NCBI RefSeq assembly: GCF_026230195.1
Contig: NZ_CP036501.1
Location: 2,232,001-2,296,000 of the forward strand
Source: Candidatus Paraluminiphilus aquimaris
GTDB taxonomy: Bacteria; Pseudomonadota; Gammaproteobacteria; Pseudomonadales; Halieaceae
Length of the DNA stretch: 64,000 nt
Reading direction: 5' to 3'
Both the position numbers and the translations under genes were made by a program. Below, one piece after another: positions 1 to 64,000 of this stretch. Each line of letters starts with the position of its first letter. The first letter of the stretch is position 1. The notes beneath the pieces were generated by a model. The model was not told the DNA's origin and made no database searches. It was given only the letters and a program-made list of their open reading frames with translations.

Positions 1-1725
1 CAGTGAACACATACCCCTGATAATGAGCTTAATTTCAACGCCTGCTTGGCTGGCCTCATATAATTTGAGTGTCAGCTGACGATCCACGAGATTATTACAC
101 TTGAGAAAAAGCTGGGCCCGGAAGCCATTGCGTGCATTCTCTATTTCCGCCTCTATGAGCGCTATCAGGCCCTCGCGCGTGGTGTGTGGAGACACCAACA
201 ATTCTTGATAGTCAGGCCGCCGGTAATTGTATTTCAAGAAATCAAACACCTGACTGATATCTTCTCCAATGACCGGGTCTGCAGTCAGAAGCGTGAAGTC
301 TGTATAAAGCCGAGCGGTTTTTTCATTAAAATTACCCGTACCAATATGGCTATAGCGGACGACGTGCCCTAGCTCCATCCGTTCTATTAGAAACAGTTTG
401 CTGTGGACTTTTAAGCCCGGGATACCAAAGATCACTTCGATCCCCGCTTCAGTCAGCCGCTCAGACCAGGCAATATTTGCTTGCTCGTCAAAACGCGCCG
501 CTAGTTCCACCACGACTCGAACCCGTTTTCCGTTGTACTGCGCGTTGATCAAGGCATCAACAATCTGTGAATTGCTCGCGACCCGATAAAGGCAGATCCG
601 GATAGAGCTGACGGAGGGATCAATGGCAGCCGTTTTCAGCACATCCACCACGTAGTCAAACGGGTGATAGGGGTAGTAGAGAAGGTAATCTCTCTCCCTC
701 AATTCATTGAATATATTACTGCTTGTGTCGAGCTCAGGAATGCGCGCCGGCACAAAGGGTTTAAACTCAAGATACTTCGGGCCCGCGTTGGGAAACCCAA
801 TGTAATCCTTGGAATTGTGATATCGACCGCCAGGAATCAGACTGTCGTAGCGCCCAAAGCCGAGGCGTTTTCGTAGGTGCTCAAGGAGGGGTTCTGGCAT
901 CGCGCTGTCGTAGACAAAACGGACTGCATCGGCCTTTCGGCGCTGCTTCAAGCTGGTCGCCATTTTCTCAATAAGGCTCTCGTTGATCGAGGCCTCAATT
1001 TCAATTTCAGCATCACGCGAGAATTTAAAACAATAGGCGTCCGCTGACTGAATATCGAATACGCCACGAAATACACGCACAAGACAAGCGCGGATAATAT
1101 CTTCCAGCAAGATATAGACTTTACCCTTACGGTCCTTCCCACGCGGAATGGCTACAAAACGTCCCAACACATCGGACGGGACTTCCATAACCGCATACTG
1201 CACACCTTGGTCAGTCAGCATATCGACAGCGAGATACAATGATTCGTCCGCAAGCGCTGGAATCGCAAGCTCGTCACTTAACAATATGGGCTCAAGCGTT
1301 GGGAGCACTTTGTCAGCGAAGTAGCCCTCTACAAACTGGAGCTGCGACCGAGTTAGAGCCTTCTCATCAGTGATGTAAATATGGCGTCGTCGAAGTTCTG
1401 CCATTACGCCCACCTGAATCCGATCGAATTCGCGTTGCAATTCGCCAATGCGCTGTTGGATGGTCGCTAAAAGCTCTTTCGCTCGCTGACGCTTCCCACC
1501 TGTGGAGACCACAATAAGTCGACGAATTTCCGCGACTCGCACCCGAAAAAACTCATCCAAATTACTGGAGAAAATGCCCAGATAACGTAGTCGCTGGATC
1601 ACCGGCACCTCCACGTTTTCTGCTTCTTGAAGCACTCTGGCATTAAACGAGAGCCAACTGAGTTCTCGAGGCATGAATAATCTCTCGTCGAGATCAGCTA
1701 ACCGCCCGTCTATTGGATCAATCAT
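1..1725 (-). CDS. ppk1: Polyphosphate kinase 1, 3' end outside window
   Basis: Makes long-chain inorganic polyphosphate from ATP, reversibly. Read on the minus strand from ATG at 1725, 575 codons stay open to the window edge. The family is usually about 690 residues, so roughly the last 115 are missing because the window ends, not because the gene is broken. The N-terminal PPK signature is visible (FMPRELSWLSFNARVL, then NLDEFFRVRVAEIR). PGLKVHSKLFLI holds His441, equivalent to the phosphorylated catalytic His of the family. The reading stops in IRGMC, just before the C-terminal domain carrying the second conserved His. The 75 bp to the next gene upstream can hold a promoter, but none is clear. 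Confidence 0.96.
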   Translation of the reverse strand, partial: MIDPIDGRLADLDERLFMPRELSWLSFNARVLQEAENVEVPVIQRLRYLGIFSSNLDEFFRVRVAEIRRLIVVSTGGKRQRAKELLATIQQRIGELQREFDRIQVGVMAELRRRHIYITDEKALTRSQLQFVEGYFADKVLPTLEPILLSDELAIPALADESLYLAVDMLTDQGVQYAVMEVPSDVLGRFVAIPRGKDRKGKVYILLEDIIRACLVRVFRGVFDIQSADAYCFKFSRDAEIEIEASINESLIEKMATSLKQRRKADAVRFVYDSAMPEPLLEHLRKRLGFGRYDSLIPGGRYHNSKDYIGFPNAGPKYLEFKPFVPARIPELDTSSNIFNELRERDYLLYYPYHPFDYVVDVLKTAAIDPSVSSIRICLYRVASNSQIVDALINAQYNGKRVRVVVELAARFDEQANIAWSERLTEAGIEVIFGIPGLKVHSKLFLIERMELGHVVRYSHIGTGNFNEKTARLYTDFTLLTADPVIGEDISQVFDFLKYNYRRPDYQELLVSPHTTREGLIALIEAEIENARNGFRAQLFLKCNNLVDRQLTLKLYEASQAGVEIKLIIRGMCSL

Positions 1726-1800
1726 GGCAATGCTCGCTCATGAGATTTCTCGTACTCCGTCTCAAACTGCACGAATTTAGCGGATCAATATGACACATCG

Positions 1801-2643
1801 TTACCCTTGTCGTGACATTTTGATGACGCGACTAACAAAAGCGGCGGTTTCGATTGGCTTTTCCATTGGAAGCAGATGGCCCGCGTCCATCATCTCAACA
1901 CAAAGGTTGTCGTACCCCCTCAGTCGAGCTGCCACGGTTGGCGTCACCACGTAGGATGAGTTACCCCCAAGAATATGAATAGGCATCGTTAATTTTGATA
2001 AGGTCGACCAAAGACTGGGCGGTGAACGGTAAACACACGCCTCCCATTCACCTGAAAATCGGAGTGTCACACCCTGCTCTGTAGGGGCGTGCGCGGCGAT
2101 GACGTAGTCCTTAAGTTCCTTATCAGCTATACCGGAAAATGCGCGTTTGCCTCGATAAAACTCAAACGCTGCATCATGACTTTCGAAGTGATGCGGACGT
2201 CCAAGAGCACCCTGAATCATTCGCGGTTTGTTCGGCCAAAGACGAAATGCCAATCGAGACCATGTTAGAAACGGTGAATTAATGGTTACTGGATCAAGCG
2301 CCACAACGCCTTTTACCAGCTCGGGCGCTTTACGGGCAATGAGTAAGCTGATTGCGCCACCCATCGAGTGTCCTACCAACCAGACAGGACCTGAGACCTC
2401 GCGCCTCAGCGTCGCGATAGCGTCTTCTGCATAAACCTCCCAACTCAAAAAGGTTGGCGCCTTTTCCTGCCAAAGTGGCCGGTGCTCGACGGTACTAATT
2501 CGGCCAAGCGGCTTTAACGCATCGAGTAATGAGGCGTAGGTTCCGGGCGGAAATCCGTTAGCATGCATAAATACGAGGTGCTCTGAGGGCTCCTCAGAAG
2601 CAGAATATAAAGACAGGGTTTGCAATCCACTACTCCAAGACAA
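1801..2643 (-). CDS. Alpha/beta hydrolase
   Basis: A cytoplasmic alpha/beta-hydrolase-fold enzyme of unknown substrate, 280 residues. The nucleophile elbow is GHSMGG with Ser93, the oxyanion region is the HANGFPPG segment near residue 28, and the catalytic His is probably His256 in DAGHLLPME. No signal peptide is seen. The start is uncertain: the most upstream start-like codon is TTG at 2643, because an in-frame stop lies 15-18 bases further upstream. Divergent from the amidohydrolase gene, sharing an intergenic stretch of about 80 bp. The family includes esterases, haloperoxidase-like and C-C hydrolases, so the reaction cannot be named. Confidence 0.88.
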   Translation of the reverse strand: MSWSSGLQTLSLYSASEEPSEHLVFMHANGFPPGTYASLLDALKPLGRISTVEHRPLWQEKAPTFLSWEVYAEDAIATLRREVSGPVWLVGHSMGGAISLLIARKAPELVKGVVALDPVTINSPFLTWSRLAFRLWPNKPRMIQGALGRPHHFESHDAAFEFYRGKRAFSGIADKELKDYVIAAHAPTEQGVTLRFSGEWEACVYRSPPSLWSTLSKLTMPIHILGGNSSYVVTPTVAARLRGYDNLCVEMMDAGHLLPMEKPIETAAFVSRVIKMSRQG

Positions 2644-2721
2644 ACATTCGATGAGTGACTATGATCAGCAGAGCCCAATGATAAAAATAACCCGCTCAAA
2701 CTACGCACTCACAGGGGCATC

Positions 2722-4224
2722 ATGCGCACGTCAACTAGCCAATTAATCACCGCGACGCTGTTTTGCAGCTTGATCTTTTCCTCATCAGCGCAGACCAAGA
2801 CCTACAGCTCTGAAGTATACGATACGGTTGTGATGAATGGTCGGGTCATGGACCCAGAGACGCAAACCGACCGTGTGGCCAATGTCGGCATTCAACAGGG
2901 TCAAATTGCGCGAATAACAAGCGAAAACATAAAGGGTAAGCAACTCATTGACGCTCAAGGTCTCATCGTCGCACCGGGGTTTATCGACATCCACTCGCAT
3001 ACCCCGACCCGCCTCGGTGAGCACTTGAGCGTTTTAGACGGCATCACAACTCAGCTTGACCTAGAGGCTGGGTCCTATCCACCTACAAGCTATGGCTATC
3101 AGTATCGCGGCGGCGCACAACTGCATTACGGGTCATCAGTCGGACACTTCGCTATTCGCGGGCTCGTCATGGAGGGCGCATCTCAAAGCTACTTCTTCGA
3201 TGAAACCGGCTTCATCACGTTGGGTGGCGATATGTGGCGCAAGCAAGCAACGTCGGCTCAAGTCGAAGCGATGCGCAAACACTTGCGCAATGGCCTAGAC
3301 CTAGGCGGCCTAGGGATTGGCGTGCTCTTGGATTACATGACCGAGGCAGTCAGCGAGAGTGAACTGAGTATGATATTCGCCACCGCGGCTGAATATGACA
3401 AACCAGTCTACGTGCACGTTAGACGCGGTATGCCGGGCGATCCAACCGGTCTCGACGAGATAATCGCCCTCGCCGAATCGCATGGGGTTGCAACGCTGAT
3501 TTGCCACATAACTCATTCTGCGATGGGTGGAATCGAACAGTGGCTAGCAAAAATTGATGCTGCCAATGCGCGCGGCGCACGAATTACAACAGAGACCTTG
3601 TCATACCTTGCCGGTGGTACTTCGATTGCCGCTGATGTCTTTGTCAATCGCGACTGGCGGGCGATATTTGATATCGAGTATGAGGACGTTCAGTGGGTAC
3701 CAACAGGAGAATGGTTAGACGAGGAGCGGTTTCTGCGCTACCAGCGCGACTATCCAACGAGCTCTATTAATCACCATTACGTCAAAGAAGACTGGCTGCT
3801 CAAAGCACTGGCCTGGCCTGGGATGATGGTATCGACCGATGCGCTCCCCGCATTCGATATCGACGTCAAAACCAATCCAAACATCGCGGGAACCTATGCT
3901 CAATTCCTCGGACGCTACGTTCGCGAATTAAAGGTCATGTCGCTCATGGAGGGTCTGCGGCGTATTACGCTATTGCCGGCGCAATGGCTCGCGTTGGCGT
4001 CTGATGACTTCTCTAGAAAGGGTCGGATTCAAGTCGGCGCCGATGCGGATATTGTGATCTTCGATGCCGGCAAGATCTCACCACAAGCCCAGTACGGTGA
4101 TCCTTACAAAGCCTCGCAAGGCATCCATCACGTTCTTGTTGGTGGCCGCCCTGTTGTCACTGACGGTGAGCAAGTTGAGGGGCGCTATCCAGGGAAACAC
4201 CTGTTAGCGCCGACGGTACGCTAA
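2722..4224 (+). CDS. Exported amidohydrolase, D-aminoacylase-like
   Basis: A metal-dependent amidohydrolase of 500 residues with an N-terminal signal peptide (cleavage probably near SSAQ, residue 24), so it should act in the periplasm. The amidohydrolase start signature is VAPGFIDIHSHTPT with metal ligands His91 and His93. Later His-containing motifs (VYVHVRRG and LICHITHS) and the Asp of STDALP complete the likely site. The overall pattern resembles N-acyl-D-amino-acid deacylases and related dihydroorotase-like enzymes; the substrate is inference. Its stop codon overlaps that of the convergent pspC gene (shared bases 4222-4223). Confidence 0.88.
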   Translation: MRTSTSQLITATLFCSLIFSSSAQTKTYSSEVYDTVVMNGRVMDPETQTDRVANVGIQQGQIARITSENIKGKQLIDAQGLIVAPGFIDIHSHTPTRLGEHLSVLDGITTQLDLEAGSYPPTSYGYQYRGGAQLHYGSSVGHFAIRGLVMEGASQSYFFDETGFITLGGDMWRKQATSAQVEAMRKHLRNGLDLGGLGIGVLLDYMTEAVSESELSMIFATAAEYDKPVYVHVRRGMPGDPTGLDEIIALAESHGVATLICHITHSAMGGIEQWLAKIDAANARGARITTETLSYLAGGTSIAADVFVNRDWRAIFDIEYEDVQWVPTGEWLDEERFLRYQRDYPTSSINHHYVKEDWLLKALAWPGMMVSTDALPAFDIDVKTNPNIAGTYAQFLGRYVRELKVMSLMEGLRRITLLPAQWLALASDDFSRKGRIQVGADADIVIFDAGKISPQAQYGDPYKASQGIHHVLVGGRPVVTDGEQVEGRYPGKHLLAPTVR

Positions 4225-4688
4225 AGTTTGGAGAATTCTTCGTCGAGATCGTAGCGATTCGACGTGACATAACGCTCCATTGCCGCAACTCGCCGTTCAG
4301 CGTCTCGCACCCGATCGCGCGCCCTGTCCATGCGGGTTCCGGGCGCTTCTGAATATCGAAAAGCAGCACGCTTACGATACTTTTGGCGATCTTCGTCGTA
4401 TTCACGAACAACCTCACCCTCGTACACATCGTCACTCCAACGCGAGTTACGCTTGCTAATAAGAACCCAAGCGGCGATGTAAAGCCAAAACATGACTGAT
4501 CCGGTAAACAAGAAAAGCGCAAAGGCCGACAAACGCGTAACCCACGTCGGCACTTCCCAGTAGTCAGCCAACCCAGCACAAATGCCACCAAACCAACCGT
4601 CTGAGGGATGCCGATAAAGCCCAATACCCCAGCCGTTTTTCCGACCTTCATTGAAACTTTGATATTGGTTACGGTTTCTACGACTCAT
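4221..4688 (-). CDS. pspC: Phage shock protein C
   Basis: Inner-membrane stress sensor and partner of PspB that relieves PspA inhibition of PspF. The 155-residue protein has the PspC domain at residues about 23-80: a GLYRHPSDGWFGGICAGLAD segment, then hydrophobic segments (RLSAFALFLF and VMFWLYIAAWVLIS). A charged C-terminal tail rich in Arg/Asp/Glu (about 85-155) looks coiled-coil forming. The start overlaps the pspB stop as ATGA, indicating translational coupling. It is the last gene of the psp operon. Confidence 0.95.
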   Translation of the reverse strand: MSRRNRNQYQSFNEGRKNGWGIGLYRHPSDGWFGGICAGLADYWEVPTWVTRLSAFALFLFTGSVMFWLYIAAWVLISKRNSRWSDDVYEGEVVREYDEDRQKYRKRAAFRYSEAPGTRMDRARDRVRDAERRVAAMERYVTSNRYDLDEEFSKL

Positions 4689-4930
4689 CGGCCACCTTCC
4701 TTTTCATTTCGCCAGTTAGGACGATCCGCGTCCAATATGGCTTCAAGATTTATAATGCGATCCGTCATGCGATCAACCGTTTCAAGCATCTCCTCAAGCG
4801 ACTCCCGATCTTCATCACTGAGCGCGCGACTTGAATTATTGAGGCTCCGGTAATGCAGTGTTATCCATATGGGCACTACGATCGTGAGAAATACGATCAT
4901 GGGGACAAACATAAATTCAAAAAAACTCAC
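4685..4930 (-). CDS. pspB: Phage shock protein B
   Basis: Small inner-membrane protein, 81 residues, that works with PspC in sensing envelope stress. One N-terminal transmembrane helix (FVPMIVFLTIVVPIWITLHY) is followed by a charged helical domain with LSDEDRESLEEMLETVDRM, typical of PspB. It overlaps pspC by four bases and lies 32 bp after the preceding membrane-protein gene, within the minus-strand operon led by pspA. Confidence 0.95.
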   Translation of the reverse strand: MSFFEFMFVPMIVFLTIVVPIWITLHYRSLNNSSRALSDEDRESLEEMLETVDRMTDRIINLEAILDADRPNWRNEKEGGR

Positions 4931-4962
4931 TTACTTCTCCAATCTGTAAAAAGCCGAGTTGG

Positions 4963-5379
4963 TTAGGACAAGGCCTTGCCCGTTGCAGCACCTAGTTCAT
5001 CGGGTTCGCCAACAGCAGAAACGCGATTTGCCAACAGCATCCCGAAGCCTAACGCGCCCAGGACAATTGAGGCCAGCAATAAGGGCTCCACCCCGCCTAA
5101 GAAGCTGGCTCCACATACACCGAGCGCTGTGGCAACAAGAATAATGCCCCAGCGTTGCAACCCCCCTTTCCCCCTTGCGTTTACAAGAGAGCGACTAATT
5201 TCGTCTACACCGATGGCCTCACCCGAAATTCGAGACATCTGTACCAAGGCATCCAGTCGCTTTTCGAGGGCATTTTGTTGGGCGCGCAACACCAAAAACA
5301 CGATGATCGCCGGTGTTAAGATAACCACATAACCCACACCGATCGCCATGACTCCTTCCATATTCTCTATACCTTCCAT
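4963..5379 (-). CDS. Small membrane protein of psp operon
   Basis: I do not recognise this 138-residue protein with certainty. It has one transmembrane helix near the N-terminus (about 11-28), a cytoplasmic helical linker with AQQNALEKRLDALVQM, and two further hydrophobic segments (about 77-96 and 98-115). The layout recalls small membrane proteins (DUF6249-like) found beside psp-type genes; that is tentative. Alternative starts are the Met codons at residues 7 and 11. It lies between the GIN-domain gene and pspB, all in the same direction, so it is probably co-expressed from the sigma-54 promoter ahead of pspA. Confidence 0.8.
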   Translation of the reverse strand: MEGIENMEGVMAIGVGYVVILTPAIIVFLVLRAQQNALEKRLDALVQMSRISGEAIGVDEISRSLVNARGKGGLQRWGIILVATALGVCGASFLGGVEPLLLASIVLGALGFGMLLANRVSAVGEPDELGAATGKALS

Positions 5380-5432
5380 AACGTTGATTACCTACCCTTT
5401 CGAAGAATCGACGTGCACCTTAAATTGATACC

Positions 5433-6095
5433 TTAAATAAGCTCGCGCTCGCCTCGCCGGGCAATTCGTGCCCCCGACGATGTATCGGAATCAAACAACG
5501 TTGGTGTACCGAAGACATCCACACTCGCACCGCTCGACGCATCGCCCTGGAAATTGGCTGAGGCAAAAACATCGATACGTGCGCCGCTAGAGGCATCAAC
5601 AGTCACGACTTCCACTTTAAAAGCGCGTGCGTCGATAACTGCGCCGCTCGATGCGTCGACCTCTACCTCATTGCAGCCCCCGCTAACGACTATTCTGCTC
5701 CCACTTGAGGCGTCGAGGGAGAGTTCCTCACAGTCAACCTCAACCGCTGTTACCCTCGCACCCGTGCTCGAGGACAAACCTTCCAGCTCTGAAACAACAA
5801 CGTCTACCGAGACCCTACCGCCAGAGCTTCTCCAGTTCCAAATACTGGAGGACCAAGAGCCACGCCTGATACGAAGCTCACCATGGTCGACTTCAATTTC
5901 GAGCCGTTCTAAATCTTTTTCAGTTTCTGCTCTTGCAACGACCTGAGTTGACGAACCCATAGTGACGTTGACTTCAATACCTTGTGAGGCGGCGACTCGG
6001 GTAAAGTGCTCAACATCGAAGGACTGTTCGGTATTTGCTTGTGCCGATAGGGATACGGATAGTGAGAGGCATAAAATGGCGTTGGTATTACGCAT
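5433..6095 (-). CDS. Exported GIN-domain (DUF2807) protein
   Basis: A secreted or periplasmic protein of 220 residues with a signal peptide (MRNTNAILCLSLSVSLSAQA). The rest fits the head-GIN/DUF2807 domain, a beta-solenoid. Six copies of a DASSGAR-type motif recur every 18-20 residues, near residues 110, 130, 149, 169, 188 and 206 counted from this start. A longer start at 6110 exists, but the one at 6095 has GAGG nine bases upstream, while the longer one has none properly spaced. The gene overlaps the pspA stop by eight bases, so it is coupled to pspA. Function is unknown; DUF2807 proteins often sit beside PspC-domain proteins in other phyla. Confidence 0.87.
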   Translation of the reverse strand: MRNTNAILCLSLSVSLSAQANTEQSFDVEHFTRVAASQGIEVNVTMGSSTQVVARAETEKDLERLEIEVDHGELRIRRGSWSSSIWNWRSSGGRVSVDVVVSELEGLSSSTGARVTAVEVDCEELSLDASSGSRIVVSGGCNEVEVDASSGAVIDARAFKVEVVTVDASSGARIDVFASANFQGDASSGASVDVFGTPTLFDSDTSSGARIARRGERELI

Positions 6096-6783
6096 TGTTA
6101 CTTGCCTCATCCCCTTTTTTGCTCACTGCCATCGACTGTTTGAGGACTTCCAACTCTTCATTCAGCACATCGTCCTCCGACAGGGCGTCAATCTCATCGG
6201 CAAGACTGGGCTTCCCTCTTCCAAGATTCATGGCATCTAGCTCACCTTCCAGACCATCAACCCGGCGTTCGAAACGCTCGAACCGATCGAATGCTTCGTC
6301 AAGGTGAGTACGGTGAATCTGATGCTGGGTTCTCCGACGCTGAGTCACTGAGTCCGCGCGCATTAGGATGGCTTTTCGCTTCGCTTTGGCGTCATCCAGC
6401 TTTAGCTGGAGCTGGCCTACTTCGTCATGCAGCTGTTGAATGTGCTCATCCGCCAGCACCAGTTCATCCTCGAGCGCTACGGCATCAGTCTCTATACGAC
6501 GCTTCTCGTTGAGTGCCGCTCGCGCAAGATCTTCTCGATCCTTGGAGAGTGCCAATTTAGCCTTCTCTTCCCAATTGACTGCTTGTCCTCGGAGTGCGCG
6601 TAACTGCCGCTCCTGAGTTTTCTTATCAGCGAGGATCTTGGCCGAAGCAGAGCGCACCTCTACTAATGTGTCTTCCATCTCTTGAATGATCAGCCGAATC
6701 ATCTTTTCAGGATCTTCTGCGCTGTCACACATCGCGTTGAGATTAGAGTTAATAATGTCCGAGAGTCTCGAAAAAATACCCAT
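6088..6783 (-). CDS. pspA: Phage shock protein A
   Basis: Peripheral inner-membrane protein (ESCRT-III/Vipp1 superfamily) that stabilises damaged membrane and inhibits PspF in unstressed cells. The 231 residues begin MGIFSRLSDIINSNLNAMCD, the amphipathic membrane-binding helix, followed by long charged coiled-coil helices throughout. The signature EDPEKMIRLIIQEMEDTLVE lies at about 23-42. AGGA about eight bases before ATG serves as ribosome site. First gene of the operon pspA, GIN gene, small membrane gene, pspB, pspC, divergent from pspF. Confidence 0.97.
   Translation of the reverse strand: MGIFSRLSDIINSNLNAMCDSAEDPEKMIRLIIQEMEDTLVEVRSASAKILADKKTQERQLRALRGQAVNWEEKAKLALSKDREDLARAALNEKRRIETDAVALEDELVLADEHIQQLHDEVGQLQLKLDDAKAKRKAILMRADSVTQRRRTQHQIHRTHLDEAFDRFERFERRVDGLEGELDAMNLGRGKPSLADEIDALSEDDVLNEELEVLKQSMAVSKKGDEASNNA
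6105..6108 (-). promoter_or_regulatory. Ribosome site that sets GIN-gene start
   Basis: GAGG on the minus strand, nine bases before ATG 6095 and inside the pspA coding end. It favours the shorter start of the exported GIN-domain protein and suggests coupling to pspA translation. Confidence 0.6.
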
Positions 6784-6824
6784 AGTGTTTTCCTAAAGCG
6801 TTTAGCGATTTTCAGTGCAGTGTT

Positions 6825-6840
6825 TGCGAGAACTAAGCCA
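6825..6840 (-). promoter_or_regulatory. Sigma-54 promoter of pspA operon
   Basis: The minus strand reads TGGCTTAGTTCTCGCA. Against the sigma-54 consensus TGGCAC-N5-TTGCA it keeps the GG of the -24 element and the GC of the -12 element at the exact required spacing. Transcription would start near 6814, about 30 bases before the pspA ATG. The divergent pspF neighbour, a sigma-54 activator, supports the call. Confidence 0.75.
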
Positions 6841-6907
6841 GCAATGATTTTTCAATAAAAATCAGCGGCTTAACGGGCAGACGAAACAGAGCACCACATC
6901 AAATAAC

Positions 6908-6962
6908 ACCTTTAAAGGCTTTTAAAACCTTTTGAAGGTGGTTAAAATAACCTTTAATAAGG
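6908..6962. promoter_or_regulatory. Likely PspF upstream activating sites
   Basis: Three inverted repeats with AAGG/CCTT arms follow each other: 6908-6919 (core CCTTTAAAGG), 6927-6939 (ACCTT-N3-AAGGT) and 6951-6962 (CCTT-N4-AAGG), with centres about 20 and 23 bp apart. They lie roughly 70-135 bp upstream of the sigma-54 promoter and just ahead of pspF. That is where PspF enhancer sites are expected, and where they could also repress pspF itself. The assignment is inference from position and symmetry. Confidence 0.55.
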
Positions 6963-6987
6963 CGTAAATTACCCAAATTTGAGAGTT

Positions 6988-7998
6988 ATGGCAGACGTTC
7001 AGAACGTTATTGGAGAGAGTGTCGCTCTTAATCATGCACTCGATCACTTATCGAACCTGGCGCCCATCGATCGGCCTATTCTGGTTATCGGGGAGCGAGG
7101 GACGGGCAAAGAGATCGCGGCTAATCGCCTGCATTTCCTGTCCCACCGGTGGCAAGCCCCCTTCATAAAGCTCAATTGCGCGTCATTACCTGAGACCTTA
7201 CTAGACAGCGAATTATTCGGTTACGAGCCAGGCGCGTTTACAGGGGCGCGAAAAAGCCACGCCGGCCGATTCGAGCGTGCAAATCAAGGCACCCTTTTTC
7301 TCGATGAGCTGGGCACCATGCCACTTGCGCTGCAGGAAAAGCTGCTACGAGTGATCGAATATGGCGAGCTCGAGCGAATTGGCGGGTCCGATACGATAAA
7401 AGTGGATGTGCGAATTGTCGGCGCAACGAATGCCGATCTAAAGCAAATGGCCGAGGAAGGTTTATTCCGTTGGGATTTACTCGACCGCCTCAGTTTCGAC
7501 GTCGTGCACATGCCTCCACTGCGAAAACGGGGCCATGACGTCCATCTCCTAGCCGAACACTATGCCATACGGTTCGCGTCTGAATTTGGCTGGTACCACT
7601 TCCCCGGGTTCTCAGATGAAGTCCTTGAGACATTTCATACCTACCCCTGGCCTGGCAATGTGAGAGAACTCAAAAACACGATTGAACGCTCGCTCCATCG
7701 TCAAGGTGATGACGGCGCCCGCCTTCAGAAGCTCGTCATTGATCCCTTTGACGTTGGCGGACAAACGACAAACAGCCTAAACCCCACTCAGACTACCGAA
7801 CAGAACGAGGCCACAGCCGCAATACCCAGCGATTTACGCAAAGCCCTCGAGGCGCAAGAAAGGGCCTGGCTTTCATTAGCGCTGACACGCAGCGGTCAAA
7901 ATCAAAAGCGGGCCGCTGAGCAGCTGGGTCTAAGCTATGACCAGATACGCGGACTTATACGAAAGCATGGGCTGCGCACGCGAGCGAGCCGCTCCTGA
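6988..7998 (+). CDS. pspF: PspF, sigma-54-dependent activator of psp operon
   Basis: Enhancer-binding AAA+ ATPase of about 336 residues that drives sigma-54 RNA polymerase at psp promoters and is held inactive by PspA. It lacks a receiver domain, as PspF does. Visible motifs, numbered from this start, are Walker A GERGTGKE (about 35-42), GAFTGA (82-87, the sigma-54 contact loop) and Walker B GTLFLDE (101-107). The C-terminal Fis-type helix-turn-helix is QKRAAEQLGLSYDQIRGLIR. ATG at 6988 is preferred over an in-frame TTG three codons upstream. Divergent from pspA with 204 bp between. Confidence 0.95.
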   Translation: MADVQNVIGESVALNHALDHLSNLAPIDRPILVIGERGTGKEIAANRLHFLSHRWQAPFIKLNCASLPETLLDSELFGYEPGAFTGARKSHAGRFERANQGTLFLDELGTMPLALQEKLLRVIEYGELERIGGSDTIKVDVRIVGATNADLKQMAEEGLFRWDLLDRLSFDVVHMPPLRKRGHDVHLLAEHYAIRFASEFGWYHFPGFSDEVLETFHTYPWPGNVRELKNTIERSLHRQGDDGARLQKLVIDPFDVGGQTTNSLNPTQTTEQNEATAAIPSDLRKALEAQERAWLSLALTRSGQNQKRAAEQLGLSYDQIRGLIRKHGLRTRASRS

Positions 7999-8051
7999 AA
8001 ACAACGTATCGACAAGGCACGCCTGTCATCGACAACGAAACGGTCGATAGA

Positions 8052-9134
8052 TCAGACTTCGAGACGCGATTTATACACCGCGAGATTGCCCTCTACCATC
8101 GCATCGATAGAAAACGCAGAGGTTGCTAATCTTCGCCCCTCTACACCCAACCTGTCTCGTAAGCCGCGGTCAGATAGTAGATGCGCCAAATGCTGCTTTA
8201 GCGTTCCAACGTCACCAACGTCGAATGTAAGTCCATTCTCATCATGTCGCACAATCTCGGGAATACCACCGGCACGCGCGGCAACGACTGGAACCGCGCA
8301 AGCGGAAGCCTGCAGCAGCGCCACTCCGAGCCCTTCCTTCTCCGCTGGATGAATCACCGCATACAAATTAGGCATCACTCGTCGCAAATCATTGCGAAAG
8401 CCAACCATCTGAACGCGACCATCAAAATCAGGCTGTTGCACTGCCTGTGTCAGTTCAGACTCAAGAGGGCCTTGACCAAAAATCAAGACGTGAAGATTTG
8501 GATAAGCAACAAGTAACTCCGGAAGAACCTCCAGCAGGTAGCGGTGACCTTTGCGGGGGATTAATTGCGCAACGATGCCAAAGGTCATTTCATCCGAGGG
8601 CAAAGAAAATTCTTCCTGAAACCACGACCTTTCAATGGGGAGGTTGTAGCTGTCGGAATCAACAGCGCTTCTTACTGCTGTAATAGAACGGGCGTCCACT
8701 CCGCATTCCACCAGCACCCGACCTATCGCCTCTGAAATGACAATTACTCGGTCATAGAGCCTATATTTGAGCGGTGCCCACCAGCGCGGCTCGACGTTAT
8801 CAACCCGGCGTGACAGCACACAGGGAACGCCCGCCATTCGCGCGGCAATGCCACCAAAAATATCGGCACCGCGACGACTGTGTATATGAATCAGGTCAGG
8901 TGCCTCGGCTCTAATTATCGACAGGAGCCTAAGAACTAAGCCGACATCTAAATCGCCTTTCATGGGAATGGCGTGAACACGCGTCCCCTCGGCAACGGCG
9001 TGCTGGATTGCACCGTCCTCCGGGCAGACAAGCACATTTTGAACGCCCTTCGCTGCCAGCCCGTGTATGAGCCAAGAGACCTGTTGTGCGCCGCCATAAA
9101 GAAAACGACCAGCTTCAATGTGAAGGATTTTCAC
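8052..9134 (-). CDS. Glycosyltransferase family 4 (GT-B)
   Basis: Cytoplasmic GT-B glycosyltransferase of about 360 residues, transferring a sugar from a nucleotide-sugar donor; the acceptor is probably an LPS or cell-surface glycan (inference). KILHIEAGRFLYGGAQQV is the typical N-terminal start of the family. The C-terminal donor-binding half has GIVAQLIPRKGH and the HPAEKEGLGVALLQASACAVPVVA region, with the EX7E-type Glu. GTG at 9134 is chosen because it aligns with the usual family start and lies 16 bp after the aminotransferase stop. A reading from 9203 would overlap that gene by more than 50 bp. Confidence 0.88.
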   Translation of the reverse strand: MKILHIEAGRFLYGGAQQVSWLIHGLAAKGVQNVLVCPEDGAIQHAVAEGTRVHAIPMKGDLDVGLVLRLLSIIRAEAPDLIHIHSRRGADIFGGIAARMAGVPCVLSRRVDNVEPRWWAPLKYRLYDRVIVISEAIGRVLVECGVDARSITAVRSAVDSDSYNLPIERSWFQEEFSLPSDEMTFGIVAQLIPRKGHRYLLEVLPELLVAYPNLHVLIFGQGPLESELTQAVQQPDFDGRVQMVGFRNDLRRVMPNLYAVIHPAEKEGLGVALLQASACAVPVVAARAGGIPEIVRHDENGLTFDVGDVGTLKQHLAHLLSDRGLRDRLGVEGRRLATSAFSIDAMVEGNLAVYKSRLEV

Positions 9135-9150
9135 AGCAAAATTGATCGGG

Positions 9151-10497
9151 TTATGCCAGGAGTTTTTCTTGCTTCGCAAATTCCAGCGTCGCATTAACCG
9201 CAATGGTCAGCTTGTCGACAAGCTCATCAACGTGCTCACGCTCAAGAATAAGCGGCGGACAAAGAGCGACTCTGTTTCCGCCTAGCGGCCGCACAATGAG
9301 CCCCGCGGCCTCTGCGGCTTTTGCGCAGTACGCACCAACGGCCATACCCTCGAAAGCCTGCTTGGTTTCTTTGTTCGCAACCAGTTCGAGTGCACCAATC
9401 ATGCCCTTGCCTGACACCTCACCCACGAGCGGATGGTCAACAAACGCTTGCAGTTTCTCTTGAAGGTAATGCCCCACCTCCGCCGCATGTTCGAAAATCT
9501 GATCGCGCTCGTAAATCTCAAGTACTTTGTGTGCCACAGCACAGCCGAGCGGATGTCCGCTATAGGTATAGCCGTGCCCAAAGACCCCCATATCGGAAGC
9601 TGCACTCTCAACCGCCTCGACAAAATCTCCACTTACAACCGCCGCACTAACGGGGACATAGGCAGAACTCAGAGCTTTAGCAAACACCATCATCTCAGGG
9701 CGCATCTCGAGAGCATTGGCACCAAAATCAGCGCCAAGGCGCCCAAATCCACAGATAACCTCATCATCCCACAGTGCTATATCGTACTTATCCAGAACCG
9801 CTTGAATCGCTTGATAATAACCAGGCGGTGGAATGAGTACGCCTCCCGCCCCAGACACTGGCTCGGCGATCATCGCCGCTATCGTATCCGGACCTGCTTC
9901 AAGTATTTGCGCCTCGAGCTCTGCAGCACGACGGGCCACAAAATCGGATTCGTTTTCGCCGGCTATCGCGCCGCGGTAGAAGTGCGGCGAGCCTGTGCGG
10001 ATAACGCCGAGCGCGTCGAACGGCAACTGAAAGTGGTTATGGTTTGTTGGAATGCCTGTCAACGACGCCGAAGCCACTGTGACGCCGTGGTAGCCCTTGT
10101 CGCGCGCAATAATTTTTGTGCGCTCGGGTCGGCCCGTTGCCGTAGCGTGGTATCGAATCAGTTTCACCAATGTATCGTTCGCATCGGAACCACTGTTTCC
10201 CAAAAAGACCCGAGCATCCTTCATTGGTACCATGCGGGCCAGCTTGTCAGCCAACTTCATTGCACTGTCGTGGGTTTTACCACCAAACATGTGACTAAAG
10301 CTCAGCTCACGCATCTGCTGTGTAGCGGTCTCGATAATTTCTTCGTTGCCATAACCCAGTGAGGTGCACCAAAGCCCCGCCATACCCTCTAGGTAGCGCT
10401 TACCATTGCGATCAAAAATGTAAGGACCTTCGCCGCGTGCGACGACCATTTGCTCAGAGGCAGACGGATTGGTGGTTGGATATAACATGGATGTCAT
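9151..10497 (-). CDS. Class III PLP-dependent aminotransferase
   Basis: A fold-type I, class III omega-aminotransferase of 448 residues, cytoplasmic, moving an amino group from an amine or omega-amino acid to an oxo-acid such as pyruvate. Phosphate-binding NSGSDANDT lies near 101-109, the PLP-ring Asp motif WDDEVICGFGR near 243-253, and the Schiff-base Lys274 in VFAKALSSAYVP. It resembles the broad aspartate-aminotransferase-family transaminases; the exact amine substrate is unknown. It is followed at 16 bp by the glycosyltransferase. Upstream, 158 bp without a recognised feature separate it from the small zinc-ribbon gene. Confidence 0.93.
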   Translation of the reverse strand: MTSMLYPTTNPSASEQMVVARGEGPYIFDRNGKRYLEGMAGLWCTSLGYGNEEIIETATQQMRELSFSHMFGGKTHDSAMKLADKLARMVPMKDARVFLGNSGSDANDTLVKLIRYHATATGRPERTKIIARDKGYHGVTVASASLTGIPTNHNHFQLPFDALGVIRTGSPHFYRGAIAGENESDFVARRAAELEAQILEAGPDTIAAMIAEPVSGAGGVLIPPPGYYQAIQAVLDKYDIALWDDEVICGFGRLGADFGANALEMRPEMMVFAKALSSAYVPVSAAVVSGDFVEAVESAASDMGVFGHGYTYSGHPLGCAVAHKVLEIYERDQIFEHAAEVGHYLQEKLQAFVDHPLVGEVSGKGMIGALELVANKETKQAFEGMAVGAYCAKAAEAAGLIVRPLGGNRVALCPPLILEREHVDELVDKLTIAVNATLEFAKQEKLLA

Positions 10498-10655
10498 TGC
10501 AGCTTCCCCTTTGACGCTTTTACTTTGACCTGCTTTAGCGTCTTAACCGTTGAGACAGACTTTAGTTTGACTCACCTTCCCGATGAAAAAATAGTACACA
10601 GTGGGGGTGCTTTTGTCGCGACCACTCCACGGAGATTGCATCGATAAGACAGCGC

Positions 10656-10805
10656 TTAACGGGCCTTGTTTCGCTCTTTACCGCAACGCTCACAACGTTG
10701 TCGCATGACAACTTCCCCGCGCAATAAAGCCAGACTATCAGGCTTTACCTCGCGCCACTTATGTCGACCACGCAGACAAGTCATCGAGGCTTGCTGTTTT
10801 CGCAT
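10656..10805 (-). CDS. Small four-cysteine-region protein, zinc-ribbon-like
   Basis: A 49-residue reading frame beginning MRKQQASMTCLRGRHKW and ending RCERCGKERNKAR. The pattern Cys10 near an xGRHKW motif, then Cys38-x2-Cys41-Gly, is like small DUF1660/PSPA7_2676-type Cys-rich proteins, which end in CxRCG. It starts three bases after the glpK stop on the same strand, so it should be co-transcribed with glpK. AGGTG directly abuts the first ATG, so translation may instead begin at Met8 (10784). Function unknown; metal binding is inference. Confidence 0.65.
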   Translation of the reverse strand: MRKQQASMTCLRGRHKWREVKPDSLALLRGEVVMRQRCERCGKERNKAR

Positions 10806-10808
10806 CAC

Positions 10809-12299
10809 CTAATTTATGAGCGTTTTGGCAACCGCCGATTGCCATGATGAAAATCGCGCGGCGCGTTCCTCTTCCGTGATTTCAACATTGAAGGATTTAT
10901 CCGAGCGCCAGACGTTTGTCACATCGGTCTCTGAACGCCACACACCCTCACCCAAGCCCGCCAGGAAGCATGCTCCGGCAACGGTCGTCTCTATCACCTC
11001 GGGGCGCGTTATAGCGCGGTTTAAGTAATCCGCCTGAAGTTGCATCAAAAAGTTATTAGCCGAGGCTCCCCCGTCAACTTTTAACGACTGCATGGCTTCC
11101 CCGATATCCTGTTCCATTGCCTTAAGAATATCGGCGTTTTGTAGTGCCATTGCGTCGAGCGTCGCTCTGGCGATCTCTCCCCGGCCCGAACCACGCGTCA
11201 AACCGCACAACATACCCCGCGCCTCGGGCGCCCAGTACGGAGCACCTAACCCCGCCAAGGCCGGAACAAATTCAACACCGCCCGCGTCCTTGACGCTTTG
11301 CGCCAATGCTTCAACTTCAGGAGCCGTCGCGATAATCCCCAACTGATCTCGTAGCCATTGCACAGCCGCACCACAGACAAACGCGCCCCCCTCAAGGGCA
11401 TACACGGCCGGCTGACCTTCGCGCTGCCAAGCAACCGTGCTGAGTAAGCCATTATTTGACGCAACGGGTGCGTCACCCGCGTTCATTAAAATAAAAGACC
11501 CGGTCCCAAATGTGCATTTAGCATCACCTACAGCAAAACAAGCTTGACCAAAGAGCGCCGATTGCTGATCGCCGGCAACCCCCGAGATAGGGACACCGTC
11601 GGGTAACCCCGGCACACACTCAGTGACGGCAAATCGGCCACTCGAGGGACAAATTTCACGCAGAATCGTGCGGGGGACACCAAAAATGGACAACAGCCTG
11701 TCATCCCAACTAAGGCTATCCAGCGCCATTAGCGATGTGCGCGAAGCGTTAGAGACATCCGTCTTGTGGGCCTTTGCATTGCTCAGCCGCCAAATTAAAT
11801 AACTGTCTATCGTCCCTGCACGGAGTTGGCCCTTTTCGAGTAGCCGCTGGGCATCCGGCGCATGATCAAGTAGCCATTTAAACTTTGTCGCTGAAAAATA
11901 GGGATCAAGCACCAAACCACTGCGGGCTTTAATCAGTGCTTCATGGCCGTCTGCCTTAAGTTGCTCACAGACATCGGTAGTTCGACGACACTGCCAGACA
12001 ATGGCGTTATGGATCGCTTTGCCTGTCTGCGCATCCCACAAAACAGCGGTCTCACGCTGATTGGTAATACCGATAGCCGCAACGTTCTCAACAGCATATA
12101 GGCCGTCCGCAAAGACGGCTTTTAAGCCTTTAAGAACGGAATCCCAAATCGCCTCAGGATCGTGTTCAACCCAGCCAGGCTGAGGAAAAATTTGAGGGAA
12201 CTCATGGTTTACCGAGGTCAGTAATTGACCCTCAGCATTCATTAACGCAACCGTAGAGCCCGTGGTGCCCTGATCTATCGCCAGTACTAAGTCAGACAC
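10809..12299 (-). CDS. glpK: Glycerol kinase
   Basis: Phosphorylates glycerol to sn-glycerol 3-phosphate with ATP (FGGY carbohydrate kinase family); cytoplasmic. The 496 residues match family length. N-terminal DQGTTGSTVALM is the phosphate-1 loop; GWVEHDPEAIW and GITNQRETAVLWD are classic GlpK segments. The catalytic Asp lies in SGVAGDQQSALFGQ, and KVDGGASANNFLMQLQAD is the adenosine motif. No glpF or glpD is nearby. It sits 35 bp downstream of the aldehyde dehydrogenase gene in the same direction. Confidence 0.97.
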   Translation of the reverse strand: MSDLVLAIDQGTTGSTVALMNAEGQLLTSVNHEFPQIFPQPGWVEHDPEAIWDSVLKGLKAVFADGLYAVENVAAIGITNQRETAVLWDAQTGKAIHNAIVWQCRRTTDVCEQLKADGHEALIKARSGLVLDPYFSATKFKWLLDHAPDAQRLLEKGQLRAGTIDSYLIWRLSNAKAHKTDVSNASRTSLMALDSLSWDDRLLSIFGVPRTILREICPSSGRFAVTECVPGLPDGVPISGVAGDQQSALFGQACFAVGDAKCTFGTGSFILMNAGDAPVASNNGLLSTVAWQREGQPAVYALEGGAFVCGAAVQWLRDQLGIIATAPEVEALAQSVKDAGGVEFVPALAGLGAPYWAPEARGMLCGLTRGSGRGEIARATLDAMALQNADILKAMEQDIGEAMQSLKVDGGASANNFLMQLQADYLNRAITRPEVIETTVAGACFLAGLGEGVWRSETDVTNVWRSDKSFNVEITEEERAARFSSWQSAVAKTLIN

Positions 12300-12334
12300 A
12301 CCACACCTCCAAAAACGATTGAATACCGACTGAT

Positions 12335-13765
12335 TTAGGCCGCGGTATAGCCCTCAATGGCTTTAATCTCGAGGTAGTCGGTGAAGCCATGCGCGCCCCA
12401 CTCTCGACCATTACCCGACTGCTTGTAACCCCCGAACGGAATATCGGGGCCACCGCTTGCACCATTGATGTGTATATTTCCCGCACGAATCTTGCCCGCC
12501 ACAGCGCGCGCATGGTCCATATCGCCACTTTGAACATATCCAGCGAGTCCATAGGGCGTATCGTTAGCAATGCGAATGGCTTCTTCTTCGCTGTCATAAG
12601 GGATCATGGTTAGGACGGGACCAAAGATTTCCTCTCGAGAAATCGTCATATCGTTGTTGGCCTCCGAAAATACGGTTGGACGCACATAATGCCCGGCGTC
12701 GACGCCATCGGGCAGACCCGTACCGCCGCAAACCAGCTTTGCCCCCTCATCGATACCCTTCTGGATGAGCCCTTGGATTTTGTCCCACTGCACTTTCGAG
12801 ACGACGGGACCCATAGTGGTGTCTTTGTTGGCGGTATCGCCGACAACAACGGTCTCCGAGACAGCCGCCGCAATTTGCTCCGCTTCTGCGAGCCGTCCAC
12901 GCGGAACCAACATCCGCGAAGGTGCGTTACATGACTGTCCTGTGTTGTTGTACATATGCAGTACACCGCGAGTAACCGCCGCCTCCAAGTCAGCGTCATC
13001 AAGCACGATGTTGGGTGACTTACCACCGAGTTCCTGCGTTACACGCTTCACCGTTGGCGCTGCATTCTGAGCCACCAATGAGCCCGCACGTGTCGAGCCG
13101 GTAAATGACATCATGTCGACGTCTGGATGCTTTGAAAGTGCTGTGCCGACTCCGGGTCCGTCCCCGTTGACCATATTGTAAACGCCCGCTGGCACACCCG
13201 CCTCATGCATGATTTCGGTAAAGATGTACGACGACAGTGGAGCGACCTCACTCGGCTTCAAGACCATGGTGCATCCAACAGCCAGGGCCGGTGCCACTTT
13301 GCAGGTAACCTGATTCATTGGCCAGTTCCACGGTGTGATCAGACCGCATACACCAATAGGCTCCTTAACCACGCGGTGCGCACCCAAGTCTTCTGAAAAA
13401 GCAAAATTACGGAGGATTTTTGCCGCTTCAGTGATGTGCGCGAGACCCGCATAGGCTTGGGCGGTGGAGGCCAAAGAGATCGGAGCTCCCATCTCCTCAC
13501 GAATCGCCTCAGCGATGTCGCCGATCCGCGCCATATAAATCTCGGCAATTTTATCAAGGAGCGCTGCGCGCTCTTCAACCGAGGTCTGACTGAAGGTTTC
13601 AAACGCGGCCTTTGCGGCTGCAACCGCCGTGTCGACATCAGAATCATTCCCAATGGCGATCGTTGCGCACTGCTCTAGTGTCGCCGGATTTTCGACCGCC
13701 AGCGTGTTGTTGGCAGTAGGCTCGACCCATGAGCCGTTGATGTAGAACTTTGTGTAGTCACGCAT
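12335..13765 (-). CDS. NAD(P)-dependent aldehyde dehydrogenase
   Basis: Oxidises an aldehyde to the carboxylic acid; 476 residues, cytoplasmic. Active-site features are Asn147 in TPWNWPMNQ, the coenzyme loop FTGSTRAGSL near 221-230, general-base Glu245 in VTQELGGKSPN and nucleophile Cys279 in NTGQSCNAPSR. The C-terminal PFGGYKQSGNGREWG motif is also present. Substrate cannot be set from sequence. It lies between the PhyH-type oxygenase and glpK, all on the minus strand, suggesting a small catabolic cluster. Confidence 0.94.
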   Translation of the reverse strand: MRDYTKFYINGSWVEPTANNTLAVENPATLEQCATIAIGNDSDVDTAVAAAKAAFETFSQTSVEERAALLDKIAEIYMARIGDIAEAIREEMGAPISLASTAQAYAGLAHITEAAKILRNFAFSEDLGAHRVVKEPIGVCGLITPWNWPMNQVTCKVAPALAVGCTMVLKPSEVAPLSSYIFTEIMHEAGVPAGVYNMVNGDGPGVGTALSKHPDVDMMSFTGSTRAGSLVAQNAAPTVKRVTQELGGKSPNIVLDDADLEAAVTRGVLHMYNNTGQSCNAPSRMLVPRGRLAEAEQIAAAVSETVVVGDTANKDTTMGPVVSKVQWDKIQGLIQKGIDEGAKLVCGGTGLPDGVDAGHYVRPTVFSEANNDMTISREEIFGPVLTMIPYDSEEEAIRIANDTPYGLAGYVQSGDMDHARAVAGKIRAGNIHINGASGGPDIPFGGYKQSGNGREWGAHGFTDYLEIKAIEGYTAA

Positions 13766-13818
13766 TGTTTTTCTCCAGTCTTACGACGTTTTTGACGTTA
13801 TCAATAATGTAGTTAACT

Positions 13819-14697
13819 TTACTGTAGAACTCGGCTCGGATGCATCCCGTCGACATAACCCATAAATGGTGTGTGAATCGAATACCCCAAAAGCTCCTGC
13901 GTCCGCTTGGGGAAGTTTGCTGCTTTCTCAGGCGGCACAGCGAGTAACATGGTCTCAAGCGGTCTCGCCCAGCCAGCGCAGTACTGTGGCGTCACGATCA
14001 TACGGTCCTGTTCCGAATGATTGGCACCACCTCGGTGCCAGGTATCCCCGCGCATAATCATGACTGAGCCAGCCGGCATTTGGGCTTTTACTGCGGCCGA
14101 GTTTTGAGTTGCCTTCGCATCCAAGTCGTCACGCTGTGAGAAATGCGCATCATTTAACCTGCCTTCGATTTCACTGCCGGTCCATCGATGGCTGAACGGT
14201 AGAATTTCCGTCGCGCCATTGTGCTCGTCAGTGTCGTCTAGGGCCCAGAACGCAGAAATCCCGAAGATATCATGTGGCTGAGGTATGGAAATGTGGCTAT
14301 CGTCGGTATGCCAAGGCTGTTCCGTTTCACCCGGGTGCAAGTTGATTGAGAGGCAAGCCGATAAAAGACAGCTTGATCCGAGGAAGTGCTCGGCGAATGC
14401 CATTGCCAATGGATGCTGAATCATGTCAGCAAACATGGGCGATTTCGCTAGCAGTGCGTAGAGCCTATGACTCCTTGTGCCCTCGAAGACATTACGCCCT
14501 GTAGGGGACTGATCCATGTGCGCATGCAACACCTTGCGATACGCCTCGACCTCGCTCTCATTCATCACATTTTTGATCACCGCATAGCCGCAATCGTGGA
14601 CATCACGCAGTGCCGTCAAAAAAGCCTCCTGCGTTAACCAAGGTGACACGGCCTGAACGTGTTCAGACGATGGAGTGGCGTGATGAATGGCTGTCAT
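13819..14697 (-). CDS. Phytanoyl-CoA dioxygenase family protein
   Basis: An Fe(II)/2-oxoglutarate-dependent oxygenase of the PhyH family, 292 residues, probably hydroxylating a small molecule. The iron triad is His130-x-Asp132 in WHTDDSH and His221 in GDTWHRGGANH; Arg232 (EQDRMIV) fits the 2-oxoglutarate salt bridge. Family members include ectoine hydroxylases and many uncharacterised enzymes, so the substrate is open. Divergent from the acyl-CoA dehydrogenase gene with 72 bp between. Confidence 0.9.
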   Translation of the reverse strand: MTAIHHATPSSEHVQAVSPWLTQEAFLTALRDVHDCGYAVIKNVMNESEVEAYRKVLHAHMDQSPTGRNVFEGTRSHRLYALLAKSPMFADMIQHPLAMAFAEHFLGSSCLLSACLSINLHPGETEQPWHTDDSHISIPQPHDIFGISAFWALDDTDEHNGATEILPFSHRWTGSEIEGRLNDAHFSQRDDLDAKATQNSAAVKAQMPAGSVMIMRGDTWHRGGANHSEQDRMIVTPQYCAGWARPLETMLLAVPPEKAANFPKRTQELLGYSIHTPFMGYVDGMHPSRVLQ

Positions 14698-14769
14698 TAT
14701 TATCTCGAGTTGGTGCGACGCGCCGCTTTAATTCATACTAAGACAAACCAACATACTGAGGCTTCAAAC

Positions 14770-15921
14770 GTGAATCAAGCAGTAGACTTAGACGAACTCA
14801 CCTTATTTCGCGACATGGCGCGCCGCGCCTTTGACAAAGAGATAACGCCGTTCTACGAAGAGTGGGAACAAGACCACATGGTCCCTCGCCAATTGTGGAA
14901 TACCCTTGGCGCCGCGGGCCTTCTCTGCCCTGATGTCGATGAGACATACGGCGGTGCAGGAGCAACGCCTCACGTCACCCTCGCCATGATCGAAGAGTTG
15001 TCTCGAATGGGATTTGGTGGGTTTGCATCGGGCTACGGAATTCACTCCAACATCGTTGCGCCCTACCTGAGCCGACACGGCACAGAGGCGCAAAAAGCGC
15101 ACTGGTTGCCGCGCATGGTCACAGGTGATGTCGTCGGTGCGCTTGCCATGACCGAGCCAGGTGCAGGTTCTAACGTACAGGGCATCAGAACCAACGCGGT
15201 CCGCGATGGTGATGAATGGGTCCTCAATGGCTCAAAGATATTCATCACAAACGGCATTCACGCTGATCTCGTTATCGTCGCGGCGATTACTGACCCCGGT
15301 AAGGGTGCAAAAGGCACATCATTATTCCTCGTTGACGCGCATGCGGCGGGCTTTGAAAAATCGAGAAAAATTGACAAGATCGGCCAGCATGCGTCGGACA
15401 CAGCCCTACTGTTCTTCACGGATGTTCGCCTGCCTGCAGACGCGCTGCTTGGCGAGGAGAACAAGGGCTTCGCTATTCTGATGGATGAGCTGCCCCGTGA
15501 GCGCCTTGGTATTGCAGCCCAAGCCGTTGCCGCCTCGGAGGGCGCACTGGATATCACGATCGAATACGTTAAAGAACGCGAGGCGTTTGGACAGAAGGTC
15601 GGTCAATTCCAAAACACTCGCTTTAAGCTGGCCGATGTCAAAACACAAGTGGCGGTTAATCGGGCATTTTACGAACAGTGCGCGCTTAAATATGCCACTG
15701 ACGAGCTCACTACCGATGAGGCCGCCATGCTGAAACTGGCAAGCTGTGAAATGCAGTGTGACGTGGCCGATCAGTGCCTTCAGCTGTTTGGAGGTTACGG
15801 TTACACCACGGAATACCCGATATCTCGCTTCTATGTCGATGCGAGAATCCAGACGATTTATGGCGGTACATCTGAAATCATGCGCGAACTAGTCGCTCGA
15901 TCCATACTGGGTCGAGACTAA
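14770..15921 (+). CDS. Acyl-CoA dehydrogenase, LCAD-like active site
   Basis: FAD enzyme of 383 residues that introduces the alpha-beta double bond in an acyl-CoA. GTG at 14770 is chosen: TGAGG lies eight bases upstream (14757-14761) and the length matches the family, whereas a longer frame would run into the divergent gene. ALAMTEPGAGSN and WVLNGSKIFITNG are the substrate and FAD signatures. Near the C-terminus the sequence is IYGGTSEIMRELVAR, with Gly where medium-chain enzymes carry catalytic Glu. The LCAD-type segment MDELPRERLGIA is present instead, so the base is probably that Glu, as in long-chain acyl-CoA dehydrogenases. Confidence 0.94.
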   Translation: MNQAVDLDELTLFRDMARRAFDKEITPFYEEWEQDHMVPRQLWNTLGAAGLLCPDVDETYGGAGATPHVTLAMIEELSRMGFGGFASGYGIHSNIVAPYLSRHGTEAQKAHWLPRMVTGDVVGALAMTEPGAGSNVQGIRTNAVRDGDEWVLNGSKIFITNGIHADLVIVAAITDPGKGAKGTSLFLVDAHAAGFEKSRKIDKIGQHASDTALLFFTDVRLPADALLGEENKGFAILMDELPRERLGIAAQAVAASEGALDITIEYVKEREAFGQKVGQFQNTRFKLADVKTQVAVNRAFYEQCALKYATDELTTDEAAMLKLASCEMQCDVADQCLQLFGGYGYTTEYPISRFYVDARIQTIYGGTSEIMRELVARSILGRD

Positions 15922-15952
15922 CATCGCGCCCCACTCGACTGCGGAAACTCTC

Positions 15953-17725
15953 ATGAACTACTTACCCCTGAGCCGGCTCTTTTTGCCGGCTTTTTTTATC
16001 GCATCACTTGTCACACAAGCGGCCATTACGCAGGCGTCTGACGAGAGCTTGGACGCGATTATTAGCAATCACTGGGATTGGGTCCTCGAGCAATACCCTG
16101 AATACCGTCGTGAATACGGTGACATGTCCGGCAATCAGAGCTGGACCGATTTAAGCGCCGACGTACTCAAAGAGCGCAATGCCGACACTCAAGCGTTTAT
16201 TGCTGATTTGTCACGTATTGATCCGTCGTCTTTGAGTCCAACGGCGCAGCTTAACCAGCGAATGCTGAAAACTGCCTTGCAAGAAGAGGTCGAATCGTAT
16301 GAAAACGGTTTGCATTTGATTGCGTTAAACATGCGTAGCGGTCCACAGCACCGCTACACCATGGTCGAGCGGCTTCCCATGGCGACTGAGACCGACTACA
16401 TCGATTGGTTAGCTCGACTGGAAAAGCTCCCCGAGCAACTGTCGCAGTATCAGGCGTTGTTAGAAGAAGGGGCAGACCGTCAGCGCACGCAAGCGCGAAT
16501 CATTATTGAGCGAATTCCCAAGCAACTCGATGCGCTCATTGTTGAGAAGCCACAAGAGAGTCCTTTTTGGGGTGTTTTCGAAACCCTTCCCAACTCGATT
16601 TCGCCATCGCGCGCTGAGGAGCTGCAGGCACAGGCAGCGGACATCATCGAAAATAAGTTAATCCCGGCCTACGCACAGTTCAAAGCCTTCATCGAAGAGA
16701 CGTACCTTCCTAATAGTCGAGCGCACCCAGGAATTGGCTCGCTGCCCGGCGGAAAGGAAGTCTACGCCATGCTCGCGAGACACTTCACAACCACAAATAT
16801 GACCCCAGAGGAGATCCATAATGTGGGTCTGGCTGAAGTCGCTCGGATACGCGGTGAGATGATAGAGGTTATCGAGGAAGTAGGATTTGACGGTGATATC
16901 AATGCCTTCAATGACTTTCTTCGAAGCGATCCACAGTTTTACTACGAGACGGCGGAGGAACTGCTTGAAGGCTATCAAGCGGTCTCAAAGCGCCTCGATC
17001 CACAACTCGTCAAGCTATTTGGACAACTGCCTCGCATGCCGTATGGCGTGCGTCCCATTGCTCCGGAGCTAGCACCTGACACCACGACCGCCTTCTACAT
17101 GCGCCCGGCACTCGACGGTAGTCGTCCCGGTTGGTATTACGTCAATCTGTACAAGCCGGAAGTCCGCCCAAAGTACGAAATAGAAGTACTGTCCGTTCAT
17201 GAGAGCGTACCGGGCCATCACCTACAGATAGCCCTCGCGCAGGAAATTGAGGGGCTTCCTGAGTTTCGGCGAAACAGCAGTGTCACCGCCTTTATAGAGG
17301 GCTGGGGACTGTATTCCGAACGCTTGGGTTATGACATGGGTCTCTATGAGGACCCCTACTCCCGTTACGGGCAACTCATTTATGACATGTGGCGAGCCGT
17401 CCGTTTGGTCGTCGATACAGGTATTCACTATTTCGGTTGGTCTCGGCAAGAGGCGATCGACTACTTCAAGGACAATGCCGCGAAGACCGAAGCCGATATT
17501 ATTAATGAAATCGATCGATATATTGGTTGGCCTGGGCAGGCTCTGGCATACAAAATTGGGCAACTCAAAATGCTGGAGCTTCGTGCCTTGGCTGAGCAAG
17601 AGCTTGGTGAGCGCTTTGACATACGCGCATTCCATGATGAATTACTTGGGGTCGGAGCTATTCCGCTGGATGCGCTTGAAGTAAGAATGACCCGCTGGAT
17701 CGAACAAGAAAAAAGGAAGCTTTAA
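15953..17725 (+). CDS. Exported DUF885 zinc peptidase-like protein
   Basis: A 590-residue exported protein with an N-terminal signal peptide ending near TQASD (residue 30). The DUF885 signature SVHESVPGHHLQIALAQE holds His416-Glu417 and His422/423, a zinc-metallopeptidase-like motif. EGWGLYSERLGYDMG downstream carries a further conserved Glu. DUF885 proteins are thought to be peptidases acting outside the cytoplasm; the substrate is unknown. It follows the acyl-CoA dehydrogenase by 31 bp in the same direction and its stop codon overlaps that of the convergent phzF-like gene. Confidence 0.9.
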   Translation: MNYLPLSRLFLPAFFIASLVTQAAITQASDESLDAIISNHWDWVLEQYPEYRREYGDMSGNQSWTDLSADVLKERNADTQAFIADLSRIDPSSLSPTAQLNQRMLKTALQEEVESYENGLHLIALNMRSGPQHRYTMVERLPMATETDYIDWLARLEKLPEQLSQYQALLEEGADRQRTQARIIIERIPKQLDALIVEKPQESPFWGVFETLPNSISPSRAEELQAQAADIIENKLIPAYAQFKAFIEETYLPNSRAHPGIGSLPGGKEVYAMLARHFTTTNMTPEEIHNVGLAEVARIRGEMIEVIEEVGFDGDINAFNDFLRSDPQFYYETAEELLEGYQAVSKRLDPQLVKLFGQLPRMPYGVRPIAPELAPDTTTAFYMRPALDGSRPGWYYVNLYKPEVRPKYEIEVLSVHESVPGHHLQIALAQEIEGLPEFRRNSSVTAFIEGWGLYSERLGYDMGLYEDPYSRYGQLIYDMWRAVRLVVDTGIHYFGWSRQEAIDYFKDNAAKTEADIINEIDRYIGWPGQALAYKIGQLKMLELRALAEQELGERFDIRAFHDELLGVGAIPLDALEVRMTRWIEQEKRKL

Positions 17726-18543
17726 ATGGAATCAGAGGGAAGAAACAATCTTCCCTCTGAAAACATCGAGCAATGTCCGGCCAGCACGACACGATCACCC
17801 TTTAGCCAACCCTCTATTTCGCCACCGCGCGCCGAGATTTGTCTCGCGCGCAGCTGACTTCGTGACAAGCGTTGCGACCAAAAAGGTATGAGCTGACAGT
17901 GGGCTGATCCCGTAACGGGGTCTTCATTAACGCCCAGCTGCGGAATAAAAAAACGTGATACATAGTCAACGTCTGACCCCGCCGCCGTTACGCTCACTCC
18001 CATCGAAGTCGCTGACATAAGCGCTTCAAAATTAGGCGAACAGTCTCTAACCGCTGTTTCATCTTCGAGCTCGCAGACCATCTGCCATGCCCCCTGAATA
18101 GGCTGGAAGCTGCGGGAAACGCTGACACCCAAAGCTTCGGCCAGTCTTGGCGGCGTTTCAATCTCAACCATGAGGACGGCGGGAAATTCAATAAGATAGC
18201 GTCCTGATTCGCGCGTTACGAAAAGCGGACCGCTGGCGGTATCAAAGGTTAATCGCGTGCCTTGCCAGTGATCCCAGTAATCGAGTGCAAACGCTGCAGC
18301 TAAGGTCGCATGACCGCACAGCGGCACTTCGTCCGTTGGCGTAAACCAACGCAGGCGAAAGTGATCGTCTCCTTGGCTGACGAGAAAAGCGGTTTCGCTT
18401 AGATTATGTTGCTCGGCGATAGACTGCATTATCGTCGGAGAGAGCGGTTGCTTTGTCTCGACGACAGCCGCCGGATTCCCACCAAAGGCGCTCTGGGTAA
18501 AGGCATTAACGACTAATACTGGCACCTCGTTAACAGCAGTCAT
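17722..18543 (-). CDS. PhzF family isomerase-like protein
   Basis: Cytoplasmic PhzF-fold protein of 273 residues, related to the phenazine-pathway isomerase and to diaminopimelate epimerase. The catalytic Glu50 lies in HNLSETAFL, and FTPTDEVPLCGHATLAAA and NEDPVTGSAHC are the two conserved halves of the active site. No phenazine genes are nearby, so it is one of the many PhzF homologues with no known substrate. The 3' end is convergent with, and overlaps by four bases, the DUF885 gene. Confidence 0.92.
   Translation of the reverse strand: MTAVNEVPVLVVNAFTQSAFGGNPAAVVETKQPLSPTIMQSIAEQHNLSETAFLVSQGDDHFRLRWFTPTDEVPLCGHATLAAAFALDYWDHWQGTRLTFDTASGPLFVTRESGRYLIEFPAVLMVEIETPPRLAEALGVSVSRSFQPIQGAWQMVCELEDETAVRDCSPNFEALMSATSMGVSVTAAGSDVDYVSRFFIPQLGVNEDPVTGSAHCQLIPFWSQRLSRSQLRARQISARGGEIEGWLKGDRVVLAGHCSMFSEGRLFLPSDSI
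17732..17760. other. Perfect 11-bp inverted repeat at convergent 3' ends
   Basis: TCAGAGGGAAG (17732-17742), a seven-base loop, then CTTCCCTCTGA (17750-17760). It lies just after the DUF885 stop and inside the last codons of the phzF-like gene. No T-run follows on either strand, so it is a stem-loop that could protect or end transcripts rather than a standard intrinsic terminator. Confidence 0.5.
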
Positions 18544-18578
18544 TTATCAATTCCAACAAGCCAATGCCATACTCTGGA

Positions 18579-19925
18579 TCACGCAAGACGATCCAAACAG
18601 TCAGAGAGCGTTCCCACCAACCGCTCCAGCTCAGGTCGCTGCATAACAAAGTGAGGGGCCATTTGAATGGTGTCACCGCCATACCTTACGAGAACACCTT
18701 GCTCCCACATAGCCATGGCTAACTCAAAAGGCCGTTTCAAGGGCTCATCTCCTGCAGCCTCGAGTGTTATTGCACCGGCGAATCCGTAGTTGCGAACGTC
18801 CGTTACGAAGGGTTTTTCACTCAGCTGCTCGTGCAGCAGGTCCTCGAAATATGGCGCTTCCTGCGCCACCCTCTGCGGTAGCTGTTCGTCAACCAAGACA
18901 TCGAGTGCCGCCAGACCAGCAGCACAAGCCACTGGGTGAGCCGAATAGGTATAGCCGTGTGCAAATTCCAGCAAGTAATCGGGACCGGCCGTCTCCATAA
19001 ACGTATTGTGAATTTCAGAGGAAGCGATGACCGCCCCCATGGGGATAACACCGTTGGTCAATTGTTTGGCCACGTTTAAAATATCTGGCACCACCCCAAA
19101 CGCATCGGATCCGGTCATAGCACCGCAGCGACCAAAACCCGTAATCACCTCGTCAAAAATAAGCAAAATACGGTGCTTGTCACAAAGCTCGCGCAGTCGT
19201 TTCAGGTAGCCAGTGGGAGGAGGTAAAACACCGGCTGAGCCCCCCATTGGCTCAACAATAACCGCCGCGATAGTCTCCGCCCCATATAGCTCAACAAAAC
19301 GCTCAAGCTCTTGCGCTAGGTGAGCGCCTGTCTCGGGCATACCTCGCGAAAAAACGTTTTCAGGGAGCATGGTATGAGACAGGTGATCTGTCTCTAATAC
19401 CTCGCCAAAAAGGTGTTTATTGGCGGGTATGCCTCCCACGGCAACCCCGCCAAAATTGACTCCGTGATAGCCCTTTTGACGGCCAATAAAGCGCGTCTTT
19501 TTCGTCTCACCCTTTAATTGCCAGTAAGCGCGCGCCATTTTCAAGGACGTATCTGCCGACTCAGAACCAGAGTTGGTGAAGAAGACATGATTGAGGCCTT
19601 CAGGCATGAGCGAAGCTATTTTTGTGGCCAGCTCAAACGCTTTTGGGTGACCAAACTGAAATGGCGGACAAAAATCGAGGGTCGCAACTTGCTCACTGAC
19701 AGCCTTTGTAATCTCAGGACGTGCATGTCCGAGACCTGAGGTCCAAAGTCCGGAGTGGCCGTCTAGGACTTTCCGCCCATCGCTATCGGTAAACCAAACC
19801 CCGTCGGCGCCCGTTATGATGCGAGGATCCTGCTTGAACTGGCGATTACCCGTATACGGCATCCAATAAGCGCTTAAGCCAAAATCTGTTTTCATAACAT
19901 TCTTCAAGTTCAGTTGTTGATTCAT
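18579..19925 (-). CDS. Beta-alanine/omega-amino acid:pyruvate aminotransferase
   Basis: Class III PLP enzyme of 448 residues that transfers the amino group of beta-alanine or other omega-amino acids to pyruvate. The Met at 19925 (MNQQLNL) is chosen because pseudomonad omega-amino acid:pyruvate aminotransferases start similarly; a longer frame from 19997 exists. Signatures are GLWTSGLGHARPEI, FFTNSGSESADTSLKMARAYW, the Asp of IFDEVITGFGR and Schiff-base Lys287 in NVAKQLTNGVIPMGAVI. Similarity to the pseudomonad enzyme, as I recall it, runs through most of the length. It lies 35 bp upstream of the phzF-like gene. Confidence 0.93.
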   Translation of the reverse strand: MNQQLNLKNVMKTDFGLSAYWMPYTGNRQFKQDPRIITGADGVWFTDSDGRKVLDGHSGLWTSGLGHARPEITKAVSEQVATLDFCPPFQFGHPKAFELATKIASLMPEGLNHVFFTNSGSESADTSLKMARAYWQLKGETKKTRFIGRQKGYHGVNFGGVAVGGIPANKHLFGEVLETDHLSHTMLPENVFSRGMPETGAHLAQELERFVELYGAETIAAVIVEPMGGSAGVLPPPTGYLKRLRELCDKHRILLIFDEVITGFGRCGAMTGSDAFGVVPDILNVAKQLTNGVIPMGAVIASSEIHNTFMETAGPDYLLEFAHGYTYSAHPVACAAGLAALDVLVDEQLPQRVAQEAPYFEDLLHEQLSEKPFVTDVRNYGFAGAITLEAAGDEPLKRPFELAMAMWEQGVLVRYGGDTIQMAPHFVMQRPELERLVGTLSDCLDRLA

Positions 19926-20075
19926 GCTTTCAAGCATCAAGAGGCAACGCTCGATTTTTGAGCGGAAACTCAGCCATACTGGCAAGGCAATCTGCACACC
20001 CAGTCTTCGCGTACTTTATCCAACGAATCACGCTGGCGCTACGCGTGACGATCACAAATGTAAGGAGATGAGTCC

Positions 20076-20549
20076 ATGAAAAACGCTCGATTGAAAACAA
20101 TACTTACGGTTTCATTATCGGCGGCAATTGCCCTACCCGCACTCGCGCACATTGAGCGGTCAGAACCCTTGCAGTCACTGCGCCAATCTTACTTTGCGCT
20201 CGTTGGAATGACGTTTGGTCCAATGGGTGACATGGTTAAAGGGAAGATTGAATGGAATGGCGACCAATTTGCAACATGGGCGAACGACTTAGCCGCCATT
20301 TCTAGCGTAAGCGTCGAGCGTGGTTTTGCGCCCGGCAGCGACAAGGGTAAAACACGCGCTAAACCCGCCATTTGGGAGAATCCTGAAGACTTCGCTGAGA
20401 AGTTGGCCGCATTACGCACGGAAGCGGCAGCGCTGTCTGCCGCAGCAAAAAGTGGCGACAAAGCGGCGGCCGTTGCCCAGTTCAAAAAAACGGGCGGCAC
20501 TTGCAAGGCCTGTCATGACGAGTACAAAGCGCGCAATTACCTCTATTAA
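20076..20549 (+). CDS. Periplasmic cytochrome c' (class II)
   Basis: A monohaem class II cytochrome c of 157 residues with a signal peptide (cleavage after about LPALAH, residue 25). It is a four-helix bundle by family, with the haem site near the C-terminus: TCKACHDEYK with Cys143, Cys146 and axial His147. It may bind NO or carry electrons; neither can be read from sequence. GGAG precedes the ATG. A terminator follows at 20606, and the convergent gene encodes a cytochrome b561, a possible redox partner. Confidence 0.93.
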   Translation: MKNARLKTILTVSLSAAIALPALAHIERSEPLQSLRQSYFALVGMTFGPMGDMVKGKIEWNGDQFATWANDLAAISSVSVERGFAPGSDKGKTRAKPAIWENPEDFAEKLAALRTEAAALSAAAKSGDKAAAVAQFKKTGGTCKACHDEYKARNYLY

Positions 20550-20605
20550 CGATGAGCGAGGGCCTTGTGGAACCTCGTAGCTTCCGATTAAGTCCCAGCT
20601 AACAC

Positions 20606-20627
20606 GGTGCCCGCTGGGCACCTTTAT
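20606..20627 (+). terminator. Intrinsic terminator after cytochrome c' gene
   Basis: GGTGCCC (20606-20612), loop GCT, GGGCACC (20616-20622), then TTTAT. A 7-bp perfect GC-rich stem with a short T-run 57 bp after the cytochrome c' stop. Confidence 0.65.
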
Positions 20628-20660
20628 CACAGCGGCTCTCGGCATTCTGACAGTGCGCGC

Positions 20661-21323
20661 TTAGTAGTAGCTCGGAGCCTCAGGCGCGAGCAAAATGGTG
20701 GCGGCCAGAACACCGCTCATGGTCAGCACGGTCAAGATGGCGCGCCACCCAGCAACCGGCGCGTGTACGGACTCTCTACCCGAATGTGACCCAAACCACA
20801 TAGTCTGAACTAGGGGTCGACGCTTTTTAAACTGATACCAAGCAATGGCACAAAGATGCAGTGCGATAAGTGCTTGCAGAACGACCCACCCAATGTCGTG
20901 CCACTGCAGGGCTAAGTCGATGTACTCACCTCCAAAGTAATAAGCCAGGGGGCCGTCAAAGGCGACGTCATCAATGCTGAACATCCCCGATAGTCCCTGC
21001 ACCAGCACCGCAAACAGCAGCGCCAGTACCGAGTAAGCACCGAGTGGGTTATGCCCAACTGATGGCGCCTCTGCCTCTGGGGCAGCCTTTAAATAGGCAA
21101 GCACCGCATTAGGGCTGCGAACAAAGTGCGCAAAACGACTGTGAAAGCTGCCGACAAAGCCCCACATAAATCGCGTCGTGACTAAAACAATGAGCGTGTA
21201 GCCTCCATAGCTGTGCCACTCCATCCGGCCCGTCTCACCGGTCCACCAAAGAAAGCCAATACCGACCGGAAAACACCAGTGAATAAGCCGGGTGGGCAAA
21301 TCCCACACCGGATGCACAACCAT
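20661..21323 (-). CDS. Cytochrome b561 family membrane protein
   Basis: Four-helix integral membrane dihaem cytochrome b of 220 residues. WDLPTRLIHWCFPVGIGFLWW gives helix 1 with a haem His, and YGGYTLIVLVTTRFMWGFVG gives helix 2. The LALQWHDIGWVVLQALIALHL region adds further His ligands, and a final helix lies near 195-213. Family members pass electrons between quinol and periplasmic cytochromes. The ATG overlaps the M20 stop as TAATG, so the two are translationally coupled. Confidence 0.9.
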   Translation of the reverse strand: MVVHPVWDLPTRLIHWCFPVGIGFLWWTGETGRMEWHSYGGYTLIVLVTTRFMWGFVGSFHSRFAHFVRSPNAVLAYLKAAPEAEAPSVGHNPLGAYSVLALLFAVLVQGLSGMFSIDDVAFDGPLAYYFGGEYIDLALQWHDIGWVVLQALIALHLCAIAWYQFKKRRPLVQTMWFGSHSGRESVHAPVAGWRAILTVLTMSGVLAATILLAPEAPSYY

Positions 21324-22654
21324 TAGGGCGCCATCACGTTAAGCAACGCACTAACCGAAGCCTCAACACCCAAGGTTACCGAGCCCTCGGGCTCTATTTT
21401 GAATAGCGGCGAGTGATGGGACGGTATAGGAGCGCCACCATTGGCCGCGGCTTTAAATGCCGACTCTGGGGTGCCACCAACCGCAAAATACAAGCTGGGG
21501 ATGTAAGGGTCTGTCGTAAAGAAGCCAAAATCCTCAGCACCCATACCAAGCCTTTCACCGTCATTGAAAATTTGCGAACCAAAATACTCATTCCATCCGC
21601 TGCGAACCTCTCTCGTGAAAGCCACATCGTTAATGGTTGGAGGTACACCCTCTCCTTCATAGACAATCACTTCCGGCAGCATTTCATCAGGTAATCCGGC
21701 GACGCGGCCCATATTGATTGCGACCCGTTTTATGCCCTCTAGTAAGACCTGTCGATCCTCCGGGCTCTCGCTGCGCACGGTAAGCTGAAGTTTTGCCGCA
21801 TCTGAAATAATGTTGTGCTTGGTACCGCTGTGAAATGACCCCACGGTAATAACCCCGGGCCGGCGTGGCGCAAGGTTGCGACTGACTACCGTCTGCAAAC
21901 CCATCACGATTTGCGATCCAAGTACAATCGGGTCAACACCTGTGTGTGGGCTCGCCCCATGGGCGCCTACGCCCTTGATCAGAATATCTACCGTATCAGC
22001 GCCCGAGTAAGCCGACGTCTCAGGTGCGGCAAGCTGCCCTGTCGGTAATGCGCTCGTAACATGAAAGGCCATGGCGTAGTCAGGTTTCACGACGCGGTCC
22101 CATAGACCGTCCTCCATCATGACCCGCGCACCCGCCACTCGCTCCTCAGCTGGCTGACCTAGCAGCATCAGTGTTCCTGACCACTGGTCCTTGCGCTCTG
22201 CCATCAACTTTGCTGTACCCACCAAACTGGTTATGTGAACGTCGTGCCCACAGGCATGCATCACATAAACCTCGTTACCATCCCAATCCAACTGCTTCGC
22301 TTTCGATGCATAAGCCAGTCCAGACTTCTCCTGCACGGGCAAACCATCCATGTCGGCGCGAAACATTACGGTAGGGCCAGGTCCATTTTCCAACATTGCA
22401 ATGAGACCGGTTCCGCCGATGCCCCTGTGAAGCGTGTACCCCAAAGCCTCAAGCTCATCCCCGAGACGGGCGGCTGTTTTGTCCTCTTTAAATGACAACT
22501 CAGGGTTTTCATGAAAATGGATGAATAAATCCTTAAGCTGCGTGTCGTACAGTGACTGCACATCTTCAGCAAGGGTTGCAGCATTAACTGCATAGCTAAA
22601 AAGCGCACTCAGAAAGGCAGCAGCCACAGAAAGAGAGGTCTTTATGTTGTTCAT
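21323..22654 (-). CDS. Exported M20 family amidohydrolase
   Basis: A periplasmic metallo-amidohydrolase of the M20D type (IAA-amino acid/hippurate hydrolase-like, AbgB/HipO family), 443 residues. A signal peptide (MNNIKTSLSVAAAFLSALFS, cleavage near VNA) is present. Metal and catalytic motifs are RADMDGLPVQE (99-109), HACGHDVH (133-140), QPAEE (167-171) and GAHGASPHTGVDP in the dimerisation domain. It probably cleaves N-acyl or peptide-like amides. Coupled to the downstream cytochrome b561 gene, which is an unexpected partner. Confidence 0.93.
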   Translation of the reverse strand: MNNIKTSLSVAAAFLSALFSYAVNAATLAEDVQSLYDTQLKDLFIHFHENPELSFKEDKTAARLGDELEALGYTLHRGIGGTGLIAMLENGPGPTVMFRADMDGLPVQEKSGLAYASKAKQLDWDGNEVYVMHACGHDVHITSLVGTAKLMAERKDQWSGTLMLLGQPAEERVAGARVMMEDGLWDRVVKPDYAMAFHVTSALPTGQLAAPETSAYSGADTVDILIKGVGAHGASPHTGVDPIVLGSQIVMGLQTVVSRNLAPRRPGVITVGSFHSGTKHNIISDAAKLQLTVRSESPEDRQVLLEGIKRVAINMGRVAGLPDEMLPEVIVYEGEGVPPTINDVAFTREVRSGWNEYFGSQIFNDGERLGMGAEDFGFFTTDPYIPSLYFAVGGTPESAFKAAANGGAPIPSHHSPLFKIEPEGSVTLGVEASVSALLNVMAP

Positions 22655-22757
22655 TGATTCACTGTCCTATTATTTTTTGGAGCGTTACGGTTATCCTGCA
22701 TCAAATTCGCTGTTCGTTCATCACCCATAAAAGAAACGTCAACTTTTTGAGTCGTAT

Positions 22758-23369
22758 ATGTATTTGCATCGACGGGCCTTGGCCCTCATCCTATTGGCCT
22801 TTGTATGCACAGCTCGAGCAGAGGTAACCCCGACATTGAACAGTGACGCAATAGAGGCGGCCTTTGGCAGTTACGGCGTAGAGGTCATTGACCAGGGGCT
22901 CGGTACCCGGGTTGCTAACCTGTTTAGCGGCCGAGACTCAGAAAAGGTGTGCCGCACGCTCGCCGTAACTGAATTTGTGCAACCAATAAACCCGGCGTTA
23001 TTAGGCAGCCACCAAGAAATCCTAGACGGTAACAGCATCGGTGCAACGTTACGGTCTGCCGGTTTCACTATTAATAAGAAGCTACTCATCAAAACAGAAA
23101 TCCCTGCAACCGCAGCCTTCATTGCCTTAGCGCGTGGCACCGTCGGTGAGGGGCAAAACTTGTTCACTAAGGTTTATGCACTTTACGCAGAGACGCCAGA
23201 CGATTCACTGCCGTATGCCGTGATCGCGGAGGCGTATCATCCAGCGCATTATCCACCCGTTCACAAAGAGGTAACGGAGATTGCCGACCTAAAAGAGGCG
23301 GCCCAACGCGCCCTCAAAACATTGCAACGGTTCCGCCTTAAAGAGGGGCTTAAGACCCCAGCTGCATAA
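22758..23369 (+). CDS. Exported protein of unknown function
   Basis: I do not recognise this 203-residue protein. It has a clear signal peptide (MYLHRRALALILLAFVCTARA) and a mature part without transmembrane helices. The visible segments are LNSDAIEAAFGSYGVEVIDQ, ARVANLFSGRDSEKVCRTLAVTEF-type text with one Cys, and a helical C-terminus. It is divergent from the M20 gene (103 bp between). Its last 20 bases overlap the convergent TIGR01244 gene. Confidence 0.75.
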   Translation: MYLHRRALALILLAFVCTARAEVTPTLNSDAIEAAFGSYGVEVIDQGLGTRVANLFSGRDSEKVCRTLAVTEFVQPINPALLGSHQEILDGNSIGATLRSAGFTINKKLLIKTEIPATAAFIALARGTVGEGQNLFTKVYALYAETPDDSLPYAVIAEAYHPAHYPPVHKEVTEIADLKEAAQRALKTLQRFRLKEGLKTPAA

Positions 23370-23757
23370 CAAAGCTTAGCGGAATACCCAGCTGACTTGC
23401 CCTTACTGCAGCCGTTTTTCGGTCCTCACCTGCTAGGGTCGCCACCCACAAGTTGGTAGAGCGCGCTCCCGAGCGGCAATAGGCCAGTGTTTTTTTACCG
23501 CTGTTCATTGCATCGTCCATAGCGGCGAGGTCATTACCGGGGAATGTAAACGCATTGACGGGGTAACGGACAAAAGCCACGCCGGCGTCGGCACAGGCGT
23601 CTTCAATACTGTCCATAGACGGCTGATAGGGCTCTTCATCATCTGGTCGATTACAGATAATCGTCTCGTAGCCCGCCGCGGCGAGCTGAGCAACATCTGC
23701 GGGTTGGATTTGACCCGCCATTGAGAGTGTATCGGTCAGTTCTATCAACGCTGTCAT
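23350..23757 (-). CDS. TIGR01244 family protein, DUF442 phosphatase-like
   Basis: A 135-residue cytoplasmic protein of the TIGR01244/beta-lactamase-hydrolase-like N-domain family, with a dual-specificity-phosphatase-like fold. The P-loop is AYCRSGARSTNLW with Cys94 and Arg99, and the N-terminal GYETIICNRPDDEEPYQPS is typical. Members in other bacteria are linked to sulfide metabolism or biofilm control; here the role is open. It follows purC by 20 bp on the same strand and its 3' end overlaps the convergent exported-protein gene. Confidence 0.88.
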   Translation of the reverse strand: MTALIELTDTLSMAGQIQPADVAQLAAAGYETIICNRPDDEEPYQPSMDSIEDACADAGVAFVRYPVNAFTFPGNDLAAMDDAMNSGKKTLAYCRSGARSTNLWVATLAGEDRKTAAVRASQLGIPLSFVMQLGS

Positions 23758-23777
23758 GGAATCCCCTATTTCTTAAG

Positions 23778-24872
23778 TTAGTTTTGAATGATGCCCAACT
23801 CTTCTCTCAGCACACGAACAATGTCGTCGCGTGGATTCTCAGAGACATCCAGCGGTCGACCGGTAATACGCTCTGCAATATCGATGTAGGTGGAAGACAC
23901 ATCCATCATCATCTGCCTGGGCAACACAGTGCCTGTTGCAAAGGCATAGCGTTCGTCCATCCGGTCTTTGTTGATCAGAATGTCCGGATCATCCGCATAG
24001 GCCAGCAACGCCTGCCGAAACCCTTCTTTACTGTTCTCGACCACCTGCCCCTGAGCGTAGGCTTTAGCGTCCCAAATTCGTGAGGAATCCGGCGTGCCAA
24101 CCTCATCCATGTAGATCAATTCATCCACCCCGTCACGGTTTGTGGCGTAGCCAAACTCAAACTTAGTATCCACAAAAACTTGTCCGAGACTGTCGATCTC
24201 CTCAGCAATGACCTCAAAGCCTGACGCCAGCAACGAAGCGTAGTGGTCGACATCGGTTGCAGATTGAAATTTAAACGCCTCCCAATGCGTGCGCAGAATG
24301 TCTTGACTTACGTTGACATCATCCACTTCGGGAACGTCGGGAACCCCCGTCATTATGCCTTTTGTGGATGGTGTAATGAGGAGATGTTCTAGTCTTTGAT
24401 CGCGCACTAACGCCTCAGGTAATCGGATTCCACAAAACTCCCGCTCGCCTCGCTCATAGGCCCTCCACATAGAACCCGTGATGTACTGCCGTGCAATCGC
24501 TTCAATCATGATTGGCTTTGCACGCTGTACCACCCATACCAGCGGGTGAGGTGTTTCTAAGATATGACTTCGCGCAAGTCCCGCTTCGCCAAAGCGTTGG
24601 AACCAGTGACCAGAAATCGCATTCAGTGCAGCGCCCTTACCCGGCACGCCGTCCAATCCGCCCTCAGCACGCCACATACACTCAAAGGCTGAAAGACGAT
24701 CGCTAATGACCATAATCGCGAGTTCAGCTGACGGGTGCGCGGGATAGTCACGCTCCTTTATTAAACGGGCGCTATCCGCTTTTGTCAGCCAATAAACAGA
24801 CCGGACCTTCCCCGAATGGACAGATTGCTCCGTACGAATGGGTAGATCGTTGTTTTGAGCCAAAACACGCAA
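23778..24872 (-). CDS. purC: SAICAR synthetase (purine biosynthesis)
   Basis: Phosphoribosylaminoimidazole-succinocarboxamide synthase: joins CAIR and aspartate with ATP in de novo purine synthesis. The 364-residue length is that of the long gammaproteobacterial form rather than the 237-residue E. coli form. Signatures are [10 protein letters not shown] (nucleotide loop), [10 protein letters not shown] and [30 protein letters not shown] contains the conserved aspartate-substrate site. Divergent from the TonB receptor gene with 126 bp between. Confidence 0.95.
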
Positions 24873-24998
24873 CTGAACAACACCGACGAGATGTGGGAAG
24901 ACTTACTATTGTCCAATATCCGTTAATGTTTGACCAGTGAGTCGATGGCGCTATGCTTCGCGTTGATTTTTTACCGATAACAAAAAACGGGACTCTTT

Positions 24999-27029
24999 AT
25001 GTATCTTCGCAAGACAGCATGTCTCCTCTTGATCATCGCTTCGGCTAGTTCGTGGGCTGACACATCTGAACCTGCACTTGAAACCATCATCGTTACAGCG
25101 AATCGCACTGCTGACAGCGGCGCAACACTGGGACAAGCTTGGTCAGCACTCTCGGCCGAAGACGTTGCCGCTGTGGACTTGCAGCACAGTAATCAGCTGT
25201 TTAATCGAGTTTCGGGTGCCTGGGTTAGCCGAGGAAATGGACAAGAATCCCTTATCTCATTGAGATCTCCAGTTCTAACCGGTGCGGGTGCCTGTGGCGC
25301 ATTTTTCACAGCAGAGGACGGTATCAATCTGCGCGCACCCGGCTTTTGCAACGTCAACCAGCTGTTCGACGCAAACTTGCTTCAAGCCAGTGGCGTTGAG
25401 GTGGTGAAAGGCCCGTCGAATGCAACCTACGGATCCAATGCGGTAAACGGCGTGATCAATGTACTGACGAAAAGTGCAGAGCAAACGCAAGACTCTTTTG
25501 GTCTGCAACTGGGTAGCAGAGATTTTGGTCGTGCGCGCATCGCCGCGAGTAACGGCGGCGTTGCGTTGAATGCTAACGCAACAACTTATGGCGGCTACCA
25601 AGCGGAATCCGGTTACGACCAGCAAAAAGCAAATCTCAGATTCGACGGCGAAGTCGACGACTGGCAACTCACAGGCGTTGTTTCAGCGTCGAATCTGAAC
25701 CAAGAGACCGCGGGCTACATTCAAGATGGCAAAGGCGCCTATCGAAACAGTGCCGCGCGCAAGGTCAATCGAAACCCCGAGGCCTACCGCGATGCGCGTT
25801 CGCTGAGAGCTCATCTGCGCTTCGAGCGTGAATTGGGTGATCGCACAGTTAGTATCACACCTTATTTACGCTCCAACGAGATGGAATTTCTGCAGCATTA
25901 CCTACCTTGGAAGTCTCGCGAGATGAATGAGCACGACAGTTTAGGCTTGCAGGCTCACCTACGAGGGGTGAGTGCCTGGGGTGAGTACATAACGGGCATC
26001 GAATTCGACTCAACCGACGGTCGACTGAAGGAAGACCAGGCAGAATCTTTTAGTCCTAACCAGCCTGCTGGTATCCATTATGACTACCAGGTGGATGCGA
26101 CAAACGTTGCCCTATTTGGGCAAATAGAGGTCGCCCTTGCTGAAGACTTGCTCCTGCAAGCTGGACTTCGCTCGGAGCGCACCGATTACGATTACACAAC
26201 GCGAGAAGCGGCGGGATCAGCTTGTGCCCCGGAGGCCAGTGCTTGTCGTTTTTATCGCCCCGAGGACCGGTCCGACGACTTCTCAAACCTATCTTCTAAT
26301 CTCGCCCTGGTTTGGACTCGCGGTAGCCACAATCTCTACGTGCGAACAGCGCAGGGATTCAGAGCGCCGCAGGCGACCGAGTTGTATCGGCTTCAGGCCG
26401 GCCAGCAAGTTGCCGACATTGATTCTGAGGAGGCCACCTCGCTCGATATCGGATGGCGATTCAGCAACGAACGAGTGTCGACTGATATTTCTTTCTATGG
26501 GATTGGTAAAGACGAGGTAATTTTCCTCGACCGAAATCGTCAAAGTGTCAGCGGCGCCTCAACGCGCCATCGCGGTATCGACATCGATCTTTCCTGGAGT
26601 ATCGATGACACGCTAAGTGCGAGTCTCAATGCATCCTTCGCTGATCATACGTATGACAGTGACATCCAAATCCTAGGCAGTCGTGATTCAATAAAGGGCA
26701 ATGACATTGACACTGCACCTCGTCACTTTGGTAGCGCTCGAATTAAAAAATCGATAACACTAAGCGACCGTCCAGCAAGTCTCGAGCTCGAGGCAGCTTG
26801 GGTAGATGAGTACTTCATCGACCCCAATAACCAGCATACCTACCCCGGGCACGAGCTTATTAACGCTCGCGCAGAGTGGCTGATAAGCGAAAAAGTCTGC
26901 TCAACACTTACCGTGACCAACCTATTGGACACAGGTTATGCCGAGCGAGCCGATTACGGGTTTGGTAACTACCGGTACTTTGTGGGGGAACCAAGAAGCG
27001 CCGTTCTCGGTCTATACTTCGCGCTATAA
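24999..27029 (+). CDS. TonB-dependent outer-membrane receptor
   Basis: Outer-membrane beta-barrel transporter of 676 residues. A signal peptide (to about residue 20) is followed by a TonB-box-like ETIIVTANR (29-36). The plug domain contains GVEVVKGPSNATYGSNAVNG, and a barrel runs to the C-terminus, ending in aromatic YFAL. Cysteine-bearing loops in the plug (GACGAFF and GFCNVNQLF) are unusual and could form a disulfide. No cobalamin riboswitch or clear Fur box is seen upstream, so the ligand is unknown. An 18-bp gap separates it from the next gene, probably the same operon. Confidence 0.93.
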   Translation: MYLRKTACLLLIIASASSWADTSEPALETIIVTANRTADSGATLGQAWSALSAEDVAAVDLQHSNQLFNRVSGAWVSRGNGQESLISLRSPVLTGAGACGAFFTAEDGINLRAPGFCNVNQLFDANLLQASGVEVVKGPSNATYGSNAVNGVINVLTKSAEQTQDSFGLQLGSRDFGRARIAASNGGVALNANATTYGGYQAESGYDQQKANLRFDGEVDDWQLTGVVSASNLNQETAGYIQDGKGAYRNSAARKVNRNPEAYRDARSLRAHLRFERELGDRTVSITPYLRSNEMEFLQHYLPWKSREMNEHDSLGLQAHLRGVSAWGEYITGIEFDSTDGRLKEDQAESFSPNQPAGIHYDYQVDATNVALFGQIEVALAEDLLLQAGLRSERTDYDYTTREAAGSACAPEASACRFYRPEDRSDDFSNLSSNLALVWTRGSHNLYVRTAQGFRAPQATELYRLQAGQQVADIDSEEATSLDIGWRFSNERVSTDISFYGIGKDEVIFLDRNRQSVSGASTRHRGIDIDLSWSIDDTLSASLNASFADHTYDSDIQILGSRDSIKGNDIDTAPRHFGSARIKKSITLSDRPASLELEAAWVDEYFIDPNNQHTYPGHELINARAEWLISEKVCSTLTVTNLLDTGYAERADYGFGNYRYFVGEPRSAVLGLYFAL

Positions 27030-27047
27030 CAAAAACAAGGTACGTTT

Positions 27048-27527
27048 ATGAACCAGTACGGTCCTGCAATCGTTGTCGGCGTGCTTATCGGCGGTGCGAT
27101 TCTACTCGATGATTATGTGCGACCCCATCCACCGATACCTCCTATGATGGTTGAAGCGATCGAGATGGGTGATAGGCCGTTTTTCCCCAAAGACATCCAC
27201 GAGTTCGATATGGCACCCGATGGGGACACCCAATCCAAGGTTTGGATCCATAAGCGCGCCGATGGTGACGTCACAGAAAAAATGCAAATCACCATACTCG
27301 ATGATGATGCCGAAGTTACCGAAGGCGTCACCATGATTAAAGTGAAGGTCGACGGGACTGCCACACAAGATTTAGCTGGTCAGGTGACGGCGCTCATCGA
27401 TCAGGCGCGAAAAGAGGGGCGAAAGCCAAGTCCTGATGAGTTGAAAGCGATTGTCGCCGAGACACTCGGTGCCGGTGATGCGGGCGCAACCGTCGAGGTT
27501 GAAGTCGACGTCGAGGAGCCTCAGTAA
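27048..27527 (+). CDS. Membrane-anchored acidic protein beside TonB receptor
   Basis: Unrecognised protein of 159 residues. It has one N-terminal hydrophobic helix (about 5-21, AIVVGVLIGGAILLDDYV), then a proline-rich stretch RPHPPIPPMM. The acidic soluble domain is rich in Asp/Glu/Val and ends in VEVEVDVEEPQ. It would be anchored to the inner membrane with the domain in the periplasm. Its position 18 bp after a TonB receptor suggests a helper role in the same uptake system; that is inference. Confidence 0.72.
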   Translation: MNQYGPAIVVGVLIGGAILLDDYVRPHPPIPPMMVEAIEMGDRPFFPKDIHEFDMAPDGDTQSKVWIHKRADGDVTEKMQITILDDDAEVTEGVTMIKVKVDGTATQDLAGQVTALIDQARKEGRKPSPDELKAIVAETLGAGDAGATVEVEVDVEEPQ

Positions 27528-27669
27528 TAAGCGCTCCCCGCCTCGAAAATCGATAGCAGGCCGGCAGCGTTAACCGCCTCGTGCGTGTTATTTTTCTCTC
27601 AAGCAGTCTGGGGGAACGACTGACGTAAATGCGCAAGCACAAGCTGCGGAATTAACGCATCGAGGATTA

Positions 27670-28677
27670 TCAGACGAACGTGCGCAAACCTACTGCGTGT
27701 CTCACCTTATCTAAAAGCGCTGCACTCTGTGGTCTGAGGCGCTCAGCACCCGCCTGTAAAACGGCTTCAACTTCTTGAGGGTTGGCCATTAGCCGGTCGT
27801 ACTCATCCCGTGCAGGCGCTATTTCATCGTTAATGCGCTCAAATAGGCGTTTCTTCGCCTCACCCCAGGCAAGACCGCCCTCAAACGCTTCGCGCATCTC
27901 CTGGCGTTCGGCCTCGTTGGCAAATGCGCACCAGATCTGGAAAACGGCAGAGGTGTCTGGATCTTTTGGCTCGCCGGGCTCAAGCAAATTGGTCTTTATT
28001 TTATTGATACCTTTTTGCAGTTTTTTGGGCGTACTGAAGAGTGGAATGGTATTGCCATAACTCTTACTCATTTTACGCCCATCAAGCCCTTGCAAGACCG
28101 CAACCTCATCATCCACCACAGCCTTCGGTAGCACGAAAGTCTCTCCGTAGTGGTGATTGAAGCGCGCTGCAATGTCCCGTGCCATCTCAACGTGCTGAAT
28201 CTGATCGCGCCCCACAGGAACGTCATTTGCGTTGAAAATTAATATATCCGCCGCCATGAGGATCGGGTACGAAAAGAGTCCCATTGTAATGGCGTGATCA
28301 GGATCCTCCCCTGCCTCCTCGTTTGCCTGCACCGATGCTTTGTAGGCGTGCGCCCGGTTCATCAGACCTTTGGCTGCATTACAGGTGAGAATCCAGGACA
28401 GTTCCGTGATCTCAGGGATGTCTGACTGTCGATAAAAGTGAGCTGACTCGTGATCAAGCCCCAAAGCTAGCCAAGTCGCCGCAATCTCCCTACTGGACTG
28501 AGCAACTAAGGCAGGGTCTTGTGACTTGATGAGGGCGTGGTAGTCAGCAAGAAACAAATACGCATCGACATCTTCGCGTTGTGACGAGGCTATCGCAGGA
28601 CGTATGGCACCAACATAGTTTCCTAAGTGTGGCGTACCTGTCGTGGTGATCCCCGTTAATACACGATGACGTGCCAT
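27670..28677 (-). CDS. trpS: Tryptophanyl-tRNA synthetase
   Basis: Charges tRNA-Trp with tryptophan; class I synthetase, cytoplasmic, 335 residues as usual. The HIGH-like motif is TPHLGN (15-20) and the KMSKS motif is intact at 202-206. [15 protein letters not shown] lies near 156-170. A 147-bp gap separates it from uppP upstream, and I see no attenuator or T-box in that gap. Confidence 0.97.
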
Positions 28678-28824
28678 CTAAACCTTCCCCAGTGCTGCCG
28701 CCCCATCAACACATTAGGGCGAGCAATTGTCTTTAATTTGGCGAGATTGTAAGAGCCAGCATCCATTTCTACCAGTATTTCCGCGTGGAGCGCCCCCCAC
28801 AGTCTCCCACGCATACGGCGAGAT

Positions 28825-29631
28825 CTAGGTGGCCGACGCCACCAACAGAAGTGCCACAGCCAGCAAGACCCGGTACACCACGAATGGCATCATACCGACA
28901 CGCGTTACCAGTCCTACAAAAAAGGCAATAGTCATATAGGCGCTAATACCAGCAATCGCCATCGCCGTTACCGTCTCAAAAATCAAACCGGCGTCTAGGG
29001 CATTGGTTTGAGTGACGAGCATAAGTAGCAAGGCGCCACCAATGACAGGAATCGATAGCAAGAACGAAAATCGTGCTGACGTCGCGATGTTGTAACCGAG
29101 AAATGACGCAGCCGTAATGGTGATTCCTGATCGTGACGTGCCCGGAATGACGGCGAGGGCCTGCGCCAGCCCGATAATAAGCGCATGATCTACACGCGTA
29201 ATTGACTGCTCATCTCCGTCCGAACCGCGAAAACGATAAGCAACCCCCAGCAGGATGCCAAAACCCAGGGTCGCCCAAGCGATTGTTGTCAATCCGCGCA
29301 AATGCGCATCGATAAACTCCATGAACAAAAAACCGACCAACATAACGGGTAAGGTGGCTATTCCGAGACACCCTATTTCCCGCAAAGCGCCGGCAGAGGC
29401 AACGGCATCATTTCGCCGCGTCACAGCGAATAGAAGTTCTTTCAATGTGCTTCGGTAATAAATAAGCACCGCGAACAGTGTTCCCGCGTGAACAGCGACA
29501 TCGAACGCCAGGCCTTGATCAGACCAACCTAAAACCTGCGAAGGTAAAATGAGGTGTGCTGAGCTCGATATGGGCAGGAATTCACTGAGTCCTTGGATTA
29601 AAGCCAGTACGACCAGCTGAACGGTATCCAC
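28825..29631 (-). CDS. uppP: Undecaprenyl-diphosphate phosphatase
   Basis: Integral membrane enzyme (BacA family) that dephosphorylates undecaprenyl diphosphate, recycling the cell-wall lipid carrier. The 268 residues carry the conserved GLSEFLPISSSAHL near the N-terminus and PGTSRSGITITAASFLGY in the second half, plus about eight hydrophobic helices. The start is GTG at 29631, overlapping the tsaB stop (TAGTG), so translation is coupled to tsaB. Confidence 0.96.
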   Translation of the reverse strand: MDTVQLVVLALIQGLSEFLPISSSAHLILPSQVLGWSDQGLAFDVAVHAGTLFAVLIYYRSTLKELLFAVTRRNDAVASAGALREIGCLGIATLPVMLVGFLFMEFIDAHLRGLTTIAWATLGFGILLGVAYRFRGSDGDEQSITRVDHALIIGLAQALAVIPGTSRSGITITAASFLGYNIATSARFSFLLSIPVIGGALLLMLVTQTNALDAGLIFETVTAMAIAGISAYMTIAFFVGLVTRVGMMPFVVYRVLLAVALLLVASAT

Positions 29632-30353
29632 TACGCTTTTTTCCCCTGCTCTGAAAGTTTTTTCCAGCTAATGTCTTTCTGCACATACCGGGGCTCCAAT
29701 TGAGCCGCGTCGAGGAGTACAGAAGGGTCAATGCTATCAAGAAACGCAAGGGCTGCTCTCGACGGTCTCGGCCGAGCCTCGCCGAGTAACTCAACATCGC
29801 AGAGCCCCGCATGACTCTCGAGAAGTAGATGACCGCCGTCACCTGCAATCGCAAAAACATCACCCGACTGAGCCAGCGCTTGCCCACCGGGCCCAGTTAC
29901 CTCTGAAGGGATACTGACCGTAGGGCCTTTCAATTCCGCGACACCCGTCGCCGTCATTTCAAACCACGCCCAGTACACCTGACCAATTTGTGCATCCATA
30001 ACGCTTAAAATGCGCGATCCAACGGGTCGCGAGACCGATTGAGCCTGAGATGCCAAGGAACAAACAGGGAGAACAGGAACATCGAGAGACCAACCCAAAC
30101 CCTGTGCCACACCCACAGCCACACGGATCCCAGTAAACGAGCCAGGACCGACACCACAGAGTATTAGATCGATATTACCTACAGCCCGCTCACCCAGCGC
30201 CTCATCAATCATCGTTAAAATGTGCTGATTGTGTGCTCTGGGAAGGTCACGTTGTATTTCGATGACATTCTCCTGCGAAATCACCGCGACGGAACACAGA
30301 TTCGTCGATGTATCGAGAGCGAGAACAGTCGGGTTATCAGGCAGATCCTTCAT
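29631..30353 (-). CDS. tsaB: tRNA t6A biosynthesis protein TsaB
   Basis: Partner of TsaD in making N6-threonylcarbamoyladenosine on tRNA; cytoplasmic. Starting at ATG 30353 gives 240 residues, the family length. A longer frame to 30494 would overlap DUF3429. Typical segments are VLALDTSTNLCSVAV, GPGSFTGIRVAVGVAQGLGW and RILSVMDAQIGQVYWA. It lies between the DUF3429 gene and uppP on the same strand, probably one operon. Confidence 0.95.
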   Translation of the reverse strand: MKDLPDNPTVLALDTSTNLCSVAVISQENVIEIQRDLPRAHNQHILTMIDEALGERAVGNIDLILCGVGPGSFTGIRVAVGVAQGLGWSLDVPVLPVCSLASQAQSVSRPVGSRILSVMDAQIGQVYWAWFEMTATGVAELKGPTVSIPSEVTGPGGQALAQSGDVFAIAGDGGHLLLESHAGLCDVELLGEARPRPSRAALAFLDSIDPSVLLDAAQLEPRYVQKDISWKKLSEQGKKA

Positions 30354-30406
30354 GGCGCGCAATACTCGCACACTGCGCAAAAATAAGCAGTGGTTAACCC
30401 TACCTT

Positions 30407-30841
30407 TTACGCACCAGTAACGTGTAATCCGACAAAAATAATATGCGCAACGACCACCCCTAGCGTCAATCGCTGTCGCATGCGCTGATACCAAAGCTCA
30501 AGTGACGATATGCGTCGTTCGTACCAAAGCAATGCCATGTAACCCAACATCAAAAACACCGCTGCCATCATTGCCTGTGCAGTAAGGATTGCAGCAACAC
30601 CGAACAGCACCAGGCCATTACTTACGATCAACGTACTCACAGCACCGTCGGCTTTAACGGTTTGAACCTGTCCCCACAGAGCCCCGGCCAAAAACGCGAA
30701 GATGCCTAGCGAGTAAATAATAAAGCCCTGAATGGAGAGCGATCGAGGCCAATCCTCGAGCGAGCTAAAACCAAGACAAAAGCCGAAAAAGGGAACTAGA
30801 CCCGCATAGCCTAACAGCTGGGAAATTAGTCGACTGGACAC
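30407..30841 (-). CDS. DUF3429 membrane protein
   Basis: A 144-residue integral membrane protein with four to five helices: LLGYAGLVPFFGFCLGF, FIIYSLGIFAFLAGALWG, VSNGLVLFGVAAILTAQA, MAAVFLMLGYMALLWYE and LGVVVAHIIFVGL. The layout and the FAFLAGALWG motif fit DUF3429, whose function is unknown. Its start overlaps the DUF3833 stop by 16 bases, so the two are coupled. Confidence 0.88.
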   Translation of the reverse strand: MSSRLISQLLGYAGLVPFFGFCLGFSSLEDWPRSLSIQGFIIYSLGIFAFLAGALWGQVQTVKADGAVSTLIVSNGLVLFGVAAILTAQAMMAAVFLMLGYMALLWYERRISSLELWYQRMRQRLTLGVVVAHIIFVGLHVTGA

Positions 30842-31380
30842 TCGACCGTTACCTCTGGATGACGAATGATAGTGAGCAGAATACCACCTACGGGCAGACC
30901 AAATTTCGTTAGCGTGGACTCATTAATTAATACGTTCTCGCTGACCCGATACATTCGATCATCGACTGCGACATCGATTGAGCCGTCTTCGAGTTCAATA
31001 GTCAAAACGTAATCCAGGAACATCGAGTTACCCGAGAGTGTTGCCCTGCCCTCGCCACGCACGTCCCCCGCCGTCGCCGCGTACGAACCATCAGCAGACT
31101 CAGTGAGTCGCCAGACTCGTGTTTGATTCTCGCCATCGTCAAAGACGAAACGCTCATCGAGCGTGCCCACACCGTTCTGCCAACAAGCGGTGATATCCGC
31201 AACAAACGAGCGGCTCGCATAACCTCGATAATTCTTAACAACACCGTGCGCCGTCAGTGACCCGTCGAAAAATGACTCCGCGGAAAATACGGGTCCTCTA
31301 CCCTCGTACTCCTCGACACCAACACCCGTGCAAGCGCTAAGTGTTACCGCCAACAACAGCAGTACTATTGTTTTCCGCAT
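30826..31380 (-). CDS. DUF3833 lipoprotein
   Basis: A 184-residue lipoprotein: signal peptide ending in the lipobox LSAC (Cys17), so it is anchored to a membrane on the periplasmic side. The FDGSLTAHGVVKNYRGYASRSF-type segment and the beta-rich rest fit DUF3833. Function unknown. The ribosome site GATGGAG lies just ahead of the ATG. Only about 33 bases separate the ATG from the T-run of an upstream terminator-like hairpin, so its promoter must lie within or upstream of that hairpin. Confidence 0.87.
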   Translation of the reverse strand: MRKTIVLLLLAVTLSACTGVGVEEYEGRGPVFSAESFFDGSLTAHGVVKNYRGYASRSFVADITACWQNGVGTLDERFVFDDGENQTRVWRLTESADGSYAATAGDVRGEGRATLSGNSMFLDYVLTIELEDGSIDVAVDDRMYRVSENVLINESTLTKFGLPVGGILLTIIRHPEVTVECPVD

Positions 31381-31413
31381 TTTCTACTCCATCTTTTTGA
31401 CATACGTTTGGGC

Positions 31414-31443
31414 AAAAAAAACCCCGGTCAATGATGACCGGGG
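31414..31443 (-). terminator. Terminator-like hairpin ahead of DUF3833 gene
   Basis: On the minus strand: CCCCGGTCA, a four-base loop, TGACCGGGG (31443 down to 31422), then eight T. Perfect 9-bp GC-rich stem. It points into the DUF3833 gene about 33 bases downstream. Confidence 0.75.
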
Positions 31444-31447
31444 AATC

Positions 31448-31471
31448 AAAAAACCATCTGGGGGAAGATGG
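31448..31471 (-). terminator. Second terminator-like hairpin, same direction
   Basis: On the minus strand: CCATCT, a six-base loop, AGATGG (31471 down to 31454), then six T (31453-31448). It is preceded by a small hairpin CTTGG-TTT-CCAAG (31484-31472). It stands only four bases ahead of the next terminator-like stem. Confidence 0.55.
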
Positions 31472-31558
31472 CTTGGAAACCAAGTAAGGTTGCGATTGTT
31501 ACGACCCTGAAAACTGGGTGGATCACCAATTTATTCGGCCAGTGCGTAAAATATGAAC

Positions 31559-31588
31559 AAAAAAAGGGCGACCCGAGGGCCGCCCTTT
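31559..31588 (-). terminator. Intrinsic terminator of TonB receptor-lipoprotein operon
   Basis: Minus strand: stem GGGCGGCCC/GGGTCGCCC with one mismatch (31585 to 31566), then seven T. It starts about 23 bases after the stop codon of the lipoprotein gene. Confidence 0.8.
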
Positions 31589-31608
31589 CCTGAGTTGCTG
31601 CTTGGTAC

Positions 31609-34455
31609 TTAAAGCGAACCTGGAACTGTCCAGCCAGCCCACCAAGGGTTCGAGCCGTCGGGGTTCACAGCACCGATGAAGTCAGTCGCGTCGAGGAAGC
31701 TCGTATTCGCAGTTGACTCCGGGTATGCCGCGTTGATTTCAGTCCAGTTAAGCGGTGCAGCGAGTACCGCCTCTGCAGCTTGCGAAGCAAGGATCGCGTC
31801 AAGCGCAGGTGCAACAACAACCATTGTTGCGTTACCTACAGCGTCAGCGCCCGCTTCACTATCCGCAGACACCAACAGACCGCCACTGCCGTCGTTCGCA
31901 CAGTCTTGAATCCAGTTGTTGAATACAAGCGCTGTGTTGACGTTAGCACCCGCGCCGCCTGTGATTCGTGCACAAGACTCGAAGGTATTAGGTGTATCAG
32001 CCGCGACCGTTGCAACGACGTTGTGGAAGAAACCGCCTGACTTCTTCTTGAACTGCATAATGAAGGAGTCATCGTTAGCCTGCTTGTTAGCGATAATGGT
32101 TACGTTAGACACGGTTGGCTTAGACAAAGGCTCGTCCGCGCCTTGAGTATCCATCTCGAACGCTTCACCACTGCCCTCAGCAGACTGCTTAACGATCACG
32201 TACTGCATGTTGCCTCGATAGGCCTCGTCCCAGTCGACTGAATCGTCACGTGCGCCAGTTACAACAGCGTACTTAACGTTGACATCACCGCCATAGAACT
32301 CAATGCCATCGTCCGCATTGTCGTGGACTTGGATGTATGACATCTCTGTACCACTACCAACGCCGTTCAGCGACAGGCCGTTGATTTCGTCACCGTCCGC
32401 ATTGATCAGGTAACCACCTTCAGCAATAACAACGTACTTGAGCGTACCGCTGTCGTCGTTTCGTGTTTCACCGTTAATTTGACCAAATCGCCCAGCACCG
32501 CCTTCGGCAGTGATGTTACACAGGTCATCAGTACAGGTGTTGTGACGACCGAAACCAGAGATGATTAAACCACCCCACTCAAATGGGCCGTCTAAACCTT
32601 CGTCTTCCGAGCTGAAGATAATTGGCGCTGTCGGTGTACCCACGGCTTCGATGTTCGCACCGCGGTTGATCTGCAATACCGCCGCAGTTTGAAAAGTGCC
32701 GTCAGATGCTTCGAGCCCCTTAACCTCAACACCCGCTTCGATAGTCAACGTCGGTGTAGTGAGCTCAGCACCGCCTTGCGTGAAGCCTTGTGCGTCGAGA
32801 GTTTCGGCACCATTGCCGAACTGAACACGCCCGTTGAGTGTGTAAGTGTTACCTGCAACTAACGTCATGTCGTCGTTGTAGATACCTTGGAGCTCACAGA
32901 CGTTGTCTGCAGTCTCTGTAGTACCTGCAGGACACTCGATTGCAACAGCTTCTGGCGTGCCTACTGAACCTGCGATAGTCCAGCCGTCCCACCAAGCTGT
33001 GGTTGCGTCTGGGTCAACCGCACCGATGTAGTCCGTAGCGTCGAGGTAATCGGCGTCAGCAACAGACTCGCTGAACGATGCATTAATTGCAGCCCAGTCC
33101 ATCGCTTCCGAGAGCTTGGCAGCCTCAGCCGTAGCGGCCGCAAGCGAGTTCAAGTTGGCAAAGGTAACAGTGACGTTTAGTGCGGCACCACCCATATCAA
33201 CCGTTGCAAGTACACCCTGATCACCCGGTGCGTTAGCACAATCCTGAATCCAGTTATTGAACACGAGTGATGTGCCAACGTTCGCTTCGGATCCGCCCGT
33301 AATGCGTGCACACGTGTCAAAGGTGTTTGGCGAGTCCGCATCAACCGTGGCGACCACGTTGTGGAAGAAACCACCGGACAACTTTTTGAACTGCATGATG
33401 AACGAGTCATCGTTAGCTTGCTTGTTCGCAATGATTGTTACGTTCGATACCGTTGGCTTGGACAGTGGCTCGTCTGCGCCCTGTGTATCCATCTCGAACG
33501 CCTCACCGCTGCCTTCTGGAGACTGCTTGACCACGACGTACTGTAAGTTGCCTTGGTAACCCTCATCCCAGTCGATAGAGTCATCACGCGCACCCGTCAC
33601 CACGACGTGCTTCGCGTTTACATTACCGCCGTAAAACTCGATGCCGTCGTCCGCGTTGTCGTGGACTTGCAGGAACTCAATCTCAGTGCCGTTACCAACA
33701 CCATTTAGCGACAGCCCATTGATCTCGTCACCGTCAGCGTTAATCAAATAACCACCTTCTGCGATGACAACGTACTTGAGCATGCCACTGTTATCGTCAG
33801 GTGTTGATCCAGAAACTTGGCCAAAGATCCCCGCACCACCTTCGGCAGTGATATTGCAGATTTCATCATCACAGGTGTTGTGCGGACCAAAGCCGCTGAC
33901 AATTAGGCCACCCCATTCGAATGGGCCTTCATAACCCTCGTCTTCCGAGCTGAAGATTATGGGATCATCAGCTGTGCCCACAGCCATAATGTTGGCGCCC
34001 CGGTTAATTTGAAGTACGGCGGCGGTTTGGAACGTGCCGTCTGAGGCGCTCAGCCCCTTGACCTCGACACCGGGCTCAATTGTGAGTGTTGGTGTGGTCA
34101 GAGCGTCACCATTTTCGAGTGTTGTCGCCGATGACATGCGCGCAGCGCCATTACCAAACTGAACGCGACCGTCCAGTGTGTAGGTATTTCCGGCTACCAA
34201 GGTTAGGTCTGTCTCGTATGTACCGGTGAGTTCGCAAATATCGGTCGATGTTTCTGTTGTGCCCTCGGGACAAGGGACATCGTTGGGCTCTGGTTCGGGC
34301 TCGGGTGCGGGTGCTGGCGCGGGAGTCCCCCCCGATCCACCATCGTTTGTTGGTGCCTCGATAATAATCGTTGTATCTCCTCCTCCGCCGCTGCAACCGC
34401 TGAGTCCTACCAGGGCTCCAGAGGCGAGTAGCGCCATCACTAACTGCTTATTCAT
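31609..34455 (-). CDS. Lipoprotein with two tandem beta-helix units
   Basis: A 948-residue lipoprotein: signal peptide with lipobox LSGC (Cys21), a glycine/proline/glutamate-rich linker (about 22-58), then the same unit twice, residues 60-497 and 506-948, at a constant offset of 446. Residues 314-358 are identical to 760-804. Each unit looks like a right-handed parallel beta-helix (repeated EGGYLINADGDEINGLSL, DNADDGIEFYGG, GARDDS) with six cysteines at matching positions: C62, C74, C195, C200, C382, C406 and their copies. Family members are often annotated only as hypothetical or misnamed multidrug transporters. AGGAG precedes the start, and the TonB receptor ends 47 bp upstream. Role inferred: surface-exposed partner of that receptor. 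Confidence 0.87.
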   Translation of the reverse strand: MNKQLVMALLASGALVGLSGCSGGGGDTTIIIEAPTNDGGSGGTPAPAPAPEPEPEPNDVPCPEGTTETSTDICELTGTYETDLTLVAGNTYTLDGRVQFGNGAARMSSATTLENGDALTTPTLTIEPGVEVKGLSASDGTFQTAAVLQINRGANIMAVGTADDPIIFSSEDEGYEGPFEWGGLIVSGFGPHNTCDDEICNITAEGGAGIFGQVSGSTPDDNSGMLKYVVIAEGGYLINADGDEINGLSLNGVGNGTEIEFLQVHDNADDGIEFYGGNVNAKHVVVTGARDDSIDWDEGYQGNLQYVVVKQSPEGSGEAFEMDTQGADEPLSKPTVSNVTIIANKQANDDSFIMQFKKLSGGFFHNVVATVDADSPNTFDTCARITGGSEANVGTSLVFNNWIQDCANAPGDQGVLATVDMGGAALNVTVTFANLNSLAAATAEAAKLSEAMDWAAINASFSESVADADYLDATDYIGAVDPDATTAWWDGWTIAGSVGTPEAVAIECPAGTTETADNVCELQGIYNDDMTLVAGNTYTLNGRVQFGNGAETLDAQGFTQGGAELTTPTLTIEAGVEVKGLEASDGTFQTAAVLQINRGANIEAVGTPTAPIIFSSEDEGLDGPFEWGGLIISGFGRHNTCTDDLCNITAEGGAGRFGQINGETRNDDSGTLKYVVIAEGGYLINADGDEINGLSLNGVGSGTEMSYIQVHDNADDGIEFYGGDVNVKYAVVTGARDDSVDWDEAYRGNMQYVIVKQSAEGSGEAFEMDTQGADEPLSKPTVSNVTIIANKQANDDSFIMQFKKKSGGFFHNVVATVAADTPNTFESCARITGGAGANVNTALVFNNWIQDCANDGSGGLLVSADSEAGADAVGNATMVVVAPALDAILASQAAEAVLAAPLNWTEINAAYPESTANTSFLDATDFIGAVNPDGSNPWWAGWTVPGSL
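31612..32940 (-). repeat. Second copy of the duplicated lipoprotein unit
   Basis: Encodes residues 506-948. It aligns with 32965-34278 at a constant 1338-base offset over much of its length. Amino acids are kept while many third codon positions differ, so the duplication is not recent or both copies are under selection. Confidence 0.85.
32965..34278 (-). repeat. First copy of the duplicated lipoprotein unit
   Basis: Encodes residues 60-497, starting at the CPEGTTET motif and ending at the WWDGWTIAGS motif that also closes the second copy (WWAGWTVPGS). Confidence 0.85.
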
Positions 34456-34502
34456 CTACATTCACTCCTAATGGAAATGGTTTTCGCTGGTTTGGTGCTG
34501 CT

Positions 34503-37500
34503 CTAAAGTTTCCAGTCGATACCGACTTGAAAACTTGTTCCTCGTTCGTACTGCTGGAAAACCTTGCCTCCCTGCGAGTACTCGTAATCTTCATTCAGTA
34601 AATTGTTAACCTTTGCGCGCACTGATAGCGCTTCGTTAACGTCCCACCGATAGACCAATTGCACGTCGAGTCGTGGTTCTAAAATGACATCTGCTGCGCC
34701 CTGAATTCCGCGATCGGCAACCGTTTTACCGTTCTGGTTGAGCAATAAAGTCACCTGCTGCTCTGCCGCAAAATCGTCGTAGCCAAAGACAATGTTGGCT
34801 GTGTAGTCGGGTTGACCCTGCATAGCGCGAATCACGCCGCCGCCGATGTCAACTTCGGACTCGATAGATGCCGCGTTGAAATCGATAAAGATCTCGGAGT
34901 CAAAGTCGTCCGAGAGCGAGAATGAAATCCGCCCTTCGACTTCAATACCGTTAAGTTCTGCAAGATCAGAGTTTTGGAACGTACGCGCGTTGGCTGCCGT
35001 GCCCGAAGCTGCGATCACGACTCGCTCAATAGCGTCCTCGATTTCTTTGTGAAATAAAGCGACGGAAATGCTGTTACCTGCGTCCTCGTCGAAGTACCAC
35101 TCCCAGCGAATATCGGCATTGGTGATGGAAGAGGTTTGGAGAAATGGATTACCAAAGACCTGAGCGCCGAACTCAAGATCCTGGTAGTAGGCATTCGCCG
35201 TCTCTTTAAAGTCTGGACGCGCAATCGTCTCACTCAATGCGACTCGAAGCTGTTGATCATCGGTAAACGACCAGTTCACGCCAAAATGCGGCAGTGGCGT
35301 GATTTCATCGATAACAGACTCCACGGGTTGACCATTGAAACTGCTAAAAGTCTCGGTAGTCTGAACGTACTCCTCAAATCTGATGCCTGTGATGACCTGC
35401 CATTCCAACCCAAGCGTATGGTCATAGAGCGCGTAGGCGCTGTTGTAGGTAAGGTCCGCACCATAATTATCAGAGGGAAGCGTTGACTCCGTGAAGGTGA
35501 GGCCGCGCGTCACTGAACCCTGGACACCACCTATAACGGATGGGTCATTACTCGCCGCGTAAACCACGTCCGAGACGACCCCATTAGGCGCCGCTAATAT
35601 GTCCCCTGCCAAGATCGTGGAGTAGCCATAAATGGCCGCTTCTGCCTCTCGATCGCGCTCAATGGCACTGAGTCCCATCTTCAATGAACTAAACGAGTCG
35701 CCATCGTCGAAAACATCCCATGTCAGATCGAATGAGAGTTCGTCGTTGTTATCGACCAAGTTATTGAAGCGTCGATTGCTACCGCCGTAGTTGAAAAAGA
35801 AGCCTGTGAACAAGTCACCCTGTGATGCATTCGTTGCACTAAAATCAAACCCGGCGACCAGGTCACTGCCCAGTGTCTGCGACTGACTTGCAATGAACGA
35901 AGAGTTGCGGCGATCAGGCACATCGCGTTCAGCTTGGCTTACGGTTGCTTGCCATTCGAGGAACAATGAACCGGATTCGTTGAGAAAGTGCGATCCGGCG
36001 ACCTGAGTCGAGGCATATTGACGCTCTTCCCACTGTACACTTGTGCCCACAACGGACCGGAACTCGTCACCCTCGACACCCACGTAGCGCTCAACGAAAG
36101 AGTCCGTCACGCGGGAGACAATGGTGTTCCATTCATAGGTACTATCTCCAATGCCCACGCCCACTGAAACCAAACCACTGACTTCAATGTTGTTGGTCGC
36201 TGTCTGATAGGTGAAGTCGTCCGCCACGATGTCAGAGCCACCGCCGTACGACCGGCGGATGCCATTCTGTCGTTGACTCCAGCTATTGGCATAACTGCCT
36301 GCAGCAAAGTAGCCGATCTCAGCGTCGCCGATGTAGAAGACATCACCAGCAGAGATACCCAAATCAATAGCCGGCGTCACAGACGCAGTGTCGGCATCCC
36401 AGCCATCCATCATCAGAAGACCAGCTGACTGTCGAAGTTGACCAGAAATGTAACTATCCACAACGAAGGTATTGCCGTCGCTGTCAGTAATGCTCCCTGC
36501 TTTGAGCGCGTCGGCAATAGCTGCAATTGCTCCGTTCTCTTCTCGCGTTCCATCATCCCAACCCAGAAAATCCGAATCGCCCTCCAGCGCGTCAACAGCA
36601 ACCGAGCTTCCAGTAAGGCCTGTAACGCCGCCCAACTGCACTGACAAGTCAATAAAGGCCTCATCAGGGAACGTCTTGGTGTTTATCACCAAATTGCCGC
36701 CAGTAGACTCACCCGGCATTGACGCCAGATAGGTCTTCTTAACGTCTAGCTGATTTACAAAACTTGACGGAAAGAGGTCCAATGGAACCGTTCGTCGAGA
36801 AGGGTTGGTTGAGGGCATGGCAGAGCCATTGAGGTTCGCCGTGACATAACGATCACCTAAACCCCGAATCACCACATACTTATCGTTCTGCACTGATACA
36901 CCAGGAACGCGTACGATCGATGCCGCCACATCACTGTCTCCGTAACGCGCGAGCTGCTCCACGCCAAGTGTGTCGACAATATTGCCTGTGTCTCGCTCGC
37001 TTAACTCAAAGGCGCCGGGATCAAAGCTACCCAGAACCACCACCTCTTCTAACTGCGGCCGCTCCAGCTCAAAAGAGATAGACTCACTCGCCAGCCTGAC
37101 CGAGAGACCTCGAGTCACTCCGGCGAAAACGCGGCTGGTGTAGCGATTGCCATCAACAGTTACTGTGTAGCGCCCGCGTGGCGCCTCAATCGTTGCTACA
37201 CCGTCCTCATCGGAGGCCGCTCGTCCCCCACCGTTGGACAAGTTGACGACAGTACCCGTTACGGGCGAGCCATCTCTTGTCACTGTAATTTCTAGACTTC
37301 CTTTGGGTTGATCGCGTCGCTCAGGAGCAGACTCTCTACTACCGTACACATCGACAAGCGGCGATGAGCCGGGGGCTAATTCGATCACGACATCGGCTAA
37401 TTGGCCTGATTCCAGGGCAAAGCGAACAACGCGTTGATCACCGCTCGCGTCAACAGCCACAACGTGGCCGCCTGCATTAAGGTCTGCCGTGAATGACCCA

Positions 37501-37670
37501 TCCAGTCGTGTGGTGCCAGCGACTTCACCGTCTATCGTAATCGTCGCTGAGCGCTGAGGCTGGCCGCCTTGGAAAACATAAAGTAAAAGTTCATCCTCGG
37601 CCGTGGCTAGTTGGGGTAACAACAACCCTGCCGTGATCAACAGCAGACGCGCTAACGTACTTTTTATCAT
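34503..37670 (-). CDS. TonB-dependent receptor with N-terminal Ig-like domains
   Basis: Outer-membrane transporter of 1055 residues. Signal peptide 1-24; two carboxypeptidase-regulatory-like beta-sandwich domains at about 27-98 and 125-195. A TonB-box-like EEVVVLGSF lies at 208-216. The plug, about 225-335, contains VPGVSVQNDKYVVIRGLGDRY and MPGESTGGNLVINTKTFP. The large barrel ends in a typical terminal aromatic strand (FQVGIDWKL). This form is common for uptake of larger organic substrates in marine gammaproteobacteria. It is followed at 47 bp by the duplicated lipoprotein. A Pho-box match lies 90 bp upstream of the start. Confidence 0.93.
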   Translation of the reverse strand: MIKSTLARLLLITAGLLLPQLATAEDELLLYVFQGGQPQRSATITIDGEVAGTTRLDGSFTADLNAGGHVVAVDASGDQRVVRFALESGQLADVVIELAPGSSPLVDVYGSRESAPERRDQPKGSLEITVTRDGSPVTGTVVNLSNGGGRAASDEDGVATIEAPRGRYTVTVDGNRYTSRVFAGVTRGLSVRLASESISFELERPQLEEVVVLGSFDPGAFELSERDTGNIVDTLGVEQLARYGDSDVAASIVRVPGVSVQNDKYVVIRGLGDRYVTANLNGSAMPSTNPSRRTVPLDLFPSSFVNQLDVKKTYLASMPGESTGGNLVINTKTFPDEAFIDLSVQLGGVTGLTGSSVAVDALEGDSDFLGWDDGTREENGAIAAIADALKAGSITDSDGNTFVVDSYISGQLRQSAGLLMMDGWDADTASVTPAIDLGISAGDVFYIGDAEIGYFAAGSYANSWSQRQNGIRRSYGGGSDIVADDFTYQTATNNIEVSGLVSVGVGIGDSTYEWNTIVSRVTDSFVERYVGVEGDEFRSVVGTSVQWEERQYASTQVAGSHFLNESGSLFLEWQATVSQAERDVPDRRNSSFIASQSQTLGSDLVAGFDFSATNASQGDLFTGFFFNYGGSNRRFNNLVDNNDELSFDLTWDVFDDGDSFSSLKMGLSAIERDREAEAAIYGYSTILAGDILAAPNGVVSDVVYAASNDPSVIGGVQGSVTRGLTFTESTLPSDNYGADLTYNSAYALYDHTLGLEWQVITGIRFEEYVQTTETFSSFNGQPVESVIDEITPLPHFGVNWSFTDDQQLRVALSETIARPDFKETANAYYQDLEFGAQVFGNPFLQTSSITNADIRWEWYFDEDAGNSISVALFHKEIEDAIERVVIAASGTAANARTFQNSDLAELNGIEVEGRISFSLSDDFDSEIFIDFNAASIESEVDIGGGVIRAMQGQPDYTANIVFGYDDFAAEQQVTLLLNQNGKTVADRGIQGAADVILEPRLDVQLVYRWDVNEALSVRAKVNNLLNEDYEYSQGGKVFQQYERGTSFQVGIDWKL

Positions 37671-38028
37671 CGGTGCTCCTCAAGCGATTAACACTCTCGA
37701 CTTCAGAGTGGCTTGGGCGAGCACTTTATTAACCGCAGATTACAAATTCCTTGCTGAAAGATGATTGTTTTATGACAACCGTTAAGTCGAAGATGATCAA
37801 ATACCGCTAACACATTGTTTTTTCGAGTCTTATATGCCTGTAAGGGCAATACAACGTCACAAAAACTTCACATGCACTGCACGCCAATCCGGTTAAAGTC
37901 CACGTGACCATCATGCGGATGCACTGCGCTTCATATCTGTCCGGTAACGGGAAAAATTCCGGCTGGTTTGAAACCCCAGATTGTGTTCAGCATGACGAGA
38001 TCTGCGACCTAAAGCAGCGGAGTTATGG
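37671..38028. other. Divergent intergenic region between TonB receptor and olsF
   Basis: 358 bp with no gene. It holds the promoter regions of two divergent genes and the Pho-box match at 37760-37778. Downstream of that box on the minus strand, TGTAAT (near 37740-37745) could be the -10 element, although the 15-base gap is longer than usual. A much weaker 11-bp-spaced repeat of GTCAC/TTCAC type lies on the plus strand at 37854-37872, facing olsF. Confidence 0.6.
37760..37778 (-). promoter_or_regulatory. Candidate Pho box (PhoB site)
   Basis: The minus strand reads TTGTCATAAAACAATCATC. Compared with the enterobacterial Pho box CTGTCATAWAWCTGTCAYY it agrees at 16 of 19 positions. The two half-sites (TTGTCAT, CAATCAT) are 11 bases apart, as PhoB requires. 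It lies 90 bp upstream of the TonB receptor start and faces it. The divergent ornithine-lipid gene, a known type of phosphate-starvation gene, adds support. Confidence 0.6.
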
Positions 38029-39768
38029 ATGCTTAACTTTCAAAACTTAGTGCAGCAGTACTTTCCTGAATTCGCGAGTCGCCATTCAAGGCTTGCCCGT
38101 ATTGCTGGAAATGCTTTGAACTTTTTATTTTTTCAAAGACGTTTCGAACAGTTTGATCGTGAATTCCCAGGGAGTGAGGGCTTTGACTTTGTTGAATCGG
38201 CGCTCACTTTTTTCAACTTCCAACTCCGTACACGAGAATCCGAGCGAGCACGGATCCCCACCACCGGTAAGGTAGTGATCGTTGCGAATCATCCGATAGG
38301 CTCACTCGACGGGCTCGCTCTCCTCCGCCTTATCCGGCAGATACGACCTGATGTAAAAGTTGTTGCAAACAACATGCTGATGCAAATAACACGCTTACAC
38401 CCCGTTCTCTTACCTGTCGACAACATGGGGGGAAAAACCGGCCGCAAGCATTTGTTAGCGATAAAAGAGCATCTCAACGATGAGTCTGCGCTGTTGATCT
38501 TCCCTGCAGGTGAGGTTTCGCGGTTCGGCGCCAAAGGTGTTCGAGACCCGGCCTGGCAAAGTGGTTTTATCAAGCTTGCCTCCGCCACCAGGGCACCGAT
38601 CCTGCCGATCTTCGTGGGTGGTCGAAACTCTGTCTTCTTTTACAGCCTGAGTTTCCTCGCAAAGCCGTTATCCACGGCCTGGCTCATTAGGGAGATGTTT
38701 AAGCAAAGTCACAACACAATCGATGCCCGCATAGGAAGCGCTATCCCGTACGAGGTTTACTCGGCAAACAAATTTTCCGCGACGACCTTGGCGGATATGT
38801 TTAAACAACATGTCTACCGACTGGCGAGAAATCGCAAACCGATTTTTGACTCAGTGGAAACGGTAGCCCCGCCGGAGTCGCCAGTGCTGATTAAGCGTGA
38901 GGTTTCGCTCTGCGAGCGTTTAGGTACAACGCCCGACGGTAAGCGCATTCTCCTAACGACGGCCCAGCAATCACCTTGCATCATGCGCGAAATAGGCAGG
39001 CTCCGAGAAATGACCTTCAGACTTGTCGGCGAAGGGTCAGGTGCGCCAAGAGATATCGATAGTTTCGACGATACCTATGACCAATTATTCCTTTGGGACG
39101 AGGGTGAATTGGAGATTGTCGGTGCCTACAGATTGGGCGATGCGCGCTTACTAACTGAACGAGGCGGAGTCTCGGCCTTGTATACAAACACGCTTTTTGA
39201 GTTTTCATCCTCGATGCAGTGCTACTTCGCACAAGGACTCGAACTCGGTCGAAGCTTTGTTCAGCCAAAGTATCAAACGCGCAACGCGCTCGATTACCTG
39301 TGGTATGGCATCGGCGCCTACGTATCGAAAAGAACTCACATTCGATACCTATTTGGCGCGACATCTATCTCGCGCTTTTACAGCCCAGAGGCCATAGCGC
39401 GGCTCGCGTATTTCTACTCAGAAAACTACAACAGCCTTCCCGTTGAGGTGCATCCTAGAACGCCTTTCATTATTTCCGATGAGGTCAAAGCAAAGCTTGA
39501 TACCGAATTTTTCGGAATCGACCGAGACGAGGACTTCAAGGCCTTAAAACATTACCTCGCATCGGAGGGTTTGAAGGTGCCGACGCTTTACAAGCACTAC
39601 TCACAAACAACCGAGGAAACTGGTGTTACCTTTTGCGCCTTTAATCGAGACCCGGACTTTGGTGATTGCGTTGATGGCTTTGTCATCGCGGATCTCACCC
39701 TGCTGAAACCAAAGAAAAAAGCCCGTTATTTGGGACACGACTGGTGTTATGAAGGAGAGCAAAGCTAA
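38029..39768 (+). CDS. olsF: Bifunctional ornithine lipid synthase, OlsF type
   Basis: A 579-residue two-domain acyltransferase. The N-terminal part (about 70-290) is a PlsC-like acyltransferase with NHPIGSLDG (His88, Asp94) and FPAGEVSR (159-165). The C-terminal part (about 295-579) is an OlsB/hemolysin-type acyltransferase with MREIGRLREMTFRL and SFDDTYDQLFLWD. OlsF of Serratia has this order, the C-terminal domain N-acylating ornithine and the N-terminal domain O-acylating the product. The result is a phosphorus-free membrane lipid made when phosphate is short. No transmembrane helix is evident. Divergent from the TonB receptor and its Pho-box match. Confidence 0.85.
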   Translation: MLNFQNLVQQYFPEFASRHSRLARIAGNALNFLFFQRRFEQFDREFPGSEGFDFVESALTFFNFQLRTRESERARIPTTGKVVIVANHPIGSLDGLALLRLIRQIRPDVKVVANNMLMQITRLHPVLLPVDNMGGKTGRKHLLAIKEHLNDESALLIFPAGEVSRFGAKGVRDPAWQSGFIKLASATRAPILPIFVGGRNSVFFYSLSFLAKPLSTAWLIREMFKQSHNTIDARIGSAIPYEVYSANKFSATTLADMFKQHVYRLARNRKPIFDSVETVAPPESPVLIKREVSLCERLGTTPDGKRILLTTAQQSPCIMREIGRLREMTFRLVGEGSGAPRDIDSFDDTYDQLFLWDEGELEIVGAYRLGDARLLTERGGVSALYTNTLFEFSSSMQCYFAQGLELGRSFVQPKYQTRNALDYLWYGIGAYVSKRTHIRYLFGATSISRFYSPEAIARLAYFYSENYNSLPVEVHPRTPFIISDEVKAKLDTEFFGIDRDEDFKALKHYLASEGLKVPTLYKHYSQTTEETGVTFCAFNRDPDFGDCVDGFVIADLTLLKPKKKARYLGHDWCYEGEQS

Positions 39769-40080
39769 AAAACTCATACGAAGTCAGAATCCTCTCTAAC
39801 CTTAAAGATGGCGCAGGAAACTCAAGATGACCCCCTCGTGAGAGTCATTCACTCGGTTTTTGCGCGCATAAATACCAGAGTCCGCCCGCATCGCTTCCCA
39901 TCCTCACAAAACTTTGCAAGTCTACGCCTATCAGGTGCCCTTCGGTCTGCACCTATCCCAGCCCTAGATTCCTTTAGGGCTCGTTACCTAACAACCCCAG
40001 TCTGGGCCGAGCCTCTACGTCATAGGTTGACTGTAGCTTGGCAAGACGATCCGCAAGACCACCTATTAGGATATTGATCT
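39769..40080 (+). other. Intergenic region, olsF to rhlE
   Basis: 312 bp. It contains an 89-codon open frame (39808-40077) with no good ribosome site and an Arg/Pro-rich product I do not recognise, so I do not call it a gene. A stem AGCCCTA/TAGGGCT with an eight-base loop at 39960-39981 lacks a T-run. It could be a 5' leader structure of the rhlE transcript; cold-shock helicase genes often have long leaders. Confidence 0.4.
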
Positions 40081-41388
40081 GTGTATTTTAAAGACCTCGA
40101 CCTGTCGTCGGAACTGCTGCGTGCTATTGAAAAAAAAGGCTACAGCGAAGCCACCCCAATCCAGCAAAAAGCCATCCCGCTGGTATTACAAGGCAAAGAT
40201 TTACTTGCCGGTGCTCAAACAGGCACTGGCAAGACCGCAGGTTTCACACTACCGCTGCTGCAACAACTTCAGAGAAAGTACCCAAATACCAAACACAAGA
40301 GTTACCCCAAAGTACTCATACTAACGCCGACGCGCGAACTCGCTGCACAGGTGCACGAGAGTGTTCGGGACTACAGCAGTTACCTCAACTTTCGTTCGGC
40401 GGTCGTTTTTGGTGGGGTGAGTATTAATCCGCAAAAGCAAAAACTTATTCGAGGCGTCGACATAATCATTGCAACACCCGGGCGGCTGCTCGATCACGTT
40501 CAGCAACGCAGCGTAGATCTATCAAGAATTGAAACGCTCGTACTCGATGAAGCCGATCGCATGCTTCAAATGGGGTTTATTCATGATATTCGTCGGGTGG
40601 TAAAAATCATACCCAAGCAACGCCAAACGCTGCTTTTCTCCGCCACGTTCTCTTCCGAGATAAAACGCCTTGCCGCTGATTTCCTGAACGATCCAAGCGA
40701 GATTCAAGTCACACCGGAGAACACGACTACCGAGCGTGTCAGTCAAGTGGTGTATCCCGTCGATAAGCGTCGTAAGCGCGAGTTGCTGTCACAACAAATA
40801 GGCGAGAATAATTGGCAACAAGTATTGGTTTTTACGCGGACCAAGCACGGCGCTAATCGATTGGCGACGCAACTCGAAACCGACGGTATTTCGGCCGCGG
40901 CAATTCACGGAAATAAATCTCAGGGGGCTCGCACTAAAGCTCTGGCCGATTTCAAGTCCGGTGCGGTCCGCGTGCTGGTGGCCACTGATATCGCAGCCCG
41001 CGGTATTGATATTCATAAGCTTCCCCATGTTGTGAACTACGAACTGCCCAATTCGGCTGAAGATTATGTGCATCGCATCGGTCGTACAGCACGTGCAGGA
41101 CAGACAGGCGGTGCCATCTCACTTGTCTGTGTCGACGAGCTAAAGCTGTTGAGCGACATTGAAAAGCTCATCGGCACCAAAATTGAGCAAGTGAAATTAC
41201 CGGGTTACGACGTGGACCCCACCATTAAACCAGAACCCATTCAAAACGGTCGTACAGGCCGAAGCAACGGCCGCCAAGCCAATGATCGGCAACCCGGGGG
41301 CAAGCGCTCTAGTGCTCAGGGTCGCGGCGCTAAGTCGGCTGGTCAAAAGCAGGGTCGATCTCGCAACGGTCGTGGGCGCGCAGCATAA
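40081..41388 (+). CDS. rhlE: DEAD-box RNA helicase RhlE
   Basis: ATP-dependent RNA helicase of 435 residues acting in ribosome assembly and RNA decay. GTG start at 40081. Motifs in order: Q motif ([12 protein letters not shown], 21-32), Walker A AQTGTGKT (45-52), PTRELA, DEAD in [28 protein letters not shown] and [10 protein letters not shown]. The C-terminal tail (about 375-435) is a basic Gly/Arg/Ser/Gln-rich region typical of RNA-binding extensions. Confidence 0.95.
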
Positions 41389-41407
41389 TGTTTAGGCCGG
41401 CGCTTAA

Positions 41408-42142
41408 ATGACCAGAGGGGTAACACTGTTGAACGAATTGTCTGTACGGTCTGTATCGTCCACTTCGCAACCCGCTGCGTTAGGGTTAAGAGTGGTGCCG
41501 TCGGATGTGCCACCATCGCGCACGGCAAGCGGTCGAGGAAAACTGAGTGTCGAACTGCGACGTCGAGCCTGTGCCTCGCTCCTATTTTGGCTGTGCGCGT
41601 GCTTTCTAACTGTTGTTTTAGGTGCAGGTGCATCAAGCGCGCGAGGGCAAACCGTGATGTTAGATAATTTTGAAAACGACCGCGGCTGGCGCGCGGTCAA
41701 TGACAACGTTATGGGAGGTCGCTCGCTGGGCCAGGTCATCGTGCGTGATGGGCGTCTGCAATTCGAGGGATCAATCAACACCCAAGGGGGCGGGTTTGCG
41801 TCCATTCGCAGAACCATTGAGGTGGGAGAGCTCCTCGGCGCTAAGGCCGTATCCCTGCGCCTGAAGGGCGATGGACGCCAGTACCGGCTGACATTGCGGG
41901 ATAATAAGCAAGTGAGAGGGCGTTCCGTGAGTTATCAGGCCGGTTTTTCAACGTCTCCAAAAGGTCAGTGGCAGAACGTCCGAATTGAACTCAACGGACT
42001 GCGAGCATCGTTATTCGGCCGGCCCATGGCTGTCGGCGAGGTGGATTTAGGCTCGGTTTGGTCAATCGGCATTATTATCGCCGATGGGCAGGATGGCCCG
42101 TTCGCACTGCAACTAGATAAGCTAGAGTTTCTGTTCGAATAA
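41408..42142 (+). CDS. Exported CIA30-domain protein
   Basis: Up to 244 residues. The mature C-terminal part (from about residue 83) has the CIA30 fold signature: DNFENDRGWRAVNDNVMGGRSLG, then GGFASIRRT and the beta-rich carbohydrate-binding-like body. It is preceded by a hydrophobic signal-like stretch (about 55-75, ASLLFWLCACFLTVVLGAGA). About 50 residues of polar, basic sequence precede that stretch, so the true start may be further in than ATG 41408; no ribosome site decides it. It is 19 bp after rhlE. Bacterial CIA30 proteins have no agreed function. Confidence 0.8.
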   Translation: MTRGVTLLNELSVRSVSSTSQPAALGLRVVPSDVPPSRTASGRGKLSVELRRRACASLLFWLCACFLTVVLGAGASSARGQTVMLDNFENDRGWRAVNDNVMGGRSLGQVIVRDGRLQFEGSINTQGGGFASIRRTIEVGELLGAKAVSLRLKGDGRQYRLTLRDNKQVRGRSVSYQAGFSTSPKGQWQNVRIELNGLRASLFGRPMAVGEVDLGSVWSIGIIIADGQDGPFALQLDKLEFLFE

Positions 42143-42352
42143 GCCGCTATCAGCGCAATGAATGCGCAGGACTGGTTGTTGAGATTACGTGATATCGGTT
42201 GGCGGGTACTGAGCGTTTCGATACCTATTGCTTCACCTTTTTTGCTCGCCCCACGAACCCGCAACATCCGTCTTGATATCGACTCTCCCAACTCCTCGCG
42301 GTTAGCCTCTGGTGGATGCGTTTGGTTGCGGTCCGAGCCCTAGTAAGACGCG

Positions 42353-42586
42353 CTAGACATTCTTCTGGCGCCCCGCTTTGGCGTCTCGACGGCCACGCTT
42401 GGTGAGCGGCACACCGTTGGCGTCGACCGTGCTCTTGGGTTTCTCACCTTTTGCTTTTTTGGATGCGCGGCTCAGTGTAATGAGTGAGAGCGTTTCTTGA
42501 TCACGCAGCTTGACCGCGTTTTTCTCCAAGGTATCCAGTTCCTCAAAACTGTAGAGGTCGTTTTTGAGTTTTTCTAGTCGATTCAT
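42353..42586 (-). CDS. Small basic protein of unknown function
   Basis: A 77-residue protein beginning MNRLEKLKNDLYSFEELD and ending in a Lys/Arg-rich tail (TKRGRRDAKAGRQKNV). The frame stays open upstream to 42763, but the upstream part looks non-coding. The ATG at 42586 has no clear ribosome site. Helical N-terminus, nucleic-acid-binding-like tail; no family recognised. Confidence 0.55.
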   Translation of the reverse strand: MNRLEKLKNDLYSFEELDTLEKNAVKLRDQETLSLITLSRASKKAKGEKPKSTVDANGVPLTKRGRRDAKAGRQKNV

Positions 42587-42718
42587 GGTGGCGGACTCAG
42601 AGGTATCGGTGGACGATGGATATCTGCGTTGCAGCACCCGAGACGCGCGCAACATACGGGGTTTTGTCCGCAAAGCGAAGCAGTTATTGCAGTTTCTCGG
42701 TGATGTCGATTTCAGGCG

Positions 42719-42871
42719 ATGACCAATATGACCAAAAATGAAAATTTCGACGGCGGCGCCCAAGGGTATCTTCCTCGCTCTTCCATTCGAGAGGCAGACG
42801 CAATCGGCGACGTCAATAACGGCGCAGAAGTCGAAAATAGCTCAACCCTGAATGAACCCAGCGAAAGGTAA
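42719..42871 (+). CDS. Possible small acidic protein
   Basis: A 50-codon frame, MTNMTKNENFDGG... to ...NEPSER, with CAGGCG just before the first ATG and eleven bases before a second ATG at 42728. Acidic and Asn-rich, no transmembrane helix or cysteine. I do not recognise it. It lies in an otherwise empty stretch of about 460 bp between the small basic gene and moxR. Could be chance. Confidence 0.3.
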   Translation: MTNMTKNENFDGGAQGYLPRSSIREADAIGDVNNGAEVENSSTLNEPSER

Positions 42872-43050
42872 ATCCGTCCCAGCACAGGGGTTTCGCATCC
42901 TGAATCTGCCAAAGAAATAATCTATGTCGACGCAACTCACGAATTTACCCGATAATGTCGTTAATAATTCATTGAGCGAAACTTTGAGTACTTGAGTTTG
43001 TCTCAGAATAGCCCCATGTTTTCGGGGACATCGCTGTAGGTAAGGAACAC

Positions 43051-44007
43051 ATGACACACGCTGCAATATCCGGTCTAGAAAACTGGCTCGGTCAACAAAT
43101 CATTGGTCAGGCAGACCTCGTTAGAAAGCTGCTCATCGCTATACTAGCCGACGGTCACCTATTGGTTGAGGGGGCTCCGGGACTTGCTAAAACCCGCGCC
43201 ATTAAGATGATGGCCGAGGGCGTTGAAGGCGATTTTCATCGTGTTCAGTTCACGCCGGATCTTCTGCCCGGGGATATCACCGGAACTGATATCTTTCGGC
43301 CACAACTTGGGACCTTTGAGTTCCAAGCCGGACCTATATTCCACAACCTTATCCTCGCTGATGAAATCAACCGCGCGCCTGCGAAGGTGCAATCCGCGCT
43401 GTTGGAAGCAATGGCCGAGCGACAAGTGAGTGTGGGGGGGACAACCTACCCTCTTCCACCGTTATTCTTGGTGATGGCGACCCAGAACCCCATCGAGCAA
43501 GAAGGTACCTATCCGCTACCCGAAGCGCAGCTCGACCGATTCTTGATGCACGTAAAAGTGGATTACCCCAATTCGAGCGCGGAGCGAGAAATTCTTAAAC
43601 TGGCGCGCAGGGAAGCATCGACAGGTGAATCTTTTGATCAGCCCGAAGTATCCGAGGCGACTGTTTTCGCTGCACGTGAAGAGGTGTTAAAGCTCCACAT
43701 GTCTGACGCGGTTGAGGAATACATCGTCCAGCTCATCATGGCCACCCGTCAGCCCGAGGCGTATGACGCGGAACTTGCGAGTTGGATCGAATACGGCGCA
43801 TCACCGCGGGCCACCATTGGGCTCGACCGGTGCGCTCGGGCCCATGCCTGGCTTTTAGGTAAGGACTTCGTAAGCCCCGATGACGTGAAAGCCATGGCCT
43901 ACGATGTATTACGACATCGGCTTGTGGTGAGTTACGACGGCGAAATTGCGGGCGTCACCTCCGACAGTGTCATCGATAAGTTGCTGGATCTCGTTCCCGT
44001 AGCGTGA
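43051..44007 (+). CDS. MoxR family AAA+ ATPase
   Basis: A 318-residue chaperone-like ATPase that, with a VWA-domain partner, matures or remodels other proteins. Walker A is EGAPGLAKTRA (40-50), Walker B is HNLILADEINRAPAKVQSALLEAM, and the sensor/Arg-finger segment QNPIEQEGTYPLPEAQLDRFLMH follows. It is the first gene of a six-gene plus-strand operon (MoxR, DUF58, DUF4381, BatA, BatBC, BatD), with a 10-bp gap to DUF58. AGGTAAGGAAC lies upstream of the ATG. Confidence 0.95.
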   Translation: MTHAAISGLENWLGQQIIGQADLVRKLLIAILADGHLLVEGAPGLAKTRAIKMMAEGVEGDFHRVQFTPDLLPGDITGTDIFRPQLGTFEFQAGPIFHNLILADEINRAPAKVQSALLEAMAERQVSVGGTTYPLPPLFLVMATQNPIEQEGTYPLPEAQLDRFLMHVKVDYPNSSAEREILKLARREASTGESFDQPEVSEATVFAAREEVLKLHMSDAVEEYIVQLIMATRQPEAYDAELASWIEYGASPRATIGLDRCARAHAWLLGKDFVSPDDVKAMAYDVLRHRLVVSYDGEIAGVTSDSVIDKLLDLVPVA

Positions 44008-44017
44008 GTTAGCTTGC

Positions 44018-44944
44018 ATGTTGGATTTTCTCCCCAAAGGTCACAAAGTCTCGGCAGAGCGACTCATAGAAGGTCGTCACGTCGCGCAGTCGATTAATAT
44101 CAACGCGCAATCAAAAGCGCTCGCGCTGCTTGCCGGGCGCCGTAAAATTCGCCAACGCGGACGGGGTGTCGACTTTGAGGAAGTGAGGCTTTATGCACCG
44201 GGAGACGACGTACGCTCGATTGACTGGCGCGTTACCGCACGCTCGGGCGATCCCCACACGAAGCTATTTCAGGAAGATCGCGAGCAACCTATTGTGCTGC
44301 TTGTCGATCTCCGCTCCCCAATGTGGTTTGGCTCCAAAAATTGCTTCAAGACCGTTCTAGCGTCGCACATCGCCTCTGTGCTCGCATGGGCGGGACTCGA
44401 TGCGGGGGAACGCGTCGGTGGTATCGCCATGACGAATTCAGGTCTCGTCGAAATAAAACCGCAGCGATCAAAACGATCCGTCTTGCGGTTGTTGCGCCTA
44501 ATGGAGTCAGCCCCCTCGCCCTCAGCTTCACTCGGTGATGATGCCCCAGATACATGGTCCGTCGCCTTGAGTCAGCTAAAAAGCCTTTCGCGGCCCGGTG
44601 CTCGACTTATGGTGATAAGTGACTTTACCGACCTACTCTCGGACACAACGGTCGAAAAGACGCTCCGCGATATCGTGAGCCACAGACAAGTGGTCTGCTT
44701 CAAAATAACCGACCCTTTGGATGCGGAGCTACCACCATCAGGGCGATACGCGCTAACAGACGGTAACAAACAGATTAAGATTGACACATCGATGCAACGC
44801 TTGCGCAACGCATACAAAGTTGACTTCGAAAAGTCCCAAGCTGCAGTCGTAGATTACCTTCGACGCTATCAAGTCCCATTGGTAACGGTTGATACCAGTG
44901 AAAATCCCAACGAACTGTTGCAAAGGGTGTTTCCAAAACGATGA
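44018..44944 (+). CDS. DUF58 domain protein of Bat operon
   Basis: A 308-residue soluble protein with the DUF58 signature: RRKIRQRGRGVDFEEVRLY and DVRSIDWRVTARSGDPHTKLF, followed by a vWA-like segment (PIVLLVDLRSPMWFG). In Bat/MoxR operons it is the steady partner of the ATPase. It overlaps the next gene by four bases (ATGA), which indicates coupling. Confidence 0.94.
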   Translation: MLDFLPKGHKVSAERLIEGRHVAQSININAQSKALALLAGRRKIRQRGRGVDFEEVRLYAPGDDVRSIDWRVTARSGDPHTKLFQEDREQPIVLLVDLRSPMWFGSKNCFKTVLASHIASVLAWAGLDAGERVGGIAMTNSGLVEIKPQRSKRSVLRLLRLMESAPSPSASLGDDAPDTWSVALSQLKSLSRPGARLMVISDFTDLLSDTTVEKTLRDIVSHRQVVCFKITDPLDAELPPSGRYALTDGNKQIKIDTSMQRLRNAYKVDFEKSQAAVVDYLRRYQVPLVTVDTSENPNELLQRVFPKR

Positions 44945-45396
44945 ATCCAGAGCAGCTACTAGAACAACTCGAGCCGCTGCGGGCTCCGAGCACCATCGGG
45001 TTCTTCCCCTTGGCGCCGGGCTGGTGGCTTGTTGTTGCGCTGGTTAGTATTGCGATTGGATTACTTATTTTTTTCGCGCTTCGCCGATATCAACGCGGCG
45101 CTTATCGGCGTCAGGGCCTGCAATGGCTAAACGAATTAGAGACACAAGCAGCCGATATCCAAATGCTTAGTCGTGCACTCAAAGCAACGGCGGTGAAAGT
45201 CTACGACCCCAGTGGTGTCGCGGGACTCTCAGGTGATGACTGGCCAACGTTTCTTAGACGAACCTGCACTAAACTTGACGAAAAAGCACTGAGCATTCTC
45301 TCTCAGGTTCATCACGCGGAACCTGATCACCCCACTTCCGCCGATTGGCATCATGCCCGCCTTTGGATGAAACAGCATGAGGTGCCGCGTGCTTGA
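44941..45396 (+). CDS. DUF4381 membrane protein of Bat operon
   Basis: A 151-residue protein with one transmembrane helix at about 27-48 (GWWLVVALVSIAIGLLIFFALR) and a cytoplasmic helical domain with GLSGDDWPTFLRRTC, as in DUF4381. It is always found between DUF58 and VWA genes in such operons. Overlaps DUF58 by four bases and the BatA start by eight. Confidence 0.9.
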   Translation: MNPEQLLEQLEPLRAPSTIGFFPLAPGWWLVVALVSIAIGLLIFFALRRYQRGAYRRQGLQWLNELETQAADIQMLSRALKATAVKVYDPSGVAGLSGDDWPTFLRRTCTKLDEKALSILSQVHHAEPDHPTSADWHHARLWMKQHEVPRA

Positions 45397-46381
45397 TTTT
45401 CTCTGGCCCTGGGCTTTCACGTTGCTATTGCTGCCGCTTTTGGTTCGACTCCTACCGCCTGCATCAGAGTCATTGGGAGCGGCTATTCGCGCGCCGTTTA
45501 GTGCGCGCTGGCAGCGACTCCAAGGGGAAGGAAGAGTATCGGCATCAGTCAGCACATTGCGTGTTGTGGGGTTATTTCTTGCCTGGGTATGTATTGTCAC
45601 AGCTATTGCCCGTCCACAGTGGGTAGGTGAGCCCATAGAACTCCCCAATACAGGACGTGATCTCATGCTCAGCCTTGATTTGTCGGGGAGCATGCAAATT
45701 AGAGATATGCAGGTAGGGAATCGAACTATTTCTCGTGTCGAGGCTGTGAAGGCAATCGCCTCCGACTTTACCGAGCGACGCGTGGGTGACCGCGTGGGAT
45801 TAATCCTCTTCGGATCTAAGGCCTACGTTCAAGCACCGCTGACCTTTGATACGACGACGGTCACGCAATTTATTCGAGAGGCGCAACTTGGCTTTGCGGG
45901 CGAGGACACCGCGATCGGCGATGCCTTAGGCCTTGCTATCAAGCGCCTACGCGACAGACCGGCAGCGTCCCGCGTGCTTATTTTACTAACCGATGGTCAA
46001 GACACAGCGAGCAGTGTTGAGCCAATTGAGGCCGCAGCACTGGCAGCGCAGCAAAATGTGAAGGTATACACCATCGGCATCAGTCGAAATCTGGGCACCA
46101 CAAGTGCCCGGGGCGGAGAGGTAGACGAGGCCCTTCTTCGGGCGATTGCAGAGGCTACCGGCGGCGAATACTTTCGCGCGCGAGACCCCAAGGAACTGCA
46201 AGCCATTTACGGCATCATTGATCAGTTAGAGCCCGTCGAACAAGATGCGAGCACCTTTAGACCACGAAGATCATTGAGTTACTGGGCCATGCTTGCAGGG
46301 CTGCTGCTGGGTAGCCTAGTACTGCTGACGGGTGGTGTGTTGACTGGTCTTACGCCACGTAATGTCGGTGCCACGTCATGA
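45389..46381 (+). CDS. batA: BatA-like VWA-domain membrane protein
   Basis: About 330 residues. GTG at 45389 is chosen: GAGG stands six bases before it, and the resulting start (LDFLWPWAFTLLLLPLL) matches BatA proteins; the upstream ATG at 45377 lacks a ribosome site. Two N-terminal helices are followed by a VWA domain with the metal-ion site DLSGSM, TDGQDTASS and a C-terminal helix (YWAMLAGLLLGSLVLLTGG). Membrane-anchored VWA proteins work with MoxR ATPases. Overlaps the next gene by four bases. Confidence 0.92.
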   Translation: MLDFLWPWAFTLLLLPLLVRLLPPASESLGAAIRAPFSARWQRLQGEGRVSASVSTLRVVGLFLAWVCIVTAIARPQWVGEPIELPNTGRDLMLSLDLSGSMQIRDMQVGNRTISRVEAVKAIASDFTERRVGDRVGLILFGSKAYVQAPLTFDTTTVTQFIREAQLGFAGEDTAIGDALGLAIKRLRDRPAASRVLILLTDGQDTASSVEPIEAAALAAQQNVKVYTIGISRNLGTTSARGGEVDEALLRAIAEATGGEYFRARDPKELQAIYGIIDQLEPVEQDASTFRPRRSLSYWAMLAGLLLGSLVLLTGGVLTGLTPRNVGATS

Positions 46382-48138
46382 TGGATATTCACCTTATCCG
46401 TCCAGAGCTTTTATGGCTCTTACCCGCCATACTGCCCCTTCTGCTCATTGCGTGGCGCCGGCAGGTACACGGCGGAGATTGGTCCAAAGCGATCGACAGC
46501 GATCTTCTCCCGCATCTGATTTCCGAGGAAGGCACACGTGGAAATCGTCTGCGGCAACTCTGGTGGCTCGCGCTACCCATCCTTGTCATAGGCGCTGCAG
46601 GGCCCTCGTTTGAGCGAGCTGAGCTACCCGTTTTTGAGAAGTCAGATGCGCTGGTTATCGTGTTAGATCTGAGTCAGTCCATGTGGGCAGCGGACACACA
46701 GCCAAGTCGTGTGCGCCGTGCGCGCCAGAAAATTATGGATGTATTGGATACACGTGCCGAGGGTGTTACTGGCATGGTCGTTTTCGCGGGTGACGCGCAT
46801 GTCGTCACGCCATTAACAGACGATGCGCGCACTATCGAAAACCTACTGAGCGCGTTGTCACCCGATATCATGCCGCTTCAGGGATCGAACGCTACCGAAG
46901 CATTGATACTCTCCGCCGGACTATTGGAAACAGCAGGCCTTACAAACGGAAATATTCTGCTTATAACAGATGGTCTGCCGAAGTTTTCGGTCAGTGAGGC
47001 AGCCGATGCGCTACGCAGTGTAAATGCCACTTTGAGTATTCTGACCGTTGGATCGACAACGGGCGCGCCCATTCCCCTGCCCGAGGGGGGCTTCCTTCGC
47101 GACAGCGACGATCAAATCGTCATTCCGTCTGTCGATAAAGAGGTCATTGAGCGAATAGCGTCACAACTGGCCGCTAAAACAGCCGAAGTCTCTGTGGATG
47201 AGTCAGACATTCGATACTTACTGGCGGGTAATGAATCAAGTATCACCGCGGAGGACTCACTTGAGCGGAAAACAGATACGTGGATTGATCTGGGATTTTG
47301 GCTCGCCGCCCTCGCCGCGCTAATGATGCTGCCGCTTTTTCGCAGAGGTGCCTTGAGCGCCCTCCTCGCGGGTCTCTTCATAACGCATGCAGACACGAGC
47401 GACGCGAGCGTTCTCGACAACTTTTGGTCTACACCCGACCAGAAGGGTGCAAAAGCACTCGAAGCAGGTGAGGCAGAAAGAGCCGCTACACTTTTTGAAA
47501 ACACGGACTGGCGCGGTACGGCTCACTACACCGCGGGTGACTTCAGATCAGCGTCGGCAGAATTCGGCAAATCGGACTCAGCCGATGCACTCTACAATCG
47601 TGCGAACGCGCTGGCGCTTGCCGGCGATTTACAAGGTGCCATCAGTAGCTACGATCGTTCACTTGAACTTGAACCAGACAAGCAAGACGCCATTGCGAAT
47701 CGAGAGCTTGTGAAGTCACTTCTTGAGCAAGAACAGCAGCAACAAGAGAACACCGAACAAGACGGTGATAGCGATCAGTCCGAGGATCAGAGTGACTCCC
47801 AAGACGCTCAGAGTGACTCATCAGCAGAAGATCAGCAAAGTGAGAGTGAGTCGCAAGAGGGAGAGTCAGAGTCGCAAGATCAACAGCCGAGTGACCAAGA
47901 CGCGCAGCCCGGGGCTGAAGGGGAAATGAGTGAAGACATGGAGATGTCTGAGCTAGAGCAAGCCACACAAGAGCAGATGGCGCGCTTTGATGAAGCTCTC
48001 GAAGAACAGCAAGCGCTTGAGCAGTGGCTGCGTCGCGTACCGGATGACCCAGGCGGCCTGTTGCGCAGAAAATTTCGATATCAAACTATTCAACGCCTAA
48101 GAAACGGAGAGGAACCTGATGACGACGTTCGCTGGTAG
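46378..48138 (+). CDS. BatB-BatC fusion, VWA plus TPR protein
   Basis: A 586-residue protein joining two functions usually seen as separate BatB and BatC. Residues 1-330 have N-terminal helices, a VWA domain with DLSQSMW (97-103), and helices near 305-335. Residues about 345-440 form TPR repeats (ALYNRANALALAGDLQGAI). Residues about 450-535 are a low-complexity Gln/Ser/Glu/Asp-rich linker. A conserved C-terminus, EQWLRRVPDDPGGLLRRKF, closes it. Overlaps batD by 20 bases. Confidence 0.92.
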   Translation: MMDIHLIRPELLWLLPAILPLLLIAWRRQVHGGDWSKAIDSDLLPHLISEEGTRGNRLRQLWWLALPILVIGAAGPSFERAELPVFEKSDALVIVLDLSQSMWAADTQPSRVRRARQKIMDVLDTRAEGVTGMVVFAGDAHVVTPLTDDARTIENLLSALSPDIMPLQGSNATEALILSAGLLETAGLTNGNILLITDGLPKFSVSEAADALRSVNATLSILTVGSTTGAPIPLPEGGFLRDSDDQIVIPSVDKEVIERIASQLAAKTAEVSVDESDIRYLLAGNESSITAEDSLERKTDTWIDLGFWLAALAALMMLPLFRRGALSALLAGLFITHADTSDASVLDNFWSTPDQKGAKALEAGEAERAATLFENTDWRGTAHYTAGDFRSASAEFGKSDSADALYNRANALALAGDLQGAISSYDRSLELEPDKQDAIANRELVKSLLEQEQQQQENTEQDGDSDQSEDQSDSQDAQSDSSAEDQQSESESQEGESESQDQQPSDQDAQPGAEGEMSEDMEMSELEQATQEQMARFDEALEEQQALEQWLRRVPDDPGGLLRRKFRYQTIQRLRNGEEPDDDVRW

Positions 48139-49771
48139 GGTTTTAGTGGCGATTTCGCTCGTGACCTTGACGCTTCTGAGCTCTTTAGCAAGCGCCGAGA
48201 TTCGCTCAGACGTGGATCGAAAAACGATCAGTATGGGGGAGTCCTTAAGGCTCACTATTACGGGTGATGCGAGCGAGCGGTTGGATCAGCTGGACCTTGC
48301 AGCGCTACAGTTTGATTGGGAGATACTCAGTAGCAGTAGCTCGACCAACACATCCTTTATCAATGGGTCGCGAAGTACGACACGCACACTCACGCTTGAT
48401 CTTCTTCCGTTGCGTGACGGTCTTTTATCGATTCCGGCGCTCAGTACAGGCGGAAAGCGAACCACCCCGATTGGTGTCACGGTGAACCCACAAACTGTAA
48501 GTGCTGGGGGCGGCGATTCGGTGAGATTCAGCATCGATATTGATAAGCAATCCGTTTACATCCAGGAGCAAATTGTCCTCACCGTCACCATAGAACAGGC
48601 TATCAACCTCGACGGTGCGGAGGTAACACAGCTAGAGCTCGAAAATGCCATTGTAGAAGAGCTTACACGCCGGAATTTTCAACGGCAGATCAATGGCCGC
48701 CTCTGGCGAGTGACACAACTTCGATACGCCATTTACCCTCAACAGCGAGGCACACTCGAAATTCCCGCCTTGGCATTAACTGCGCGAGAGGTACTGCCCG
48801 GACGATCCCTACTTGGAGCGAGATTGGGCAAACGTTTTCGATTATCCGAAGACCCCGTCACAATTAATATACAACCTGTACCTGAGTCGTTCCCCGGCAG
48901 TATCTGGCTACCTGCGACCTCACTTGAGCTAACGCAGTCATGGTCAAAACCGCCGGAAACTATGGAGGTGGGCGACTCCACTACGCGAACACTCTCGCTG
49001 ACCGCAGATGGGCTTCTTAGCAGCCAGCTACCGCCCATAACCAGTGTGAGCGAGAGTGGCTCGATAACGGGAATTCGTGTCTACCCCGATCAAGAATCGA
49101 GTGATCAAATAGAGCGAACAGAGGGCTTTCTTGGTAAACGAACCCGGAGCGAAGCGCTTGTCGCTAGCGGATCCGGCTCATGGACACTCCCTGAAGTGAG
49201 GGTCCCTTGGTGGAATACAGAAACCAATAGTCTTGAATACGCCGTACTGCCCTCGACGACAATTTCGGTGGGTAGCCCAGCCGTCACCATACCCGATATA
49301 GCCCTAGCTACAGCGCCCGAAAAAGGAGCCGCAGGCGAACTGCCTTCGTGGATAGGCTTCGTTGCCGCGGCGGGTTGGTGTCTCGCCCTTATACTGAGCT
49401 TGTTGTTGTGGCGTGCTACGAGAATTAAGGCGAGCTCCGAGCCCGTTCACAATGTCGAAGAGACCCTACGTCCATTAATGTCGGCGCTGAAAGCAAGCAC
49501 GGGACAAAACGACGGATTAAAAACTCGAGACTTACTGGTTCGCTGGGCATCATTACATGCGGGGCGTCCTGTCAGGACATTTGAGGCGATAAAATCTCTC
49601 TGCTCAAGCAGCTTAAAAGATGAGATTGATAACTTAGAGCAGAGTCTCTACTCACCCCAGAATTCAAGTTGGTCCAGGGGAGCTGCCCTCTATCGCGCTG
49701 TAGCGAGCGAGTCGGTATGGCTCTCTGAGGATAACGCGACGCAATCCCGAGCACTCTACCCTACCGCTTAA
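48119..49771 (+). CDS. batD: BatD-like oxygen-tolerance protein
   Basis: A 550-residue exported protein with a signal peptide (to about residue 26). Tandem beta-sandwich domains of the BatD family include SVYIQEQIVLTVTIEQA, and a single transmembrane helix lies near 412-432 (GFVAAAGWCLALILSLLLW). The C-terminus is a cytoplasmic helical tail. Bat proteins are linked to aerotolerance and envelope stress in other bacteria; the molecular role is unsettled. Last gene of the operon. Confidence 0.9.
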   Translation: MTTFAGRVLVAISLVTLTLLSSLASAEIRSDVDRKTISMGESLRLTITGDASERLDQLDLAALQFDWEILSSSSSTNTSFINGSRSTTRTLTLDLLPLRDGLLSIPALSTGGKRTTPIGVTVNPQTVSAGGGDSVRFSIDIDKQSVYIQEQIVLTVTIEQAINLDGAEVTQLELENAIVEELTRRNFQRQINGRLWRVTQLRYAIYPQQRGTLEIPALALTAREVLPGRSLLGARLGKRFRLSEDPVTINIQPVPESFPGSIWLPATSLELTQSWSKPPETMEVGDSTTRTLSLTADGLLSSQLPPITSVSESGSITGIRVYPDQESSDQIERTEGFLGKRTRSEALVASGSGSWTLPEVRVPWWNTETNSLEYAVLPSTTISVGSPAVTIPDIALATAPEKGAAGELPSWIGFVAAAGWCLALILSLLLWRATRIKASSEPVHNVEETLRPLMSALKASTGQNDGLKTRDLLVRWASLHAGRPVRTFEAIKSLCSSSLKDEIDNLEQSLYSPQNSSWSRGAALYRAVASESVWLSEDNATQSRALYPTA

Positions 49772-49922
49772 GCCATGAAGCATGGCCCGTCACCGGGTAC
49801 CTTTGGGGGTTTTGATACATCGCGGGCGCAACAGACCGCTGACCGTCCTACCACCTGCCCCGGCGCCCTGTAACGAAGCCACCCGTGCGGCTTCAGAGCG
49901 TAAGCGTCGGCGCGGATAAAAC

Positions 49923-52529
49923 CTAATCATCACCCAGTGAGCGCTGTACCACTTCGAAAACGTCTTGAGAGAGGTTCTTCAACGCGGCGATCGATTCTAA
50001 CTCGGCACGCATTTGATCTTGCCCGTGCGCATAACGTCGAAAACGCGTCATCGGAGCGAGCATTCTTGAGGCAATCTGCGGATTACCGGACTGCAACCGC
50101 CTTACTGCATCACCTAATAGTGTGTAGCCACTGCCATCAGAACTGTGAAATGCGACGGGGTTAGCACCGGCGAAAGAACTGATCAGAGATCTCACCTTAT
50201 TCGGGTTTCGCCAATCGAATGCTTCATGCTCGGTCAACGCCATGACATCTTGAACAGCAGACGGCGCAGGTCGTGTCGATTGCATAACAAACCACTGATT
50301 TACCACTAAATTCTCTGACTTCCATCGGTCAAAGAAATGCTGAAGAACCTCAGCACGATGCACCTCGTCACCGTGATGAACGACAAGCCGAGCTGCGCAA
50401 AGACGATCAGAGAGATTCGTTGCCGCGAAATAAAGCTCGCGAGCCGTGGCAAGCCAACTTGCGTCACTCGCCACCAGCAAACTGAGCGCGGTGTGGACTA
50501 GAGCGCGCTGACCAATTTGAGCCGCCGAGGGAGCGTACACCTCAGCACTCGCCATACCCGCACTGACAATATCGGTAAGCTCTTCCCTAAGCCCCGTTCC
50601 CAAAGCAGCAGCGACTCTCATTTTTGCTGAGTGAATGGCATGCACGTCCACAAGTCCCACTTGCGCATGCCGGTCGGCAATTGATGCCTCTGTCGGTAGT
50701 GCGAGTAATTGGGACTTCATTGCAGCCTCAGAAGAGCCATCCAAAACGCGACGCAATGCATCAACATAGTCGGCCGCTAGATGTCCTGTACCGTCATCAA
50801 TAGCCTCGAAAGCAAGCCGCTGAGATGCATCCCAGCGGACATAAGGGTCGTCATCAAAGCCGATAAGCGAAACCAAGTCATCTTGCGATTGCTCAAACTC
50901 TAGACGAACAGGCGCTGAGAAACCGCGTAAAACCGAAACAACAGGTGCTTTTGAAAGCCCAGTAAAACTCAGCCTTTCTGATTCGTTTGTGAGCTCTAAT
51001 ACCTGCTCAGTCTGGCCGCCGCCAAACTCATGGTGCTTCCCATCTACCAGTAGCGATAAGGCAACCGGTATGTGCAAGGGTGGTTTCGAATCTTGACCTG
51101 GTGTCGGCGGATTGCGCTGAGTCAACGTCATATCGAGCTGACCCGATGCCTCGTTAAACGTAGCGTCCACGGAAATAATGGGGGTTCCCGCCTGCTCATA
51201 CCAACGACGGAATTGACTGAGATCCTTACCCGAGGCCTCTTGCATCGCATCCACGAAGTCATCACAGGTAACGGCCATACCGTCAAAGCGCTCAAAATAG
51301 AGCTTCGCGCCGCGATAGAAGGCATCGTCACCTAACAGCGTATTGAGCATCCGTACAACTTCTGCGCCCTTTTCATAAACGGTCATTGTGTAGAAGTTGG
51401 ATATTTCAATGAAGGAGTCCGGCCGAACCGGGTGCGCCATGGGGCCCGCATCCTCAGCGAACTGGTGTGTTCGCAGAAATGCGACGTCCTCGATTCGCTT
51501 CACACCACGTGAATTCATATCCGCCGAGAACTCGGCGTCACGATAAACCGTAAAGCCCTCTTTCAGGCTAAGCTGGAACCAGTCCCTGCAGGTGACTCGA
51601 TTGCCCGAGAAATTGTGAAAATACTCGTGGGCCACGACGGATTCGACGCGCTGATAGCCCAAGTCAGTCGTGATGTCTGGATGAGCCAAAACGCAAGATG
51701 TATTGAAAATGTTGAGGCTCTTGTTTTCCATTGCACCCATATTGAAATCATCAACGGCGACAATGTTAAAAAGATCAAGGTCATACTCGAGACCGTAACG
51801 CTCCTCATCCCAACGCATCGACGCTTGTAGGGATCGCATCGCATGCGCGCAATAATCTATATCCTTTGCCTCGACCCAGATACGTAGATCGACAACCTTA
51901 CCGGACAGAGTGGTAAAGGTGTCTGATACAACCTCTAGATCACCGGCGACAATAGCAAAAAGGTAGCTCGGCTTAGGATGGGGGTCATGCCACACAACCG
52001 TGTGTCGGCCATTTTCGGCGTCGTATCGACTCACTTCATTGCCGTTGCTCAGCAGCACAGGGCAGTTTGCCTTATCGGCCGTTAAGGACACGGTGTACGT
52101 TGACAATACGTCCGGACGATCCAATCCAAAAGTGATCTTTCTATACCCTTCTGCCTCGCATTGCGTGCAATACATTGTTCGAGAGCGATACAAACCCTCG
52201 AGCGAGGTATTTTCCTCGGGAACAATGTCTACCTCAGCTTCGAAGCAGAACTGATCAGCCACATCCATGATCGTCAGCTTGCCGTGAACGTATCGAAAGT
52301 CTGTCTGGTCAAGCTCGCGACCGTCGATCTTGAGACCCACAATCTCCAGAGCCTCACCATCTAACACCAAAGGTGCGTTATTAGCGCCGTTTCTGTGGAT
52401 ATGAAGCTTGCTCGATACACGAGTCCTACCATCGAAAATATCAAATGCGAGCTCTACCGAATCGATCAGAAAGTCCGGGCTCAGGTAATCCTTCCGATAA
52501 ATCGTTTTGGGTGCCCCATCTCTCATCAT
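49923..52529 (-). CDS. pepN: Aminopeptidase N
   Basis: Zinc metallo-aminopeptidase of the M1 family, 868 residues, cytoplasmic, removing N-terminal amino acids from peptides. GAMEN (265-269) is the substrate-binding motif and HEYFHNFSGNR (301-311) the zinc motif, with the third ligand Glu324 in SLKEGFTVYR. Length and order match bacterial PepN. It overlaps the DUF2797 gene by four bases and ends a seven-gene minus-strand run. Confidence 0.97.
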   Translation of the reverse strand: MMRDGAPKTIYRKDYLSPDFLIDSVELAFDIFDGRTRVSSKLHIHRNGANNAPLVLDGEALEIVGLKIDGRELDQTDFRYVHGKLTIMDVADQFCFEAEVDIVPEENTSLEGLYRSRTMYCTQCEAEGYRKITFGLDRPDVLSTYTVSLTADKANCPVLLSNGNEVSRYDAENGRHTVVWHDPHPKPSYLFAIVAGDLEVVSDTFTTLSGKVVDLRIWVEAKDIDYCAHAMRSLQASMRWDEERYGLEYDLDLFNIVAVDDFNMGAMENKSLNIFNTSCVLAHPDITTDLGYQRVESVVAHEYFHNFSGNRVTCRDWFQLSLKEGFTVYRDAEFSADMNSRGVKRIEDVAFLRTHQFAEDAGPMAHPVRPDSFIEISNFYTMTVYEKGAEVVRMLNTLLGDDAFYRGAKLYFERFDGMAVTCDDFVDAMQEASGKDLSQFRRWYEQAGTPIISVDATFNEASGQLDMTLTQRNPPTPGQDSKPPLHIPVALSLLVDGKHHEFGGGQTEQVLELTNESERLSFTGLSKAPVVSVLRGFSAPVRLEFEQSQDDLVSLIGFDDDPYVRWDASQRLAFEAIDDGTGHLAADYVDALRRVLDGSSEAAMKSQLLALPTEASIADRHAQVGLVDVHAIHSAKMRVAAALGTGLREELTDIVSAGMASAEVYAPSAAQIGQRALVHTALSLLVASDASWLATARELYFAATNLSDRLCAARLVVHHGDEVHRAEVLQHFFDRWKSENLVVNQWFVMQSTRPAPSAVQDVMALTEHEAFDWRNPNKVRSLISSFAGANPVAFHSSDGSGYTLLGDAVRRLQSGNPQIASRMLAPMTRFRRYAHGQDQMRAELESIAALKNLSQDVFEVVQRSLGDD

Positions 52530-53353
52530 TGCATGGTCTCCAAGTGAACGTGGTACCCACCGAACTTACGAATGTTCAAGACGCCGGTATCAAACATCAA
52601 ATACTGACCTTTAATACCCATAAGCCGTCCCTCCACCCTCGGTGTCTTGTCAAAATTGTGTGCTTTCACCTTCGTTGGAAACTCCATAACTGGGTACGTA
52701 ATATCCACCGTCGGCTCACCCTCTAGCAACGTAATTGCTTGCAGGCCAAACCGATCCTGTAAAGCTGAAATATCATCGGCACACAGATCCATAAGCAGCT
52801 GTCTCTTCTCCTCTAACGAGACAGGCTCTCCATCGCCCTTGAGCATGGTCTGCCATGCGGTTTTATCCTTTACGTGATTCGCGAGCGCCGTCTCCAACAG
52901 TCCCGAAAGCTGACGGTGGCGAACACGCGCAATGGGCTGCGCTTGGGTAGCGCCTTGATCCATCCAGCGCGTTGGCACTTGGGAATGGCGCGTGATGCCC
53001 ACTTTTACCCCTGAGGTATTAGCAAGATAAACAATGTGATCAACAAAACAATTGTCTTCAGCCCATTCGGGCTCGCGGCATGTTCCTTGGTCGAAGTGGC
53101 ACTTTTCGGGGCTCATAATGCAAGTGTCACAGGCTGCAAGCTTCCTAAAACAGGGAAAACAGTGCCCTTGATTAAAGCTTTTACTCGTCTTTCGCGAACA
53201 GGCAACGCAATTTATCGTTCCCGTGAATTCAAACGCGAGGTGACTGCCAATGAGTGGATTTAGGTCCACTCGCTCTTCACCAATCGGTAACTGATAGTGA
53301 ACTTGGGTACTCAACTGCGTGAGCATCTTTCGTAGATTTCCCGAAGCAATCAT
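52526..53353 (-). CDS. DUF2797 cysteine-rich protein
   Basis: A 275-residue protein with nine cysteines between residues 49 and 102 in paired order (CVAC, CFPC, CDTC, then single Cys), suggesting metal-binding knuckles. GVKVGITRHSQVPTRWMDQGA follows near 115-135, a segment recalling a GIY-YIG-type fold. It fits DUF2797, which sits next to pepN and yeaC in pseudomonads too. Function unknown. Coupled to pepN by ATGA. Confidence 0.92.
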   Translation of the reverse strand: MIASGNLRKMLTQLSTQVHYQLPIGEERVDLNPLIGSHLAFEFTGTINCVACSRKTSKSFNQGHCFPCFRKLAACDTCIMSPEKCHFDQGTCREPEWAEDNCFVDHIVYLANTSGVKVGITRHSQVPTRWMDQGATQAQPIARVRHRQLSGLLETALANHVKDKTAWQTMLKGDGEPVSLEEKRQLLMDLCADDISALQDRFGLQAITLLEGEPTVDITYPVMEFPTKVKAHNFDKTPRVEGRLMGIKGQYLMFDTGVLNIRKFGGYHVHLETMQ

Positions 53354-53367
53354 TTACGCGTTCTCTC

Positions 53368-53619
53368 TTATTGCCATTTCAGTGGGACGGGATCATCGCA
53401 GGTATCACCCGCTTTTTCGCCCTTATCGATGAAACCCACGCGCTCTTCAGGCGGCAAGTGGAATTCGCCCCACAACAACACCGCGTCCATGGTTTCTTTT
53501 CTCTGCGCCTCAGTCAGCGTTCGACCGTCTGGCCAGCGCCCAGTCGATACCGCATCGACCATTCGCTGGTAGAGTTCTCTTGGCATAGATTTGACTGCGT
53601 CTTCATAGGCATTTGACAT
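53368..53619 (-). CDS. yeaC: YeaC family protein (DUF1315)
   Basis: A small 83-residue soluble protein with the DUF1315 pattern: YQRMVDAVSTGRWPDGRTLT and MDAVLLWGEFHLPPEERVGFI. Unknown function. It lies 14 bp before the DUF2797 gene and six bp after rhomboid, in one run with pepN. Confidence 0.92.
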   Translation of the reverse strand: MSNAYEDAVKSMPRELYQRMVDAVSTGRWPDGRTLTEAQRKETMDAVLLWGEFHLPPEERVGFIDKGEKAGDTCDDPVPLKWQ

Positions 53620-53625
53620 AGTGAC

Positions 53626-54258
53626 TCATGACCCTCTAGGGAAAACTCGGGCAATAATGACGCCTGTTAGGATACCAACCAATAACCCACCCAAATGTGC
53701 GCCATTGGCGATCGATCCAAGGCCCAAGTACTTTAATACATCGGTAAATCCCACGAATAACCAGATCCACATGAAGGTAAAAATAGATGGGACTGGAATG
53801 GACACAAGCCCCGGCCGAAGCCGCCAAAGTATCCAGAGACAGCCCATGTACGCGTAAACGACGCCAGATAGCCCGCCAAAAATAGACGGACCCGCCCACC
53901 AGTACTGCAATAGATTTCCACCAACAGCACCTGCCAGAAAGAGGTTCAAAACAAAAATAGAACCAAGTCGAAGTTCTAGCCGGCTGCCGAATTCCCAGAT
54001 CCACAAGGCATTGAATACGATATGCATTACACCAAAATGAACCAAGGCAGGGCTTACATATCGCCAATAGTCTGTGCCCGGACTTACAAGCTCGAAGCGT
54101 CTACCGTTATATTCAACCTTGTTGAAGGCCAGCCAATCTAAGACAACAGCCTCTCCAAGAACCTCCATAAGGAGAAACACCACGCCAGCCAGCGCGAGAA
54201 CCAAAACAGTGATGGGAACACGACGCCAGTGCGCCATGAGGTCAGGATGTGAGTGCAT
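53626..54258 (-). CDS. Rhomboid family intramembrane serine protease
   Basis: A 210-residue integral membrane protease with six helices. The catalytic Ser131 lies in GGLSGVVYAYMG and catalytic His188 in ANGAHLGGLLVG; HIVFNALWIWEFG carries the conserved loop Asn. Substrates unknown. The first ATG overlaps the nadK end by 17 bases; a second Met, seven residues in, lies just after the nadK stop. Either could be used. Confidence 0.93.
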   Translation of the reverse strand: MHSHPDLMAHWRRVPITVLVLALAGVVFLLMEVLGEAVVLDWLAFNKVEYNGRRFELVSPGTDYWRYVSPALVHFGVMHIVFNALWIWEFGSRLELRLGSIFVLNLFLAGAVGGNLLQYWWAGPSIFGGLSGVVYAYMGCLWILWRLRPGLVSIPVPSIFTFMWIWLFVGFTDVLKYLGLGSIANGAHLGGLLVGILTGVIIARVFPRGS

Positions 54259-55135
54259 CAGACCATCTTAATTTGTCTCGACAACTCGCATAGAAGCTAT
54301 AGCCCGGTGGATGCAGCAGCCGAAGCGCTCTGGATTTCTTCTTAACCATTACCGAGTCACCCGGTTTTAAGGTGAGCGATACTTGACCATCACAGGTGAC
54401 CAACGGATTGTTTTTGTTCCGCTCAAGCGTATCAATTTGAATAACACTGTCACCGTGAACCACCATTGGACGACTGTTCAGGGAATGCGGAAACATTGGT
54501 ACGAGAGCGACCGCATCGAGACGAGGGTTCATGATGGGGCCACCCGCAGACATCGAATAGGCTGTGGAGCCCGTCGGTGTCGCGATAATCAAGCCATCTG
54601 CATTCATTCGATAAACGAAATCATTGTCTACTTGCAGCTGAAACTCGATCATTTGCGCTGAGGTCCCAGAGTTAACGACAACATCATTGAGCGCCTCAGC
54701 TTGACCGGTCACTTCATTTCCACTGGTAACTTCAACATCGAGCAGGAAACGGCGATCCGTTGTGTAATCACCATTGAGGACACTGCTTACCTGAGCAGTC
54801 AACTCATCATCGGGACTCACATCAGTCAAAAATCCCAAGCGGCCGCGATTGACGCCAATAACCGGGCAATCATGGCGCACTAATGTTCGCGCGGCACTCA
54901 GCAAACTTCCGTCACCCCCGATAACAATCGCCAAATCAACATTGGCCCCGATCGCATCTCTGGGTTGCATGGCTCGGGTTTCAAAATGGGCTAATGTCGC
55001 CAGCCGATCCTCTAAAACAACGTCGATACCGCGGCTATCCAATAGTTCCAAGAGATGCGCAACTACCTGTGATACGCCCGGATGCTCTCGTCGCCCCAGC
55101 AAGCCCACTCGTTTAAATTCGCTCATGTTCTGCAT
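54242..55135 (-). CDS. nadK: NAD kinase
   Basis: Phosphorylates NAD to NADP; cytoplasmic, 297 residues. The catalytic and ATP-binding motif is IVIGGDGSLLSAAR (GGDG at 73-76). LNDVVVNSG and ADGLIIATPTGSTAYSMSAGGP are the other NAD-kinase signatures. The start could also be Met4. It lies two bases after the glycosyltransferase stop. Confidence 0.97.
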   Translation of the reverse strand: MQNMSEFKRVGLLGRREHPGVSQVVAHLLELLDSRGIDVVLEDRLATLAHFETRAMQPRDAIGANVDLAIVIGGDGSLLSAARTLVRHDCPVIGVNRGRLGFLTDVSPDDELTAQVSSVLNGDYTTDRRFLLDVEVTSGNEVTGQAEALNDVVVNSGTSAQMIEFQLQVDNDFVYRMNADGLIIATPTGSTAYSMSAGGPIMNPRLDAVALVPMFPHSLNSRPMVVHGDSVIQIDTLERNKNNPLVTCDGQVSLTLKPGDSVMVKKKSRALRLLHPPGYSFYASCRDKLRWSDALTS

Positions 55136-55137
55136 CC

Positions 55138-56325
55138 CTACTCGCCTGAATTCTGCGTTGCGATGTCCCGCTTCAAATAACGTCTCATTGCATGCGCCAC
55201 CTCGTGATAAGCCAGCAATTCCTTACCCCTTTGCAATGACCGATCGCTCAGGGCCTGCCAAAGCGTGGCCTCTGACAAGATACGCCTAAGATTGAGAACC
55301 ATATGCGCCACACTGTCGGCTACTGACACCCTATCACCTAGTTCAAGGCGTGCTGTAGCCATCGCCTCACGTGTTGTGACAACGGGTATCCCTCTTGCCA
55401 TCGCGTTGACCAGCTTTGCTTCGATATGGGTCTCATTTAACAACGGTTCAACCATTGCACGGATACCCAATTCAGTAATCTTCAGGTCGTTACTTCCACG
55501 ATGGAGGACCACGTCACTTCTAGACGCCAAATCAGCGATCAACTCATCACTCGCGTCGAGTCCCAAGACATGGAACTCTAAACCCGGGATGGCATCACGA
55601 ATACCGCTCCAAACATGATCCAAGAACCAAATTAAACTACTGACATTGTCGGCGTCCCCTAAGTAGCCGGCATAGCCGATTCGCATGCGAGTGGTTGTAA
55701 AACCTGACACCACAGCCGTTGGACGAGCGAGTGAGGGAGGTGTCGATTCATCGACCAACTTCCCAAGTGGAATGCCCAATGCCAACAATTCTTTTGCCAT
55801 TTCCGTTGTTGAGAACACCCGATCACAGCGAGAGAGGCTGTTGTGCTCGAACCGCCGAACACGTTTGACCCTTTTTGATCCCAACAATCCCTTTGCAAGT
55901 GCGGGTAAATTCGATTCGACGCGCTGCGCAAAGAAGACAGTCTGCCCTGTCACGCCCAGCGGTAAGTAAGCTACTCCCTCTAAGGAGTCCACAACGACAG
56001 ACTCAAAGTCTGCCGCTCGCCGCTGAATCGCAGCCTTGAGACGGGCGTTAATATTCGGTGTGTGCCCCGAGCTTTCAGACAGGAGTTTGAGCTCAGTATC
56101 CACAGGTGTGTCGTCATCGGTCGGATCGAATCCACCCGCCACGCGTACGACACCAAGCTCTCCACGCAACGCGCTGAGACCCGAAGCATTTACGGGCCCC
56201 AGGACGGCTAAAGAAATCTCAAAGTCACGTGCGAGAATACTGATAATCGAGCTTGCCGCCGCCGTGAGCGCCGGTTCTTCTGCCCGAGGTTCAACAGCCG
56301 TGATGTAGAGTAGCTTTCGTCTCAC
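55138..56325 (-). CDS. Glycosyltransferase, GT-B fold
   Basis: A 395-residue protein with the look of a family 4 transferase: GYAGYLGDADNVSSLIWFLD near the middle, LEFHVLGLDASDELIADL, then a donor-site region (GIRAMVEPLLNETHIEAKLVNAMARGIPVVTT). The N-terminal half is weakly conserved. Acceptor and donor are unknown and no polysaccharide genes surround it. It stands between lipA and nadK in a tight run, so it may simply share their transcript. Confidence 0.8.
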   Translation of the reverse strand: MRRKLLYITAVEPRAEEPALTAAASSIISILARDFEISLAVLGPVNASGLSALRGELGVVRVAGGFDPTDDDTPVDTELKLLSESSGHTPNINARLKAAIQRRAADFESVVVDSLEGVAYLPLGVTGQTVFFAQRVESNLPALAKGLLGSKRVKRVRRFEHNSLSRCDRVFSTTEMAKELLALGIPLGKLVDESTPPSLARPTAVVSGFTTTRMRIGYAGYLGDADNVSSLIWFLDHVWSGIRDAIPGLEFHVLGLDASDELIADLASRSDVVLHRGSNDLKITELGIRAMVEPLLNETHIEAKLVNAMARGIPVVTTREAMATARLELGDRVSVADSVAHMVLNLRRILSEATLWQALSDRSLQRGKELLAYHEVAHAMRRYLKRDIATQNSGE

Positions 56326-56337
56326 CGCCCGGCGCTC

Positions 56338-57339
56338 CTAGGGGGACTCGAGGCCAACATTATTGAATTCTAAAACGCGCTCTGCACGATAGCTCGATCG
56401 AACAAAAACGCCTGAAACAACCTCTTTGAAGCCTTTTTCCAAGCCCCATACACGGTACCGTTCGAATTCATCAGGCGTCACAAAGCGCTCAACAGGCAGA
56501 TGATTTTTCGTTGGTTGAAGATACTGTCCCAGCGTTAAGACATCGACCGATGCTTTTCGAAGATCATCCATACACTCACGTAGCTCATCGTCGGTCTCAC
56601 CAAGGCCCAACATGAGCGATGTTTTAGTGATGACGTCAGAGTTTCTCGCAGCATATTCCAAAACGTCCAGCGTCTGTCGGTACCCGGCGCGCGGATCACG
56701 CACTGGATGCGTGAGCCTCTGTACGGTTTCTACATTTTGGGCAAACACATCAAGGCCCGAATCGAGAAGCGTATCGATAGCGGATTCAAGACCCAGAAAA
56801 TCGGGGGTCAGCGCCTCGACACCTGTATTGGGGTTGAGTCGCTTTACCTCTCTTACCGTCTGGGCGTAATGTCCCGCACCACCGTCGGGTAGATCATCCC
56901 GATTGACTGAGGTCAAAACGACATAGGACAAGCCCATTAACTCAACCGCTTTCGCGGTATTTTCGGGCTCTTCATGGTCTAGCCATCCCTTAGGATTGCC
57001 CGTATTTACAGAGCAGAACCGACAGGCACGAGTGCACACGTCGCCCATGAGCATAATTGTGGCTGTTCCAGCACTCCAGCATTCACTGATATTTGGGCAC
57101 TTTGCCTCCTCACAAACAGTGGCTAACCGGTGCTGTTTTACGATGTCCTTCACTGATTCGTATTTCGGAGAATGACGCACGCGCATCTTCAAAAAATCAG
57201 GCTTTTTTAGGCGTGTGGCGTCAGACTTCCCTGTCTTAATGCCGTCCTTGATAGCGTGGATACCAGAAGGCGTAACAAATTTCTCACCACTAGCCACATT
57301 GACCGCAGGGATTAAATTTGACTCGACTTTTTCAACCAT
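56338..57339 (-). CDS. lipA: Lipoyl synthase
   Basis: Radical-SAM enzyme that inserts two sulfurs into octanoyl groups on lipoate-dependent proteins. The auxiliary cluster motif is [13 protein letters not shown] and the radical-SAM motif [26 protein letters not shown] and [19 protein letters not shown] are typical. ATG at 57339 is chosen because GGAG lies ten bases upstream, giving 333 residues; a GTG eight codons earlier is possible. First gene of the run to pepN; no lipB nearby. Confidence 0.96.
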
Positions 57340-57621
57340 GTTTTGGCAACTCCGCCCGACCACCCATTTCTCATGCGAAGTCTACACCAATGTGGCCCTC
57401 AACTACTGCCCCAAAAAAGTGAGCAGTAGCACTTCCTTCGGGCTAAATCCCCGCTCAGCCTAATGGCGCACCGATACAACTTAGAACCGTCACCATCTCA
57501 ACATTGAGACACGCCAAAGCATCTCAAGCCTTTGGACAGCGGCCGATGGTTGTTGGCGTTAGAGGCTCCGGTTATCAGGTCTTGGTGAACTGCTTAGACG
57601 CCGTGGCAGTAAAACTCCGGG

Positions 57622-57798
57622 ATGAGCCGAGACAAAATATGCCACGATTGCAGTAAGACACAGCCCGTGCTGTTTCGATCGCGCTGTCGCAAATCTGAGC
57701 CTTGGCGTTTCAGATGTGAGCTTTGCCTGTTAGCCCTCAAAGAAAGCCACCCCAGTGACTACCAGTACGGAGGTACTTGGAAAGCCAAAAAGCGCTGA
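57622..57798 (+). CDS. Small four-cysteine protein
   Basis: A 58-residue frame beginning MSRDKICHDCSKTQPVLFR and ending YQYGGTWKAKKR. It has CxxC near the start (Cys7, Cys10), a single Cys22, and a second CxxC (Cys32, Cys35), with basic flanks: a zinc-ribbon-like layout. An in-frame stop lies only 12 bases before the ATG, so the start is fixed. The ribosome site is weak. No family name comes to mind; RNA binding or ribosome association is a guess. It lies in a region of about 800 bp otherwise without genes. Confidence 0.6.
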   Translation: MSRDKICHDCSKTQPVLFRSRCRKSEPWRFRCELCLLALKESHPSDYQYGGTWKAKKR

Positions 57799-58174
57799 GG
57801 CAAAGCGTGACGGCTAACAGCACCCCAAAAGCCACACACCAATGAGTTACGTGACGATCCCTTTTAGATAGGCATACCAAAGCGCCGCGTAATAGGACAT
57901 CCCCAATTTTTTCAGCCACCGGTCTGTCTGGCATTCATGCCATCGAAAGACCTTCACAAAACCCGCTCCCATCAATCGGCCTGGTCATCTCTGGATAATA
58001 CGAGATGAAGCCCTCGGCTATATTTCTGTTAACCCACCATAAGAATTATAAGCCCCCCCTTGAGAACAACCGAAATAACGCACGTTAGGCTCTATTCCGA
58101 CGCATTTGATCGGCTAGGGGTTCTGCGCAATCACATTCCCACGCATTTTTAGCGGGTCGTACGCGTCCGCGGTA
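57799..58174. other. Intergenic region before MFS transporter gene
   Basis: 376 bp in which I see no convincing gene, repeat or terminator. A 65-codon minus-strand frame overlapping the four-cysteine gene is discussed under rejected items. The stretch 57364-57621, ahead of the small gene, likewise shows nothing recognisable beyond the upstream region of lipA. Confidence 0.4.
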
Positions 58175-59494
58175 TCAGCCTTTGTTTTCGACAGCACGGG
58201 CATAAAGCGTGCTCCCGCGCAGGTATGCGATACCGCCCACAAGGCTGAGGCTCACCCCGATAGACAGACCATAACGTACGGAACTATCACCGAACTGCGA
58301 GAGAAGATCACTCAGCATACCAACCAGTAGTGGGCCGAGCCCCATACCCAGGAGGTTAATGGCCAGCAGCATCAGTGCTGACGCCTGCGTGCGCCAGTAT
58401 TGAGGCACGAGATTCTGCACCGCGGCATAACTCGGCGCGATCCAAAAACTTGCGAAAACAGCCGAGAGCGCCATAAAGACGAGCGCGAAGGGTACGTCGA
58501 CATCTCCCATGACAAGCCTGTGTTCAGCGGGCCACAGTAAAAAAGCGAGCTGCGTTGGCAAGGCTAAAAAGATCCCAATAGCCGGCAACCATAATTGCCA
58601 GCGCTTGTCCCGGCGCGCGAGCCTGTCGACAAGCAGCCCGCTGGAAATTGTTCCAAGCCCGCCACCAAAAACACCAATGAGGCCCAAGTAGAGCCCCGCA
58701 TCCACGAGACTCATGTTGTGTACACGCACCAAAAAGCTTGGGGACCAAACGCCGAGGCCATAACCCGCTATGCCCGTAAAACCAACCCCCACCATGATGT
58801 GTGCGAAAGAGGGAAGCCTAAAGATATTACCCAAGGTAGAGAACAGCCCAGCCCCTTCTTCAGACGCTGATGCAGTAACTTTTAAGGGCTCTTTGATCGT
58901 CAATTGAATGAGAATGGCGAGGAGGATCCCGGGAATACCAAAGACGAGGAATACCGATCGCCATCCGTATGCTTCTGCTATCAGGGCTCCACCGAATAAT
59001 CCGACCAAAATGCCAATATTTGGCGCCGTAGCCAAAATTCCCTGTGCGAAAGCACGTTTCTCAGGAGGAAAATAATCGGCAAGGAGCGACTGAGAAGGTG
59101 GTGTTCCACCCGCTTCGCCAATACCCACACCGATTCGCAATAATAGAAGGTGCCAAAAGCCCGTGGCTGTCGCACAGAGCGCCGTGACTGCACTCCAGGT
59201 GGTCATCGAAATGGCGAGTACATTTCGGCGTGACCAGCGGTCGGCAAGACGTGCCACCGGGATACCAAGCGTCGCATAAAACAGGGCAAAGGCGAGCCCT
59301 GACAACAGCCCCATCTGTGTATCAGACGCACCGAATTCCATCTTTATCGGCTCGATGAGGATCGTCATGACCTGTCTGTCTACAAAGTTAAAGACATAGC
59401 CCAAGGTAAGTAACGCCAGTACGTAATAGCGGTACCTATTTGTGTAGGCCTCATGCGGAGCCGCCGTCGCTTGGTACACAGATGTGTCAGTCAC
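58175..59494 (-). CDS. MFS transporter, spinster-like
   Basis: Twelve-helix major facilitator transporter of 439 residues. LGYVFNFVDRQVMTIL in helix 1, the loop 2-3 motif ARLADRWSRRNVLAIS, and GIGEAGGTPPSQSLLADYFPPEKR (helix 4 and motif) fit spinster-like bacterial transporters for organic anions or lipids. Substrate unknown. Divergent from another MFS gene with 228 bp between. Confidence 0.92.
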   Translation of the reverse strand: MTDTSVYQATAAPHEAYTNRYRYYVLALLTLGYVFNFVDRQVMTILIEPIKMEFGASDTQMGLLSGLAFALFYATLGIPVARLADRWSRRNVLAISMTTWSAVTALCATATGFWHLLLLRIGVGIGEAGGTPPSQSLLADYFPPEKRAFAQGILATAPNIGILVGLFGGALIAEAYGWRSVFLVFGIPGILLAILIQLTIKEPLKVTASASEEGAGLFSTLGNIFRLPSFAHIMVGVGFTGIAGYGLGVWSPSFLVRVHNMSLVDAGLYLGLIGVFGGGLGTISSGLLVDRLARRDKRWQLWLPAIGIFLALPTQLAFLLWPAEHRLVMGDVDVPFALVFMALSAVFASFWIAPSYAAVQNLVPQYWRTQASALMLLAINLLGMGLGPLLVGMLSDLLSQFGDSSVRYGLSIGVSLSLVGGIAYLRGSTLYARAVENKG

Positions 59495-59683
59495 ACTTAG
59501 ACCGCCTTATTCTTGTCGTTGTGGTTTTGTTGTCATTCACCTGTCGGTATCACGATGCCGTAACCCGACGTCTGAAGACTATCGCGAAAAGCGGCCTCAC
59601 CACATAGTCCAAATCAGTCGCCCTAACCCGTTTTAGACTTCGATTAGTATTGCCTATTGACCGCCACCGGTAATCGCTATCAC

Positions 59684-59692
59684 TGGTATAGT
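59684..59692 (+). promoter_or_regulatory. Extended -10 promoter of second MFS gene
   Basis: TGGTATAGT: an extended -10 element (TG-N-TATAGT) 31 bases before the ATG at 59723, placing a start site near 59699. No matching -35 at normal spacing; extended -10 promoters can do without. Confidence 0.4.
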
Positions 59693-59722
59693 GCTTCTTG
59701 ACCACACTAGGGCGACTTCGCT

Positions 59723-61081
59723 ATGACCAACACCCAACAGATGGCGCAGACGCCCGTATTCGCCTCTCGGCGTATTCTGTCTAATTTCATTTTGATCACA
59801 CTCTGTTCTCAATTCACCTTTGCGCTTTTGGCAATGAAAGGGGTCTTACTCCCCCAAATACTCGAATTATGGGACGTCTCAAAAACCCAGTTTGGGTTAC
59901 TGCTCTCAATCTACGGACTTGCCAGTAACTTCATGTATGTATTGCTCAGTTGGGCGCAGGATCGTTACGCGCCGCGCCAGCTTATCTCGGTGACCATGAT
60001 CATAGGCGGCATAACCACGTCGTTTTTGGGTAAGACATCCGACTTCTACGTTCTTCTGAGCTTACTTCTGGTTCTCGCGATTTGCTGCGAAGGTGCGTTC
60101 TGGCCAGCGATTTTGTCTTCGGTAAGAAAGTCCGCCTCCGATGAAAACCAGTCAAAAGTCTTTGGCATCCTTGAGGGGGGGCGAGGGCTCATCGAATTTC
60201 TGCAAAATGCTATTACGCTTGGGCTCTACGCGTGGTTGGGTAACAGTGTCCTTGGACTCGAAGTGGCGTTTATGCTGAACGGCGGCGTCATGGTGTTGCT
60301 TGGCATCATATGCTGGTTTGTCCTACCGAGAGAGCCCCTGCTTAAGTCCAGCGATACCTCTGGTGACATGATGGAAGAGGTTCGAGAAGGGATGAAGGTC
60401 ACATTGGCGATGCCTGAAATTTGGTTGGCGGGGGTCAGTGGATTCTTCATCTACTTTGCTTATACCAGCCTACCGTTCTACGTTACCTACCTTGACGAAA
60501 GCTTCGCCTTGCCGGCTCTCGCCGCATCGATCTTTGCAATTTTATCGACCTCGGTGGGACGCATAAGCTCAGCCTTTGTCGCAGGATTCGTCACTAATCG
60601 TCTGTTTGGAAGCTCAGCGGGCGGTATGCAGGCGGGACTCATCCTGATTGCCTTGTTGGGTACAGCACTGGCTCTCATGCCGACATCACAATCGTTAGTT
60701 TGGATCGCAATGAGCTTACTGATGCCGCTCGTTTTCATTATTTTCTTCATGCGTGCGCTGTACTTTGCGCCTTACGGAGAAATGGGCTTACCTCCGCGCT
60801 TCTCGGGGTCGGTAATCGCCGTGGCTGCTTTCGTCGTGTACGCACCCTCTTCCTTTGGGTACCTGCTCTGGGGCTATCTGCTCGATACCTTCCCCGGCGA
60901 CAGCGGGTATCGTTACCTATTCGCCACGCTAGCTATTATTGGCATAGCCGGTGCCGTTTCAGCGATCTTTCTGAGACGCAGAATGGGCGAAGGACTCAGG
61001 GAGCGCATTGCGCGAAAGGTAACCCAAGTGGATGCGAAATTAGGCCTCAAAGGCGAGGAAAAGACCTTCGCAAAACCCTAA
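59723..61081 (+). CDS. MFS transporter
   Basis: A 452-residue twelve-helix transporter of a subfamily different from its divergent neighbour. Helix 1 begins LSNFILITLCSQFTFALLAM. The loop after helix 2 has WAQDRYAPRQLIS (variant of the MFS motif A), and the C-terminal half has LLWGYLLDTFPGDSGYRYLF. A basic C-terminal tail (about 425-452) follows the last helix. Substrate unknown. Confidence 0.92.
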   Translation: MTNTQQMAQTPVFASRRILSNFILITLCSQFTFALLAMKGVLLPQILELWDVSKTQFGLLLSIYGLASNFMYVLLSWAQDRYAPRQLISVTMIIGGITTSFLGKTSDFYVLLSLLLVLAICCEGAFWPAILSSVRKSASDENQSKVFGILEGGRGLIEFLQNAITLGLYAWLGNSVLGLEVAFMLNGGVMVLLGIICWFVLPREPLLKSSDTSGDMMEEVREGMKVTLAMPEIWLAGVSGFFIYFAYTSLPFYVTYLDESFALPALAASIFAILSTSVGRISSAFVAGFVTNRLFGSSAGGMQAGLILIALLGTALALMPTSQSLVWIAMSLLMPLVFIIFFMRALYFAPYGEMGLPPRFSGSVIAVAAFVVYAPSSFGYLLWGYLLDTFPGDSGYRYLFATLAIIGIAGAVSAIFLRRRMGEGLRERIARKVTQVDAKLGLKGEEKTFAKP

Positions 61082-61295
61082 GTGTTTTTTAGTTTAGGTT
61101 ATTGCCGGCGCCCCTCACTTGGACGGGGCTCTACTCAATTTGAGAAGTCGTCACTGTATTCCTCGTCCTTCCATTATCGTGATTCTATGACGACTCTATG
61201 GCGACTGTGCTTAAACGATGAGGAACAACAGCTCGGCGCTGGCCTTTCAAGGCACCCTTGGAACACGGCCACTTATTCAACCTTCTGGAGAAAAG

Positions 61296-61745
61296 CTACC
61301 CAGAAGTGATTGGAAAACTGTATTTCCTAAACTCAATATCGAGCCTATAACCTATGTTTTCGTAGACTGATTGAGCTTTTTGATTGGTATGCGCAGTCTC
61401 AAGCACAACCTGAAACGCACCTTGCGATGCAGCCCAAGCATGCGCATGGCTTAAAAGCGCAGAACCTGCGCCTATCTGCCGACTCTCTGGCGCTACAAAT
61501 AAATCATAAAGAACATAGAAGGGCTTCATTTCAACCGAGCAAAATGCCTCGTAAAGCTGCGTAAAACCAACGGTGGAATCCGCCACGTCGCAAACAAAAA
61601 TAGTCGAGCGCCCCAAGGCCAAATTCTCGGTAATGCAGGTATTAGCCCCGTCCAAATCGCTTTTCTCACCGTAGAATTCCCGGTATGCATTAAATAAAGG
61701 CACAATGTCTGGCACATCATTTTGTCCTGCTAATCGTATCCGCAT
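61296..61745 (-). CDS. GNAT family N-acetyltransferase
   Basis: A 149-residue acetyltransferase. YVLYDLFVAPESRQIGAGSALL contains the acetyl-CoA-binding loop (RxxGxG-like RQIGAG) and the ETAHTNQKAQSVYENIGY segment is the usual motif B. Substrate unknown. No close operon partner; 171 bp separate it from the oxidoreductase gene, which is divergent. Confidence 0.92.
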   Translation of the reverse strand: MRIRLAGQNDVPDIVPLFNAYREFYGEKSDLDGANTCITENLALGRSTIFVCDVADSTVGFTQLYEAFCSVEMKPFYVLYDLFVAPESRQIGAGSALLSHAHAWAASQGAFQVVLETAHTNQKAQSVYENIGYRLDIEFRKYSFPITSG

Positions 61746-61915
61746 AAGGCCTCCAATTTACTCAAGCACCGCCTATCGTCCCGACAGCGGCATGTTTTTC
61801 TCGCGGCGAGATAAGGATCAAACACTGCCACCATGCTTTCAACTTACAAAGAGAAATTTAAAAGCCCAATGGAGAGTGTAAAACGTGACAACCTGGCTGG
61901 ATTGAAAACAACGCA

Positions 61916-63034
61916 ATGAATAAGAAACCGACACCACGACCGACGGTTGTCATTTTGGGAATGGGTGACACCGGTGTACTCGTTGCCTCTCGATTGAATA
62001 AGCGCTTTCGGGTGATTGGCGTTAGTACAAAAACCAACCTTGTCAGCGGTCAGGAGCTTGGGAAGCGCCTCGCCGATTTGCCCTGGTGGCAAACGAACTA
62101 CAATACGCCCCTTCGCCAGTTCAAAGCACTCGCTGGCGTAACCCTTGTACACGGCAAGGCCGAGCACCTCGATATATCGACTAATTCAGTTCGTATTGCG
62201 CTCTCTAATGGTGAGACTGAGTCGATTGACTACGACTATCTTGTAATCGCCTCAGGGACCTCCAATGGGTTTTGGCGAACCGACACAGTGCAATCCGCCA
62301 GTGAGATAGCCGCAGACCTCTCTCACCAGGCTCAGCGGGTAAAGGCGGCCTCATCGATTACGGTCGTTGGCGGCGGTCCTACTGGGGTTAGTGTGGCTCT
62401 CAATATAAAACGGGCTGATCCGAGTAAGAAAGTCTCACTGTGCGTGTCCGGTACATTGCCGTTACCGGGCTACCATTCCAACGCAAGAGCGTTCTACCAA
62501 CAGGCTCTCTCCGACGCTGGTGTGGATTTACTATGTCAGGATCGCGTGGTCGCAGTCGATGAAAAACAGTTATCGGGCTCCGTAAAATTCGCATCAGGGG
62601 CAAGCATCTCTAGCGATGCCATCATCTGGACCATAGGTAACCGAAAGGCTCACACGGACTTTCTGCCCGAGCATTTGCTGGACGAAGACAGATTCGTCAA
62701 AACACTACCCACGCTCGAGGTTCAGGGCACTGAAAACATCTTTGCGATAGGTGATGTGGCGTCGACCGACCCCGAGCGTTCATCAGCCCGCAATTGGGCC
62801 TACGGCGTCTTAGTGCACAATTTGAGGCGCAAAGCCAAGGGAAAACCGGCAAACAAGGCGTATGTTCCGCCGGCTAACCGCTGGGGCTCTATCGTCGGGC
62901 CACAAGAAAATGGCCTCACACTTCATCAGGCGGATGGCAAACGCATAAGACTATCGAAACGTCTCGTCGACACGGTTTTATTACCCATGATCGTTCGCCG
63001 CTTTATTTATCGCGGGGTAAAGCCCGACCATTGA
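61916..63034 (+). CDS. FAD-dependent NAD(P)H oxidoreductase
   Basis: A 372-residue flavoprotein of the type II NADH dehydrogenase/AIF-like class. The FAD dinucleotide fold is VVILGMGDTGVLVASRL (10-26), the NAD(P) fold VVGGGPTGVSVAL, and the FAD-closing motif NIFAIGDVAST. The C-terminus (VLLPMIVRRFIYRG) could form an amphipathic membrane helix, as in type II dehydrogenases. Electron acceptor unknown. Convergent with the oxygenase gene, 11 bp apart. Confidence 0.9.
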   Translation: MNKKPTPRPTVVILGMGDTGVLVASRLNKRFRVIGVSTKTNLVSGQELGKRLADLPWWQTNYNTPLRQFKALAGVTLVHGKAEHLDISTNSVRIALSNGETESIDYDYLVIASGTSNGFWRTDTVQSASEIAADLSHQAQRVKAASSITVVGGGPTGVSVALNIKRADPSKKVSLCVSGTLPLPGYHSNARAFYQQALSDAGVDLLCQDRVVAVDEKQLSGSVKFASGASISSDAIIWTIGNRKAHTDFLPEHLLDEDRFVKTLPTLEVQGTENIFAIGDVASTDPERSSARNWAYGVLVHNLRRKAKGKPANKAYVPPANRWGSIVGPQENGLTLHQADGKRIRLSKRLVDTVLLPMIVRRFIYRGVKPDH

Positions 63035-63045
63035 GGCGAGGTGAA

Positions 63046-63999
63046 CTACGCGGACTTTTTCGTTGGAAAGCGGATAAACGTGTCAACGAGTAACTGTGCG
63101 AAGGTGGTCGGCTCCGGTCGAGACGTAGACAACACCCCTCGATGTCTCAATTCTCGCTCGAGGACATCCAATATTAGCGCCAGGGTCAGGTCATCTGACT
63201 TGCTCGCCCACGTTGCTTCCTCCGACTCATCCTGGAAGCAGTAAGCTTTCCAAGAAATTGAATAGCGAAGATCCGACCAATCGTACCGAGCAACTTCAAC
63301 ACCCTTCGGATCAGCCAGCGACCAGTGTCCATCCCCTTCAAACGTGAGCGTCGCTCCCTTATCAATCTCGGGGAAATGCGATTTTGGCGTCACGCGCTCG
63401 ACCCCGTGAAATACCTTATCGGTATCAATAAGGATCGCAGTATTGTGCGTTGCCGCCATGGACTCGCGTGGCCCCTGCCCACCCTCAGGATAATAGGCAA
63501 ACGCCCCGCCAGGATTTGCGCCAAACCAAGAAACACAGGTTGCGATAGGGATACGGTAGTCATCAAATAAGCCAGAGTGAAGCATCGTTACAAGCAGCCA
63601 CTGAGGCATGCGCTTACGATCGGCACCACGAAATTCAGGCACGTCCGTATGAATCGCTAGCTCTTGCCCAGGTGTAAGAATATTGGCATAGACAATCGCA
63701 GGAACAACCAGCGCTCTGCCGGTAACTTCGCTCGCCACGCGCAGCAGATCGGGGTGTGTAAAGAAGGGTTCTACGCCGGGTGCTTGGATATCAGTCCCGT
63801 ATGCATAGGTTTCACGGAAGTAGTTCGTGCGCTGGGCTGCAGTCCTCACATCGTCGCTGTTACCCAAGCCATCAATACCGTGCTGAATGTAGTTAAATGC
63901 CGCATCAAAGCGCTGGGGTAAGGCCTCGCCAATACCCTCATTGAGTGCTTCTTCGGCATAGGTTCGAAAAACGCCCCGCTCTTCAGCGATACGCAACAT
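63046..63999 (-). CDS. 2-oxoglutarate/Fe(II) oxygenase-like protein
   Basis: 317 residues to the window edge; the Met at 63999 may be internal, so the gene may be longer. A likely iron site is His117-x-Asp119 in AIHTDVPEF with distal His198 in DKVFHGVERV, preceded by VYANILTPGQ. Cupin-type double-stranded beta-helix, probably a 2-oxoglutarate-dependent oxygenase; substrate unknown and the assignment rests on these motifs alone. Confidence 0.78.
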   Translation of the reverse strand: MLRIAEERGVFRTYAEEALNEGIGEALPQRFDAAFNYIQHGIDGLGNSDDVRTAAQRTNYFRETYAYGTDIQAPGVEPFFTHPDLLRVASEVTGRALVVPAIVYANILTPGQELAIHTDVPEFRGADRKRMPQWLLVTMLHSGLFDDYRIPIATCVSWFGANPGGAFAYYPEGGQGPRESMAATHNTAILIDTDKVFHGVERVTPKSHFPEIDKGATLTFEGDGHWSLADPKGVEVARYDWSDLRYSISWKAYCFQDESEEATWASKSDDLTLALILDVLERELRHRGVLSTSRPEPTTFAQLLVDTFIRFPTKKSA

Positions 64000-64000
64000 G

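Follow-up and report, generated by a model that had tools for sequence, protein, structure and literature searches.

In marine Gammaproteobacteria, the passage of phosphate and other phosphorus compounds through the outer membrane at very low concentrations is, to our knowledge, poorly understood. A locus in the window (the whole 64-kb stretch of DNA that was analysed, from a 2.72-Mb genome) bears on this question. It carries the genes of a TonB receptor, a duplicated lipoprotein and a divergent ornithine lipid synthase, all named in an initial annotation and all present, together with the Pho box reported between them (Table 1). Does PhoB control the receptor and the lipoprotein, and if so, what do the two proteins carry?

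Table 1. Positions of the features discussed, in window coordinates
Feature	Position	Strand	Remarks
Intrinsic-terminator-like stem	31560..31591	-	14 pairs, T tail, just past lipoprotein stop
Lipoprotein gene	31609..34455	-	948 aa, lipobox LSGC
TonB receptor gene	34503..37670	-	1055 aa
Divergent intergenic region, receptor/OlsF	37671..38028	.	358 bp
Pho box TTGTCATAAAACAATCAT	37761..37778	-	90 bp upstream of receptor start, receptor-facing; 13.5 bits
Weak OlsF-facing Pho-box-like site ACGTCACAAAAACTTCAC	37854..37871	+	9.0 bits; may be chance
OlsF, bifunctional ornithine lipid synthase	38029..39768	+	579 aa; NF052615 762 bits (cut-off 620), residues 1-568

The receptor contains the plug and beta-barrel domains of a TonB-dependent transporter. 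From the N- to the C-terminus it consists of a signal peptide (called by eye), two beta-rich domains, an EEVVVLG stretch that we take to be TonB-box-like, the plug and the barrel. The second N-terminal domain is CarboxypepD_reg-like, with a score slightly below the Pfam cut-off. The stem behind the lipoprotein gene is the longest of 10 terminator-like sites in the region, where 6.1 are expected from shuffles. Because the two genes lie on the same strand, are separated by a gap of 47 bp and are followed by this stem, an operon of these two genes alone is most likely. A simple scan upstream of the receptor found no sigma-70-like promoter, which fits an activator-dependent promoter without proving anything. 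The neighbours in the window are ordinary (a tRNA synthetase, BacA, a TsaD-type protein, DUF3429, DUF3833, a DEAD helicase, CIA30, a MoxR-type AAA protein and DUF58). The DUF3833 gene (30826-31380, minus strand) encodes a further lipoprotein and is situated behind the operon; members of its cluster occur in 11 loci, the window among them. The Halieaceae MAG MED611 (L133) carries a near-twin of the pair, with a 100% identical receptor and a 99% identical lipoprotein. The locus is also present in the cultured Halieaceae strains Haliea salexigens and Pseudohaliea rubra.

In the lipoprotein, the lipobox is followed by a long Gly/Pro/Glu linker and two tandem domains, which were modelled as tandem right-handed beta-helices at approximately residues 60-498 and 506-948 (pLDDT 88.2, pTM 0.62). 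A Pfam scan of the protein gave nothing above cut-off, and Beta_helix PF13229 was matched in 2 of 55 aligned members. The two halves are 71% identical (314/444). In a set of 51 two-domain lipoproteins (the window and loci of L133-L211), the halves within one protein are 56-83% identical, and identities to the window across species are 35-59%. A quick tree of the halves placed the N and C halves as sisters in 8 of the 51 and split the remainder within clades; by our own count from this tree, there were about 15 separate duplications or homogenisations. Four-fold sites are 39% identical between the window halves, so the duplication is old in this protein; in L186 they are 73% identical and the halves share an exact tract of 72 bases. 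The sole explanation we offer for the repeated duplication is selection for a doubled binding surface.

The Pho box reads TTGTCATAAAACAATCATC on the minus strand. Its half-sites, TGTCAT and AATCAT, are spaced 11 bp apart as initially described, and by our count 3 of its 18 positions depart from the classical Pho box. We scored it with an 18-bp matrix trained solely on phoB and pstS promoters from 21 loci of the same order (30 of 36 upstream regions were used). It is the best match in the window. The organism's own phoB, phoR and phoU each score above curated cut-offs (TIGR02154 for PhoB), and the phoB box, at 19.3 bits, is the top site in the 484 kb sampled from this genome. In that sample (18% of the genome) 9 sites reach at least 13.5 bits and the window site is tied 8th, while among shuffled promoters of 450 bp, 0.85% score 13.4 bits or more. 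Taken alone, the window site is moderate and would not convince.

What makes the box convincing is that its position and orientation are conserved in relatives, the comparison that the initial annotation had proposed. We fetched 79 named loci, 71 of which were testable for the pair promoter. A box of at least 12 bits was found in 54 of the 71; of the intergenic control promoters in these loci, 44 of 369 contain one, and among shuffled promoters the share is 1.3%. The other 17 fall below this threshold; L135 and L138, in which OlsF lies beside the pair, score 4.8 and 8.0 bits only. When each receptor cluster contributes one value, 26 of 38 clusters at 70% identity and 18 of 28 at 60% reach 12 bits. 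The box faces the operon in 48 of the 54 promoters, and 4 of the remaining 6 boxes are located where the pair and a divergent phoB have a promoter in common. It precedes the first gene in both gene orders, reaching 12 bits in 27 of 38 receptor-first and 27 of 33 lipoprotein-first loci. Scores of 17.0 bits in G280, a member of the same genus, and 18.0 bits in G040 were obtained. G280 has neither PstB above cut-off nor a full OlsF, possibly owing to assembly gaps.

The flanking genes point in the same direction. Genes of the pst or pho (phoBR) group occur in the fetched flanks of 25 of the 79 loci and in none of 20 control stretches of the organism's own genome. In four loci (L070, L180, L185 and L186) the pair lies directly behind pst-phoU genes on the same strand, with PhoU and PstA confirmed by family in L180. 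Together with the promoter comparison, this supports well the earlier proposal that PhoB controls the receptor and the lipoprotein, and such control is probable on these comparative grounds. In a tree of 73 receptors, built quickly and with long branches, the receptor-first clade (39 rows) separates cleanly from the lipoprotein-first clade (33 rows), with a single change of gene order. Behind the pair in L082 lie DUF3450, two ExbB, ExbD, TonB and TPR genes. Clusters including such genes occur in 13-19 loci, some of which are the same genome fetched twice, and these genes are likely a private energiser of the pair.

Several other genes were observed near the pair. In L071 (14207-15667) and L072 (4312-5775) a fusion of a PBP_like_2 phosphate-binding-type protein with OmpA is divergent from the receptor; its domains were scanned in L071. 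A Porin_4 gene in L182 (15557-16513, minus strand) has a Pho box of 21.1 bits; it separates the pair from pstB, and its cluster occurs in 11 loci. A small gene of Haliea and Pseudohaliea (L134:16950-17371, L172:12601-13021, L157:12594-13013 and L154:12595-13014) has its own Pho box of 15.4-23.3 bits. It encodes 114-173 residues as called, with starts that are probably too far upstream in L154 and L157; Pfam gave no match for it in either L134 or L172, and in L172 it is followed by a DUF3833 gene. The L166 contig is labelled as a Flavobacteriaceae MAG, and its receptor groups among Porticoccaceae rows. The match in the L166 group genome has a start coordinate identical to that in G159 of the same order, and the Flavobacteriaceae name looks wrong.

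OlsF ornithine lipid synthases occur in, for example, Vibrio cholerae. The window protein is likewise a full-length fusion above the curated cut-off, which bears out its first description as a PlsC-OlsB fusion. In Halieaceae, OlsF is a recurrent divergent neighbour of the pair, and it differs from other OlsF enzymes in being divergent from a TonB receptor, without a strong Pho box facing it. We surveyed the 11 intergenic regions in which OlsF is divergent from the receptor and adjoins it. A receptor-facing box of at least 13.5 bits is present in 9 of them, whereas no OlsF-facing site in the 11 exceeds 9.0 bits, the best being in L133. Across the order, the linkage of OlsF to the pair is weak (33/97 versus 41/196). 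Since the box faces the receptor and the OlsF-facing sites are weak, the suggestion that this box also controls OlsF could not be established. We read OlsF as a physiological neighbour of the pair and a candidate for PhoB control. In Halieaceae L137, OlsF, a PHO4-family transporter and a calcineurin-like phosphoesterase are divergent from the receptor, and L139 has the same genes (PHO4 by family scan, phosphoesterase by clustering). The best model for the L137 PHO4 protein is a sulfate permease, with a score far below cut-off, and those for the phosphoesterase are LpxH-type, also below cut-off; the latter may have a PlcP role.

The pair has relatives in print. In Caulobacter crescentus, elpS/cc0170, cc0171 and type II secretion genes are arranged together, and that study suggests that their co-occurrence reflects a functional interaction (PMC2996285). 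In two of our alphaproteobacterial loci, L189 (Henriciella) and L190 (Sphingomonadales), a lipoprotein-receptor pair lies directly before gspC, gspD and gspE. The window lipoprotein aligns with the L189 and L190 homologues over residues 62-944 at 34-35% identity; with L204 included, the identities are 33-35% over both halves (E 8e-117 to 2e-123) and those of the receptors are 29-31% (E 2e-42 to 1e-93). Because these homologues show the published ElpS/Cc0171 arrangement, sequence comparison suggests that the window pair is a gammaproteobacterial variant of this known low-phosphate system. The homology was judged through the homologues linked to type II secretion and not through ElpS itself. Both systems have a low-phosphate surface lipoprotein, by prediction in the window and, in Caulobacter, by detection of ElpS at the cell surface under low phosphate (PMC2996285).

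The variant differs in several respects. The window order is receptor first. Its receptor has two extra N-terminal domains, which the lipoprotein-first L066-L068 lack, as does the receptor-first L071. A single box is placed to drive both window genes, whereas cc0171 of Caulobacter was described as constitutive; deletion of cc0171 did not suppress ElpS production there (PMC2996285). No type II secretion genes were found among the 13 window neighbours scanned (27673 to 44941), and the organism's own GspC is located far from the pair (C1:1340052). We filed the pair as a variant because the published type II secretion linkage is a feature of Caulobacter and of certain other genomes.

Similar pairs are described in Flavobacterium johnsoniae, where PUSIII comprises the TBDT Fjoh_3857 and FI Fjoh_3856, and PUSIV, within the phoBR operon, the TBDT Fjoh_0545 and FII Fjoh_0546 (PMC8115612). 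According to that paper, the receptors beside these lipoproteins are strongly induced by low phosphate, the lipoprotein is likened to a polygalacturonase, and FI-III have a relative in Caulobacter, a lipoprotein inducible by low Pi (identity 31-36%, coverage 50-54%) (PMC8115612). The window shares with them a TonB receptor, in its case predicted to respond to low phosphate, beside a lipoprotein of polygalacturonase-like fold, a likeness by description only, and the Flavobacterium systems are those of Bacteroidetes. The published PhoB regulon of Caulobacter includes TonB receptors and the secretion system (PMC11208175). In contrast to the partners in the BtuB-BtuG and SusCD importers, the window lipoprotein is a beta-helix, and neither it nor any of the 55 aligned members has a SusD-family Pfam match. 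In a search of mainly open-access papers, we did not find a description of a gammaproteobacterial Pho-box-driven pair, nor of its linkage to pst/phoBR, to OlsF or to private TonB genes. The kind of system is therefore already known from print, and its Pho-box-driven gammaproteobacterial version is apparently new.

With moderate confidence, we propose that the locus is a two-gene operon activated by PhoB, in which a TonB importer works with a surface lipoprotein that captures a phosphorus-bearing ligand. When phosphate is scarce, PhoB would activate both genes from the box, a step for which the comparative support is strong. The receptor, to judge from its modelled fold, would act as a TonB-powered outer-membrane importer. 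The lipoprotein is a plausible surface partner, as first suggested, given its lipobox, its long linker and the surface location of ElpS (PMC2996285). Displayed on its flexible linker, it may present a conserved acidic ladder along the two stacked beta-helices and capture the ligand directly or via Ca2+. Aspartates 269/270 and 291/292 are conserved in the protein. It could then hand the ligand to the receptor, by analogy with SusD or BtuG and theirs. Phosphate, freed or imported, would be taken in by PstSCAB. The divergent OlsF would make phosphorus-free ornithine lipids and thus be a phosphate-sparing neighbour.

The cargo was initially thought to be an organic phosphorus compound. This was not established: pst or phoBR genes are located near the pair in 25 of the 79 loci, which makes inorganic phosphate no less likely a cargo. 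The organism's own genome has PhoX and a pst-phoBR locus, and no Porin_O_P was found in it, so it is reasonable to suppose that phosphate or a small phosphate compound enters actively. Of 23 genomes with the pair that were searched, 17 contain Porin_O_P; the pair is therefore no simple replacement for it, and the two are not exclusive. A bolder version of our proposal, which we put forward only tentatively, is that the pair is a dedicated, widespread TonB-powered importer of phosphate (or a small phosphate ester) in Proteobacteria. It would be the active outer-membrane step that feeds PstSCAB, with the beta-helix lipoprotein as a calcium-bridged phosphate trap, alongside or instead of the passive Porin_O_P.

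Other functions within the Pho regulon can be envisaged. The lipoprotein could be an accessory factor or an enzyme through which phosphate is liberated extracellularly, by activation of a phosphatase or by cleavage of a phosphorylated polymer, with the receptor as importer of the product or as sensor. Overexpression of ElpS raised extracellular alkaline phosphatase activity in Caulobacter, but ElpS itself had no phosphatase activity and deletion of elpS left the activity unchanged (PMC2996285). The fold matches to the window lipoprotein, which are alginate epimerases, polygalacturonases and tailspikes, would suit an enzyme, and PhoX adjoins the pair in G106. However, this is the one genome with a phosphatase beside the pair among partly annotated neighbours, and the frequent phosphate neighbours are pst and phoBR. 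We consider phosphate release unlikely.

Less probable still is that PhoB controls the pair only incidentally and that its cargo is a polysaccharide or a metal chelate, imported for some other reason. Carbohydrates are often the substrates of TonB receptors of this type. Glycan binding is frequent among beta-helix proteins, and since the fold is common to many polysaccharide-acting enzymes and tailspikes, the ligand of the lipoprotein may be a glycan; in SAR92 L185 the gene behind the pair encodes a GH81 domain at its C-terminal end. On the other hand, the box and the linkage to pst/phoBR are seen repeatedly in both receptor clades, and no carbohydrate enzyme family appears among the recurrent neighbour clusters that were annotated, a subset of all clusters. 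A chance match to the Pho box at a locus outside phosphate regulation, which the tied eighth-place score, with nine sites at or above it in the sampled part of the genome, might suggest, is highly improbable in view of the enriched homologous promoters, their consistent orientation and the score in the same-genus relative.

Our preferred reading, a PhoB-activated importer with a surface capture protein, makes the pair a concrete and testable candidate for outer-membrane passage at low phosphate, with a Pho box in most lineages tested and pst/phoBR genes adjoining about a third of the loci. It ties ElpS, the present family and probably the Flavobacterium PUS lipoproteins into one system. The pair also suggests new markers of the Pho regulon.
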